Assembly (NCBI GenBank): GCA_905250025.1
Contig: CAJNOJ010000078.1
Span: 62,001-126,000 of the forward strand
Length of the DNA stretch: 64,000 nucleotides
Reading direction: 5' to 3'
Source of the DNA: Adineta ricciae
Taxonomy: Eukaryota > Rotifera > Eurotatoria > Adinetida > Adinetidae
The notes beneath the pieces were generated by a model that made no database searches, was not told the DNA's origin, and saw nothing but the letters and a program-made list of their open reading frames with translations. The translations under genes were made by a program, and so were the position numbers. Shown piece by piece: positions 1 to 64,000 of the stretch (the first letter of the stretch is position 1; every line of letters starts with the position of its first letter).

Positions 1-3000
1 ACGAATACTTTTCAAAGTTCTCTACCACTCAATCCATATCTCGGTATATTCGATAAACGGGTCAATATACCTGCAAAACTATTTTATCTCTTTCTCTTTT
101 AAGTCAACACAAACAATTATAATCCAAATCAACAAAGCCAAACCTATGTTGTTGCGCAAGGTAGATATGCTTTGATGTCAATGAAGATACGTCGATGCGA
201 AATTTTTCAGGCAGTGCATCATCTGGAAATCCGAATTTATTTCCACCAAATTTGACCAATTATTACACGAATGTGTTCAATCCAAATGTCAACACACAAT
301 TTCTTCAAAATGCTAATCCGCCTACTTCGAACTTCAACCCTAATTTTCAGCAGCCGCAACAACAACAACAACAATATTTTGGACCAATCAATTATCCTGG
401 AATCGGAATACCAGTAAGTTTTCGAAGACAAGTTTATTCCATGTTCTCCTGAAAATCATTTCAGCGTCCAACAATTAACAATGCTTTCGTATTACAGTCA
501 CGCACGATGAGTCGTGGTGTGATCAATGTGATTGATAATATTCTATGGCCTCCTGAAAGACGCGCTCAAACACAATTCAAAACTGCTTACGATGCTCTTG
601 AAGATCCACAGTTTTCGTAAGATCTTTCGTTTCACGATTCACAGGCAAATTTGTCTGGCTGTTCTATCTAAAGGCGTCTTCGATTACTGGCTGATCGTAG
701 TGAATATTTTCGTTCGGAATTACGTTCAGTAAATCAGCAAACTTGGTTTCTACCAAATGATCAGGCATTTGCCAGTTACGGTACTGGTTTAAGTTTTCTA
801 TTTGAACCATTGACTGTAGAAAATATAAACGATATAAATGATGTAGGTGAAACTACTCTATAGATTCTATCTAGTTCACGAGTGTATTTTATAGTTTATC
901 AAATCACATATTGTTCCACTTGTACTATATCCAAGTGTAATGGATGCAAGTAAACAAATAAGTACATTGAGTATTGGTAAATGGGTTACATTTCGCAAAA
1001 CTGCACAATCGGAAGCGGCATTTCAAGGTGAAAATGATTTATTCGACTGATATGGGTTGATATATCGTATGATTTGAATTTGTAGTTGATGTCGTTTCAA
1101 ATCGACAAATTGCGCATATTGTAACGTCACGGCCAGAAGATATCAAAATCTATGGTAATGGCGTCGTCTATCCAGTTACTGCAATTCTTAGTGGCCCTGC
1201 TCGATCAGCTGCTGATGAACTTGCTCGAAGTTATCAGTAAGTTTGTCGGTATAGAATGGGATACAAATGTAATTGACTATTCATAGATATTTTATGGCTT
1301 TGATTCAACAATCGGGTGATACAGAATTAGTGAATTTATTACAAGGTAACACGGCTGGTTTAGGCAATACGGGCCCAAATATATTCAATCCACAAAATTT
1401 GTTGAACATCACTGTGCTTATTCCACAACAAATAGCTGTTCAACAATTAGGAAACTCGCAAGAATTGAGCAAGGTAATTCAAATAGAATAACGATGATTG
1501 ATATTCGTATTTCGAGTCTTCTTCGTATGTTGTATGTTTAGAATTTGCGTCGACATATTTTACGTTTTCCTGTGTATACTGACCAATTCTTGATGGGATC
1601 CAATACATTTATTCAGCAGCAGCAACAACAACCACCTTTCGTTCAAACTGGCTTTCAGGGACCAATATTTCAAAGATCAAATTCGGCCCCTAATAAAAAT
1701 GTGCCACGACGTCGCCGTCGTCGACGACAATTGAATATACCGCCTAATATTAATTTTCAACAACAGCAACAAATGCCACTAGTTCAACAACAGCAACAGA
1801 TACCATTAGTTCAACAACAACAACAATTACCAATAATTCAACAACAGCAACAAATACCATTAGTTCAACAACAGCAACAATTACCAATAGTTCAGCAGCA
1901 ACAGCAGCCGCTCAATCCAACACAAAATCCAAGTTATTATCAAATCCCAACATTTCCTTCTTCAGCCATTTTTCAAGATGGACAAATATATCCTACCATG
2001 GATCCAACATTCTCCATTCAAGCACAAATTTCAAGTGGACCGAACGGAAATGGTATGTATATCTACACTAGTGATCATAAATTTTGCATAATACTGTTTA
2101 ACTTTGCTATCTACAGTGGTAACATTAATTGGTCGCCCGGAAAATTCTCTCCCGTTCACAGCTGCAATACTCAATTCTGAATCGAATATACCTATTAAAA
2201 ATGGTGTCATGCACGTTATTCGAGGTATTCTATCTGGAACAGTTATTCCAATAGATACTGTGCTTTCCACAATGCAAGGTGCAAGGTAAGATCGATCTAT
2301 TTGATTTGTACCAGCACCCTGCTCGTTGAAAATATAGTTCATTTACGCAACTAATGCAGCAAACAGGCGTCATCGAACAACTGAAACAATCTGGACGACC
2401 ATATACTCTCTTCATTCCAACTAACACTGCCCTACAATCAATTGGTGTTACAGCTGACTTTAATCGAATCCGACAGGTATATAAACTACGGAGGTTTCAT
2501 CTGTAAGCTCTTGTTCATTGTTTTGCAATCTTTTACAGTTTGTTCTTCGTCATATATGTTCTGATGTTCTTCTGGATCCAATGACAAACGTCTTGCGTCG
2601 TTCTGGTGGTTATTTTAGTCGTAGTCAAATGCCTGCAGCTCAATCGCAATCACGATCACAATCACAATTGTATCAAGCTATAAAACGATCTCGTCGAAAA
2701 CGGCAAGATTGGGCTGATACCTGGAGAAATGGAACAATTTCTACGGGAGGACAAACCTTCCGAGCACCAGATCTTGGTCCAGGTTATTTTCAACCTCAAC
2801 AACAAGTTTATGGAGGATATCCTGCTGCGCCGTCACCCTTTTGGTCATACAATCAATTATACAATCCAGGTTATGTGATGAGTGGCTATGCTAATCCCAA
2901 TTCGGAATATTTTCCCGGCTATAATGGTACTTATGCCGGTGCAGGTCATTTCGATTATCAATCGTTGGGTGTACCTAGCCAAGTAGCACCTGAAGGTGTT

Positions 3001-3598
3001 TGGAATCATAGTGTTAATGGTGTGTTCAATCCACAACTCAATGTTGTACCCATTACTGGATCGACTATTGGCAATGTTGGCGGTCAAAGTTATTATGCAG
3101 GCTCAGGTGGATTTTACAGCGGTGCTAATTATGTTACTGGACCGCAATCATGTACGGCTATGACAGGTGACCGTATTACTATTCAACCATTACCCAATGC
3201 ACAACCTTCAGGTACGTAGTGAATGACACCTGTTACTTCATGCATGTCGCCTTCGTCTTCTGCTACTCAACTATTAAAATTCTTTCATGTTTTTCTCATA
3301 GGTTTGGGTCCATCATCATCTTATCAAAGTAGCTTAATTGATCTTCTCTACGCTAGATATTTTTACATTTCTTCTGCTAGGTTATGTGGTAACTTGCTGT
3401 GGTGATCAGTCTGTTAATAGTATGGTTCAATCATTCAATGTCTACCCTCCAAGTTATGCAGTCTACATCATTGGCCGATCATTACTAGGCTACGGTCAAA
3501 CAATTGCCAACATGTACAATCATGCAATCATCCTGTATCCGTCTTATTTTACTCTAGTGCTCTTCACTATTTTATCGATCTGTATGAAACATCTCTAA
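1..3598 (+). CDS. Multi-FAS1 (fasciclin) domain extracellular protein, 5' partial
   Basis: Likely a secreted or membrane-anchored adhesion/matrix protein. Several short exons joined by GT-AG introns of about 50 bp encode successive FAS1 domains. Typical FAS1 signatures are visible: GVINVIDNILWPP (exon from 465), WFLPNDQAFASYG (about 745-785), a GNGVVYPV segment (about 1150), YTLFIPTNTALQSIG (about 2400), and a final VYIIGRSLLGYG before the end. By eye there are about four FAS1 units, the first only as its C-terminal end. Two are interrupted by disordered inserts: a basic/poly-Gln stretch and a Tyr/Gly/Pro-rich stretch (2690-3200). The last intron is 3329-3380. The protein ends in a hydrophobic tail, consistent with a GPI signal or membrane segment. 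The start lies left of the window and the join of the first exon (before about 104) is unclear. Family assignment is strong; exact exon limits are inferred. Confidence 0.75.
1759..1912 (+). repeat. In-frame glutamine-rich 27-bp repeat
   Basis: About six copies of a 9-residue unit of the form [IL]-P-[LI]-[VI]-QQQQQ, encoded by mixed CAA/CAG codons, inside the FAS1 gene. It follows a run of eight arginine-rich codons (about 1707-1730). Mixed codons indicate an older repeat maintained as protein rather than a pure triplet expansion. Confidence 0.85.
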
Positions 3599-3745
3599 TT
3601 ATTTGAGTGCTGTGTTCATGTGAATGTACAATTGTTCTTCATTCTTTCATTTTTAAAATACATTTTATTATTTAAATCAATCAAAAAGAAAAAGAAAACA
3701 TCATATTGCATAAACACATACATAGTAAAGAAAACGAACCTTGTA

Positions 3746-6358
3746 CTAATGGACCATTGATGAATTTGTAGAAAGATTTGAATGACTGGAATAAGAATAA
3801 GATAATGTGGAAAGATCACGTTTATCTGCAAATGGACATTCTTGGATAAATAAGTCATCCCGTTTTGAATTACTCTTCATGTATAACTTATTTTCATTAC
3901 AGTTGATTAGCATACAATAGAATGCTGACGCTAAATCGGTTTGAACCGATAAATGACCATGATCAGCAAGATTTTCGCATAGAATGGAAAATTCAATTGC
4001 AGTTTGAGTAGTATTGAGAAACGATAATTGTTGACTAGCAGTGCTCGAATCAAGTGATAAAGTACGTTGATGTTCGACCTTTTGTCGTGTGAATTCTTCG
4101 ATCATTTGACGTTTTAAAATTTTAGCGTTAACCGATGTTGAACCTTTGGCAAATTCAATTTTTTCATAATGTACAGGACGAGAAAAATCGCAGTGCATTT
4201 CTGCTAGTGGAGCGTCTGAAAAGTCAAAAGAATATAGCAGTTAGTGTGATTACAATTGAATAAACGTTCAAAACCTTCATCAGCATCATGATGTTCGATT
4301 GCAGCAGGAAAATCATGATCATCGCAATCATCTTGTTGATAGTGCTGTTGGAAATGATCTTGTAATTGTTCTCGACGTTGATTGATCAAATGTAATTGTT
4401 CAAAGTTTAATTGTGGAAAATTGTGCGAATTTGTCAAATCAGTTAGAGGACGTAATTTTCTTGCTAATTGCATTTGATTAAGACTTTTTTCTCTCAGTCG
4501 TAATACCAGCGCACTTTGAGATATCCCAATAGCTTTCTTGTCTCGTCCACTGCTCGCACCCAACATAATTTGATCGAGGGACATAGGATTAAATATATCA
4601 ACACGAACACTTCGTTTAGGACCAACGATTCCATTATTAACTCCCTCACTATGAAGTCTATGACGAGATGCAGGTGCTTGTTGTTGTTGAATGGTTGAAG
4701 CATTGGCTGCTGAGGGTTTTGCTGTTGCATGGAGTAAATTTGTGTATTTCCATATATTTGGCCCAGCAAACAATCTTAACTTAGCTGCATCGAAATACGA
4801 GTATTCAGATTGAACTTCTTTGGCATGGAGTAAGTGTGGCATTTGGTCAACAAACGAAACTGTACTCATGAATGAAGCGGAGAGAATTTCCTCAGCAGCC
4901 GGAAGGCTCAACTATAATCAAATAAGATGAAATGGTCCATATATCCAAGAACTTACTTCAACCGACTGTTGTGATTGGTAATTTCCCAGATTGGACATCA
5001 TACTTGATGGATCTGGATTGCTTAATTCATTTAGAGCATTTTTAAATATTTCATTGGAATGCGATGGATCATCATTGAGATCTTCAATAGCAGCATGAAC
5101 TAATTCATCATGATTGTAAGCGTCATCATTATCTGCATCGTCATTGTTTGAATATGATTTGTCGTTACTCTCGTCAAGTTGTGCAAGACAACTTTCATGA
5201 ATTGTATCAATAAAGGAATTGCTAGGAGTTTCATTAAACGAAAACTCACGTAATGTTTGACTACCTAGAAGATATTTTGAGAAAAAGAAAAGCTAAATCG
5301 TGAAAATATGCTAGAATGACATTCTTACCGAGAATATGATCATGTAATTCATTTGTTTTGATAACATCACGTAATGCTGTTAAATCAATCGTTTTCGTCA
5401 CTGTATGATCAAGAATACTGTTGATCTTGCTGTGTTGTTCTTCTGGTCGATGATTGACATCAGTAAAACCATCAACAAGTGGATAATCACTTGATGAATA
5501 CATTGTACTTGATACCATTTCAGCATAGATGGAATCTTTGCCTATTCCACCACGCCATTGACACATATTGGGTGGTTGTAATGGACGAAATTCGAATTCA
5601 TGTTCAAGAGTTATTTTTGATAAATCAGCAGCAACGAATGACGTTGCTTTAGCTTTCACGCGACGTGCTGCTTTTTTCGATTCAATTTGTTCTGGATCAA
5701 TGTTTTCATGATCACCCTCAATTCGATTCTCTTCTGAAGTTTCTTTCTCTGCAGCTTTTTCTTCGTCATTATTTAGAATGTTGCCACTTAACTTTTGTGT
5801 TTCAGTATGTAAAGCATCCACACGAAAACCGTATATTTTAGCACTAAATCAAAGAGCGATCAGTTCAAGAAGGATCTTCGATTTGAATCACCTACCTTGT
5901 ATCAATCACTGAACCAGCTTTCACAAAATTCGGTCCTAGATGATGATTATCTTTATCATCGAGTGCAATTACGTTCAAAACTTGTGGTAAACGTTCGACA
6001 AGTGGGATGCTAAAGGCATTTTTAATATTGATTTTGCCTTGTGCAGCTAATTCAATCGTTTTCTGGTATAGATCAACTAACTGCGTTGGTGTTTGAGCTG
6101 GTTCATCGTTGACAACTTCAACATTGATTGAAGTGTTGAATAGACGTGATTGTCGTCGTCCTGCAAGACTTTCATTGAGTGAATTTTCTTTTTCATTCAG
6201 ATCTTCGTCAAACGTTAGAAGTTTAGTCGTTCGACGACGAGCAGCAAGTGATCTAAATATATAAATTTCGAGAAATCAAAGATGTGTGCATCTCTAATTA
6301 AGAAAATTTAAAATTACCGTCGTGGAGTTGGTTCGGGCATTCTCATGGTCAATGCCAT
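3746..6358 (-). CDS. NCAPH: Condensin complex subunit 2 (CAP-H/Barren), copy A
   Basis: Kleisin subunit of condensin I, which links the SMC2/SMC4 heads and recruits the HEAT subunits in mitotic chromosome compaction. Six exons join in frame to 775 codons: 6318-6358, 5896-6252, 5329-5843, 4957-5264, 4275-4911, 3746-4215. CAP-H features in order: the N-terminal NIKNAFSIPLVERLPQVL segment, the KAGSVIDTSAKIYGFRVDALH block, the FRPLQPPNMCQWRGG motif, acidic low-complexity linkers, and the C-terminal winged-helix part beginning MHCDFSRPVHYEKIEFAKG. The start was chosen at MALTMRMPEPTPRR because exon 1 ends in a clean donor and the same ATG is kept in copy B. The C-terminus has a Ser/Thr-rich extension of about 39 residues that copy B lacks because of the gap. 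Confidence 0.9.
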
Positions 6359-6912
6359 TTCTGTTTATTCGATTGAAATAATGACAAAAACTTAAGTGCT
6401 ATCTATTTATTCATCCAGTCAAGTAACAGAATCGAAATTTCTTTGTTCTTCATTCTAGTTTATTCTTCATGTAACCACTTCTATATCAAGCGCTACCGTC
6501 TATTTTGTCGATAAATTGGTGTACACCGTAAGAATTTAATGATGAAGTTATTATTCATTCTTTGTATTAGAATCGAATGCACAATCAACAACATATAAGA
6601 GCATGAAAGACGTCTTCGATCAATAAGCTAATGCATTTTTGTGTTACTCAGAATTCTCAAGGTGAATGCATACCGAAAATACTCGAATTTATTATCTCTA
6701 TCGCCATAAACTAAAGTTTCACTGTGTTTCTTTTTCATATCATACTATTAAGGCTTTTTTATGAAGACAAAGTTATCTACATAGGAAGAAAAAAAGCTCT
6801 CTCCACAGACTCCTAAAATTCGAGCTGATAAGAGATTTTAAGTGTGTTCTAATAAATAACCATTTTTTCAACGTCTTCTTATTATAGCGTTTGCGTTACA
6901 AGCAATACAAGT
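6359..6912. promoter_or_regulatory. Intergenic divergent region, copy A
   Basis: Presumed shared promoter/5' region between NCAPH (minus) and the ART-TPR start (plus). It is duplicated at 9471-10028. No TATA box or known operator was identified. Most of the sequence is conserved between the copies, so conservation gives no focus on specific sites. Confidence 0.4.
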
Positions 6913-6929
6913 ATGATTAAGCAGACAAC
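6913..6929 (+). pseudogene. Start of ART-TPR gene copy A, cut by the assembly gap
   Basis: An ATG followed by five codons (MIKQT) matches the start of the intact gene at 10029 (MLKQT), and then the N run begins. Whether the rest of this copy exists in the genome cannot be seen. It supports the chosen start codon of the intact gene because the ATG is conserved. Confidence 0.6.
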
Positions 6930-6975
6930 NNNNNNNNNNNNNNNNNNNNNNNNNNNNNNNNNNNNNNNNNNNNNN
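6930..6975. other. Assembly gap (46 Ns)
   Basis: The only long run of N in the window. It lies exactly at the boundary between the two duplicated blocks: the left edge stops at the 5' end of the ART-TPR gene and the right edge resumes inside NCAPH exon 6. Its true length is unknown. Confidence 0.99.
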
Positions 6976-9470
6976 TGAATTACTCTTCATGTATAACTTA
7001 TTTTCATTACAGTTGATTAGCATACAATAGAATGCTGACGCTAAATCGGTTTGAACCGATAAATGACCATGATCAGCAAGATTTTCGCATAGAATGGAAA
7101 ATTCAATTGCAGTTTGAGTAGTATTGAGAAATGATGATTGTTGACTAGCAGTGCTCGAATCAAGTGACAAAGTACGTTGATGTTCGATCTTTTGTCGTGT
7201 GAATTCTTCGATCATTTGACGTTTCAAAATTTTAGCATTAACCGATGTTGAACCTTTGGCAAATTCAATTTTTTCATAATGTACAGGACGAGAAAAATCG
7301 CAGTGCATTTCTGCTAGTGGAGCATCTGAAAAGTCAAAAGAATATAGCAGTTAGTTTGATTACAATTGAATAAACGCTCAGAACCTTCATCAGCATCATG
7401 ATGCTCGACTGCAACAGGAAAATCATGATCATCGTAATCATCCTGTTGGTAGTGTTGTTGGAAATGATCTTGTGATTGTTCGCGACGTCGATTGATTAAA
7501 TGTAATTGTTCGAAGTTTAATTGTGGAAAATTGTGCGAATTTGTCAAATCAGTTAAAGGACGTAATTTTCTGGCTAACTGCATTTGATTAAGACTTTTTT
7601 CTCTCAATCGTAATACCAGTGCACTTTGAGATATCCCAATGGCTTTCTTGTCTCGTCCACTGATCGCACCCAACATAATTTGATCGAGGGACATAGGATT
7701 AAATATATCAACACGAACACTTCGTTTAGGACCAATGATTCCATTATTAACTCCCTCGCTATGAAGTCTATGACGAGATGCAGGTGCTTGTTGTTGTTGA
7801 ATGGTTGAAGCATTGGCTGCTGAGGGTTTTGCTGTTGCATGGAGTAAATTCGTGTATTTCCATATATTTGGCCCAGCAAACAATCTTAACTTAGCTGCAT
7901 CGAAATACGAATATTCAGATTGAACTTCTTTGCTATGGAGTAAGTGTGGCATTTGGTCAACAAACGAAACTGTGCTCATGAATGAAGCGGAGAGAATTTC
8001 ATCAGCAGCCGGAAGGCTCAACTATAATCAAATAAGATGAAATGGTTCATATATCGAAGAACTTACTTCAACCGACTGTTGCGATTGGTAATTTCCCAGA
8101 TTGGACATCATACTTGATGGATCTGGATTGCTTAATTCATTTAGAGCATTTTTAAATATTTCATTGGAATGTGATGGATCATCATTGAGATCTTCGATAG
8201 CAGCATGAACTAATTCATCATGATTGTAAGCGTCATCATTATCTGCATCGTCATTGTTTGAATATGATTTGTCGTTACTCTCATCGAGTTGTGCAAGACA
8301 ACTTTCATGAATTGTATCAATAAAGGAATTGCTAGGAGTTTCATTAAACGAAAAATCACGTAATGTTTGACTACCTAGAAGATATTTTGAAAAAAAAAGA
8401 AGAGCTAAATCGTGAAAATATGCTAGAATGACATTCTTACCCAGAATATGATCATGTACTTCATTTGTTTTGATAACATCACGTAATGCTGTTAGATCAA
8501 TCGTTTTCGTCACTGTATGATCAAGAATACTGTTGATTTTGCTTTGTTGTTCTTCTGGTCGATGATTGACATCAGTAAAACCATCAACAAGTGGATAATC
8601 ACTTGATGAATACATTGTACTTGATACCATTTCAGCATAGATGGAATCTTTGCCTATTCCACCACGCCATTGACACATATTGGGTGGTTGTAATGGACGA
8701 AATTCGAACTCATGTTCAAGAGTTATTTTTGATAAATCAGCAGCAACGAATGACGTTGCTTTAGCTTTCACGCGACGTGCTGCTTTTTTCGATTCAGTTT
8801 GTTCTGGATCTATGTTTTCATGATCACCCTCAATTCGATTCTCTTCTGAATTTTCTTTCTCTGTAGCTTTTTCTTCATCATTATTTAGAATGTTGCCACT
8901 TAACTTTTGTGTTTCAGTATGTAAAGCATCCACACGAAAACCGTATATTTTAGCACTAAATCAAAGAACGATCAGTTCAAGAAGGATCTTAGATTTGAAT
9001 CACCTACCTTGTATCAATCACTGAACCAGCTTTCACAAAATTCGGTCCTAGATGATGATTATCTTTATCATCGAGTGCAATTACGTTCAAAACTTGTGGT
9101 AAACGTTCGACAAGTGGGATGCTAAAGGCATTTTTAATATTGATTTTGCCTTGTGCAGCTAATTCAATCGTTTTCTGGTATAGATCAACTAACTGCGTTG
9201 GTGTTTGAGCTGGTTCATCGTTGACAACTTCAACATTGATTGAAGTGTTGAATAGACGTGATTGTCGTCGTCCTGCAAGACTTTCATTGAGTGAATTTTC
9301 TTTTTCATTCAGATCTTCGTCAAATGTTAGAAGTTTAGTCGTTCGACGACGAGCAGCAAGTGATCTAAATATATAAAATTCGAGAAATCAAAGATGTATG
9401 CATTTCTAATTATGAAAATTTAAAATTACCGTCGTGGAGTTGGTTCGGGCATTCTCATGGTCAATGCCAT
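6976..9470 (-). CDS. NCAPH: Condensin complex subunit 2 (CAP-H/Barren), copy B, 3' end lost in gap
   Basis: Same gene as copy A, with exons at 9430-9470, 9008-9364, 8441-8955, 8067-8374, 7385-8021 and 6976-7325 (partial). All splice sites are conserved and no internal stop or frameshift was seen. In exon 5 about nine residues differ from copy A, mostly conservative (for example E to D and A to S). The reading frame runs into the N gap after the KLYMKSNS segment, so the final 39 or so codons known from copy A are missing here. If the gap hides them, the gene is complete. If the two copies are haplotypes, this is the second allele of one locus rather than a paralogue. Confidence 0.88.
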
Positions 9471-10028
9471 CTCTGTTTATTCGATTGAAATAATGACAAA
9501 AACTTAAGTGCTATCTGTCTATTCATCCAAGTCAAGTAACAGAATCGAAATTTCTTTGTTCTTCATTCTAGTTTATTCTTCATGTAACCACTTCTATATC
9601 AAGCGCTACTGTCTATTTTGTCGACAAATTGGTGTGAACCGTAAGATTTAATGATGAAGCTATTATCCATTCTTTGTATTAGAATCGAATGCACTATCAA
9701 CAACAATATATGAGAGCATGAAAGAAGCCTTCGATCTATAAGCCAATGCGTTTTTGTTTTACGCAGAATTCTTAAGGTGAATGCATACCGAAAATACTCG
9801 AATTTATTATCTCTATCACCATAGACTAAAGCTTCACTGTGTTTATTTTTCATATCATACTGTTAAGGTTTTTTTACGAAGACAAAGATATCTACATAGG
9901 AAGAAAAAAGCTCTCTCCACAGACTCCCAAAATTCGAGCTGATAAGAGATTTTAAATGTGCTCTCACAAATAACCATTTTTTCAACGTGTCTTATTATTA
10001 TAGCGTTTGCGTTACAAACAATACAGAT
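9471..10028. promoter_or_regulatory. Divergent intergenic region between NCAPH copy B and ART-TPR
   Basis: 558 bp separate two head-to-head start codons, so the regulatory sequences of both genes must lie here or in their introns. The reading frame of the downstream gene is open back to 9987, but no ATG lies before 10029. A pyrimidine/TA stretch ending in AG near 10000 could also be a splice acceptor. Confidence 0.45.
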
Positions 10029-12806
10029 ATGCTTAAGCAGACAACAGTGACTTCGGTCGAAACAGATAGGCCTAATCGTGTAAAAATTCAACAAGTACAA
10101 GATATTACTGTGGTCTGGTTGGACAAACATATTCACAGTAGTAATCAAGATCATCGGAATATAATTACACAACTTCAACTTGTTGTTAGTGATGTTCATA
10201 CTTTTACTGATAACGATCAGTGCATTGAATTTATTGTCGATAGCATCGACACCGAAGTATATCTACTCATTTCAGGATCACTTGGCCAACATATTGTACC
10301 TTGCATACATGATATCTCCAATATCAATTCTATTTTCATCTTCTGTAACAATCAAAATCGACACGAACGCTGGGCTAAAAACTGGTTGAAGGTGAAGAGT
10401 GTTTCTATTGACATTTTCCATATATGTCAACAATTAAAACAAATCGTTCGTCGTAATGATCTCAATACCATATCTATCAGCTTTGTGAAATTTGACAAAA
10501 GATTAGATCAATTAGATCCATCATTTATGTACACGCAGATTATTAAAGAAATATTATTAACCATAAAATTTGAAGACAAACATATAAAAGAATTCGTCAA
10601 CTACTATTGTGATAAATTTGTTCATAACGAAATTGATCGAAAGGAAGTAAAACAATTGGAATCTATATATCGTTCTGAAACGCCCATTTGGTGGTATACA
10701 ACACAGAGATTTCTGTATGGTATGCTGAATCGTGCATTACGAGTGATGGATGGTGAAGTGATCACACTAATGGGCTTTTTTATCAGTGATCTCCATCGAC
10801 ACCTTGAACAGCTGCACAAGCAGCAGTTTCGGGACGTCCCCAGTGCTGAAAGCTTCACAGTTTATCGTGGTCAAACTTTGGCCAGAAAAGATTTTGATGA
10901 ATTGGTAGCATCCAAAGGTGGATTGTTGGCATTCAATAACTTCTTGTCTACTAGTAAGAACCGCGAGGTCTCCCAACTTTATCTTCCAAAAGATCAAAAG
11001 CACAGTGGCGTTGTCAGTGTTCTTTTTGTAATGGAAATTGATCCTAAACAGTCAACCGCAACATTCGCTTCCGTTCAATACATCAGTAAATATTCGGACG
11101 AAGAAGAAATTCTCTTTTCGATGCACAGCATCTTTCGCATAGATAATATCACGGCAATGGAAGAAAATGAAGAAGAGTATTTAGTAAACTTATCGTTGAG
11201 TAATAGTGATGATGAAGAATTGAGAGTACTTACTGAGCAAATCCGAAAAGAAAGCTCTCCAAATACAGAAGGATGGAAGCGATTAGGTGCCGTGCTAAGA
11301 GATATAGGGCACTTAGATATTGCTGAACGAATTTGTAAATCACTAATTAATGAAAGAACATCTACAGACGGTATGGAAATTCTTTATAACGAACTTGGCA
11401 CGATAAAATGCCATCAAGGACAATATGAAGCGAGTGTAACACTATTTGAAAAATCTCTTCAACTGCAACTACAATCACTTCCTTCCAATCATCCAGATGT
11501 AGCTTCATCCTACAACAACATCGGTACAGTGTATTCTCACATGGGTCAATATTCAAAGGCACTAGTTTCATATGAAGAGGCCCTCAAAATTAAACTACAA
11601 TCACTTCCTTCCAATCATCCTTCTGTAGCTTCATCCTACAACAGCATCGGTGCAGTGTATTCTGACATGGGTGAATATTCAAAGGCACTAGTTTCATATG
11701 AAGAGGCTCTCAAAATTAGACTACAATCACTTCCTTCCAATCATCCAGATGTAGCTTCATCCTACAACAACATCGGTACAGTGTATTCTCACATGGGTCA
11801 ATATTCAAAGGCACTAGTTTCATATGAAGAGGCTCTCAAAATTAGACTACAATCACTTCCTTCCAATCATCCTTCTGTAGCTTCATCCTACAGCAACATC
11901 GGTGCAGTTTATTCTGACATGGGTGAATATTCAAAGGCACTAGTTTCACATGAAGAGGCCCTCAAAATTAAACTACAATCACTTCCTTCCAATCATCCAG
12001 ATGTAGCTTCATCCTACAACAACATCGGTTTAGTGTATTCTGACATGGGTGAACATTCAAAGGCACTAGTTTCATATGAAGAGGCCCTCAAAATTCAACT
12101 ACAATCACTTCCTTCCAATCATCCTTCTGTAGCTGCGTCCTACAATAACATCGGTTTAGTGTATTCTTACATGGGTGAATATTCAAAGGCACTAGTTTCA
12201 CATGAAGAGGCCCTCAAAATTGAACTACAATCACTTCCTTCCAATCATCCAGATGTAGCTTCATCCTACAACAACATCGGTTTAGTGTATTCTCATATGG
12301 GTCAATATTCAAAGGCACTAGTTTCATATGAAGAGGCCCTCAAAATTCAACTACAATCACTTCCTTCCAATCATCCAGATGTAGCTTCATCCTACAACAA
12401 CATCGGCGTAGCGTATTCTGACATGGGTGAATATTCAAAGGCACTAGTTTCATATGAAGAGGCCCTCAAAATTCGACTACAATCACTTCCTTCCAATCAT
12501 CCAGATGTAGCTTCATCCTACAACAACATCGGTGCAGTGTATTCTCACATGGGTCAATATTCAAAGGCACTAGTTTCACATGAAGAGGCCCTCAAAATTC
12601 GACTACAATCACTTCCTTCCAATCATCCTTCTGTAGCTTCATCCTACAACAACATCGGTTTAGTGTATTCTCGCATGGGGGAATATTCAAAAGCCTATTT
12701 ATTTTTCAAAGACGCTCTTCAAATTGGGCGGCAAGTACTATCAGTAACACATCCTCATGTTCAAAGCTATAAAAGGAACTTGGAGTTAGTGCAACAAACA
12801 CTGTAA
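10029..12806 (+). CDS. Arginine ADP-ribosyltransferase with C-terminal TPR array
   Basis: Single-exon gene of 925 codons. Residues about 1-200 form an unassigned alpha/beta-looking domain. Residues about 270-390 match the eukaryotic mono-ADP-ribosyltransferase fold with the full R-S-E set: Arg280 in VYRGQ, Ser307-Thr-Ser309 in FLSTS, and E358-E-E360 in SDEEEILF. This predicts NAD-dependent transfer of ADP-ribose, normally to arginine. No signal peptide or C-terminal membrane segment is seen, so it is probably intracellular. From about residue 425 on, TPRs of the kinesin-light-chain type follow: one degenerate repeat (YNELGTIKCHQGQYEASVTL) and ten nearly identical 42-residue units, then a divergent end. 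The TPRs should bind a partner protein; the target is unknown. The start is the first ATG and is conserved in the truncated copy at 6913. Similar ART-TPR genes are known to be numerous in bdelloid rotifers. Confidence 0.88.
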   Translation: MLKQTTVTSVETDRPNRVKIQQVQDITVVWLDKHIHSSNQDHRNIITQLQLVVSDVHTFTDNDQCIEFIVDSIDTEVYLLISGSLGQHIVPCIHDISNINSIFIFCNNQNRHERWAKNWLKVKSVSIDIFHICQQLKQIVRRNDLNTISISFVKFDKRLDQLDPSFMYTQIIKEILLTIKFEDKHIKEFVNYYCDKFVHNEIDRKEVKQLESIYRSETPIWWYTTQRFLYGMLNRALRVMDGEVITLMGFFISDLHRHLEQLHKQQFRDVPSAESFTVYRGQTLARKDFDELVASKGGLLAFNNFLSTSKNREVSQLYLPKDQKHSGVVSVLFVMEIDPKQSTATFASVQYISKYSDEEEILFSMHSIFRIDNITAMEENEEEYLVNLSLSNSDDEELRVLTEQIRKESSPNTEGWKRLGAVLRDIGHLDIAERICKSLINERTSTDGMEILYNELGTIKCHQGQYEASVTLFEKSLQLQLQSLPSNHPDVASSYNNIGTVYSHMGQYSKALVSYEEALKIKLQSLPSNHPSVASSYNSIGAVYSDMGEYSKALVSYEEALKIRLQSLPSNHPDVASSYNNIGTVYSHMGQYSKALVSYEEALKIRLQSLPSNHPSVASSYSNIGAVYSDMGEYSKALVSHEEALKIKLQSLPSNHPDVASSYNNIGLVYSDMGEHSKALVSYEEALKIQLQSLPSNHPSVAASYNNIGLVYSYMGEYSKALVSHEEALKIELQSLPSNHPDVASSYNNIGLVYSHMGQYSKALVSYEEALKIQLQSLPSNHPDVASSYNNIGVAYSDMGEYSKALVSYEEALKIRLQSLPSNHPDVASSYNNIGAVYSHMGQYSKALVSHEEALKIRLQSLPSNHPSVASSYNNIGLVYSRMGEYSKAYLFFKDALQIGRQVLSVTHPHVQSYKRNLELVQQTL
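11478..12690 (+). repeat. Ten tandem 126-bp TPR-coding units
   Basis: The period is exactly 126 bp (42 codons): unit 1 starts at 11478 and unit 10 at 12612. Units differ mostly at a few positions: NHPDV versus NHPSV, and SHMGQ versus SDMGE. Units 1-2 and 3-4 repeat the same D/HMGQ then S/DMGE pattern, indicating recent duplication of a two-unit block. Confidence 0.97.
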
Positions 12807-12947
12807 TGTTTGTTTCAAATGTTATGTTCGATAATGCGAGAAAATCTGTGAAAACGCTAAAGGTTGGTTTTAATCGCCTTTTTTATATAAAAGCTCTGCA
12901 ATGTTATCGAGTATGGTACTGTACGTAATATTCTTTTTAGAGAGTAT

Positions 12948-13322
12948 TCATTTGCCGACATCCAGTGCTATCTCTGCTATGCGTAGGAGATCAATATATT
13001 TAACCATATGCAATGGAGCAAGTAAAGCTCTTGTGTGAGAAACCATCAGATCTTGATGATGGGAAGGTGTAAAATGCGTCGCAATCGCAAGCGCTTCACG
13101 AAAATATTTCAGTGTAAGAACACGGTTATCATACACGCCTCCAATACTGTTTAACGCGTTAGCAATATGTAATTGATTGTTCGTACTTGCGAGCTTGTAA
13201 TTATCCAAAGAATGTGTATAACTGATTAAAGTTGAACGATAGGCAGGTTGAAGACGTTGGACACACTCTATATAATATCTTATTGTTGCATTAAAGATAG
13301 AAACAGATGGTTCTTTAGTCAT
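12948..13322 (-). pseudogene. Short TPR-like reading frame, possible gene fragment
   Basis: An open frame of 124 codons on the strand opposite the ART-TPR gene and ending 142 bp beyond it. The middle part (HIANALNSIGGVYDNRV then LKYFREALAIAT) resembles the helix pair of a kinesin-light-chain TPR, with a spacing similar to the neighbouring array. No ART or N-terminal domain accompanies it, and no further exon was identified upstream. It may be a relic of an inverted ART-TPR copy, or a small independent gene. Confidence is low because the similarity rests on about 30 residues. Confidence 0.4.
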
Positions 13323-13936
13323 CGAGGCAAAGGAGAAACGGCGGATTCAGTACTCCTTGAATTTTTTAAATTTTCATTGCACTCTCAAGGATCCGGCAGT
13401 CCGTTGTTTGCCTCTTGATTTGGATTGAAACTTTTAGTACAGCCAAGTTTCTGAAAGCATATTTAGAACACACGAATGAAAATACATCATGTTACCGAAA
13501 AAGAACAGCATCACATGCAGTATCCACGGTAGCGTATTGTAAAACTATTGAAAACTTTTTAAAATAAAATCTAGTGAGATTGTATTTGAACGGTTCTAAA
13601 CAACATTTATAAAAGCAAGTTAAATAGAATCAGACAGCACTGGTGACTTTTTGTTCTACATATTGTCATTTGTTCAGAACCAGAGACGTTCGACTAATTG
13701 AGAGATCGCCGTTACGGGACTTGTCAATCATCTACATGTGCACTGAGACAGCAAGAACGAATGGTCATGAGATGCAGTTTATATTAATTTTGAATCCGAT
13801 GAGAATGTCGATCAGAGCCTTACTATGTTTTCTATCAATCATGATTTATATATTAGAGCTTTCTTCTTTCGATAGTATTTATTAAACAATCATTCTAAGT
13901 AACAAACGAAAAACAGTAAACGTAAATATTGTGTTA
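13323..13936. other. Intergenic region, no gene recognised
   Basis: It contains an 80-codon plus-strand frame (13643-13885) without recognisable domains, splice partners or convincing composition. Nothing else stands out. Confidence 0.5.
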
Positions 13937-14543
13937 TTACTCCATCATAGTATTGAATGGCCATTGATCAATCCATTTTAATAAATATTCCAGATTGTTT
14001 TTCAAATCATCTTCTGAGTCATTCTGAAGTTCATAAACCATCGCTTCATCAAATGCTTCACGTGCTTCATTCAGGCACAATTGAAATGTTTCTGATTGAA
14101 GAATATATTCTAATTTGTTCTTCGGATAGTTTCGAGCTTTTAATCGATCGGACAATGTATTACTATTGCAACGTAAAACAAATATTGCATGTATTTGATT
14201 ATTATCAGGTATGATACCAGCACTGTGAAAGTCAATAAGAAGACCGGACGACGATGATTTTTGAAAGTATTGATCATCAAGATAATCACCGATAGCATCA
14301 TCATCCAGAATATTACATTGGTTTTCATCATCATAATCAAGAAGATATTTATGTTGTTTTGCCAAATCAGTAATATCAATATGTTTCAATGATGAATTGG
14401 ATGAACATAATTGTTGACATAGATGAGATTTACCTACACCTACATAGTATAAAAGAACAAATAAATGGAATACAATCGATGTGTGATAATTTACCATGCG
14501 TTCCGCATATCATAATATTAGGATATTGCTTTTTCGACGTCAT
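13937..14543 (-). CDS. AK6: Adenylate kinase isoenzyme 6 (AK6/Fap7 family)
   Basis: Small nuclear P-loop NMP kinase/ATPase that acts in 18S rRNA maturation and adenine nucleotide homeostasis. Two exons (14495-14543 and 13937-14439) with a 55-bp intron give 183 residues, close to the family length of about 170. The intron splits the P-loop codon: the joined sequence reads MICGTHGVGKSHL. Further family blocks are LLDYDDENQCNILDDD, LIDFHSAG (usual Y/H-G variant), a LRCNSNTLSDRLKARNY segment, and LLKWIDQW near the end, as in human AK6. Compared with the usual GTPGVGKT, the P-loop has His for Pro and Ser for Thr; Ser can also coordinate magnesium. No defects were seen. Confidence 0.9.
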
Positions 14544-15420
14544 CTAGTTCAAATCTGAAAATGGGAATAATCACAGAAATGTTGACAAGATTCATTCTTA
14601 CTTAATTGAATGATGTATATGTGAAAACATACAAGAACAAGAATTACAATTCATTTGGTAAACACTGGAAAATGTATTGAATATATGAGTGAGTGAATCG
14701 TTTTAAAGGAGAATGGGAAGATGGCGCTTGAGATTGATTTGCTTATTTTTAATATGTTTGACTCTGTTGTATGTTGTTGAAACATAGTGGTAGATACATG
14801 ATTAACAAAATCGAATTATATGCATTTTACAGTTTAGATTGAAATAGTATAAAGGTTTCAAGGTGATTTTTATCGGTGCATTGTGACCTGATCTGAAATT
14901 GATTAGTAGTTCTATCGAGTCATTTTCAAATGATTAATAGGTAATGTAGTAAACTGGAAAGGGCTGCTATGACAATAGCTGACTTAATCTCCTTCTCATT
15001 TCGCTCAGAGATTATTTCTATATTAGAGTAAGGAGAATATTTTGTCTAGACTATGGATATTTATTGAGTTTCAAGCTTTCGAAATGGCCTTTTTTTTCTC
15101 AGTGGAGGTTAATTCTTCATTCGTACCGAAAAAGGTTTCACATGGAATGAATAAACAGATTTGTCATTCATTTACTCTAAAAATGAAAATCAAACAAAGA
15201 AGAAAGAAAAATCAAGTAGTATTGCTCCTTCTCTTCCTCTCAGCTTTCTTTAATATATAGATGTGTCCTTCATCTTAAGAAGGGTATTATAAAGGTTCAA
15301 GAAAGGAGACTAATGGATGGTTGCACTATTCATTACGTCTCTATTTGTTATTGAAAATATAGAGAGAAAAAAAAGAAAGAATCAATGCATTCAACATATT
15401 AATCTAATCGAAACACTTCT
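14544..15420. other. Intergenic region, no gene recognised
   Basis: About 880 bp between the start of AK6 and the AKNA-like gene. AT-rich, with several short frames of no coding character (for example 15042-15260). It must hold the 5' regions of both divergent neighbours, but no specific site was recognised. Confidence 0.5.
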
Positions 15421-18400
15421 ATGCCATCATCATTGTCTTTCTTACTATATAAAAACTCAGATTTATCGTTGAAAACTCATGCGAGAAGCAGTACAAACAA
15501 CAATCGTGGTATAAATTCTTACCCATACACGGATAGTGTTTTAGAACATCCAACTAAAGATAAAACGAGTTATGTTTCAAACTCTAACGGTAGTACACAG
15601 GAAAGAGAAAGCTTTAGAAATCGATTAGCTCGATATTCAATAGTGTCCGATAATATTTGGAGAAGACATAGTATACGAAATGATATTAAATCAACTAAGC
15701 CTGAACCGTTGAAAATGGCATCGAATGAAAACTCATTCCTAAGTGCGAAGAGACGTCGAGAAGCTGTAAGTAAAACTAGAAATATCTGATGACATCTGAT
15801 CCTTTCTTTGATAGTTTTCTCCTAGTTGGAGGAAATCAGCATCGGAAAATTTCGACTCAGCTGCATCGATATCCAATCTTCCTATGAATACAAAAGACTA
15901 TCGCACTACTGTCCAATTTCCGATTCAATCAAATTCCTCACCTCTATCAATGACCTCTCATTCGACTCGAATACCAGAAAAACGGTTGGTTTTAGTATGA
16001 AGATAACTTTGTTCAAATTAACGTGTATTGTCATCTTCTAGACAAATTTCATCATTAGATCCAAATCCAGTTCAATTCTTCGCAACAGACGACCAACCGA
16101 AACAACTATTACCTACGATTCATCCAAAAGTCGTTTTTTCTTCGGCAAACAATCCGTTGTCAAGTAGCAATGATAATAGTGAAGACGAAGTCGAAACCAA
16201 TAACTTAAAAGAAGATGATTTGAAACGAAAACTAAAGGAAGAAAAACGACAGAGCAAACGAACAGCAGAAATTTTACATAAACTACACGAGAACTATGAA
16301 GAACTATTGGAAAAATATGCTCAAGCGGAAAACACGATTGATCAACTACGTTTTCAACCGAACAATTCTCGATTGCTATCAAAATCTAGTGGAATATGTC
16401 CTTCCACAAGTGATCCACCCTTATCATCGATACAACCAACATCATTATCCACAACATCAACTATTAAAAGTAAGTAATTCTCATCCAAAGTGTCCAAGAC
16501 AAACATAATAAGAAGACATGCAATCATCGAACTTGTATCAAAAACAGTTCGATAGATCGATTGTGTAAGCATAAAATCGAACACTTCACACATCTTCGTA
16601 CCTGTATGTACATTTCTTCAAGATGAAGTACATGTCCTGTTTGTTCAGTTTCTTCTTCTTCTTCTTCCATTTTATATAATGCTTTTTCTTTTGTTATTTT
16701 TCTGGCATGTCATCGGCCAATTCATGTACTGTCGATTCGGTTTTCTATGAGGAAAATAGTTCACAAAAAAGTTCCGTTCAAAATTTACCGATACCCGAAA
16801 CTGCAAAACTCGATCTACTTATTCAATCAAAGACACTAGGAGACAATGTAAGTTCTCCTGATATGAGATTTTTAATAAACTTTATCTGTTATAGATGAAA
16901 TCACTCCTGACATTAATGAGCGCAAATCAAGTCAATCAAACCGAACAAAAACAAGTTTATGAAAACATCAAACAAGATTATGAGAAATTAATTCGAAAGT
17001 TAGAGCAGAAAAAACAGACTGGCAATTTTAATGATGTTGATCTCGATGGGTAATTAAATCTATCCTATTTTCTTTTCATACGAAATGATAATTTGCATCT
17101 ACTAGCGATTTGAATACAGAATTGGAATTAATGAAACAATTGTTGAGAGAAATTGCATCAAGAATAACAGGAAATTTGTTTGGCAAGTCGAGTAATGATT
17201 CACCAACTGACCGACGCAGTGTTCCAATCTACGAGGATAGTCATTCGGTAATCTGAACTGTTCGAAAGATGAAAATAGCATTGGTTTATATTTACAGAGC
17301 CAATATGATCGATCTTCGCTATGCAATCACGATGATCTCATGGAACAGTACAAGAAATTGTTGACAGCTGTTAACACGGAAAATACTGAGCAAAACGATC
17401 GATTGAAATCGATGATGGATGAATTAGAGACTGATTTGAAAAAATCGCAAATCACGTATTATGATCGATTGATATTCACATTGTACCTAATTGCATTATT
17501 TATTTATTTAGTTCTCCTCATTTATGTCCACCAGATTTATTCCATGATCAAATTTTAGAAGACAATAAACAAAAACCATATGTCTATACATCTGCGGTAC
17601 GTAATTTTCTTGCCAACCACGATAAATTCAATGATTTTGTATTGGTCGCATTCCTTTGTGGTACAACGAGGATTTCTCATATACCTTCTTTTAGGGTTCA
17701 GATGATGAGCCTTCGCAGAGCGATAATATATCGCCTATACCATTTACAAAGAGTGTGGAATCAACCTCAGTCGAATTTCATTACATACCTTCAAGTTCTG
17801 TTGAACAGCATCAACATCAAATTCAAGAAGAACCTTCGAAACCTAACATTTCGCCAAGAAGACCGACGAAGAAAACTGCTCCGAGTACGCAAGAATACCA
17901 TCGGCTTGGAGACATCAGAAAACCAGAGCCTAAGGTAAAATCGTATCAAACAAAATGCAAATTTCCATTGGAAATCATCTTAAATAGGATACTCCGAGCG
18001 ATGTTGAACAGATGAAGCAATCATCAATGGTTTTAACAAACGATGCAACTCGGAATTCGTATTGTTCAACTAAAACACGCGTTCAAGATTGTGATAGTGG
18101 CATAGGAACGAATACCGTTACAAAGCTTGCTTCTGACAGGTACACAACTCTCGCTTTTAAATCAAAAGCACAATCTCTATTGCTTTTTCCAGTAAATACG
18201 CCAGTCCAGTAGATGAAAGCCAATTACATTCGTTAGATGAAGATCAAGGTCTGATAGATTAACCGACGGATGTTTTCAAAATTGTTAATATTTGTTTTTA
18301 GTATCAATTTCATCATCATTACATTCGACTGGTTCAGATTCAGGAAGCCTTTATCGGTAAATATTTGTGTGTGAGACTTACAAAAGCGATTTGAAAGGCT

Positions 18401-19462
18401 TCTTTTCTCATTCAAGTAAACATAACAAGAGATTCACAAATCCAGCACTACGTCAAAGGAGACTGGGTCATCAATCTACAGATTGTAATCTCTTCCTTTT
18501 TCATACTTTTCTCTTTGTATATCCTCTACAATAGACTCTTACTTATCAGAAATTGATACCTATGTTACTCATCCATTCGATCCATTACCTCAACTTCCGT
18601 CGCACAATAAAAAACTACTTCGGAGTAATCAAATTTGGAAACCGCAGCGAACATCAAGTCCACAACGTGCACGAATAGGATTCGTTCATCGAAGTGCATC
18701 GATCGGGGTTGGTGATATCGAAAAGAACAAAACCAAACTTTATCATCCGTTGAATACCACTCAAATTCATTCGGATGTGAAAACACAGCCAATTGTGCAT
18801 CGTAGTTCATTGCTGATCAATCATACACCAGAAAAATTCTATTTCGACACCAACAGAAGAGTTATCTAGTAAGCAAAAGTAGCTTCTTTTCCAGTTGAAA
18901 TCTCATCGTTTCTATCTAGTCGATATCGAACTAATGAACCGCGAAATTCGATTACAGTCGATCAATCAACAACCTCTCAAAAGAAAGTTTATCGTTGCGG
19001 AAAATGTGGAAGTGTGACACCATATCATCATCGGTTTGTATTGGAAAATCGTTCGAAGCTCTACTGACTCAGCTGTTCATTCTAGTCGCCACGGTACTTC
19101 AGTGACACGAGAATCGGCTACTCAAGCAGATGATCTCGGATATGAAAGTGGTCACAAGTACGTGCAGTGCTGTACCTTGTCACTTGCACTGATTCTTTTT
19201 TTTTATAATATTAAAGACAACGAACTCAATCGTGCCGATATACTCAATCCATCTCATCGTCGGAAAGCGATTCCGATCTAGTAGGATACGAATTCTATAT
19301 GATAACTCGTCTTCAAAACTCATTGTTCCTTAGAGTGCAAACTATCTCCAGATGATTGCGTTGAACGAAGCTTATGAACGAGCTGAAAAAGTTGAAAACT
19401 GTTCACAACGATTATCCAGATATATCACTCGACAACTTCGACTTGCTTTGACGCTTATCTAA
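15421..19462 (+). CDS. AKNA-like coiled-coil protein, intron-rich
   Basis: AKNA proteins organise centrosomal microtubules in vertebrates (older literature calls AKNA an AT-hook factor). Exon 1 is 15421-15765, exon 2 begins at 15815, exon 3 at 16042, and the last exon ends with the stop at 19460. The best family signature is a coiled coil ending EELLEKYAQAENTIDQLRF (about 16295-16355), like the AKNA AE-TIDQLRLG block. It is followed by a second helical region (KQVYENIKQDYEKLIRKLEQ, then DLNTELELMKQLLREI). Ser/Thr-rich disordered sequence follows, a YRCGKCGSVTPYHHR patch that could bind zinc (about 18985-19035), and a C-terminal helix (SANYLQMIALNEAYERAEKV). The join between exon 3 (ending near 16473) and the next exon (about 16760) is unusually long and uncertain, so two genes cannot be excluded. 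The family call is by recognition, not by a search. Confidence 0.6.
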
Positions 19463-19758
19463 CAAGCGAACGAATATCGATACTTTCCGAATGACTCGTG
19501 ATATTTTGTATTTTAATCATTTCTTGTTTTTTTCTTAACAAAAGTCGAAACTTCTCGATTTCTCTAAGTTTACAATCTTAAACATATATTCCATCTTTCG
19601 AAGATAAGCCGCACTAGCGCCATCCCAATTCAAATATAGTATTTCTTTCTTGTTCGTTCTATACTATCTATATAATCGTTAGCATTCACTGTATATGATC
19701 AAATTATCCGAGTTTTATTCTACGAATAATCTATTATTTTATCGAATTACAAACAAGA

Positions 19759-20974
19759 ATGACCAAACGATCACTTGATGTGGAAAACAAGGAAAACGAA
19801 TCCGAATCCAATTCAGCTACTACAAATGATCCTCTTCCAGCTAAGAAACCGAAATTAATTGCTCAAACAAATGACCATGAAGACGAAAAGGAGGTCGAGC
19901 ACGATTCGGATGGAGAAGAGGATGAAGAAGACGAAGTAGTAGAAGAAGAAGAGGAAGAGGAAGGTCCCATTTCAATTTCCCAAGTGATCGAACTCAATGA
20001 AGGAACAATTCATCCAAAACACAAAGAATATTTCATATACGAAGGAACAGATCTTAGTATGGTCTCTCGAACAGCCCGTTTTTGGAGTCGAAAATATCTA
20101 CAAGCGCTTCGACATGTCAATCCTGATGCATACAATGTACGTTTCTCATTGTCCACAAAAACATATGTATATCGAATGTCTTGTTAGATGTACATTCATA
20201 ATGACTTTGTTTGTTATGGTGAACTGGAAGTCCTGGAAAATTGTCTTATCGATCTAGCGAAAGGAACATTACTTAAACATAAGGGCCAAATGAACAGCGC
20301 TAATTGCATCACAGCCTTTCGTCGTCTAGAAGCATTAACAATAGTGCTTAAAGAAGCAGATAATTTTGTTGGTATGGATGACGGAGACCGTTTCGTCGCC
20401 ATTTTACGTGTCATCGGTGCGTGTTACGTGACTATTCTTGGTACTTTATTACCTAAATCATTATTTCACAACGGTTCCGTCGAGAACGAAGATGATATAA
20501 AAAAATTAACTAAACTTGCTCAACAATTGCCTAACTTCAAAGAAGTTCTTAAACAAGCTCTAATTCGTGCTCGACTCTATTTACAAATTGGAGACGCTCG
20601 AACCGCTTATATCAACGTTTTATACGTAAGTTTTCCACATAAATCTATATCGTATAATTCTAATTTGTATACTACAGACGATCTATTGCCATTGGTCAAC
20701 AATTATCGATAAAAATCGTATTGATTTGAATGTAAAATCCGATGAACAAGATGAAGAGATATGGGAAGCATTAAAGTGTGCGGCTCGAATAAAGAAAACA
20801 GCTTATAAGGAATCGTTCAACTTCTTGAAAGAACTCGAAATTTATTCAAAAATGTATCCTGACTTAGGTGGCCATTCGCACGATCTCCGTAAATGGTCTA
20901 AAACTCGACGAAACATGTACTCTTTCGATAATATGGATGACGAACCGGTAGGAAACTTTTGGTTGCGCCTATGA
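19759..20974 (+). CDS. Uncharacterised acidic protein, 370 aa
   Basis: Three exons (19759-20136, 20188-20625, 20678-20974) all join in phase 0. Residues about 1-75 are disordered and highly charged, with a basic KKPKL patch (possible nuclear signal) and a long Glu/Asp run. The rest is predicted helical with no family I recognise; conspicuous stretches are SMVSRTARFWSRKYLQAL, GDRFVAILRVIGACYVTILG and the C-terminal LRKWSKTRRNMYSFDNMDD. The acidic N-terminus resembles that of histone chaperones or ribosome-assembly proteins, but that is only composition. Clean splice phases and lack of stops show it is a real gene. Confidence 0.75.
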
Positions 20975-22409
20975 ATAATTTCTTGTGTACAAATGTAAAA
21001 GACTAGTTTTTATTTTGATTTTTGTCTTTCAATCGAAATGAAGTTTGTTATTTTATGCTCTAAAAGTATTATTTCAAATAGTATCTTGAAGTGTTTTTCT
21101 TTTTCTCGTCTTTTTCACATTTTTGTATAAAACACTTGATCGTATGTCAGTATAATATATATGTATAGAAGATTCGAATGGAATTCTGCGTCGCCTTCGT
21201 TTTTCGTTTTTTTTTTCTTCTAAAGGTAGGTTTAATGAGAAATATGAAAATGAGTTATGCAGGACGACAGCTTGTTTTTTTCTTCTTTTTTTCTTAGTTT
21301 GCATATGAGAAGAGATTAGAGTGTTTGAATGCGTAAACGAGCGCACAGCTAGAAGTAATGTGAAGTATGTAAAGATATACCGATCAACAAGGTCGCAGTC
21401 ATCAGTTGTATGTTTCGTATACGAAACACAGAAGGAGAAAGAAGAAAAATTGTGAAAGATGAGATAAAACGTATTCTTTTACTTGAAATTTTTGCTTCAA
21501 CAATTTACCAACGTTTTCTCTTTCCCTTCAAAACCGAATGACGTCGGTCGGTTATTTTCGCTACTGATTCATGCAAAGCTTGAATAATTGCTTTTTAAGG
21601 GCATACTACTTAATCCTTCGTCTATCTTTTCCTCGCAAAATAAAATTCAAGTACTTCATTCGAAAGGAAATTATTTACATTTATTATATATATATATGGA
21701 TGAATTGTGTTTATTTTTGAGCCTTATTTTCTCTGCATATGATATATTAGCAAAGAAGGCGAAATGAAATTATTTTCGTCTGTACAAGAAAGAAAAACGA
21801 AAGATCTATCGATCATATCTCGTATTTCCAATGAACAATTGTTTGTTACTGACTTATATTGTATTCCTTTCTCGTTAATGACTATNTTTATTTTTTCTGT
21901 TTAGACTACTAAAACTTAAATCTTCCAATACAGACCTCCTTTTTTCTGTTCTTAAGTATAAGTGTGAGCTTTGTTTTTTTTTCCCCATAATCATATTTTG
22001 TTTTCTATTTGCTCGTCAAATCACACATAGCGGGAGCTCATGCTTTGAAAAAAAAACATTCATACATTTATATATGCATATATCAATATCAATATATAAA
22101 TAAAAAACCTTGATTATTTCTTTTTTGCTTCACTACATTACGATGCATAACTAATTATTAATTTGTTCGTGTGTATCATTGATTAATTTAATATGTATAC
22201 TTTTTATTTTTTCAACACCGTCCACTGTCGCCGTCGTCGTTTATCATTAGCACGCATTTTTTCATCACTTTGTTTAATGCGTGAGATATTTCTTTTCTGA
22301 ATAGCGAAAAACGTCGCAAGTCTTTCTGTCTTACTCGACATTGAAACGAGCATGACTGACTATCATCTTTGAAACAAAGACCGAAAACACGACAATTATT
22401 TCTCTTTAG
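20975..22409. other. Long non-coding stretch, poly-T rich
   Basis: About 1.4 kb without convincing coding sequence on either strand. Long T runs, AT repeats near 21685 and a single N near 21886. It separates the 370-aa gene from the lamin-tail exon, and none of the coiled-coil exons expected for an intermediate filament gene was found in it. Confidence 0.5.
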
Positions 22410-22747
22410 GTCCTATTGCTATCGATCAGGTAGATCCGCAAGGTAATTTTATCGTTATCGAGAATGCCGGTTCAACAGGTAAAGATCAAGACATGAAGGG
22501 CTGGTCATTACGACGCAAGATTGACAACAAAGAAGATCTTGTTTATAAATTTCCGGATAATTTCGTACTTAAATCACGATCACGTCTTCGCATTTTAAGT
22601 CGCAATGCAAGTAAAGGTTCAATCAATGAAAAAGAAACATTAGTAGCCGAAGGTGTTCAAACATGGGGTACAGGTTCGAACATGATTACACGACTTCTCG
22701 ATGAGAAAGGAGATGAAAAAGCTGTATTCAATCAGAGATTCCAATAA
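22410..22747 (+). pseudogene. Isolated lamin-tail (LTD) exon of an intermediate filament gene
   Basis: A single open exon begins after a good acceptor (TCTCTTTAG) in phase 1 and ends with TAA. It encodes about 112 residues that follow the protostome intermediate-filament tail closely: GNFIVIENAG, then MKGWSLRRKIDNKEDLVYKF, then PDNFVLKSRSRLRIL, then VQTWGTGSNM. These are the conserved beta strands of the immunoglobulin-like lamin-tail domain. No in-frame ATG with promoter-like context or rod exon was found in the 1.4 kb upstream, and another gene lies before that. It is either the last exon of a gene with distant or missing 5' exons, or a fragment left by rearrangement. The frame itself is intact, so decay is not evident. 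Confidence 0.6.
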
Positions 22748-23437
22748 ATTAAATGATAACACTACCGATATTCATTCTCGACGACGATCAAGAAAACACC
22801 GGCTCATCCTTTTTCTTTTTTTGTCTCTTTTTGTTCCTTTTATTAAATTAGAAATGAAAATTCCTTTACCCTTATCTTGTCTGTTGTTCTTTCTAGACAT
22901 AGAGAAGTTTGTGTGTGTGTGTGTGTGTGTAATTGTGTGTTTTTCGTATATAGACAACTTGTCTTTGACTGTTATTATTATATTATCGAACTCATCTTTT
23001 TGAAATTCTGTGAAAATCTTCTTGTCTTTTCTCTTCTTTGCCATCGAACACAAGATCATAACATTTTTCATATATCTTTTTAGGTTAAACCGCTTTTATC
23101 TTCTCTTCAGTTTTTTTTTGTCATTTTCCTATTACTGCTCTGCTAATAAACCAGACACACACGTATAAATACAAATATAAATGAAGAAAAAGGTAGAAAA
23201 CACCGCATACGGATAAATAGTTGGTTTGTTTTTCTGTGTAAGAATTAGTTCTCGATTACTTTTTGTGCGTGTTCGTTTTGTTTCTTTCTCTTTTTCAATG
23301 GGTTTAATCTACTACTGTTTTTTTGTCTATTATTTTTGTTGTTTTCAACTCTTTTCTTCTTGTCCCTTGTATTTCATTTGTGCTACTTGAAAAGTTCGTT
23401 TGCAGGAAACTTCATGCAAAGAAAACCAATATGAAAC
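22748..23437. other. Non-coding stretch with GT microsatellite
   Basis: T-rich sequence following the lamin-tail stop. It includes a (GT)10 run at 22911-22930. Apparent frames across it are low complexity and appear spurious. Confidence 0.5.
22911..22930. repeat. (GT)10 microsatellite
   Basis: Ten perfect GT dinucleotides, followed by a degenerate GT-rich flank. Confidence 0.95.
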
Positions 23438-23901
23438 ATGTCTAATAAACTAGAGGAAGACCTTGAACATTGCTTTAAATATCAACGAAATATTTTCGAA
23501 AAGGTCAGGAAAAGAATTTCATCTTTAAAAACGCCTCAAGGAGAAAAATATCAACTATTTACTGGTTTGTTTGTCAATGTTACTAACAATGACATTATCT
23601 GATAATTACTACATACATAGATGATAGACTAGATCGACTGTTGACAGTATCCTTGTTAAAAAAAAGAACAAAATACATTCTCTCCCTACGCATATGTTGT
23701 CTAGTAGACCGATCGCATGATGCAGCAGAATGTTTTCGAAGATTTTCATCGTCTCAATATAATCTTCTGCAATTGGATTCAGTTGAAGGGAAACGGAAGC
23801 ACGAATTATTTATTTGCAATCGTAGAACTGATAATATGACCATGAAATACGATCTAACGCACTTGCTGACAGAGATAAACAGTAACAACTGCTCTCCATA
23901 A
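23438..23901 (+). CDS. Small uncharacterised protein, 135 aa
   Basis: Two exons (23438-23564 and 23621-23901) separated by a 56-bp intron join in phase 1 to 135 codons beginning MSNKLEEDLEHCFKYQRNIF. The N-terminal 45 residues are likely helical. The second exon is basic and contains several Cys (LRICCLVDRSHDAAECFRRF). No family recognised, no signal peptide. The matched phases favour a real gene, but the evidence is limited to that. Confidence 0.5.
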
Positions 23902-24395
23902 GTTCTCTGTTTAAGTTATATCATCGCTGCGCAATAGATAGTGTCATTTATCTGTGAAATATAAACAGAAGAAACGTATTTCGAATTTCTTCAGTTCGAA
24001 AAAGAAAGTTCCGAAGTCCTTCTCGTTCGTTTTGCGAACTTAACGTAATCCCTTCGTTCTCGATCGTATTGAGTTTCCGTTTGCTAGAAGGATAAAGTGC
24101 AGAATCTGATCTTTACATTGAATCAACAAAACTTTCTTTTTATGCGTAGATATCAATTGCACAGTGTGCGTCGATTGATCAATGAGTTTTTTTTCTATAT
24201 AAATGCGTCAATTATTGTTTATTCGTACGCAGCCTCGTGTCAAAATTGATATCATCTGAATGACCATGATCATGTTCAAACGATACAAACATGCTCTGTT
24301 CGATGAACTAATGACCTGTCAGAAAATAACCTTGATGAAAAAGTTTCAATTCATCAGTAAACTAGCGCGAATATATTCATCATCTTCTATTCAAC
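23902..24395. other. Intergenic region upstream of the lectin genes
   Basis: About 500 bp with no gene recognised. A short frame from 24260 overlaps the lectin start in another frame and looks spurious. Confidence 0.45.
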
Positions 24396-25570
24396 ATGCT
24401 AAGATTTGTGTTCCTATTCGTTTTCATGTTTCATTTTCATCAAGCATCAGGTACACTTGTCCGAAAGTGTTGTCTTTCGATTCATTATGTAATCATAGAT
24501 AATCTATCATTTCGAACTCAATGCCAATCTAATTGGCATTATCTTTCTCAACAGTCACTTTGCGTTATGTTTGCTACGTCAGAAATCGGCGATGTGCCAT
24601 GGTACGATGGATATAAAGGATGTCAAAGTACTAGCGCACAGCTGTTAACATTGACACAATCGAATAAATTGCGGTCAATTGAGAATAAAATCTATGATTT
24701 AGAGAAGATTGATCAAATTGATTTTGATTATATTCAACGTGGTTCATGGATTGGCAAGGCGAGTAAGAGAAAACGAATGAAGATTGATTATCAATGGAGA
24801 CATGAGACGTGAATACATTCATTTAGAATGGTCAAATGATGATCTATGTGACAGTATGAGTACAACGAAGGAAGATCTCGAGTTTAATTGTATGATAATC
24901 ACTATGCGTTCAGGAGATCAATCATTATGCTTAAAAAGAGTTTCGTGTACAGAAAATCATCCATTTATATGTGAAAGTGAGTTGGGACCAGTTCGTTAAG
25001 TTAAAGATAATAGTGAAGGTTTGCAGGTACGGCATTGACAGCGAAAGAATTAATTGAAAACACGATAGAAAGATTAACATGGTGGAAGTGTGTCATATTG
25101 ATATGGTGTATTATTGACGACCAAGTTAAAAAAAAGAAAGAAAAAGAAGCACTAGAAGCTCAAAAAGCAGAAATTCAAGCTTATGTTTCTCAATGTGAGT
25201 TGTAATAACTAACATTCAATTCATTCAACAATATTCCTTCATTCATAGTTGATTTTGAAATACCTCCGGACTCCGAACTACCAAGTGAGTTTGTCGAATT
25301 TAGAAATTATCTTTACGAAACACAGATATGTCTTCGTTTAGACATCCAGTTACCTTTAGCAGCAGCAGGGGAAGAAGAAGAAGAAGCTGAACCGCTTGTT
25401 GTAGGAGGTAAAATGACCTAATCTGTCAACACTCAAATAAAACCTTTCGTCTAGGTTATCAAGTACCATCATGGTTGATTTTGACTGTCGGAGGAATGAT
25501 ATTTGTAGGCGTGATATGTTGTTGTTGTCTCGGGTTTGCATGGATAGTTATGAAATTAAAAAACAGATGA
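24396..25570 (+). CDS. Type I membrane protein with C-type lectin-like domain
   Basis: Six exons (24396-24762, 24827-24976, 25027-25194, 25249-25284, 25342-25407, 25455-25570) all join with consistent phases to 300 residues. The N-terminal signal peptide is MLRFVFLFVFMFHFHQASG. The lectin-like domain follows: the Cys-Trp pair in CQSNWHYLSQQSLC, KGCQSTSAQLLTL, a WIG block, WSNDDLC, and the closing CTENHPFICES. A membrane-proximal Lys/Glu-rich helix (VKKKKEKEALEAQKAEIQ) and an acidic stalk (GEEEEEAEPL) precede a transmembrane segment (SWLILTVGGMIFVGVICCCC) and a very short cytoplasmic tail (KLKNR). The standard calcium/sugar triads EPN or QPD were not seen, so carbohydrate binding is uncertain. 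Probable recognition or adhesion receptor at the cell surface. Confidence 0.82.
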
Positions 25571-25748
25571 TCACGCAGAAATCCGACTTCGATCGAAGTT
25601 GTTCTAGATCATGACTGAAGTAATGAAGAGTTTTGCATTGTTTTCAGTAAAATACAGTATGGACTGTATAAACGAGATGCAGTTTTAGCGCCAAATCTAT
25701 TGTTGTTATCTGTGTTTATAATCTATGTCATATATCATTGAGTTCTTC

Positions 25749-27146
25749 ATGTTTAGTCTACTTGCGTTCATTCCAAATCGATATGGTAGTAAAAATATAC
25801 TTTGTTTTTAAACGTGTATGTTAAACTTAATAATTAGTTCAAGCAATTAATGAGAGTTGTGGAGGAAATAAACCGCTATGTGATGAACCATTGAAGTGTA
25901 TAGGTGGGCGTTGTTTGTGTTCGCCGGTGGGAAGAGCACGTGATAAAGATCAGTTTACTTTTTGGGTATAATTAACAATGAGTTTGATAAAGATTTTAAT
26001 GCTGTTATTGAAGGCAAACGAGAAATGTCATCCATGCCCAACTGGATATTATAATACAGGTAAAAGCTATCATTTTTTATCCATGTTCGATTTGAACAAT
26101 CGATTATAGCTACGAAGTGAGTGATGTACATCGACTTAGTAAAATGTCTCGTCAGCGTATTCGATCTAGATGTTTTAATTTGGTGTACACTAAAGGTAGT
26201 CAATTGACGTGGGAACGTGCACGTGAACGTTGTAAAGAACAGGATGGCGACTTACTTGTCTTCCGTTCTGATGAAGAGGTAATAGAGGAACAAAAGATGA
26301 AATTTTACTAGAAAACCTTCTTGGATAGTATTATTCGATGGAAGCGTCCATCAAAAGTCTTTCAAATGATATGGAGTACGTTCAATCAGCGAATACGCAA
26401 AGAAATCTATTTTGATATAGAATGCCTCAACGAGTACCACAAGATGGTACCTATTTCGCTAGTATATGGCTTGGAATTAAATTAGCCGATTGGCGTGGAA
26501 ACGGACGTTTCAATCTTGTCGCTGATGGGCCAACTCTAACTAAAAAAAATCAACATTGGTGGTAAACACATTGTTGTATTCCATCGATTTCTTACTCTGT
26601 TCGAAGTAAATAGTGGACAAAGCTCACCTCTTGGACATGAACCAAATTATGTGCAATTAAAAGCCACTGGAGAGCGTCAAGCATGCGTCGGTTTAGCCCT
26701 GTTCAAAGATGGTTCTGTTTGCATGCATGATTGGTTTTGCAGTTGGGAATCGTATACACTTTGTGAAGTTCGTAAGTAAACTTGTTCTATGAACTTAGGA
26801 AAATATCTATGCTCCCAAAAATCGTAGATCCTCCACCGCTTGAAACTAGTACAGGTATTGAAAACAAATCTGTTTAAAATCAAATAAGACTTTCTATCTC
26901 TACAGATATACCCGAAGCATTAGAAAGTATGATGATTGATAATTGCTAAATTGATGGACAATGAATTGTTCTGTAGAAAAATCTAGTGGAATGATGGGTT
27001 ATGTCGTTATTATTACTGTTGTGGTACTGTTTTTGGGATGTATAATTGGTGCTACTTATTATTTATTCAAGAAGAAAAAACGACGCGGACGTGCACGATC
27101 GTTTGATTCGGGAGAAAGCGGACTATCGCAAAATTCGCTCTACTAA
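25749..27146 (+). CDS. Second type I membrane C-type lectin-like protein with Cys-rich N-terminus
   Basis: Same orientation, 178 bp after the previous gene. An exon from about 25850 encodes a Cys-rich module (ESCGGNKPLCDEPLKC then GGRCLCSPVG, continued by KCHPCPTGYYNT). The lectin-like domain follows in several exons: WERARERCKEQDGDLLVF (about 26210-26280), ASIWLGIKLADWRG (about 26460), QHWW (about 26555), and RQACVGLALFKDGSVC then DWFCSWESYTLCE (about 26665-26770). A Pro/Thr stalk leads to a transmembrane helix (GYVVIITVVVLFLGCIIGA) and a basic cytoplasmic tail (KKKKRRGRARS) with Ser/Tyr near the end. The start at 25749 is a guess: it gives a matched splice phase but only a weak signal peptide. 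One internal acceptor (near 26116) is ambiguous. Confidence 0.72.
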
Positions 27147-27480
27147 TTCGCTTTTCTTTGTTAAGAAATAAAAACGATCTAAAACACATTTTGTTACATA
27201 TTTAAATACTATTGGCTTTACATGACAATAAAAAAATGAGAAGGAGAAACGGAGGGATCAAACCCATCTTTTTCATGTTGATTTTATCATTCGAAATTTG
27301 ATATGTTTGGAAAAAGCCAACAATGCCCCTTTTCTATTGTTATCAAAGTACTTTGTTGATGGTTTTCTACCCATAAGAAAAGAAAAAAAAGCATATACAA
27401 ATCCTTTGTACCGTGTTGTCGCTGTCTATATAAGAGCATATCGTGGCAAATGGCAAATTTCAGAATTACGAATAATCTAC
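27147..27480. promoter_or_regulatory. Upstream region of the E2 cluster with a TATA-like site
   Basis: Between the lectin stop and the first E2 gene. A TATA-like TCTATATAAG lies at 27425-27434, about 50 bp before the E2 start codon. An upstream in-frame extension from 27298 is possible but lacks conserved sequence. The lectin gene probably uses the AATAAA-containing stretch soon after 27160. Confidence 0.4.
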
Positions 27481-28126
27481 ATGACTCAACCCAGTAGATT
27501 AAACAAAACTCTTTGGAGGAATCTCACTGAGCTAAAGTTATTGAACAAAGACAATACGCCATTCAAGTTCGTACTCGATAAATCGCCATTTCGTGAAGAT
27601 GACGACGATGAGAATGACGAATCTGGAAAAGAGCAAACAGAACTACTGATTATTGGACGAATATTTCCAAATTGTGATACATTTAAAGAAAGTGCTTTCA
27701 AAATAGAAATCAAACTCACATCCAAGTATCCTGCCGACCCACCTGAAGTAAGATTTCTGACTCCTATTTATCACCCAAATATAACAAAAGATGGTAAATA
27801 AGTAAACTTTGATCGATAATTTGATTATCCTTTCACATTACTCGAAGGCAAATTTTGTCATCCGTTATTGGTGAAAAGTTTACGATGGAAACCGCATACA
27901 TCTTTGGTTGAAGTAGTCAAAGCTGTTGTCGAACATGTGGCTAATCCGGATCTCGATTATGCAATCAATCTTGGTTCGTATCTTTAACTAAAGCTTACGC
28001 TTGTCTTCAATAGTTTTTCTCAACTTTTCTCGTGTAGATATTGCCGAGGAGTATACGAACAATAGACCTGAATTTGAACTCAAAGCCTCAAAGATGATCA
28101 ATGAACACAAGTTGCCTCGAAATTAA
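27481..28126 (+). CDS. UBE2L3-like E2 ubiquitin-conjugating enzyme, cluster gene 1 (acidic insert)
   Basis: E2 enzymes carry activated ubiquitin as a cysteine thioester; UBE2L3-type E2s serve RBR and HECT ligases. Exons 27481-27793, 27848-27973 and 28038-28126 join to 175 residues. UBC core: helix 1 (NKTLWRNLTELKLL), AFKIEIKL, YPADPPEVRF, TPIYHPN, then the active-site Cys eight residues after the HPN Asn in GKFCHPLL, RWKPHTSLVEVVKAV, and the C-terminal helix ending KLPRN. Resemblance to UBE2L3 is greatest in the AFRIEI, WKP and EEY segments. Unlike UBE2L3, an acidic insert (about residues 37-55, FREDDDDENDESGKEQ) sits between the first two strands. A polyadenylation signal AATAAA lies at 28183, so it is its own transcription unit. 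Confidence 0.88.
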
Positions 28127-28687
28127 AAGCAGTATTTTTTCTGGGAATTGAATGTATTTACTCTGTTTTTTATTCACACTAGAATAAACATATTTATGAG
28201 TGAAAGTGAACTTATGTCACAGCTCCATGCAAAATACGATGAAACAACAAAGTAATAAATCATTTAATGATTGAAGATGCACAGATAATTAATCAATAAA
28301 TCGATATGCGTGCAATGAGACGTGAAATCAATTGCGTATCTTGTTTTGTATGAATTTCAAGTTCGGCTTGTGGAAGGACGAAGGCATGAGTGTGTGAGAA
28401 TAGAATACGTCATAGGTCCCTAGATATTTTTGTGTTTTTACTTTGTGTGATTCGGATGTAATGCGAATATACGCGAAATATTCGACAAGGAAGTAAATAA
28501 AGTAATTAGGCAGCATTGCTCTCATCTTATTTTGCATTAATAACGTCTACTTATATATAAAGAACATTTTTCGTTTGCTATTTTCATCGCCGAAGAGATT
28601 GAGAGCATTAACTAATACGAAACACTGCTTTTTCTATACGATTTCAATCATTCCACACAAGTCAACAAGCAGCCCGAAATTGTCTAC
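28127..28687. other. Spacer between E2 genes 1 and 2
   Basis: It contains the AATAAA of gene 1 (28183-28188). A TATA-like CTTATATATAAAG near 28550 lies about 130 bp before the next start codon. No coding sequence recognised. Confidence 0.45.
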
Positions 28688-29325
28688 ATGTCGCGATCGA
28701 GAATACTAAATAAACGTTTGTACCAAGATATTGCTGGATTGAAGCGTTTGAATACAGAAGATGCCGAAGTTCGATTCAAAGTAGTACAGTCACCATTCTC
28801 CGATGAAGAAGACGACGACGACGACATGCCCAAGAGTGTTGCGCAAAAAGAATGTGGACTAATTGGTCTAATCTATCCTCAATCGAATATATACAAAGAC
28901 GTTGCATTCAAAATTAAAATCATATTTCCTCAAACGTTTCCAATGGTTCCGCCCACCGTCACTTTTGTTACTCCAATCTATCATCCAAATGTGACAGACA
29001 AAGGTAGGGTAAAACCGGCTGATTCATTCTTGACTCTAGTAATGCATATAGGAGAGTTCTGTAATGAACTGTTAACAAGAAACAGCAAGTGGTTATCAAC
29101 TACATCTTTGCTCGAAGTTGTTAAAATCGTTACTCAGCATATCGATGAGCCTGATTCTACTAATCCGATCCGAGCAGGTTAGTATTCGATTTCTTTCAAT
29201 CATTTTTTAAATATACAAACGGTGATATGTTTCTAGCTGTGGGTGTTGAGTACACAAATAATCGAGCTCAGTTCGAGAGCAACGCAAGAGAACACGCTTT
29301 AAAATATGGCGAACCACGTAAATGA
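28688..29325 (+). CDS. UBE2L3-like E2 enzyme, cluster gene 2 (acidic insert)
   Basis: Exons 28688-29003, 29052-29177 and 29237-29325 give 176 residues. Introns interrupt the same codons as in gene 1, and exons 2 and 3 have identical lengths (126 and 89 nt). The core has HPN (IYHPNVTDKG) and the catalytic Cys in GEFCNELL, eight residues after Asn as in functional E2s. The insert is SDEEDDDDDMPKSVAQKE. The C-terminus (VEYTNNRAQFESNAREHALK) resembles the last helix of UBE2L3. Sequence is clearly divergent from gene 1 outside the core, so the duplication is not recent. AATAAA lies at 29345. Predicted active on sequence grounds. Confidence 0.88.
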
Positions 29326-29986
29326 TTGCTTCGTTGTATCGTTAAATAAACATCATCACACGTAAAAACATGCATAATCAAACGATTTTTTTTCTTTTTT
29401 GCTTGGCGTTTTGCTCTTGTTTATCGCTTTACGTATACAATTTAGACATCCTCAAAGCATTCGGTCATATCAATCAGCATTTGTGATAGATATCTTTTAA
29501 AATAAATAGTGTCCCAAAGAAGAATTTGATGTTGATATCGATTCACATGATTACTGCGTTGATTCATCATTCAATAACCAACCTAAGAAATACCTCTTTT
29601 GATTTGATGATGAAAAATCGATGGGAATTTTCTTTCCGATTTTCGATAGTTATGATAATACATCACATCCTACGTTAGCTAACGAAGAAACATCATCATT
29701 AAAAAGATATATCGTTATTCATCTTCGTACTCTGTTAGTCATTCTTTCATTCAACTATTACTCATGTAAAGCTTGTAAGAAGCCATTGGTTGGAAAAAAA
29801 CTGAAGAAAGAATGAAGCTTGTGCGTTTTCTTTCTGTTCTATGTTGGAAAAAATAGTGTCGTTAACAACGTGCTTCTCTTTTTAAACGCTTGATTCGCTC
29901 TTTACATCCAAACAGGTATATATAGTCCAACGAAGATAGTAGGATATGGAGAATTTTACTGCGAAAATTAGTACTCAGAGTGGTGA
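29326..29986. other. Spacer between E2 gene 2 and the E2 relic
   Basis: Contains the AATAAA of gene 2 (29345-29350). A 64-codon frame at 29621-29815 has no recognisable similarity. Nothing else found. Confidence 0.45.
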
Positions 29987-30140
29987 ATGAATCGAAACAT
30001 ACAACCGAAGAAGCAGTTCAGTATCATGCGATTATTTCCAACACAATCGATGTACGAAAATAGTGTCTTTCAGAGTAAGATCAAAGTTGTTGGAAAAAAC
30101 CCAGTAGATGCAAGTCACATCCGTTTTTTTTTGTTTCGAC
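29987..30140 (+). pseudogene. Decayed E2 ubiquitin-conjugating enzyme fragment
   Basis: The frame contains IMRLFPTQSMYENSVFQSKI, then KVVGKNPVDASHIRF. This aligns with the middle of the neighbouring E2s (IIGRIFPNCDTFKESAFKIE, then IKLTSKYPADPPEVRF) over about 35 residues in the right order, with no gap. Directly afterwards the sequence turns into a T run and loses the HPN and Cys region. No E2 N-terminal helix or C-terminal exons are visible nearby. It is in the same orientation and position order as the functional genes, so it is best read as a dead member of the tandem array. Confidence 0.68.
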
Positions 30141-30740
30141 TTGTCAGCTATATATTATGTCGTGATCCTATGTATAAGTATAGGTTCTTTTCTTAAAAGC
30201 GGCGTACTCCTATCTGTTGCACAACCTATTGAAGTACTTAGCTGGTGAAAACCTATACAAGTGGGTTAAAATTTCGTACTCTTGTTGGTCTTGTCTTTTT
30301 TTAGTTTGTTCTCATCGTAGAATATAGAGTTTCTGTGTAACGTGCGAGAAGAAAACGACATTTTTCATTTTTTTGTAATACTTCTTCGACTAAGTATAGG
30401 TTATAATTCAAATAAGAGAATTTCATTTTTAACGCATAGAGAACATATCATACGATGGGTATGTTCTTCTACTTCCTCGGACGCTTCGAAAGTTGAGAGA
30501 AGAAACGAAAAACACTGTTTTCGTCTGTACTGTAGCGAATATGCTTCGAAACGTCGCTTTTCTCCTTTTATCGCTCTCATTTTTGTATTTGTTTTGTACG
30601 CTGACGAGTTAGATAAATAGCTGGTTTTTTTGTGTCACGCACTTTTCAGCACAGATAGTCGGCGAGCTATGGACAACGTGTCACTGCTGTTCAGGAAAAA
30701 TATTTTTCATATTGTTTGACTTTTTCAGATAAAACTCGAC
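30141..30740. other. Spacer between E2 relic and E2 gene 3
   Basis: About 600 bp of AT-rich sequence; a 92-codon frame at 30342-30620 has no E2 similarity. It must include the 5' region of gene 3. Confidence 0.45.
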
Positions 30741-31376
30741 ATGAGCGACCCTAGATTGAATAGAGTTCTTCACAAACAAGTCCAGGATTTGTCACGTTGT
30801 AATACACCAAATGCACCGGTGCGATTTCGCTTGAAAAAATCACCATTCGACGACGACGACGAAGATGAATGCGACACCAAAGAAGAAGCAAGCGCTGTCG
30901 ATAAAACTCATAAGCTTACTGGATGTATATATCCAAATTCTGATATCTACAAGGAAGCAGCGTTTGAAATTGAATTAGGCTTACACAAAACATATCCTCT
31001 GGAACCACCTGAAGTTCGATTTCTTACTCCTATTTATCATCCCAACGTTGGCGTCGATGGTAAGATGCTCTTCGGAAAGCATGTGAATAATCTTGGCTGT
31101 CTTTCCTAGGGAAATTTTGTCACGAAGTATTGAAAAAAACAGTGGAATGGAAGTCGAATACTACTCTGATCGATGTAGTGAAAGCAATTGTGGACAGGAT
31201 TGATAAACCAGACGTTGATCAAACGATAACCTTTGGTGCGTCTTTTAATTTCTTGTTAATTTTCTCGGTTAACTTCCGTATTTTTAGAAGTGGGCAAGGA
31301 GTACGCCGAAGAGCCAGCTGAATTCAAACGTAAAGCAATAGAATCTGTTAGAAAAAATGGACTGCCGCGAAACTAA
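30741..31376 (+). CDS. UBE2L3-like E2 enzyme, cluster gene 3 (acidic insert)
   Basis: Exons 30741-31059, 31110-31235 and 31288-31376 give 177 residues with intron positions and exon 2/3 lengths identical to genes 1 and 2. Active-site region: IYHPNVGVDG then KFCHEVLKK, with Cys eight residues after Asn. The insert is DDDDEDECDTKEEASAVDKT. EWKSNTTLIDVVKAIVDRI corresponds to the helix after the catalytic loop, and the protein ends KNGLPRN, close to gene 1. AATAAA lies at 31422. Probably functional; likely partners are RBR/HECT-type ligases by analogy with UBE2L3. Confidence 0.88.
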
Positions 31377-32553
31377 ACGACCGAGTATATGAACTTTGAT
31401 GTTTTTTTCGAATGCTAAAAAAATAAAACAGGCTTAGTGTATACATTTTGATCTTATCAAGAATGAGATATTCTTATTGCATTCAAAAGCTGTAAATTTA
31501 GATAAGCTTCGCCCATTGAAACTAAAAATAGTCAAAACACTAACGAGATTTCCATTGAAAAAGTTTGTTAATGATTTGTATGCAAAAGTATGTCGTGTAT
31601 CTTACACGCGTTTGTGCAATTAATCGAATATGTCTACAGAAAAGACGAAAATAAACAGAGATAACACATGCAATAGAACCTGGATTGAATTTCAGTTTGT
31701 AGATGATAAATCATTATGAATTATCTTAGTGCCCTCGGAATGTTGAGAATATCCGTTACTATTTCAGACAACACTTCGTTTCTAGAGATACCCAATGTTC
31801 AAATGGACGATGTTGGATTGAAATTTTTCTCGTGTTTTTACTACCATAGACAAGGAATGGAAGCGACTACCACACAATGTTGCAGGTCATTCATCACTTT
31901 TCTTCTTAACTTGTCAAAACCACCTTCAAGAGGACAATCACATCTAATAGATTGTCAAATCTACTTTATGATTTAAGGAAAAGCGTGTTTCTTATTAAAA
32001 TCTGGCATTAAAGGTGAAACAACTGAGAAAAAGTGTCGCCTAGTTCGTAAGTTTATCTTCAGCGAAAAAAGAAACATTATCATTTCTATTTTGCCGACGA
32101 ATATAGCGACGTTATTTCATTGGCTGAAGAAGTCATCTAACCCATTCGCTCTTCGCTTTACGTCACAAGCAGCAACAGCAGCTATGTTGTTTTTTCGCGA
32201 AGGATCCAACAACGAGTCCTTTTTTCTTCTTTTTCTTCAACTATCAGGTTTTTACATTCTGCTTTTCCACATCAACGTTTCTGACGAGAAAAAAATGTGA
32301 TAGATTGTTTTTTTATTTATCATCATATCTTTTCTTTTACTAAATACACAACAGGATTGCACAATCGCTTAGAAATCATATGCTTATGAGTAATTATTAC
32401 TGTTTGAATTCTTCTTATACGTGGATGAAAAGCAAAGAGTGTATTTACCCATGGAAAAAATAGAAGTATCCTTTGTAGAGTCATGGGAAGAAATCATAAG
32501 ATCAAATAGCAAATCAGTGCATTTTACTTTTATCTACTTTTAGATAGAAATCT
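31377..32553. other. 1.2-kb spacer in the E2 array, possible second relic
   Basis: No intact gene. A frame at 31716-31976 holds IPNVQMDDVGLKFFSC, followed about ten codons later by MEATTT. The order and spacing loosely echo HPNVGVDGKFC and EWKSNTT of gene 3, and GGAATGGAAG is shared at the DNA level. This is too weak to call a pseudogene by eye. Confidence 0.35.
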
Positions 32554-33093
32554 ATGGCGGGTTCGGTAACAAACAGACGTGTCTTGAGTGAAATAACCAA
32601 ACTTCAAGCATTAGCATCGAGCAGCGAATGCAAATTTCTTCTTGATAAATCGCCTATCGATGATCCGTCATCGAATATCATTCTGGGAAGAATTTTACCT
32701 AAATCTAACATTTACAACCAAGCAGCGTTTCAAATAGAAATCAAGTTGCCAACAGACTACCCATTCAAGCCACCTGAACTTCGTTTCGTCACGCCCATTT
32801 ATCATCCCAATGTCGACGAAAATGGCAAAACATGTGTTGAGTTAATCAACATATCAGAAAATTTCAAGCCTACAACACCTTTGACTGACGTTGTCAAAGC
32901 TGTAGCCAATTTGATTGATAGTCCAAACATCGAACATGCACTCAATCTTGGTACGTTATTATTTTGCGAAAAATAAATTTTTCTCTTTCATCGATTTTCT
33001 GTAGATATCGCTGCCGAATATGCGCAGAATAAATCGACATTTGAACGCAAAGCATTGGAAATGGTGAAAAAACACGGTTTACCGCGCCAGTAA
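32554..33093 (+). CDS. UBE2L3-like E2 enzyme, cluster gene 4 (no acidic insert, intron lost)
   Basis: Two exons (32554-32950 and 33005-33093) give 161 residues. The first is equivalent to exons 1 and 2 of the other genes fused, so the first intron is missing; the last exon keeps the 89-nt length. It has no acidic insert and is closest to UBE2L3: AFQIEIKLPTDYPFKPPELR, IYHPNVDENGKTC (Cys eight after Asn), ISENFKPTTPLTDVVKAV, EHALNLG, and AAEYAQNKSTFERKAL. Either it is the ancestral-like member of the array or a cDNA-mediated/gene-conversion event removed the intron. Probably a functional E2. Confidence 0.88.
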
Positions 33094-33451
33094 TATACGA
33101 ACACCAAAAAACTTTTTGTTTCTTTCTTCCCCCTTCCGGTTCGGCTTTTATTATTTCGTTCTTATCTAAAAAATCAACTGTGATTTGGATACACAAAAGA
33201 CAAACACAATCGTGTCTATGTGTAACACTTAGTTCGGTGTCCGAAAGCATTCAAAAGAAAGATCACCCTTGTATTTTTATTTTTCATGATTGGCGAAAGA
33301 AAATAAATAAAACTCAAAGAATAAAAAAAACCGTCACATGACGATGTTGTGTTTTTCTTCTTACTTTGCATACTTGTTTTTAGCAGCAGTCAATTGATGC
33401 TTTCGGGCATGACTCATGCACGAATGAAACCGTTCTGTCATTCTCTTTTAG
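33094..33451. other. Spacer between E2 genes 4 and 5
   Basis: AATAAA-like signals occur near 33302-33312. Nothing else recognised. Confidence 0.45.
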
Positions 33452-33961
33452 ATGGCATCGAAGCATATACGTTTACTAAAAGATCTTGCTCATATTGATG
33501 AAACTTTCAAATCCGATCGGCTATTTTTCATAAAGAAAAAACTCGATGCATCAACCTGTGATGCCATTCATGAAACGGATCTCACTCATCCGATATTTAT
33601 CTATACGCCTCAACAATCTCCTTACCTTGGTGGAGAATTTGAAATCGAGATAAGTTTGCCACTGGATTATCCATCCACGACACCGCGTGTCAAATTTCGT
33701 ACGCCGATTTATAGTCCTATCGTTGACGAATCAGGCACGTTGTCGTGTTTACCGATTCTTCAACGCTGGCAGTCATATCCAACAAATTCCGTCCAATTAC
33801 GTGATATACTTGTGGAAATCGATTATTATATTACACATTTAGAAGATGTGGACGAACCTCATCGGCCAGGATTACTTATCGAATGGAATGATGATCCAGC
33901 TGGATTTGTAAAAACAGCTGAACAACAAACAAAAGAATTAGCGAAACCACAAAAACGATGA
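33452..33961 (+). CDS. Divergent E2-like protein, cluster gene 5 (HPN motif lost)
   Basis: Single exon, 169 residues. The UBC fold is recognisable: GGEFEIEISLPLDYPSTTPR, VKFRTPIY, then SPIVDESGTLSCLPIL. The HPN motif is replaced by S-P-I and there is one extra residue before the cysteine, which remains in an LPIL context as in UBE2L3. In E2s the HPN Asn supports isopeptide bond formation, so lysine transfer is expected to be impaired, although thioester formation or transfer to a ligase cysteine may persist. The N-terminus (TFKSDRLFFIKKKLD) and the C-terminal third differ from the other members. It is either a pseudo-E2 with a regulatory role or an E2 with altered chemistry. All introns are absent. 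Confidence 0.82.
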   Translation: MASKHIRLLKDLAHIDETFKSDRLFFIKKKLDASTCDAIHETDLTHPIFIYTPQQSPYLGGEFEIEISLPLDYPSTTPRVKFRTPIYSPIVDESGTLSCLPILQRWQSYPTNSVQLRDILVEIDYYITHLEDVDEPHRPGLLIEWNDDPAGFVKTAEQQTKELAKPQKR

Positions 33962-34051
33962 ACAGCCTTCTTCCTTCGTTGATATTGATCTACTCCGCCA
34001 TATTTATCAAAATTTGTTTGATGTAGTCTTGTATGTATTGTATATTTCTAG

Positions 34052-37000
34052 ATGACTGAACTTGATATGCGCGAGCAAATGACGGACGTCACGGCGTCAT
34101 GGCGTATTTATGATGAAATTAGCTATAGGTATGTCTACGTCCACACCTAAAGTTAATTCGAGGACGAATGTCTACTATGGTATCTTAACTTTCTCTTTCA
34201 ACACAGAAAGGTGGAATCAACTGTGCTGACTGGTGGTTTGGCTCAAATTCGAGATGTTCGTGGTTCGGCAAGCGATACTATTAAACCTTTTGTTGCAATA
34301 GCTCCATGTGGAGGACCAGTTGGTAAACGATCAGTTGTTGTTTAAGTTAATCGTTTAATACTTTTGTTCACTATAGCTTTTGTATATAAGAGACTGTCAA
34401 CGAACCTAAACGATACTAAATATACAATAATGATAGAGCATTTACCGAAACTTGCTGTGAAACCCAAAGAGGTAAGCCGAGCAACGCCGTTCAAATTGAA
34501 AACTGTTGTTAATAAACTGTTTAGTTCGATCGAGGAATAGTTATTTTCGTCGACTGGACAATCAATGAAGATTTATTATTAGTGACTGAAGATGGTAAAT
34601 ATCATATCATGAATATATTCCATTATAACGCAAGTAACGATGTGTCAAAGCAATTGGGTGAAGTAAGTTTCATTTGGAATTACTCTTACGATTGCATCAC
34701 GCGACTATTTAGTCCGTTTCAGTTATTAGTAGTGCATGTACATTTAAAACCAATCAAGGTACTGGTCTAGTTGCCCTAGCCAAGAATCAAGAAAGTTTCA
34801 TTACTGTTAAAAACGTCTATAGTCCAATTATTCAAACGATATCACCTAGTAAGACTCACGATTATTCCAACAAAACCTAACTATCGGTTTTTTAGGTGCT
34901 GATCTCCGTTCAACAATATCTGCATGGTGTGTTATTGACCATGCTGAGTTGACTATAGCTTACGCTTACGACAATATCATAGCCACATGTGGTACGACGT
35001 CTCGACGAGAACAAGTAAACGGACAATTTCCTTCACAAGAAAAAAAAAGTTTTACCTTCTAGCAAATCATTCCTGGTATAACTGATACGATTGTTAAGTT
35101 AGTATCAAGCAGCAATTACAAAAGTATAGCTGTATTACGTGATAATGGAGATGTGTTTATTGGTTCGAGAGAAAATATCGGAAGTCCACAATCATTTGTA
35201 TTGAAATATTCAAGTAATAATGATAAGGCAAAAGTCACCGATATTGCTTGGTAAGAGGAAGAATCATTCGACGATTTTTATACAAGAAGTGCTTGTGTTT
35301 TGAAAGGTCCGGCTCCGATACAGTCATTGGCGTTCGAGTTAAATCAAAAGTTTGGTTTGATTTATTGGTCATCAATGGCAAACATTCGCGACCGATGACG
35401 TTCGTTTCATGTTTTATCATTTGTCTAATGTAACACTTGTTTTCTTAGTGAACAAAGTCGTCAAGCAATTTCCGATGATTTGTAAGTTGGAAATCTTCAC
35501 TTCTGATATTTTCACTGAAATCTGCTTTCAAGTGTTTATTATACATCCCCTGTGTATCTAACAACTGAAATTGATGGCATTCGAATCGCATCGGGTCGAT
35601 CACTTGATTTCTTTCAACGTTTACCCGACGAAATCTACAATGTTTTTCATCTACTATCCGATAGTCCTGGTGCTAAGCTTTATTCCGCTTACATGAACTA
35701 CAAAGTAACATTTTCTATTGACGAAAAACTCGTGTTGGAAATACAAATCGATTTTCAGTATGAAAATCAAATGGCTGAATTGCTGTTAAATCAATTAAAA
35801 TCAACTCGAACAACCAATGGACTCGAAGAAGGTGTGAAACAATGTATCGCAGCAGCGTCTCATGAACATGAATCAAAAAACCAAAAGATCCTTCTGAAAG
35901 TCAGAACAAAACTTCTGCTAAATCGATCAATTTCACTGAATATTTTCTATTAGGCCGCACTTTTCGGTCGTTCGTTCTTATGTGTTAATTTAAATCAACC
36001 GAAAACTTCCGTTCGTCCAACTGTATCTGTCATCAACGATTTATGTACGAATACAATTCGTAATCTACATCTAGTCAACAACTTACATCACATTGATATA
36101 TCCATTCCAATAACATATAAACAGTTCGAGATTTGAATAAGTATTTTGTTGTCTTTTGCTCATTGAATTCAATCTAGATTTGAACTACTTGGAACACGGA
36201 TACTGATCGATCGTTTACTTCGACGTAATCTGCACGAATTCGCAACACATGTTACGAAATTGTTACGTATGCCACCGGAAGAAGGAGAAAATCGAATTCT
36301 CGTACAATGGGCTGTACAACAAGTATGCAAAAATGTCACTTTTTCAAAAGATTACTAGTGCGATGCATTTAGCTCAATGATCCTGCGAACACCAATGAAG
36401 AAGCTATAGCTGAATCGATAAAAAAAAGTCTTGCCAATGTTCCTGGTATTCCATTTATAGATATTGTCAAAGCGGCAAATCAAGCAAAGAAATACATTGT
36501 TGCTGAACGAGTAAATAACGCATCTGCCAAGTTATTTCGAATCATAAATGATTTACATTTAGTTACTGGATGTCAAAGTTAGTCTTAGCGATCAAATCGA
36601 TATGTTGTTAACGTTGAATAAACGAAACGAAGCTTTGGATAAAGCACTTGCGTGTGGTGATACGGATCTAGGTGAGCATAACGTTTTCATTTTGAATAAA
36701 ATCATCGATTTCTCCCTTTAGCTATTTTTGTATTGATGAGAATAAAATCAAGTGGTGACGTGTCTCTAACTGACTTCAATTTAAAACTAGCGAAACTGAA
36801 AAATTTACCGCTGAGCTTATTGCTTCAAGTACGAGAGAAAATGATCGATTTCGCTTGTTTGAATTGGTCTGTTTTAGTGTTTAGAAGAACGTGATCGAAA
36901 TAATTTTCATAATGAACTGAGAAAGCAAAACTCCAGCGAACGAGAACGAGTTGCTTACTCGCATATTATTCAAAGATTCACCACAGCTATCGTAAGTCTG

Positions 37001-37860
37001 TTCTCATCATTTTCGATCGCATTATTTAACTTAAATCTGATGTTAGACAATATCGGATCAAAGAACTGAACTGACCAGTGCTTCAAAGTTGTTTCGCGAG
37101 GTGAAAAACGACACTGTTGCTCAGGTAAAATCGTACAAAGTACACATTCGATCATCATCCATTTATTTTCAGTTAGCTGAAGACGAAGCTCGTTTGGTGA
37201 GCAAACAAGATGAACTAGAAAAGAAATTATTTACAATTCAACTGAAAGGTTTATCGTTAGTTGATACATTAGAAACATTGATCATTCAATACGAGAAAGA
37301 TGCTGACATTCTTCGAAAGGATTTCAACGTGCCTGATAAGCGATACTGGTGGATTAAAATTCAAGCATATGCAAAGAAGAATGCATGGGTGCAATTGTTA
37401 GAATTCGGAAAAAAACAAACGTCACCCATCGGTTACGAGGTAAAGTAAAAACCAAGTTCATAGAATCTACGTCTTGTTCGGTTTTAGCCGTTTATTGATG
37501 TTTGCATTCGATACAAACGAATCGATGAAGCTCGTCGTTTTCTTGATCGATCGGTTTATTCGTTGAAACTTGATGAAAAGCGTATGCCATTCATGTACGC
37601 AAAAGTTCAGTAAGTCAAAGACAATTTCTTCTTCTCAGATCGATTCGGATTCTCTTCGAAGAATGGTCGACGAAGCAATCGAATCCGCAATGAAATTGAA
37701 ATCGCTCGATGCACTACATTTCATTGAATCGACGCTTCAGCTAGATGAAGCAACTACTGTTCGCGTTCGTCAAGCGATCGAGAAATTACAAGGCTATGGT
37801 GATAATCCATTGAAACATGTCTTCGGTTTTTTATACCGCGGTAATGCAGCGGATGATTGA
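34052..37860 (+). CDS. VPS16: VPS16, core subunit of HOPS/CORVET tethering complexes
   Basis: VPS16 with VPS33 helps assemble SNAREs for endosome/lysosome fusion. About fifteen short exons with roughly 50-bp introns cover an N-terminal beta-propeller and a C-terminal alpha-solenoid. Recognisable blocks: MTDVTASWRIYDEISYR at the start, VAIAPCGGPV, the VYYTSPVYLTTEIDGIRIAS region (about 35535-35590), EGVKQCIAAASHEHES, IDISIPITYKQ, the LLIDRLLRRNL-like region (about 36200), and PDKRYWWIKIQAYAK then SPIGYE (about 37335-37440). The last matches the VPS16 PDKRLWWLKL signature that contacts VPS33. Followed splice joins (for example 35235 to 35308, 35400 to 35450, 35715 to 35759) keep the frame. The end is RGNAADD; AATAAA follows near 37960. 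Start chosen at the first ATG that gives the conserved N-terminus. Confidence 0.92.
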
Positions 37861-39480
37861 AAAATCAATTAATTCAGATTCGACCAATGATTCCAAGTTT
37901 TCTTTTTTCAAATGTGAATTTTTTTATATGCTGATTATTTAATTTAAACAAAAAGAAAATAAATGCTATTTTTCTGTTCACATTTCCTAGTTATTCCGCC
38001 TAGCGTCAATCGTTACATGCCTCTTTGCTACTAAGAATGACATTAAGTCGTCAATGATGTAATTGTTCTAATTACAAAGATGTACTGGCACATTGATGAT
38101 GCCTTCTTGGTCACGCCTAATCATCTGTCATGCTGTTTACATGATCAAAAGATGTAATAGTCCAATTTTCTCTTATCATTCCCGAATTTCACTTCGGAAA
38201 CTCATCGCTAATTTCAAAAAAAGCAGTCATTGATGATCATCTGTCGCTAATTGTTAAAATTCTGATGAGGGTAATGAGCGTTAGGTAGTGAGAGAATTTG
38301 TCATTATTATGGAGTGATAAAAGACGCGTCTGCTTTCAGCTCTTTCTGAAATGTTGGCTATGCTGTAAACCGCCTATTTGAAAAGAAAAGTAAGAATTTC
38401 TGAGAAAAGGAGACAAATTGTTCTAATGAGAATCTCGACAGTGTCTGACGTTGAACAGATGAAATGTACTTGAAGCAAATTAGCTTATTAGATCATTGTT
38501 CTCGACTAAAGTACGATGAAGAAATTCTTTTCTTGGGAAGATTTCACTTTAAACGGACGTTTGTTTTTCTTCTTGTGTAAGAAGAATAAATAATGAATTT
38601 TGTGCGAGAGCGAAAGAAAAAAGATCGGGCTTGAATATCGCATGTGAAGCATTCATTTGATAATTAACCAAAGTAAATCTGACAAATAAGAAAAGGGTCT
38701 CGACTGATACTTTCGGTTCATTTTCTTTCTCTATTTTCAGTTCTTCGATCGGATGTCATTTACATCAAGTTTCATATAATTCATCTCGTTTTGTTCTGAC
38801 ATGGTCGACAGCAGGTATTTTATTCTGTATTGATCGACATCATTATCGAGAATAATAATGCACACAATATACTTTTATAAAAGCATTTAGAAGTTGATCA
38901 TGTCTGCGAAGGTATGTGTGCATTTCTATGTTAAAATCCGTTTCTAATGTTGTTGACAGTTTAGTGGTTTTCACTTTTTTTTGCTAGTATAATCAAGTCA
39001 GTGAGTAAGAAGAACAAGACGAGGAAAAGAACAGAGGAAAATATCTTTTTTTTTCTTCCCTTCTCTTCGATAAAGTGAAAAAGAAGAAAAAGTGTTCATC
39101 AAAAGAAAGAAAATGCCCGTCGATTCGAATGAAGAGGAAATAGGTGGCTAAAGGTGGGTATTAGTCCTGAAAATCAAGTCTATTATATAGAATTTATCAC
39201 ATTATGACAATGTTCGGTAATTATCTGTCTTCTTCTGCTTATACTTTGGTGTAGAATTCCCTCGTTCTGATGAAAGTATCAGCAATAGACATGACTTTGA
39301 CAAAATAATCGATTCGTATTGAATAGGATGAATAATCTTGTGTGTTGAACTGGAATTCATCAAACAGGTAGCACCAAAAGAGTGTTTGTATCCTTTTTCC
39401 AGCTTAAAAAGAATGTGAATGCCTTCTTACAATGGCCTGTTTTCCACTCACGTGGAGTTCTAATTCTAGATTTGATAAAC
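37861..39480. other. Long intergenic region, possible upstream exon
   Basis: About 1.6 kb with no clear gene. ATG TCT GCG AAG followed by a donor (38900-38911) could be a tiny first exon of the downstream gene: a good acceptor before 39403 would join in frame to the filament-like reading frame, adding about 30 residues. That join needs an intron of nearly 500 bp, so it is only a suggestion. Confidence 0.4.
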
Positions 39481-42400
39481 ATGGTGAATGTCTTTGACGA
39501 TCAGCTGTGGAACGACGTCGCTTCTCGAGTTGAGCAATCCCGTTCTTCGTACAACATTCAAGCTGAACAATTTCGCTCGCTGAATACAAATTTTCAAACA
39601 TATTTAATCGATACAAAACAAATTGATGATGACAACAATCGTTTGCAGAACAGCATTGAAGAAATTCGAACGAATTATATTCAAACATTAGAAAATCATC
39701 TGAAACGTTTACCAGAAGACTTTCGGCAAGAAAGTTTGGTTTTGACTGATGCTCATCTTCAGCGATACAAATCGAAAACTCGTGCGAAGCGTTTCATAAA
39801 CGAACGCGAAGAGATCAAAAAACGAATCAACTTCGTGGTCAATAATGAAAAGGAACAGCTCAAACGTTTGAATCAGTTACAAAGACAAGATCGCGCTGTT
39901 CAGAATGAATTGAAATGTATTAATGAGCAATTACAAAGTGCTTTAAATCATGTCGAAAGAGAAAAGCAGATTCACCGTCAGGCAACGGAGAAAATCGATC
40001 AATTACAAATGCAATTGGAACAAGTTTATGTTGAACGATCGAAAACTGAGGTAAGACGCTATTGGAAAGAAGATTTTCATGTCTAAACCTGACGAATTCT
40101 AGTTTGAAGTGCAAAGTCTTCGAGAAGAAGTGAAGCTGATGCAAACTGCAAAGGAATTTCTTGATGAAGAGTATGAAACTATACTTGAAGCACAAACCGA
40201 TGCGAATCTGTATCTTTTATCGTGTTTAAATGAATCTATTCTGCGTATACACGCTGATTTCGAACATTTGAATAACCAGCAAATCGAACAGATTGAGAAT
40301 GAATACAAACAAACGATAAAAAAGCTCGAAGAAACATCTCTAGCGAATGTAACAGGCAATGAGATAGAGATCGCTCAGCAACATACATCTCAAACAGAAT
40401 GTGGAAAACTTGAAGAAGAGTATCGATCAGCCAATGAAGAATTATCAAAACTACATGAGCATAATCGATTGTTATCTGATCGTATCTCTTCTATGGTAAG
40501 TTCAATTGATTTGTTCTTAGTTTCGATTGAAAATACACATTACAGGAAATGGATTTACGTGCCATACGTAATACACATTTACGGGAATCGAACGATAAAG
40601 ACAATGAATTGCAACGAAGTAAAATCGCATTGGAAGCTTTGAATGAACAGTTGACACGTTTGACTGAATACGATCGAAATTTGCAATTTGAATTGACACT
40701 CTATCGAGGGGTTTTGGAAAGTGAGTATCGACGAAAACAACAGCAATTAGCTAATGACCAACAGCCACATCGACCAACGGTATTGCGAACGACACTCGCA
40801 CGAGCGCATAAAACTTATCCTGTAAGTAGATCAGTGTGAGAAGGAAAGAATTGATCTATGTTTCATGTTCAAAGATTTTACCATATTTGAACCAAACTGA
40901 ACTCAATGAAGAAAAGAACGATGTACCGTCTACTGAATCTGCATTATCAACAATTTATGTAGAAGATGATCAAATTAAGAATACAGAGAACCTGTCAAGA
41001 GTATCGGAAAAATCACCCGATGATAATCAACAAACGAATACGCCGAAAACTCCTCAACAGTCGCCGTCAGAAGTGCAAACAGTGGTAACCCATAGTGAAG
41101 ACCTACCGAATGCATCATCATCACCATCTACTTCGGAAGGAAATAGTCTATTCGAAACGATAACGTATTTAACTTCGTCGTTGTTAGAAAAAGAAGAAGA
41201 CTTGACCAATAACAATGACGTACAAATCGCATCTACAGAACATGACGACGAGTCACCCCTTCAAACAGAACAATCTGCTTTAACAACCTTAGAAGATAAA
41301 CAAGTGCCAGAGACGTATCAAGAGCATTTTACTGATTCAGACATTCTTGAAAATCAGCAAGAATCTAAAGAAGTTCTTCAACCGGTGTTAATCGACTCAG
41401 AGGAGCATGAATCATGGATTAAATCTCAGGACAAGCCAATGTCTCCTGTTAAAGAAGAAGCCAACTATTTAGAAGCATTGTCATCATCGTTAAAGCAACT
41501 CGTGAAGTCGTTTGAAAGTGATCAAATACCCGACAAAGAAGCAAAGCCGAACGACGAAAAAGTTGTTACATCTCCAACGAATTTTTCATCTTTAATACAA
41601 TCCGATGAGCAGCAAAACTCGGCAATGTCACCTATCGAATCTACTACATTGGAGAAACAAACACTGTCTGACGTATCAGAAAATCAGCATTTTTCTACCA
41701 GTAATCATCAAGCAACAGAAGAAACATCAGTTATATGTACTGATGAACGGTACCCATCGAATTCCATAGGTAAATAAGCATTATGCGTACAACTTATTCA
41801 ATAATCTATTTTTCGTAGGAGATCTGGGTAATGAAAATCACTTGGCAGAATCATCTGACGGATATGATAACGATTTTGAATCAGAAGAGAAAACCAAATC
41901 ATCATTTTCCTATGAAACTGACGACGCGGAACAAGATCCGTCCCGCCCGTCAATTTACCGTATCGAAGAATTGGAAACCGATCCATCTGATAAAGAAGAA
42001 TCATCTTCTTTTGATGTATCAAAAGCACACCGTTTTCTAAATTCATCTGGAAAAAACGACGCGAAGCTCGAAGAAGATCCTATAACAACAGAAGAACCAG
42101 TTAGTTCTTCTGATTACAACCAAATTGAGGAGAACAGTGACATTGGCTTTATCTCCTCATCAGGTTATTATGGAACTGCAAACGATAGTACTCATTTGCA
42201 AAATCAAGAATTGAAACGAACCGATTCAAGTGAAGCATCATTAACTGATGTGTGTGACGACAACGTAGAGCCATTAGAAGGTCAGTACGAATGATCACTC
42301 TTTGAAGCGAATATGTTTCTAGTCTAGAAGCTGATCGATCAACTTCTCCTAAACTCGAAGACAGGGAATCTAATGAAAACAGTTTAGAAGCTGTTATGGA

Positions 42401-43973
42401 AGGTATGTAATCGAAACAATGTTTTCTACCTCTGCTCCTGAACAAAATACTTGCTTGTTTAAATTAGATCTTCGCTATGTCTACCGAGATCTAGCTAATG
42501 AGGATGATCTAGTCGAAATCGACGACAATTTTTCCGAGCAACTGATTGATCGATTAGAATTCGGCGATAATATCATTCGCACGCTTTTCGATAATTTTGT
42601 AACAAAATATATCATCCAACCTGCTGCTACAGGAAGTAAATAATCCTTTACATCGTCATACCAATTGTCTCTGTCGTTATTTAGCTCGTTCGAAAACATT
42701 GGATTGGACTGAATTCCGTGATGTACTTTTCCCTATCGTTACTAGTCGTTACACGGAAAGACATATTCGGAAACTGTTTGACTTATTCGACACAAGTAAA
42801 GATGGGTTTCTATCATTCGAAGAAATCATCGGTATAGACATAATCAAATACCTTGTCTTCCATTCTCGAAGTCATCTCTTATAGATTTATTCGAACTTCT
42901 TCAAGTTAATAATTCAGCTGAACTGGCACATTACATGATGAATGAATTCGGTAAGAATCGAGATGATCAATTGAGCATTGATGGTAAGTTTATCGAACTG
43001 ATTTCCATCACTTATTTCCTGTGAAAATGCTTAGAGTTCGTTGCTATCGTGAAAAAAACTGATGATATCAATAATAGTATTCTTCCGGAAAAGCTGGAAG
43101 CTAAACATTGGTTTAGCATCCATCCGAACGCGGATGAAAACCAGTCGATTTCCTTACCAGTCCCGATTGTCAATTTTCCATCGAAAACGAACGTCAGTAA
43201 TACTGAAATGCTCAACAATCACATGATCTGTCAGTAGCAGAACATTTCATTCGAATCAATGAGAAAAAAGTTTTCGTTTAGTATTGGCTCGAATCTTCAA
43301 AAGAGTTGGTGCTGATGCGGAAAACAAACAATTGGACAGTAAGAAATCAACATTGGCAATGAAATTGACAAATGAATTCATTAATAATAACATTCTAATA
43401 TCGAATGAAGATCTGCACTCGTTTATCGACTTGTATTTGAACCAAAAGCAGAACTCGGGTATTGTTAATCGAAAGAAAACACTTGAATAACATGTCAATC
43501 GACCGACATTTAGATTGCTATGTCACATGGGAAGAATTTCGAGATATATTTCTTCCAATTGTCAATAGTGGAATAGTTACTAAGGAGGATTTGTCCCGTT
43601 GGTTTAATATTTTCGATTGTAATCATCGTAGAAAAATTGACAAAGAACAGTAAAACTTGTCTTGCATACAGATACTCAAGGAGTCCTCTCGATCGTTTTA
43701 GGATCCTTCAATTACTTCGTCTGCTACAGTTCAGCGATCCGGAGAAGATTCTCAATAAAATGAATGCAATTTCGGAAACATACACGAATAACGAGGATTC
43801 ATTTACACCTGATGGTACTCTTCGTTGTTCCCTTTGAAATATCCTTGACACAATTTCGTTTAGAATTTCTCTTTGCTTTCGACAATACTGATGAATCAAC
43901 ATCTCGTCTTTGTTTGGCCAATGAACAAGCAAAATCTTACGATCTTGACTGGTTAACAAAAACTGTCTTCTAA
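39481..43973 (+). CDS. Intermediate-filament-like rod fused to EF-hand-like domains
   Basis: Fourteen exons join without a phase error to 1271 codons: 39481-40050, 40103-40495, 40546-40821, 40875-41769, 41819-42280, 42328-42402, 42468-42635, 42685-42831, 42885-42983, 43035-43229, 43282-43458, 43514-43649, 43702-43814, 43864-43973. Residues about 1-400 are continuous coiled coil. The start (RSLNTNFQTYLIDTKQIDDD) resembles filament coil 1A and the end (TEYDRNLQFELTLYRGVLES) resembles the conserved rod terminus (LALDIEIATYRKLLEGE). Residues about 415-910 are acidic and disordered. The C-terminus has two paired EF-hand-like blocks: LFDLFDTSKDGFLSFEEI (near canonical), GKNRDDQLSIDEF, NIFDCNHRRKIDKEQ, and NNEDSFTPDEF (all degenerate), each pair introduced by a WTEFRD/WEEFRD motif. 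It lacks a lamin tail. The gene reality is very strong; the filament assignment is moderate and needs profile support. Confidence 0.8.
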
Positions 43974-45123
43974 ACATCGATATCGATACGCTTACTCAAT
44001 CCCCCGCTTTCCTTTTATCTTCATCCTATGGCATTACTATTCAATCGCACTCGAAACTAATGCTTCTCAACTAGAGTAGTTTCTCACATAGAAACAACAA
44101 ACAACTTTTATTTTAATAGTGTTTCGAATAAAATCACGCAAGTAAACTTCTATTCCAGTAATGTGAATTGTTTGTTTTCACCTGTACAATCTGGTCAAGG
44201 CCGATCAGTTTGATTTTCTCGGAAAAATCAACCCATCATTGTTTATCTTCGTTTTACGCAGCAACGGAATATTTATCAATGGTGTAAACAAGACCGATTG
44301 TACCGGAAGACTAACCGAGAGAAGAACAAAAACATTTCATGTGTAAAGTTCAAACAAAATTGTTTTTATTTACGGTATTTGGACTATTGACATAAAGATC
44401 AACGGCAGCAACTAGAAATCAAAACTACGAATATATCAAGCGGAAATGTATTTTCTCTTACTATCAGTCACATATGGATCAAACATGGTACTCGATCGTA
44501 GGGAGTCACTTCAGTTTGAATAAAACTTTGCTTGTACTGAGCATAGACACTTTCACGAGTTTATAAACATCAGATCAAGATATGACTTTTGTCAGAAGGA
44601 CGCAAAATACGGCCATTGTTGTTTTAATGAAACACTTTACTAGACAACACACGCCTGAGTCTATTCTTATGTGCAAGCACTTTCAATGACGTGTTGAGAA
44701 TTGATTCCGGAGCATGTGATTTTCGTTCCTCTCGTCATTATTGATGTACTCTACCTGATTTGGACAAAATCACACAGAATGATCGTTTGCATAATCCAAT
44801 AGACACGACGTAGACGATGCCACCTATAGAGCTGCACAGTTTCAAAGAAAGTCTGCTCTGTCAATGGCGACTCCGACGTACGAATAGGGATGTAAGAAGT
44901 ATTCTACTAACACTGTCAAAGCAATAAAGAGACAATAAAACTGTTGATTTCAAAAGTAGAATTTGAGAAGATCATTCGCATTCCGTTCTTATCTTTCACA
45001 GATAAAGTGAGACAATCTGTCTTTTTTTCGCGGATTTTATTATAAAAAAAATTCAGTCTCTCATAACTGCACACAATTTTTTTATAAGGATTTTAAAATG
45101 AAGTCAGAAATTATAATAATTAA
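43974..45123. other. Intergenic region, no gene recognised
   Basis: 3' region of the filament/EF-hand gene and then about 1 kb of AT-rich sequence. No coding frame of note. Confidence 0.45.
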
Positions 45124-46257
45124 TTAAAGATCCTCTTGAGTTATCATATCAGATCTGTACATTTGTCTGAGTTCCATTCCACTATCAGTAGATATTTTGA
45201 TGATGGCATAATTTCTCACGATACAGCTGAGTATTGTTGTATTCTGAATAATACCAATCTTTCTTTTCGTTTTTGTACCTCGGGAGTTGGTTGACCGATG
45301 GCAAGACCGGTTTCATTTGGATTTTGTAGTACACTTTCGACGTAAAAGCGACTAGCTATACCTAAACAACGTTAAAAAGAGCACTTGATAATTTACAAAA
45401 CTTCTTTTCTCGACTTGCCATCAGCTGTCTGAGCATCGAATGCAGTTCCACTCATTGAATAGTTTTCGTTAGTGTAGTAAGGATAAGCAAATTTCTGTTT
45501 AGATTAGCTTCTATATATATGCAGACGCGTTCCATGATTTTAACGAAGGGAAGTGTAGGGAGCGAATAGTGACTTGTGGTTGTCTGACGTCATGACACAA
45601 TTGGCGGTATACAGTTGGCAGAACGAAAGAAAAAAAATACGAATATCATTAGTTGGCTTTACCTGTTGTTGCATCAGTCTGGATATTTCCAAAGCGCTCT
45701 TGCAACTTTTAACTTTACGCCGTTATCGTGACTTTTATCTATATATGACATTTTGATTAGCGTAGTTCGTCGGTAGTGATGAATTGGCATTCGATGGCAA
45801 ATTCCAAGCGAAGCATACGTACTTGTCGTTAATCTCATATTTGACATGGTGTAGGTCAAAGTATTAACATAAAATCATTGCAAACATGGATTTCCGAAAG
45901 AAAAGGCGGATACCACGCACTGACTGAAATTTATTCCACTCAATTGCCAGTTCTGATTGGAATCATAAGGTAAAAAGATAGAAATTCTCTCGGCTAAAAC
46001 AACTATATCTGTTCTTTCTAGAGCCACTACGATTGATATAGGAAAGTGCCGTTGTTGTTGAAACCTACTGTCACATACATTCTCCAACTCGAATCAATTT
46101 GTCATTAGATGGTATGTTTCCTAGTACACATCTGTTAACCAATGACCATTTAACTTTCTTTAATCGTAATAATACAATTTCCTGCTAACTAGCAAATAGC
46201 ACTCACGAGTTTTTCTACTCCTAGAATGTAAAACAATACGAAAGATAATTTTTCCAT
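45124..46257 (-). CDS. Intron-rich gene of unknown function, probably secreted
   Basis: No long frame exists here, but small exons chain together. The last three have perfectly matched phases: 45419-45494 (FAYPYYTNENYSMSGTAFDA), 45279-45361 (ASRFYVESVLQNPNETGLAI) and 45124-45243 (ending MYRSDMITQEDL and a stop). The intron 45362-45418 starts with GCAAGT, the standard GC-AG donor. Further upstream, likely exons encode LQERFGNIQTDATT, DKYVCFAWNLPSNANSSLP and IFLPYDSNQNWQLSGINF. An ATG at 46257 starts MEKLSFVLFYILGVEKL, a plausible signal peptide followed by a GTGAGT donor. The joins around 45520-45600 and 46090-46200 could not be made in frame, so a missed exon, a sequencing error or partial decay is possible. 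Family not recognised. Confidence 0.5.
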
Positions 46258-47728
46258 CAGTCTTATCATCTGGATGCAAATGACAACAATAATATCGATT
46301 CGAGTTTGAGACTAATGTACATCAACCGCAGGAAACTCTGCCGAGGAAAAATAATCAAACAGATTCGGCTACTTCTTTCTATCAAAGAGCCTGTTGTCAA
46401 CTGTGTTATACAACCTATACCAATAATTACAATTTGATGTTATTAATTTCGTCTAGTCACTACCGTTCTATGCAATAGTGTGAGTCTTTCAACAACCATC
46501 TCGATTAACATGTTTGTTTCTTTCTATCGCATCTATGTCTGGATCGATTGATTAGTTTAATCTATTGTATAAACTTAGTAATATCATCAAACAAGACCCA
46601 TACACATTCTTAATAATCTTCAATATGAAATGTATTGTTTTGATCTTCTCGTCATTGTCTTTTGCATATGGGAGAGAGTGACAAGATCGACTAGTGACAT
46701 TTACTCAACTGAATTGTAGTATTTATTCGACCGTTGTTTTTCTTTTTCTCGCTATTCATCTCATGTTTTACTTCGTTAAATAATCGACTATTTTACAGAT
46801 GAATTATTCATCGTTTTATGGTTTAATATTCATTAACACAAACGTATTTCACTAGAATCCGAGGTGAGAAACAAAAGAAATCGCTTTTGCGCCTTTCACA
46901 TGTTCCTATCGTCGTCATCCGGGTCAACATAGTCGATGCGCGATATGAATAGGAAACCAACAATGAAGCTGAGTCGTTTACCGATGTGTACATAATCAAT
47001 GAGGTGCATGCATCCATACTATATATACTGACAAAAAATATGAATCAACTTAATTCAGCGAGCTCGTAAAGAAAGTGACGCACAGGTAAATCTTCAAAAG
47101 GATATTTTTCATTTGTGTGTGTGTGTATGTAGATTTGAAATATTTTCCTAGAGGAAGGAAATCTAGGCGTGCAAATAATGATTTTGTAAGTGATGATGAA
47201 AATGGCATCGAAAGGAGAATGTTCTCATCGAGATCACCGATAGCATACGCGAGAAAGTATTTTAATTCTATTCATTATTAATTTTCTAAACAAGTCAGAA
47301 GAAAAACATTGATTTTATATTAACTGAAGTTCTTCTCGTCTTCTTGTTCTCGTCGTTATTTTTAAACGAAGAAAAATTAGTTTTTTCTTCTGTAATCATT
47401 GATATATCCCTTCGAATCAGATTTGATCGATGTAGGAAAGAAAGAAGAACAGAAGAAGAAGAAGAAGAAAAGCTTCTTTTTTTGCTTCCTATTTTTACCA
47501 CCAAATCTTTTCCGAAAGACAGAATGAAAGGAAGAATAAAGACTCACATCAACTATTACCATCGACAAACGATGTGTTTTTTTTTTGGTATTGTATGTAT
47601 GGCAGAGTATACGAGTTTCTTTTTCCCTTCTCCTGTTATTTCTATCTATAAAAAGCGAAATCATTGTAGGTCATACATCGATGTGATGAAAGAAAAACAT
47701 CCTATTTTTAGATAGAAGAAGACTCGAA
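46258..47728. other. Intergenic region, no gene recognised
   Basis: About 1.5 kb; contains a short GT run near 47116 and GAA-rich sequence near 47440-47470. Overlapping frames on both strands at 47295-47715 are purine/pyrimidine low complexity, not genes. Confidence 0.45.
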
Positions 47729-48037
47729 ATGGACGAGTTCTTTGATTGTATACGAATTATGAAAATTTCGACAGATAAATTACAATCAACACGCCATATT
47801 GAATCCCTACGACGTACGACGTTAATTCGCGCGACATTTTCACAATCGCGTAAACACTTTTGCGATCTACTCTATTCATTTATGAAGATCGTCTCGTCAA
47901 CACAAGCACTACTACCGATTCTAATGGCAAATCAAGACTTTCTTGTACCATATCAGCAGACAAGCAACACATCATCACAAAAACGTAAATCGACTCATGT
48001 GGAAACAGTTAAACGACTACGAATCACATCATCTTAA
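47729..48037 (+). CDS. Small basic, possibly nuclear protein, 102 aa
   Basis: Single exon, MDEFFDCIRIMKISTDKLQS onward. The pattern RIM-x-S-x-K-x-LR-x-x-L-I-x-x-x-x-SR in residues 9-43 loosely resembles the helical motif of IER/SERTA-type immediate-early nuclear proteins, and the C-terminus has two basic clusters (SQKRKSTH and VKRLRI) that could be a nuclear localisation signal. The resemblance is weak and the family is not assigned. Codon content and length favour a real gene over chance. Confidence 0.5.
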   Translation: MDEFFDCIRIMKISTDKLQSTRHIESLRRTTLIRATFSQSRKHFCDLLYSFMKIVSSTQALLPILMANQDFLVPYQQTSNTSSQKRKSTHVETVKRLRITSS

Positions 48038-49257
48038 GAAGTAAATCTCGAATAAGTATGATTCCATTCATGTATCTATCTACTCGTTTGTTTATTTCTC
48101 CTTACAACAGCACAAAAAAAACTCAGAACAACAAATCTTTTATGTGTAACACTTTTCAATATGTGACTTTTTCGACATATTGAAAACAAAATCACTCATT
48201 CTTTTTTCATATACAGATGCGAGAGAAAGTTTTTGTTAGCATTCAGGGTAGATTCGACCTAAACACAGAGCAATATAAATAAACAAAAACTTCCGATAAT
48301 AGCTGTTTTCTTCCTAATGGATCTACAGATATATGTACATTGATTGACTGTATCCAATTCTCCAAGCTTTATTCTACTGTATCAATGTTACAACATATTG
48401 ATCTCATTTGTGTCTGCGTGTGATGATATGTTGTAGATAGGTTTTGATCAATAATGCGAACAAAAGATAATTTATTCCTAATTATACGAGCAAATGTGAA
48501 ACATATCAATCTTCTACCGTTGCGCAGCTTATCGAAGGGCTCGTAAATACGGTCTATATGTCAACGAATTGTTTTTTATTAACTAATCTAATAGACGTTT
48601 TTTCTCCTTTTGCCGTGCTGTTTGACTAATGAGAGATTTATTGATCTCAAGCATGTAATAGAATCTTGTCAAAACGATGTTGGTATTAATAAATCGTTTT
48701 TCTCGTACAGAAAACTCGGCAAGAAAACGGAAAGTAGCTGACATGTCAGTGAAAGACATCCGATAAGGCGAAGTTGTCAGAAATTTGCCTTGTCAAATCG
48801 ACTTCGTTCGATTCAAATGACCTGTCTTTATTGTAAATCGTCTATGTATATAAGATCAATTGCAGAGAAATTTACAAAAGAAGAAATCACTAAGAATTAC
48901 ACAACAGTGAGAAAAAGAACAACAACGAAAGATATATTCAATGCTAGTGAGAGAGAGAGAGAGAAAGGAGAAAACACCGGAGATCAATCAATTTGAACAA
49001 AAAAAAAAAGAGATAATAAATAAGTCGAATTGGATGGATGTTAACAACAACATATCACTAATAATAGAAAGAGAAAAACGAAAAATCAGACTTGTGAAGA
49101 TTATGAGTTCATTTCCTAAACAATAGCAATAGCAGTAGTAAACAAAAAAAGAGAAATTATCAAATCAAATGATAGATTGCATGTTCCCGATTGACCACGG
49201 TTCGATGATTTCGTTTCTGTTACCACATATGATTGATCTAAATGAATTCCGAGAGAT
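48038..49257. other. Intergenic region with GA repeat and possible glypican last exon
   Basis: Mostly AT-rich; a (GA)n run is at 48947-48965. On the minus strand, an acceptor at 49116 could open a final glypican exon (49115 down to a stop at 48988) encoding a hydrophobic tail like a GPI signal, but part of that frame is a poly-A/T tract. Confidence 0.4.
48947..48965. repeat. GA dinucleotide repeat
   Basis: About nine GA units, degenerate at the right edge. Confidence 0.85.
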
Positions 49258-51820
49258 TTAACATACAGAATAAAGAGTCAAGCATTGTTTACCGATTATT
49301 TTTTCGTCGATTTCTTTATACAATCGTTCACTAAGTGATTCTTGAAGATTGTTATCATATGTATCGATCACAGTTGTTGATGGAAAATGTTCATCAACGC
49401 TCATGGTGTTCACTTCATCATCATATACATCGAAATCGGGAATATATTCAATCAGATTATATTTCTTTTTCGGCCGTAATGAGATGACGATTTGCTGAAT
49501 GGGAAGTAGCTTTTTCTTTAAATCATCCAGTTGATTACGTGTTAATTCAGCATTATTAGCAGGTTTGCTTGTCGACGGAATGGATGGAAGTGACCATTGA
49601 ATGAAATTACTAGTTGACGAAGAGAAAGAAAAGAGAAACAAATGTTTAATCACTAACTTGTCAAAAGTTCAAGGAGACATTTACACATGAGACTGATCTC
49701 TTGACTATCTGAGTCAATCATCGAAATATATGGAATAAAATTAACCTATTAATTAAGAGAATCTCATGTTGATCTTATCCATATTAAGCATTCAAGGTGT
49801 CGAGTTTGCATTGCAATTGAAAGGAGGTAAATCTATAATTTAAGCTTCAATGAACTGAAGAAAAAACGATCAGAGGTTGTAAATGCCTTGATGATTTTCA
49901 AGTTTTTATACATGGCACATCAGCCGACAAATCAATGGCATTGACTGCGTCATAAAGGAAGAGAATAGCTTGTACGATTCGTTTTCGAGCTCGTACATGA
50001 GAACTGACTGTTCTTGTCGTGTAATGTCATAAAAAACATAATCTTTTTTAACCTTGCTCGATTAATTATCTTACTTTGCATTTTGTTTATCGATTTGTGT
50101 ACATCGATTCGATTTGACAGCATAATTCGAATTGGAACAAATATCTGTAATTATCTTCTCAGTCAAATGAATGTAGAGAGTATCAATAGACGATTGAAGT
50201 TGTTTTAGTACGAAATGCAATGATCGATTCCATTGATAAACAAGTTCGCGTCGTTCGCTGATCGTTGGCGGAAGGGAAAGCAAAGGACTGAATAATTTCG
50301 CATTTGGATCAGGACAAGCTTTTTGAAGTTGAATGTATATCTGGCGACTATTTATTGCTTTAACAACCATATCATAGAGATAGATATGTAGTTTCGAAAG
50401 ACGTTCAACAAGCTTGAGAAGAACAAATCATATGACAATTAAACGATATGTTTTAGATTGAGACTTACTTTAAGATCGACAATGGTTTGTTCGATATCTC
50501 GTACGATCAACGAGTAGTTTTTAAACATTGTAGCAAATTCAATGTATGAACCATTTGTTTGATTGAAACAAGTTTTAGTCACATATCGGCAATCACCTTC
50601 ACATAAAGGTTCATTATTATCATCATTAATTATTTGATTAAATCTTGATGTATTAACACATAATGGGCACAGCGTTTCTCTAGCATAGCGTTGTATACAT
50701 GAGTTTGAAGTCATTGTTGGCAGTGATGTTATTCGTTGAATATCAGCATGGATGTAAACAATCATTGTTCGAAAGAGTTGAAGCAAAGATGAACCACTTG
50801 TTAGAATATAGAGTAATTCACGTTGAGACGACAGCGCATCGATCTCGAATGCTTTGTTCACGAGACATTTTGTAAGTTTAGCATCAAGAACAAGTTCTTT
50901 GTTATCCACCATAAATTGTCGATATAATGAAATAATCAATTGATTGAATAAATCTATTGTTGCTTTGGACACATCATCAACGGATGATTGATTGTTACTC
51001 AATGTGTTAAACAAACTTATAACGGATTGATGAACATTCGAACGATATTCTTTGGTACCAAAGAGTGTTTCCAAAGATGAAATGGTTAAACGACGCAATT
51101 CAGTTATGTATTCTTTCGACCAGACTAAAAAAAAACGGGTGAATTTTAGCGATAAGTACGATAAGTATCTACTCACTATCGATTTGTTCTTTTGATAGGA
51201 ATAACGATCGTGTAAAACGATCGAATTCGGCATCGATTAACTTTTGTAATTCTGTTCCATAAGACAATGCATAAGTATTGATTATTTCGTGTGTACAACA
51301 TGCTGGACCAGAACTAAGCTGTCCGCAAGCATCTTTCTGAACTATAAATAAACGAAAGAATGTCTAGAACAAGCTGCTCGAGACAGTTTCTCGGGCACAC
51401 CCGAAAGAAAACAATTTACATATAAACATAGAACTAATCATTAAATATTGACTACGAACAATCCTGAGAGAATTCATTCCGATTTCAGATGAGAAACAGC
51501 GCATAACAAGCGAAAGAAGTTCCACTCGAAATCGATATTCATACAACGAAGATTATCTGTTACTTTTGTTTGGCAACGATGCACATCAGTGATTTTGATC
51601 ATTCATGACAATATCGACATGTGAGCAAAAATTATTTCAACCTACCTTTGTATTGACTACTGGCAAGTTTTTCTGTCCATGTAATGTACGGTTGAAGACG
51701 CTTGTTGATCGAATTACATGGATGACGTAACGCTAAATTCTCTCGATAACTGTCAGCAGTGAAGCTGAAGTGTATCGAAGAAAACAAGTTGATCAAAAAC
51801 ACGTGAACTAACCAAGACAT
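49258..51820 (-). CDS. Glypican-family heparan sulfate proteoglycan
   Basis: Glypicans are GPI-anchored proteoglycans that modulate Wnt, Hedgehog and BMP signalling at the cell surface. The gene starts with a signal peptide (MSWLVHVFLINLFSSIHF) at 51820. Family evidence: CGQLSSGPACCTHEIINTY (about 51330-51275), a long helical exon containing CIQRYARETLCPLC followed by CEGDCRYVTKTCFNQTNGSY (50690-50550), YNMVxR-like helices, and CPDPNAKLFSPLLSLPP (about 50320-50270). Cysteine spacing matches the glypican N-lobe. A later exon gives VRARKRIVQAILFLYDAVNA (about 49980-49920) and the last ones give QWSLPSIPSTSKPANNAELT and an acidic Ser-containing linker. Exon joins between 51.6 and 51.35 kb and 49.9 and 49.65 kb are unresolved, and the GPI-signal exon is uncertain (see 48988-49115). 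Confidence 0.82.
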
Positions 51821-54800
51821 GTAGATTGTTCATCGAGAAAACATTCTGGCAATCATTAAACAAAATCTGGAATGAACAGGAAATGTGATTTGTTTAAAGA
51901 CAAACAAAGTAGAGTAGAAGAAGAGAACGAAAATGTAATCAATCGATGAATAAGGTATTTTTTATGCAAATTATTTTACAGACCTCTGCACATGCACCAT
52001 TTTTCTCTTTCCTATATAACGACCTTCATATTCTCATATACATTATATATATATATGTCTTTGTCTTTTCCTTTTTCTGTCTCTGACTTTCTCTCTTTTT
52101 ATTTTTTTTTCCTTCTTTTTCTTTCTTCAATGCTCAATTTTGTTTGTGATAATCAATTGACTCGTCTCGATTAATTTCTTTGCTCTTGAACTACGTCGAC
52201 ACCCAATGATCTAACGTAATCTAATATGTATGACAGCATCCAACTGTGCACGTTTTTTTTCTCCCGCATTAATGAAGAATAATCATTGAGTGACGCAAAC
52301 CTATGACAAAAGATAATCGAAACCTTAGTACATACAATGATTTGAAATTATATGAAATTAATCTTTTGTCTTACACATGTTCGAAGATGAATGCATTGTC
52401 ATGTGTTCGAGTGAAGAGGAAAGACCGAGAAAACTGCCAATTGATGTTTTCTGTTTCTTATTAGTCTTGTTATTGTGACATGCGCAGCTATGCGAACGAT
52501 TGCACAAATACACCTTCTGTTTTACGCATCGGCTTTTGTTTCTGCGAATGGCCTTGAATCAAATGATGTTTTACGAACGAATACACTTAGATACGTATCT
52601 CATCGCTTTCTTTCGATAATTTTGTGATCTTCAAGGATAGAAATCACAGTATGTATAATCGAAGAAGAACGTGAAGGACAAGATATGTCGTTCTCTTTGC
52701 AGTCCTTATTAACAACAAGCAGAATATCTAAAGCTCGTATCCTATGTTCTTGTCCAAATAGAATAAGAGGACTTATCATTGAGACATTGGAGAAAACACG
52801 CACATCCGCCTATGTATGCATGAGCGAAAAGCAGCGTGTATGTTATTATTTCATTGATGAGAATAATGAGAGCAACGGTTAACGAAGGAGAAGAAAACGA
52901 GCGATGCTGTATGTACACCCGCGAGATCTCTTGTCCTTTTTTTCATTTCCGAATAGTATCATCGGAAAATATCACTGCAAAATACAACTAAAAGAACAAA
53001 TCAGACAGTCAATGCCATTGCATTAACACTTGGAAAACAAGACTGATTAGAACGTCAGTAATGATATATCAAAAACATTCCAGATGAATTCAGTAGGGGA
53101 AAGAAGAAATCGAAGCAATCAATGCTGTTATCAAGCAAACTTAACCTTAAAGTTCTCGGAGATTAGTTTTCTATATAGAAAGTAAAGCGAAGAAAGTCCT
53201 TCTGTGTTTGCAACTTACCTCTTCTCATTAGAACACGTTTGGACTAGAAGTAAAATCATGCGCATATATTTGACAAGTAGAAGATGAAGAACGTAAAGTA
53301 AATGTAACTAGTCGGCTTAAGAAAAAAGAAGACGGAGAAGAAGAAGAAGAAGAAGAAGAAGGAAAAGATTTCTAGCTGAGTTTCTTAGTGTACGGCTTTT
53401 CTCCTTCTTCTTTCTCTTCTATTCTCCATGCTTTAAATGATGACACAATCATTCATCGAAGGATTAGAGATCGACGAAACAAAACGATAAATGCCAATTT
53501 CTGTCAAAGATGAGTATTACAGAATCGAATGTAACCATCGTTGATTGCATTGAAAACATTCAAATTCAAGATGACATATGACTATTGATTAAGTATTTAC
53601 GAGAGCAAATGCTTGACAATGAAGAAAGAAGAAAAGTGACAGAATGATATATAGACATAAACTTAGGCGAATTGCTGTTGTAAATCGGACAGAATAATCA
53701 TAACAACAGGTGACAATTGGTGTGGGAGAAGAAACGAGAGTTGGTTTCTGACGTTGATCGACAAAAGAATCATTGATTAAGTTGAGAAAGAATGCCCATA
53801 AATGTCAACTATTTCGCTTTGGAAAAGTAATGATCAATGTTCGCAGTAAATGATGAGAAGTGTTTCATGATTTCGAACATGTCGATCAATTCTTAATAAT
53901 CAACATCGATGAAACGAGAGAAACAGAAGAAAATGAATTCGATGTATGTTTTTATTGTCGATTACTTTGATAAATAATACGAAGAGATCTTTGATATTAT
54001 TCGTTAACTGATATCAATATGTATAAGAGACTTTTTCTCGGATATTCTTCTGTAAATCTATAAGGCAATTGCTATAAATAAGCGATTTATCCTTGTAGGA
54101 TTATCTCGTTGTGATAAAAAAACACAGTATGTTTTTGTTTTGACAGATATACTATCATATGTACTATACGTACTGTTCTTCAACAGATAAAACGACAGGA
54201 AAAGCTGGACATGATGTCCACTGCAGTTATCGATAAGTACCAACAGAATTCCCATTGTTCATATATTCGTAGGTTTTAGTATATATTAAATTCACAAATG
54301 TTCTCTTACGCTCACGGTGATGAGATATTGCAAACAAATCTATAAATAGTTGTCTGTCCTTTCGGATATATCTAATGTTATATTATTAGACTTTCTTTAA
54401 TTTATTTCAATTATACAAGCTCATGTGAATTTCCAAAGAAATAGGTATAGAAACTGAGTGCTTTGTCACATGATCGAACAAGTTCAATCTAATAGTATAG
54501 AACGGTATTAATAAAGTTGTCAAGTGCTCAAATATCAGTCCAACTATACGTGCTAAGAAATACTTTGTTAGCACTTGTAATTTCTTTGCTTTATCAATTT
54601 ATGTGAAAAGAATGAGAAAGTTATTTTGATTTAAACACATCTGCGAGATGAAGACTGTACATTGAGTGTTGTTTTTTTTCCTGTAAAATAGAAGTCAATT
54701 AATCACGAAACTTGACAGAGAAGAGCGTCTTGTTCAACTCATCATCAGTAACTGAAAAGAACAGTTTCAGGGATATTCTGAATGTCAATGTGATGTTTAG

Positions 54801-56875
54801 AACACTTCATCTTATTACGAAGAATTATTCTCAATGAAATAATCACGTGTCAAACTTTTTAACATCGGAAATATTTCTAATTATACTTAATCTATTAATA
54901 CCAAACATCAACTTTTTATGTCGATGCCATTCCGAATTGCCATCATTAATTTATAGAGAACTACTAGATTTCAAATATCCCGCAAGAAATAAACTGGAAG
55001 CTTATATAGAAGTTTACAACTGACTTGTCGTGTGCTCTACGCGTTCTTTTCAACCACTATGGGATCAACACATATGTTCGTCGTTCTTATAATCTTTCTT
55101 GTTCTATCTTTTTTTGTGACTTTGATTTTCTTCTATCATTCTCTTCACACAATACTATTACGAACGAGATCACGGAAGTTTCTTGTTATTTGTTTAATAA
55201 TTATTAATTTTGTGCATGTAATCAATCTGTTTCTTATTAAACAACTTCGTTTTGTGATTGAAATCTCATCCTAGCAATCATCGAACTCAATATTTACCAC
55301 TTACGACATGTTCTTGACAATTTTTGTATGATGCATGAGGTAATATAACACATCATTTCGTTTTCTAATTCTTGATTGTAACAATCTGAGCCAACGAATA
55401 GTACAAATAATGTGAAAGGATACATTTTCCCAATCGTCGAAGTCCAGTTTAGAAAATAAATTTTGTCGTATATCAAATGTACAAACTCATATTTGGGATT
55501 AACCGATTTCTCAAAAACGATTTTCAAATTTCCACTTTATATTGACATAAAACATCAATAATTTCAAATAAATATATCTGTACACACACAGTGTACGGTA
55601 CCCCTAGTGAAATCCAGCATACATCATTTTACACTGCTTCGAATTCATACGAAATTTCGATATATTTATTTATGCATCCATTTGACAAGGAAATCATCCA
55701 AAGTAGCATCTTTCCTTTCAACTCATACCATCGATAGTGTGACTTCCCCTAGACATATGAGAAAAACTAAACCTAATTTCGGTTCAAAAGTGTAAATAGA
55801 TAAGGGTTTCCATCAGAATTAGTTTTCTGTGACATTTTTGGCTGTGCTCACTGTTTCTACTCACAAATAAGAATGCTAATACTATTCTCTGTTGAGAGCA
55901 GAAAGTAGCATCATAGTTTTCGGAGTTCTATCAGTCGATAGAAACCAGCAATAGTTTCCTTATAAGTAAAAGATAAAGTAAAGACCTTGTTTGTATAAGT
56001 ACTTTCTACGCTTGTATACTTTTGTACATTTTGCTTTTGAAAAGAAAGTGTATCAGTAAATCCATTGAAACTTATAGTTCTATCGAGCAACGGCTATGCT
56101 TTCCTAATCATTCGATCATGGATAATTCAATCGAAACTATCAACCTCCTTATGTATTTGCTACTCTTCTTTCATATTGTGATGCTCCAAGGTCAATTGAA
56201 CATTATCTGCTCAGTTTCATTTTCAGAAATCTACTTTTCAAATGTCATCTATGGCAATGGTATAATTATGGTATTTTTTATCACTGAAAAGTGTTGATAC
56301 AATTGGTGTATCCATTAGTTTCCCTGTTAAGAAAATGCTACTCCTGTTGATAGTTGAAATTCAAATATAGTCTTAGTTTGAGTAGGGAAAGGACTGCAGC
56401 AGGACGGACGTCGATTTATTACACTTCATGGTTCTCAAATTTTCATTTATAAGCGTTGGAACTTAGGTAGTATACCCGAGTTTCTCGTGACCTTATCTTG
56501 GCCACGCTACGACTAAAAATAGCAAAGTGTGTCACAAAACATATTCTAATTAAGTCGATTAGCATTAAAACTTCTGTAATTTATTCGAAAGAAAATGTTA
56601 ATTGCTAGCAAATCATCTATATTAGCACAAACGCTATTGATTATGACCACGAACAGGTCGTTGAATATCTTATTCATTGTGAATACGTCCGTTTTTTTCA
56701 TACAAAATTCGATTAAAACACGAAACAACAAAAGTCAAATGTACATTCATACACACTAACAAAACAAAACCAATTATCTGATTTATCCACATAATGTTAA
56801 TACCATTGAAATCAGTTCTTCGAGAATTTTTACACCCGACGGTGTAAACGCATGCTAAAAAACCAAGTTAACATA
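51821..56875. other. 5-kb gene-poor region
   Basis: No gene could be supported on either strand, in contrast with one gene per 2-3 kb elsewhere. Contents seen: a T-rich tract at 52010-52130, a 67-codon minus-strand frame at 52600-52803, a GAA repeat near 53336-53361, and a hydrophobic 80-codon frame at 55032-55274 with two possible membrane segments but no splice partners. It must include the glypican promoter at its left end and the WAPL 3' region at its right end. A non-coding RNA or a rapidly evolving intron-rich gene cannot be excluded. Confidence 0.5.
53336..53361. repeat. GAA trinucleotide repeat
   Basis: About eight to nine GAA units within a purine-rich stretch. Confidence 0.85.
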
Positions 56876-59374
56876 TCAGTCATTCAGAAAATTCTCAAAA
56901 TCAAGTGGTCTACATACGGACATGTGCATAAATACAAAGAATTTCTTGAGTATAAACGCCATCGTATCGAATTTTTTCTGTGGCATCAATTCGCGTATTT
57001 GAGAGATGTATGCGGTTCGATCTCGTAGTAGAATAACTGCGAGAATAACACCAGTAAATGCAGCAACGAACGTATTCTCCATATGTCCAGCAGCTTTCTG
57101 TAATGCTCGATTGAAATTGGCGCCATTTTCGTTCGTTGGCTTCTTGTCTGAATCTTCGTCAAAATCATCATCATTGACATCTTCCATCATCCAGTCATTT
57201 TCTTCGTGAGATTCAGCTCGTGCAGCCGATGATTCTTGTTCGCAGAACAGCTAAAATCAAAATTTTGTCTTTTCTCTGCAAGAAAAACTAAGTCGCCTTA
57301 CTTTCGCGAGGTATTCATAGATTTTTAAGGAATCATTACCAGGCATATTGTCTTCCATGAGACGTTTGTAGATATGTTTAGTGTTCTGTACAAGATTAAT
57401 TAACAAATTCAATGTCTAGAAGAGAAATCGATGAATCAAAACAACAACGATGAGTAGCACAAACCAGTGCGAGTGCATCGAATTTATCTTCACTATTAAA
57501 TGAACTTTTCTCGATTGTAACGAGCAAACGAAACAAATTGGAGAAGAATCGATCGTCGGATGTTAAACGATCACAATTGACATCTAGAAAACAGACGATT
57601 CTATTCAAACGAACTTCCTCATTTCCACTCACCACAATCATTGGTAAGAATAACAAGTATAGACATGATTGCTTTACATCCTTCACGAAATGTATCACAT
57701 GGATTAGGATCTTGCTCATTGCTTGTTGTCATACTGACACTCGCTGTTTTCGGCAATTCTTGCTGCAGCCAAACCAACGATAAATCGAGTAATCTTTAAG
57801 AGAAGTGATTATTCGAGAGAATGAACGAGTTCAAAGACAATTTTACTTGGATAATGAGTGAAATAATGAATATTGTTGACATTGAGCGATATACATGCGA
57901 TTGATATCCGTTGTCGATGACGACAAAATCGATTGTTCAGCATTTTCGTTGGAGAATTCTTCGAGCACATTGATAAATCGTGAAACTTTTTTGTAACGTA
58001 ATGAAAGATCAGTTAACGAATAACACTTGAAATCATCATTCGATAAATCTTGTACAATTGAATGAACTGAAAGAAATTGAATTTAAATCACATCGATACA
58101 CCAAGTCCTTTCTTACTTCCGTCGATGATTAAATCGAAACCACCCAGAGTACGTAAGTCGTTCTTCAAAGACTCTTTCAAGTTGTTATGAGAAAGATTAA
58201 CGAACGTTTCGAGAATGATATCACATGACTAAATTCCAAGAATTAATAAATCGAAACAAGAGAAAGAACAAGAAGTTTACGTTGAATCGTTGCTCGTAAA
58301 AGATTTGATCAGGTAATAATTTGTTATTAATGTTCAATATTCGTTCTTTCACCTTCTTATATTCCGGTTCGTTCACGTCTATTGACGAATTTTTCTTTAC
58401 GAGATCTAACATGAAATATATGCCACTGGAATTTAATCCCGTGGTTAGAATATCAGCTGAAAGGATGTAGAAAATGAACGTTGTGCATAAATTCAAACTC
58501 TAGAGAAAGCAAAAGAAGATCGTTTGAACAAAGAAGGTTTAATTTTCATACCGGGATATCCGGTGCATCTTTTAATAGTTCAAATACACGACGAAGTGTA
58601 TTGCTCGTACGTAAATGTGTACGAAATGAAGCTTTTGTGCATAATTCAGCAAATTTGACCACACTAAAGGGAGACGTTGTCTGAGAATTTCGATTCTAGG
58701 TTGACAATTACCTTAGACAACGATCGCTGAGTAGTTTTCCAGGTTGAAATCCAGTTAATAGGTATTCTATTTCGTCAATGTAACTTTGTGTTTCATCGAG
58801 TTCGGCACACGTAGTCGGTTGTCGAATCGTTGACACGATTGTCTGCATCTATGTAGTAGATGAGAAGAAAAAGCACGAATTGATCGAAATTTTCCAACCT
58901 GTTTCTGTTCGATTTTCGCTTTATTGATTGGAATGATTGGTCTTGTTGAAATTGTGGTCGTCGTTTTCGTTTCATGACTATCCAAATCGTATTCATCAGT
59001 ATTTCCACCGAAAAATGCTTTGTGATTCAATTGTGTTCGATTTGCCTAGAATAACGACAGTTGGAGCGAAATAAACAAATCGATCGTATCGGTCAAATTA
59101 CTTTGTAATTCGTACTGAAAATCTTTCTCGGTCCAGAGTAGATATTTTTCGTCAAAGCACGCTTTGCATGATTTAAAATAATCTTTTTCTTTCCTGTTGC
59201 TGTGGTGGCACCAGTATTAGTCGTAGTTGTTGCCGTTGTTTGATTAGTCACGCTTATTGTAGTCGAAATTGTACTCGGTATAGGGATCTCATTCGATATT
59301 TGTGTTGCTAATTGATCAATTTTATCAGTTGTACGCGATTTGGAATTGAAAAAGATTCCACGACGTGAAGACAT
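56876..59374 (-). CDS. WAPL: WAPL, cohesin release factor (short form)
   Basis: WAPL with PDS5 opens the SMC3-kleisin gate to release cohesin from chromatin. Multiple small exons run from MSSRRGIFFNSKSR (59374) to the stop at 56876. The conserved WAPL C-terminal HEAT-like domain is visible in order: DDIEYL-like DEIEYLLTGFQPGKLLSDRC (about 58800-58700), VVKFAELCTKASFRTHLRTS (about 58660), VFELLKDAPDIP, FDALALVCATHRCC (about 57460) and the terminal MENTFVAAFTGVILAVILL (about 57080-57020). The N-terminus is short (Thr-rich, about 100 residues) compared with vertebrate WAPL of about 1190 residues; no PDS5-binding FGF motifs were noticed. Total coding length is probably 650-700 codons. Exon limits were only partly traced. 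Confidence 0.88.
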
Positions 59375-59641
59375 CGCTTCTTTCGTACTCTATAGGAGCA
59401 AAGATTTAAAGCAATTATATAATGAATAATGTTCTTTGCTGTTTTGTTTATTACTTTGACAAATGATTTCGATTGGCTGAGCGATATGACCAATCGGATC
59501 CTAAGACATTAATAGATAGACGACACGCTGTACTTCTTCTCTCTCTCTCTCTGTCGTTAACCTAACCATTCAATGAGATTATTTTCTTTTTCGTTTTTAA
59601 TGAACATAACAAGGCAACAAGAAACGATCGTTTAGACGTTT

Positions 59642-60495
59642 TTAAGAAAATAGTCTCATCAGGCAAATTGCGACGAAAAGGACGTTGAATGACGAGACAT
59701 GAGATATGGCAGCGCGATCAGTAAACGCATTCTTATCGAGAAAATATCGAACACCAGCACGACATCGCATATCTCGATTAGCATTAACTGCACAACCATA
59801 TAAACCTCCAGGACATTCGCGGATGGCAGTTTTTTCGATGAAATCCATGAATAAAGTCAACTGAGCAATATCTTCTGCAACTGGCTGAGTCGAGCAGTTC
59901 GTTATATGTGCTAATGCGCATGTATAATAATCGTACGCATCTTTACACCATTTGGCTTTTTCATAAATTGACCAGTGTGGCTCAAAACGAACACGATTCT
60001 CAATCAATGGACTGCAATCTCTTCCAGCCTAATTTACCAATACGACATCATTCGTATATCATTTAGACAAAGTTCTCTTACTTTTTCCACATCACATATC
60101 GGCGTTGGCGTCGTTGTCGTTTGTACTGTCGTTGTCATAGCTGATCCTGGCGTTGTTAAACATCGATATTTTATAATAGCTGCTTCACTGATTCCAGCGC
60201 AGTATTTACTTGTTCGCCATGCATTGCGTTTTAATTGAGCATCCAGTGATTGCAATGCCGATGCATACTCCACCCGCATATCGCAACAATGCAGACGTTC
60301 ATTGATACAATCAGTATATGTTTTTCCTGCATCACAAAAGGCGAATAGTTGTTCTTTGGTGTACAGTTCTGATTTCATTAATTCTTCATCGTCTTTGGTT
60401 GGGCCAGGTGGACACTGTGAAGCTTTCAAGATTTCGCATTCATAACTCGTGGAAATCAGAAATAGGAACAACAAGAGATCATAGATCATCGTCAC
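59642..60495 (-). CDS. Secreted, probably GPI-anchored Cys-rich protein
   Basis: Two exons (60082-60495 and 59642-60028) with a 53-bp intron give 266 residues in phase 0. It has a signal peptide (MIYDLLLFLFLISTSYECEI), two homologous-looking Cys-rich halves separated by a Thr-rich linker (TTTVQTTTTPTP), and a hydrophobic C-terminus (HVSSFNVLFVAICLMRLFS) suited to GPI attachment. Recurrent motifs are CDAGKTYTDCINERLHCCD in the first half and CKDAYDYYTCALAHITNC in the second. The pattern recalls the nematode/insect T20D4.11-like or 27-kDa haemolymph secreted proteins, but I cannot assign a family with confidence. Confidence 0.75.
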
Positions 60496-60941
60496 TGATT
60501 GACTAGGAGAGAAAATCGATACAAATAAACTTCAATATGTACGAACTGGATTAAAACTAAGCTTGATCAATCGACCGGCGATAACCGCGTTCTATTGAAT
60601 GTTTATTTCTTGTCTATTCTTAATTACACATACATAATGTCGGAATTGAACTGATTAATCTTCGATAAAACTGTTTATTATATAACGAAATTCACGAACG
60701 GATTTATTTATCTTTTTTCTTCTTTTATACAAATCATAAGATGTCAAATAAAACTGAAAAAAGAAAACAGAATCTTTATCCCTAACATATTTGTTTGCAA
60801 TCTCTTCCAACCAACAATTAATCAGACAACGACAACAACATAAAGAGGAAGAAAAAGATAAAATGAGTATATAAGAATGAAACCAACAAAGAAGATGAAG
60901 ATAATCGAAATCATATTGATTCTTGATTTAATGTTTTTCTT
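60496..60941. other. Intergenic region between SAR1 3' end and the secreted protein gene
   Basis: About 450 bp of AT-rich sequence without coding potential. Both genes lie on the minus strand, so it contains the promoter of the left one and the 3' region of SAR1. Confidence 0.45.
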
Positions 60942-61838
60942 TCATAAATACTGTGAAAGCCAACGAAATGCTTCACCATAACCCTCCCGTCTTAGCACAC
61001 TGCACATAAATAGTTCCATTGGACGTCCGTTGATGTTTGCGCGAGGAACAGAGCCCTGAAAAAAAGCAGTTCAGATTCATTGAAATTAAGACAAAGAAAA
61101 CCTTTCTATACCTTTCCAGTCGTGGCAGTAGAAATACCGAGGACGTAGCGAAGTTCTTGTTCACTGACAGCTCCTGGTAGATCGATTTTATTACCAAGAA
61201 CTACAATTGGTGCATTCGCGACCTGTTCATCAGTTAATAAACTCTGAAAAGAGAGCGAAAGTTAAGAAGAGAAATTTGAATGAAATGAATACAAACATCG
61301 AGTTCAGCTTTAGCTTCAGCGAACCGACTTCGATCAACTGCATCGACAAGAAAAACTATTGAATCAACAGCCGGAAAATAGTCTTTCCATACACGACGAG
61401 CTACAACAAAGCGAATGCAACCCGATTTCTACACTCTAGCACACCTACCTTGAGCGTGACCACCTAAATCAAATGTTGTAAATTTCATATTTCCCATAAC
61501 TAGTTCTTCCGAAGCTGAAACAGACCAAATATTTTTCTCGCTCGAACAAAACTTCCATCAATTCATACTTGGATGTAACGTTGGCACATGTTGAGCTAGT
61601 CGATCATCTTTCAGCATATGTAATAGCGTTGTCTAAAGAATCAACTAGATACGAATATTTCCATTGACGAAGTCATACCTTTCCAGCATTATCAAGACCA
61701 AGAAATACTAGTTTTCCACTTTTCTTGTGTAAGCCTATATCATATAAGGAACAAAAGTCAATAAATCAATTGTGAATAACAAGGAAATATACCGAGTGCA
61801 GACAATATTCCGGTGAACCAGTCCCAGAGAAAACTCAT
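60942..61838 (-). CDS. SAR1: SAR1 small GTPase (COPII coat initiation)
   Basis: SAR1 recruits Sec23/24 to ER exit sites. Starting at ATG 61838 ([12 protein letters not shown], the amphipathic N-terminal helix typical of SAR1 rather than a myristoylated Arf), about six exons encode the whole GTPase: [19 protein letters not shown] (P-loop), [20 protein letters not shown] (switch I), FDLGGHAQ then [20 protein letters not shown] (switch II and interswitch), [12 protein letters not shown] (guanine specificity), TTGKGSVP, and the end [20 protein letters not shown]. The length of about 190 residues fits the family. The order of motifs and the H in DLGGH are as in functional SAR1. It is head-to-head with PGAP3, whose start is only 257 bp away. 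Confidence 0.95.
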
Positions 61839-62095
61839 GATATCAGGACGAACTTAAACAAACAATGGTCTTCGAAAAAGTAGAAAAGAAAAGCAGTATC
61901 CACACACGTAAGTAAGTACGTACTTTACAACAATACTCCTTTATGGTTCGCCATATGTACCAATCAACAGAAAAGCATTGTTTTTTTTCTGGTAAGCGAC
62001 ATCTTGCCAATCGATGATTTGTCTACACATCCAAATCAATTTCAGATGGTATACACACACTGTCACTCTCAATTCCTGACATATTGAAGTCATTA
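61839..62095. promoter_or_regulatory. Bidirectional promoter region between SAR1 and PGAP3
   Basis: 257 bp separate the divergent start codons of two secretory-pathway genes, so a shared promoter is likely. No specific element recognised. Confidence 0.5.
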
Positions 62096-63104
62096 ATGAT
62101 GATGTATTATATTTTACTCTTGGTTTTATCTCTGAATTTCGTTGTTTTTGCATCGCCTGGCGATAGACATTACCTCTATCGAGCATGTCTAAATCATTGC
62201 CAACAAATGAATTGTAGTACGCCGTTAGGTCTGCAGGAATTTCAAGTTAAACAGCCACTGTTCGAATATCTCACCCAATGGTCATGTCCAGATGAATGTG
62301 CCTATGAATGTATGTGGAAAACTGTTGATCACATGCAAGCAAACGGTCAGCCCGTTGTACAATTTCATGGTAATACTCGTTTCATTAGCGACATACGACC
62401 TTAGTTTCTGAATATTTTTAGGCAAATGGCCGTTTGCACGTTTTCTTGGTATCCAAGAACCAGCTTCGACATTCTTCTCGATTTTCAATTTCCTAGCAAA
62501 CTATCTATTTGGTTATGAACAGCTACGTCGTCATCTCCGCTACGGCATTCATCCACTCTATTCCATGTGGATCATTTTCTGTTTAATATCGATGAACGCC
62601 TGGATTTGGTCGACCATCTTTCACACACGTGATAAACCTCTAACAGAAACGCTGGATTATATCGCTGCAATATCCCTTGTCTTTGCACAATTCGTATGTT
62701 GTATTATTCGCGTTGGCTACCGAACGAGATTTATGCCCGCTGCTAAAATAGCATCATTGTTCGTATTCTGCTTCTTTCTTTATCATGCCTACTATTTACT
62801 ATTCGTTGATATGGATTTTGGCTATAATATGACTGTGAATATTCTTGTTGGCCTACTCAATGTGATCTGCTGGATTTTATGGGCAATATACAATTATGGG
62901 TTAGGCAAAACTTATGTGTGGCGTTGTATATTATCTGTGTCATTAACAATGGTTTTTGTTGCTTTTGAGTTAGCTGATTTTCCGCCAATTGCTTGGACAA
63001 TCGATGCCCATTCGATTTGGCATTTTTCAACGATTTTCCTACCTATTCTATGGTATCGTTTTGTTGTCGATGACTCACGATATCTACTTCTTCATACTCG
63101 ATAA
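62096..63104 (+). CDS. PGAP3: PGAP3 (PER1-like), GPI-anchor lipid remodelling protein
   Basis: Golgi/ER multi-pass protein that removes an unsaturated acyl chain from GPI anchors during fatty-acid remodelling. Two exons (62096-62369 and 62422-63104) give 318 residues with one in-frame phase-1 join. A signal peptide (MMMYYILLLVLSLNFVVF) precedes the luminal Cys-rich part (CLNHCQQMNCSTP, then WSCPDECAYECMW), the family signature QFHGKWPFARFLGIQEPAS, NAWIWSTIFHTRD (conserved His), and seven hydrophobic segments ending at DAHSIWHFSTI (second conserved His). Length and motif order match human PGAP3. The start is the first of three consecutive ATGs. It would act on the GPI anchors predicted for the glypican and possibly the Cys-rich protein in this window. 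Confidence 0.93.
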
Positions 63105-63341
63105 TAGTGCTAGACTTTTTTTTGTTACTATTTAAAAAATTTGCCAGATAGACAACTAAACGTGATATTTTATTCATTTTACCATGTGATACAGTGCTCA
63201 TTTCGACTTCCATCTAAGAATTGATGTATTTTCAAACATCTCATCCGTAAGTCTTACTATCGTTATTTGTTGTAGATGTAGTTTTATTTGTGATACTTTC
63301 TTGATAATAATAATAATAATAATCTGTATTTCCTGTGTCAT
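63105..63341. other. Short convergent 3' spacer with TAA repeat
   Basis: PGAP3 and the arrestin-like gene converge here. A run of about six ATA/TAA units lies near 63307-63323. Confidence 0.6.
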
Positions 63342-64000
63342 TTAGCAGAGTTCAGTCTTTGCTTGCTCAAGAATTTCATGGCATAGCGCTACGGGGATAT
63401 CAACTTGCCATAGATCGTCGGAATTTCCTAAATAAACTTTGAATTGTACCTTGTATTCAATTGTTAAATGGAATTGTGCTCGTTCATCACCTTGATCGTG
63501 TTTATATTTAAATGTTGGCGGTAGATAGACGTCCTCAGGAATATGTAATATAGCTTTGTTTCGGAATAGTTTTTGCGTTGAGAGCATCTCGTTAAAACAT
63601 TCGGTTGTATTTGTGATATCTTCTTGGTAAATATTTGACTCAACAAGATAGTAGATTCCTAAGCTAACGTCGATCTTATGAATGGATACTCCGGCTGGAT
63701 TTTGTAATTCGTAGAATAGACAAACGATATCGCCGAATTGATATGCTGAACGGTTAGTTTTGATTTGAAGTTTTGTCTGGTAGCCATCATTGGTAACCGG
63801 TCCGAAGACTAATGGCGCTAGGAGTGATGGATGATGGATCTGTGTTCGAGGTTGGATATGTAAGGGAAGTGAAGAGTAGACTCGAGATTTCGATGCTCGA
63901 TCGACTAAATTGAGGGAATATGATATCTGCGGAAAAGTATTTGATTGATTAAATGATGGTGGAAGACGTTCGGTTAAATGAATCTGAAATGTTTGTGAAG
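63342..64000 (-). CDS. Arrestin-fold protein (alpha-arrestin-like), 5' partial
   Basis: The minus-strand frame is open from the window edge to a stop at 63342, about 219 codons, so the start lies beyond 64000. Arrestin-type features: an N-lobe end (FQIHLTERLPPSFNQS, then ISYSLNLVDRAS), the interlobe switch to the C-lobe (APLVFGPV, then LQIKTNRSAYQFGDIVCLFY), GVSIHKIDVSLG, and a C-lobe HLTIEYKVQFKVYLG with a VDIPVALCHE end. This fits ARRDC/TXNIP-type trafficking adaptors. No PPxY motif is visible in this part. No internal intron is needed. The assignment rests on pattern recognition of the fold and should be treated as probable. Confidence 0.65.
   Translation of the reverse strand, partial: SQTFQIHLTERLPPSFNQSNTFPQISYSLNLVDRASKSRVYSSLPLHIQPRTQIHHPSLLAPLVFGPVTNDGYQTKLQIKTNRSAYQFGDIVCLFYELQNPAGVSIHKIDVSLGIYYLVESNIYQEDITNTTECFNEMLSTQKLFRNKAILHIPEDVYLPPTFKYKHDQGDERAQFHLTIEYKVQFKVYLGNSDDLWQVDIPVALCHEILEQAKTELC

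Follow-up and report, generated by a model that had tools for sequence, protein, structure and literature searches.

Five E2 Genes and a Remnant on One Strand

The window, by which we mean the whole 64,000-nucleotide stretch of Adineta ricciae contig C78 that was analysed, contains five genes for ubiquitin-conjugating enzymes (E2s), labelled g1 to g5 from 5' to 3'. As the initial annotation had described, they lie on one strand; all five + strand frames between positions 27481 and 33961 are intact, with no stop in 5/5. The first gene, g1 (27481-28126; exons 27481-27793, 27848-27973 and 28038-28126), encodes an acidic-loop, UBE2L3-like E2 of 175 residues with Ala at position 63. It is followed by two further acidic-loop E2 genes, g2 (28688-29325; exons 28688-29003, 29052-29177 and 29237-29325; 176 residues, Met at position 63) and g3 (30741-31376; exons 30741-31059, 31110-31235 and 31288-31376; 177 residues, Leu at position 63). 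The product of g4 (32554-33093; exons 32554-32950 and 33005-33093; 161 residues) has no acidic run and keeps Phe63, Lys96, Pro97, Thr99 and His119; it is the window member most like UBE2L3. The intronless g5 (33452-33961) encodes a divergent E2 of 169 residues. The catalytic Cys and the HPN motif are both present in g1-g4, while g5 keeps the Cys and has SPI in place of HPN. The acidic insert of g1 spans codons 38-52 (27592-27636, + strand, limits approximate) and, from the alignment to UBE2L3, would occupy the beta1-beta2 turn; g2 and g3 carry equivalent inserts. All five proteins score above the curated cut-off of Pfam UQ_con (65.7-105.2 bits, cut-off 27), and a search of NCBIfam, a prokaryote library, gave no match.

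All seven introns of the array are GT-AG and phase 1. Exon 2 (126 bp) and exon 3 (89 bp) have exactly the same length in g1, g2 and g3, and this agreement in intron position, exon length and phase bears out the proposal that the three arose by tandem duplication. The first intron is absent from g4, which retains the 89-bp last exon. The proteins have diverged as widely as was claimed: in local alignments g1-g4 are mutually 35-47% identical, and g5 is 28-40% identical to them. Separate poly(A) signals had been assigned to every gene. An AATAAA less than 400 nt past the stop is found in 4/5 genes, the first occurring 56, 19, 45 and 208 nt after the stops of g1, g2, g3 and g4, respectively; for g5 none occurs in the 99 nt searched between its stop and the next gene. 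A single hexamer within 400 nt is weak evidence alone, since two poly(A) hexamers occur at 1.8 per kb of the window. What was reported as a dead copy is left over from the first exon of another E2 gene, at 30023-30127 (+ strand); tblastn gives it E = 1.9e-5, whereas the best E values reached by ten mononucleotide shuffles of the intergenic DNA were 0.006-0.31. It also occurs on contig C51, and is a 35-codon piece, not a recognisable gene.

The Array Is Older than the Divergence of Two Collinear Blocks

Contig C51, homologous to C78, carries all five genes in unbroken frames, and the frames and splice sites of g1-g4 are intact on both contigs. Contig C28 has a collinear block that is much more diverged and holds a second E2 array of five intact genes and one remnant, with collinearity on both array flanks (window 19.7-43.7 kb versus C28 52.0-24.7 kb). 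Reciprocal best pairs between the C78 and C28 blocks number two, g1/ge and g4/g4B, where ge and g4B are the C28 partners. Because C51 holds all five genes and the diverged C28 block a second array, we regard the array as old, with gains and losses, rather than as a recent burst. A search with flanking-gene DNA for a fourth copy of the region returned C78, C51 and C28 only, and a DNA search with the C28 E2 stretch found itself and weaker matches on C218 and C51; the second homologue of the C28 type is collapsed, missing or lost.

The history of these genes was examined in an E2 tree of 41 rows; among the loci modelled, 18 were read on the - strand. Rows C1005, C36, C268, C55, C252, C281, C377 and C248 are partial, and doubtful ends were trimmed from C36, C281 and C248b; nine locus models that were near-copies or generic E2s (C199b, C114a, C314a, C314b, C103, C550, C540 and the second C9 and second C268 stretches) were left out. 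The acidic-loop members of C78 and C28 are separated from the g4 types by a 98% split, and the AU test rejects a single origin of g1-g4 that excludes the C28 genes (p = 2.2e-12). The duplications predate the C78/C28 split and therefore do not represent a private local burst. What remains of the local expansion originally proposed is tandem duplication, intron loss and gene death. At least two lines, the g4 type and the acidic-loop type, existed before the ohnologous region copies separated, and probably three did. After the separation, each region copy would have gained and lost E2 members.

Probable Placement beside UBE2L3 and UBE2L6

The designation UBE2L3-like holds. A profile of ten proteins (C78 and C28, g5 included) has UBE2L3 as its best solved structure (127.5 bits), followed by UBE2L6 (105), UBE2D2 (102) and UBE2T (100) among the best 60 of 215 matches, and 14/14 rotifer proteins score higher against human UBE2L3 than against human UBE2D3. 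Solved structures were also searched with g1, g4 and g5 singly, g2 and g3 being covered by the profile. With g4, UBE2L3 scored 109 bits and UBE2T 84 among the matches listed, UBE2D lying below these, and with g1 the scores were 78 and 68 bits for UBE2L3 and UBE2T; a search with g4 exon 1 gave 84 bits for UBE2L3 versus 65 for UBE2D. In a genome search with human UBE2L3, the UBE2D-type rotifer gene C170 (112.8 bits) outscored the first exon of g4B (90.6), and no plain UBE2L3 is present among the genes modelled here, a subset of the 97 genome matches. Seven stretches considered as a canonical UBE2L3 elsewhere (on C9, C268, C36, C55 and C252) proved to be UBE2D-like, UBE2N-like, ga-like or distant family members. 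A viral origin of the E2s was tried with one peptide pattern over viral contigs, which gave 10 matches, none confirmed.

Grouping the rotifer family with UBE2D is rejected (AU p = 1.2e-6). When the distant rotifer relatives are left out, the AU test rejects a grouping with UBE2L3/UBE2L6 (p = 0.0017) and the SH test does not (0.17); when they are included, the grouping is not rejected (AU 0.62). Joining UBE2L3/UBE2L6 to g4 and g4B alone is also rejected (AU 0.001; SH 0.058). The split between the 18-row rotifer family and the rest of the tree has 51% support only. Taken from the sequences, the family appears to stand beside UBE2L3/UBE2L6 and not to have them nested inside it.

Monophyly of g1-g5, which the initial annotation named as support for local expansion, is rejected (AU p = 2.6e-5). 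In the tree g5 is no sister of g1-g4: it falls outside them and, by a 94% split, outside rotifer relatives that are more distant, and its branch measures 1.4 substitutions/site, though its grouping with the family is not rejected (AU p = 0.12). Its best solved match is UBE2N by sequence and UBE2L3 by fold (TM 0.80). This position of g5, together with its UBE2N match, would fit an array of different E2 subfamilies that are neighbours by chance, a reading that we consider extremely improbable. It is refuted for g1-g4 by their shared gene structure, with their mutual identity and the rejected UBE2D grouping also against it, and would apply to g5 only. Most probably g5 is an E2 apart from the UBE2L3-class genes that it adjoins, and one under tight constraint.

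Catalytic Residues Are Invariant and E3-Contact Residues Vary

Residues were counted in ten Cys-bearing members; the C51 homologues, C479 and C248b are in the tree and were excluded from the count. Tyr75, His76, Pro77, Asn78 and Cys86 are invariant (10/10). Thr99 is found in 10/10 and Lys96 in 7/10, each against 0/12 generic E2 rows, and neither occurs in the six distant rotifer rows (0/6 each). In UBE2L3, contacts with the RBR ligase HHARI are made by Phe63, Lys96, Pro97, Ala98 and Thr99, and activity is reduced by the substitutions F63A and K96S (PMC5548887). Phe63 is kept in 5/10 members and Pro97 in 4/10; g4, g4B and C218 have both as well as Lys96, while Phe63 is lost in g1, g2 and g3 and Pro97 in g2 and g3. 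UBE2L3 has His119 instead of the Asp that orients lysine, and takes thiols as targets (PMC5095918). Position 119 is Asp in 0/10 members, being His in 3/10 and otherwise Tyr, Asn or Gln, with Glu in one; Asp119 is absent from 3/12 generic E2 rows as well.

The profile and pairwise scores make UBE2L3 (UbcH7) and UBE2L6 (UbcH8) the nearest class, and Thr99 and Lys96 are of the UBE2L3 type. The rotifer family differs from them in that Pro88, a UBE2L3 mark, occurs in 1/10 members, Phe63 is kept in only half, and most members carry the acidic insert. Most accounts present UBE2L3 as a single, highly conserved gene that is rarely duplicated, whereas the rotifer has several in tandem. An acidic loop inserted in the E2 fold is shared with CDC34/UBE2R; in CDC34 it comes after the active-site Cys, whereas the rotifer insert precedes the HPN motif.

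Constraint on the Array

The initial annotation raised selection on the array and called for dN/dS analysis. Between C78 and C51, dN/dS is 0.30 for g1, 0.36 for g2, 0.56 for g3 and 0.62 for g4, which indicates constraint and no positive selection over whole genes; g5 is strongly conserved (0.04). Five neighbouring coding stretches give 0.15-0.38, a range that includes g1 and g2. From codon 147 on, g3 has 12 amino-acid changes versus 1 silent change (dN 0.20, dS 0.05); these are too few, and the segment was picked out of 12 (1/12), so it carries no claim.

The values for g1-g4 exceed that for g5 (pooled Fisher p = 0.0009), and remnants lie on both the C78 and C28 blocks. Both observations are in line with relaxed constraint, under which g4 and its C28 partner would do the UBE2L3 job while redundant g1-g3 drift to loss, their changed E3 face reflecting weaker selection. 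The excess variability at five hot-spot positions, which is weak (p = 0.042; p = 0.09 for all ten contact positions), also suits this reading and, the sequences being related, is no proof of partner change. However, the catalytic residues are invariant in all ten members despite identities of 35-58% (local alignments), the frames and splice sites of g1-g4 are intact on both homologous contigs, g1 and g2 evolve within the range of their neighbours, and the highest dN/dS of the five belongs to g4, the very gene that this reading would have retained. We therefore consider relaxed constraint rather unlikely.

Relatives without the Catalytic Cysteine

A dispersed pair, C208/C479, has HIS in place of HPN and Ser in place of the catalytic Cys. 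In both, the reading frame is complete and the splice sites and acidic run are retained, and with dN/dS of 0.27 over 173 codons the pair is under constraint. UBE2V (UEV) similarly is without both HPN and Cys (PMC5095918). In contrast to it, sequence and exon structure place C208/C479 in the UBE2L3-like rotifer family, the tree including no UBE2V row. By analogy with the pairing of UBE2N with UBE2V, the maintained pair might act as conserved regulators of the array E2s. We regard this as very unlikely. The C248 copies related to the pair, in which Asp replaces the Cys, may be decaying: no third exon was seen in the stretch read, and one copy has an in-frame stop.

Discussion

We think it probable that the array is a long-established cluster of bdelloid UBE2L3-class E2s in which turnover continues, and we predict these E2s to be diversified in their E3 partners. 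The array proteins would be charged with ubiquitin by E1 at the conserved Cys. By analogy with UBE2L3, their main acceptor would then be the cysteine of an RBR or HECT E3 ligase, because the Asp that orients the attacking lysine is replaced. With their UBE2L3 contact residues, g4 and g4B are the strongest candidates for the usual role of UBE2L3. The products of g1-g3 most probably act with a smaller or a different set of E3s, because Phe63 in all three, and Pro97 in g2 and g3, are lost at the E3 face. The genome gives 88 IBR and 81 HECT matches, counted as exon pieces over several genome copies and with no comparator genome.

In open-licence literature, searched by titles and abstract starts, we found no paper that treats an expansion of rotifer E2s. 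According to work on horizontal transfer, functions for which regulation during desiccation of Adineta ricciae has been suggested include an IBR-containing protein as well as a ubiquitin-conjugating enzyme, and both also appear among foreign Rotaria orthologues (PMC4632278). A UBE2T-like gene of Adineta vaga is named in one table of another report (PMC12220480).

A bolder and unlikely extension is that bdelloids replaced a single UBE2L3 by a toolkit, in which the conventional g4, charged-loop E2s with their own E3 faces and Cys-less partners would form a private cysteine-relay branch. If the array is indeed an old cluster diversified in its partners, several diverged copies kept through genome duplication, their catalytic residues fixed and their E3-contact residues altered, would amount to a natural experiment on the UBE2L3 surface positions that set E3 choice, and the lineage would offer a test case for the origin of Cys-less E2s.

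Gene Array and Its Copies in the Genome

The genome comprises 130 Mb in 1033 contigs, within which the window occupies C78:62001-126000 (C78, contig CAJNOJ010000078.1). The five same-strand E2 genes of the initial annotation (g1 to g5) lie on the plus strand within 27481-33961; all five proteins match Pfam UQ_con. In the gene models g1, g2 and g3 have three exons each, with exons 2 and 3 of exactly 126 and 89 bp in all three, while g4 has lost the first intron and g5 is intronless, so that both the shared exon lengths and the intron loss proposed earlier are borne out. All seven introns of the array are in phase 1 with GT-AG ends. The separate poly(A) signals claimed for every gene are present as AATAAA after g1-g4, but no hexamer was found 3' of g5 in 33962-34060. 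Similarly, the reported dead copy exists as an E2 remnant, shared with the homologous contig C51, but consists of only 35 codons (30023-30127).

By eye, 90 nt separate the g5 stop from the next ATG (window 33962-34054). An acceptor-like TTTCTAG stands immediately 5' of that ATG, as CTCTTTTAG does 5' of the g5 ATG, and a weak Vps16_N match follows downstream at 34525-34767. A spliced-leader or operon organisation is possible.

On C51 the five genes recur in unchanged order, each with an intact frame. Per 500-bp step, C78 and C51 are 87-95% identical in DNA across the array, and most flanking steps are at 93-97%; the exception is window 20750-22249, for which C51 has about 1.2 kb more sequence and the forced alignment is 54-78% identical amid flanks of about 95%. 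The dS values (0.09-0.17 for single genes; 0.13 for g1-g4 pooled) are near the mean KS of homologues given for Adineta ricciae in a passage of PMC5916493 (0.135; 0.05 in A. vaga).

A more diverged, inverted block was found on C28, where protein matches are collinear between window 19.7-43.7 kb and C28 52.0-24.7 kb (the comparison covered C28 24-52 kb). Amid these matches are five intact E2 genes, in order of transcription ge, gc, gb, ga and g4B, and one remnant. Three exons are found in ge, gc and gb, the second measuring 126 or 132 bp and the third 89 bp. The exons of ga measure 310, 129 and 86 bp, and g4B, like g4, lacks the first intron. In gb, intron 1 starts at a GC rather than a GT donor (GCAAGT; stretch C28:33001-43000). 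No counterpart of g5 was found on C28, and its best genome match outside C51 is 36% identical. Paired close and distant copies match the bdelloid pattern of homologues and ohnologues outlined in the same source (PMC5916493). DNA searches of the genome with a flanking gene and the C28 E2 stretch found no fourth copy of the region.

Two other open frames of the window were recorded. One, of 968 aa (9900-12803), has many TPR repeats and matches the ADP-ribosyltransferase profile ADPrib_exo_Tox (34.7 bits against a cut-off of 23.4); the other (39349-40083) weakly matches SLATT_4 (28 bits, cut-off 27), a domain known from prokaryotic defence genes, and its C28 counterpart is 58% identical.

Relationships of the E2 Genes

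With a profile of the ten C78 and C28 proteins, the top match to a solved structure was UBE2L3 at 127.5 bits, followed by UBE2L6 (105), UBE2D2 (102) and UBE2T (100), among the best 60 of 215 matches. UBE2L3 was also the first solved-structure match of g1 alone and of g4 alone, and human UBE2L3 outscored UBE2D3 pairwise for 14 of 14 rotifer proteins, including g5 and the distant ga. In a tree of 41 rows, generic E2s are split from all other rows (83%), followed by UBE2L3/L6 (97%) and then g5; the array, the C28 genes and other rotifer relatives are separated from all of these with 94% support. Within this group the distant relatives branch first, with low support (51-62%; ga with those on C55/C252, C1005 with C199/C188). 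A 98% split sets the acidic-loop genes of the two blocks, together with the relatives on C208/C479 and C248, against the g4 types, which lack the acidic run, and C220.

Eleven trees were compared by the AU test. The monophyly of the array envisaged earlier did not survive: one origin of g1-g5 was rejected (p = 2.6e-5), as were one origin of g1-g4 without the C28 genes (p = 2.2e-12) and a grouping of the family with UBE2D (p = 1.2e-6). Joining the family to UBE2L3/L6 without the distant relatives was rejected by AU (0.0017; SH 0.17), as was placing g4/g4B with UBE2L3/L6 (0.001; SH 0.058). The trees that stand have the 18-row family as one clan (AU 0.82), the family plus distant relatives with UBE2L3/L6 (0.62), and g4, g4B and C218 together (0.19). 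For g5, neither a place with the family (0.12) nor one with UBE2L3/L6 (0.23) was rejected. Tree and AU results thus argue that the acidic-loop and g4 lines, at the least, predate the C78/C28 separation, and that the family sits beside UBE2L3/L6, not inside it. A separate g2/g3-gb line (63% support) probably predates the separation as well. Two pairs are reciprocal best matches across the blocks: g1/ge, which lead the order of transcription, and g4/g4B, which lie towards its opposite end. The remaining genes have no reciprocal partner.

The predicted structure of g5 (16-sequence alignment, mean pLDDT 75, pTM 0.70, residues 21-40 poor) is an E2 fold. By Foldseek E-value its best solved match is UBE2L3 (TM 0.80, scaled to the model); among the 50 rows listed, UBE2L3 rows reach 0.77-0.80 and the remaining E2 rows 0.61-0.76. 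A sequence search with g5 placed UBE2N first (59.9 bits; UBE2L3 55).

Catalytic Core, E3 Face and Selection

Residues were counted at UBE2L3 positions in ten Cys-bearing members, with the C51 homologues and the six distant rotifer rows kept apart. Tyr75, His76, Pro77, Asn78 and Cys86 are invariant. Thr99 is present in all ten and Lys96 in seven, both being absent from the 12 generic E2 rows and the six distant rotifer rows; published passages credit Lys96 with making UbcH7 a good partner for the RBR ligase HHARI (PMC5548887, PMC5462532). The lysine-orienting Asp is missing in 10/10 (His in three, Tyr in four, and Asn, Gln and Glu), and in 3/12 generic rows too. At the E3 face, position 63, the centre of the contact, is Phe in five members (Ala, Met, Leu, Glu or Ser in the others), and Pro97 is kept in 4/10. 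Five HECT hot-spot positions, taken from a portion of PMC5095918, vary more than random position sets (p = 0.042, 10,000 draws); for all ten contact positions the excess is less clear (p = 0.09). Phe63, Lys96, Pro97 and His119 are all kept in g4, g4B and C218, which have no acidic run, and Phe63 is missing from five of the seven Cys-bearing members that have one (g1, g2, g3, gb, gc, ge and C220).

Relatives elsewhere in the genome lack the catalytic Cys. Two dispersed acidic-loop ones, apparently a homologous pair, lie at C208:21545-21865 (L020) and C479:54454-54789 (L021). In both, HPN is changed to HIS and the Cys to Ser; their frames are full, their splice sites usable, and their dN/dS is 0.27 over 173 codons. 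Two further relatives lie 53 kb apart on C248 (56664-56951, L030; 109469-109762, L029). Both have Asp for Cys, one has an in-frame stop, no third exon was found in the stretch read, and their dN/dS is 0.31 over 121 codons.

The changed E3-face positions may reflect new partners, the main rival being relaxed constraint behind the same changes. Between C78 and C51, dN/dS (Nei-Gojobori) is 0.30, 0.36, 0.56 and 0.62 for g1 to g4 and 0.04 for g5 (g1-g4 pooled against g5: Fisher p = 0.0009, from rounded counts). In five coding stretches nearby it is 0.15-0.38, the value for a stretch of 47 codons resting on two changes. The array is under constraint, at most mildly relaxed, and the selection suggested in the initial annotation does not appear as positive selection over whole genes. 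Going by published work on UBE2L3 and by the residues retained, the enzymes probably act as thiol-directed E2s for RBR/HECT ligases. No direct support for a role in immunity or desiccation emerged; the single published lead is an excerpt of PMC4632278, in which functions related to desiccation include a ubiquitin-conjugating enzyme and an IBR-containing protein. By its sequence the array is an old tandem family in which the catalytic core is fixed, part of the E3 face has changed, and members turn over.
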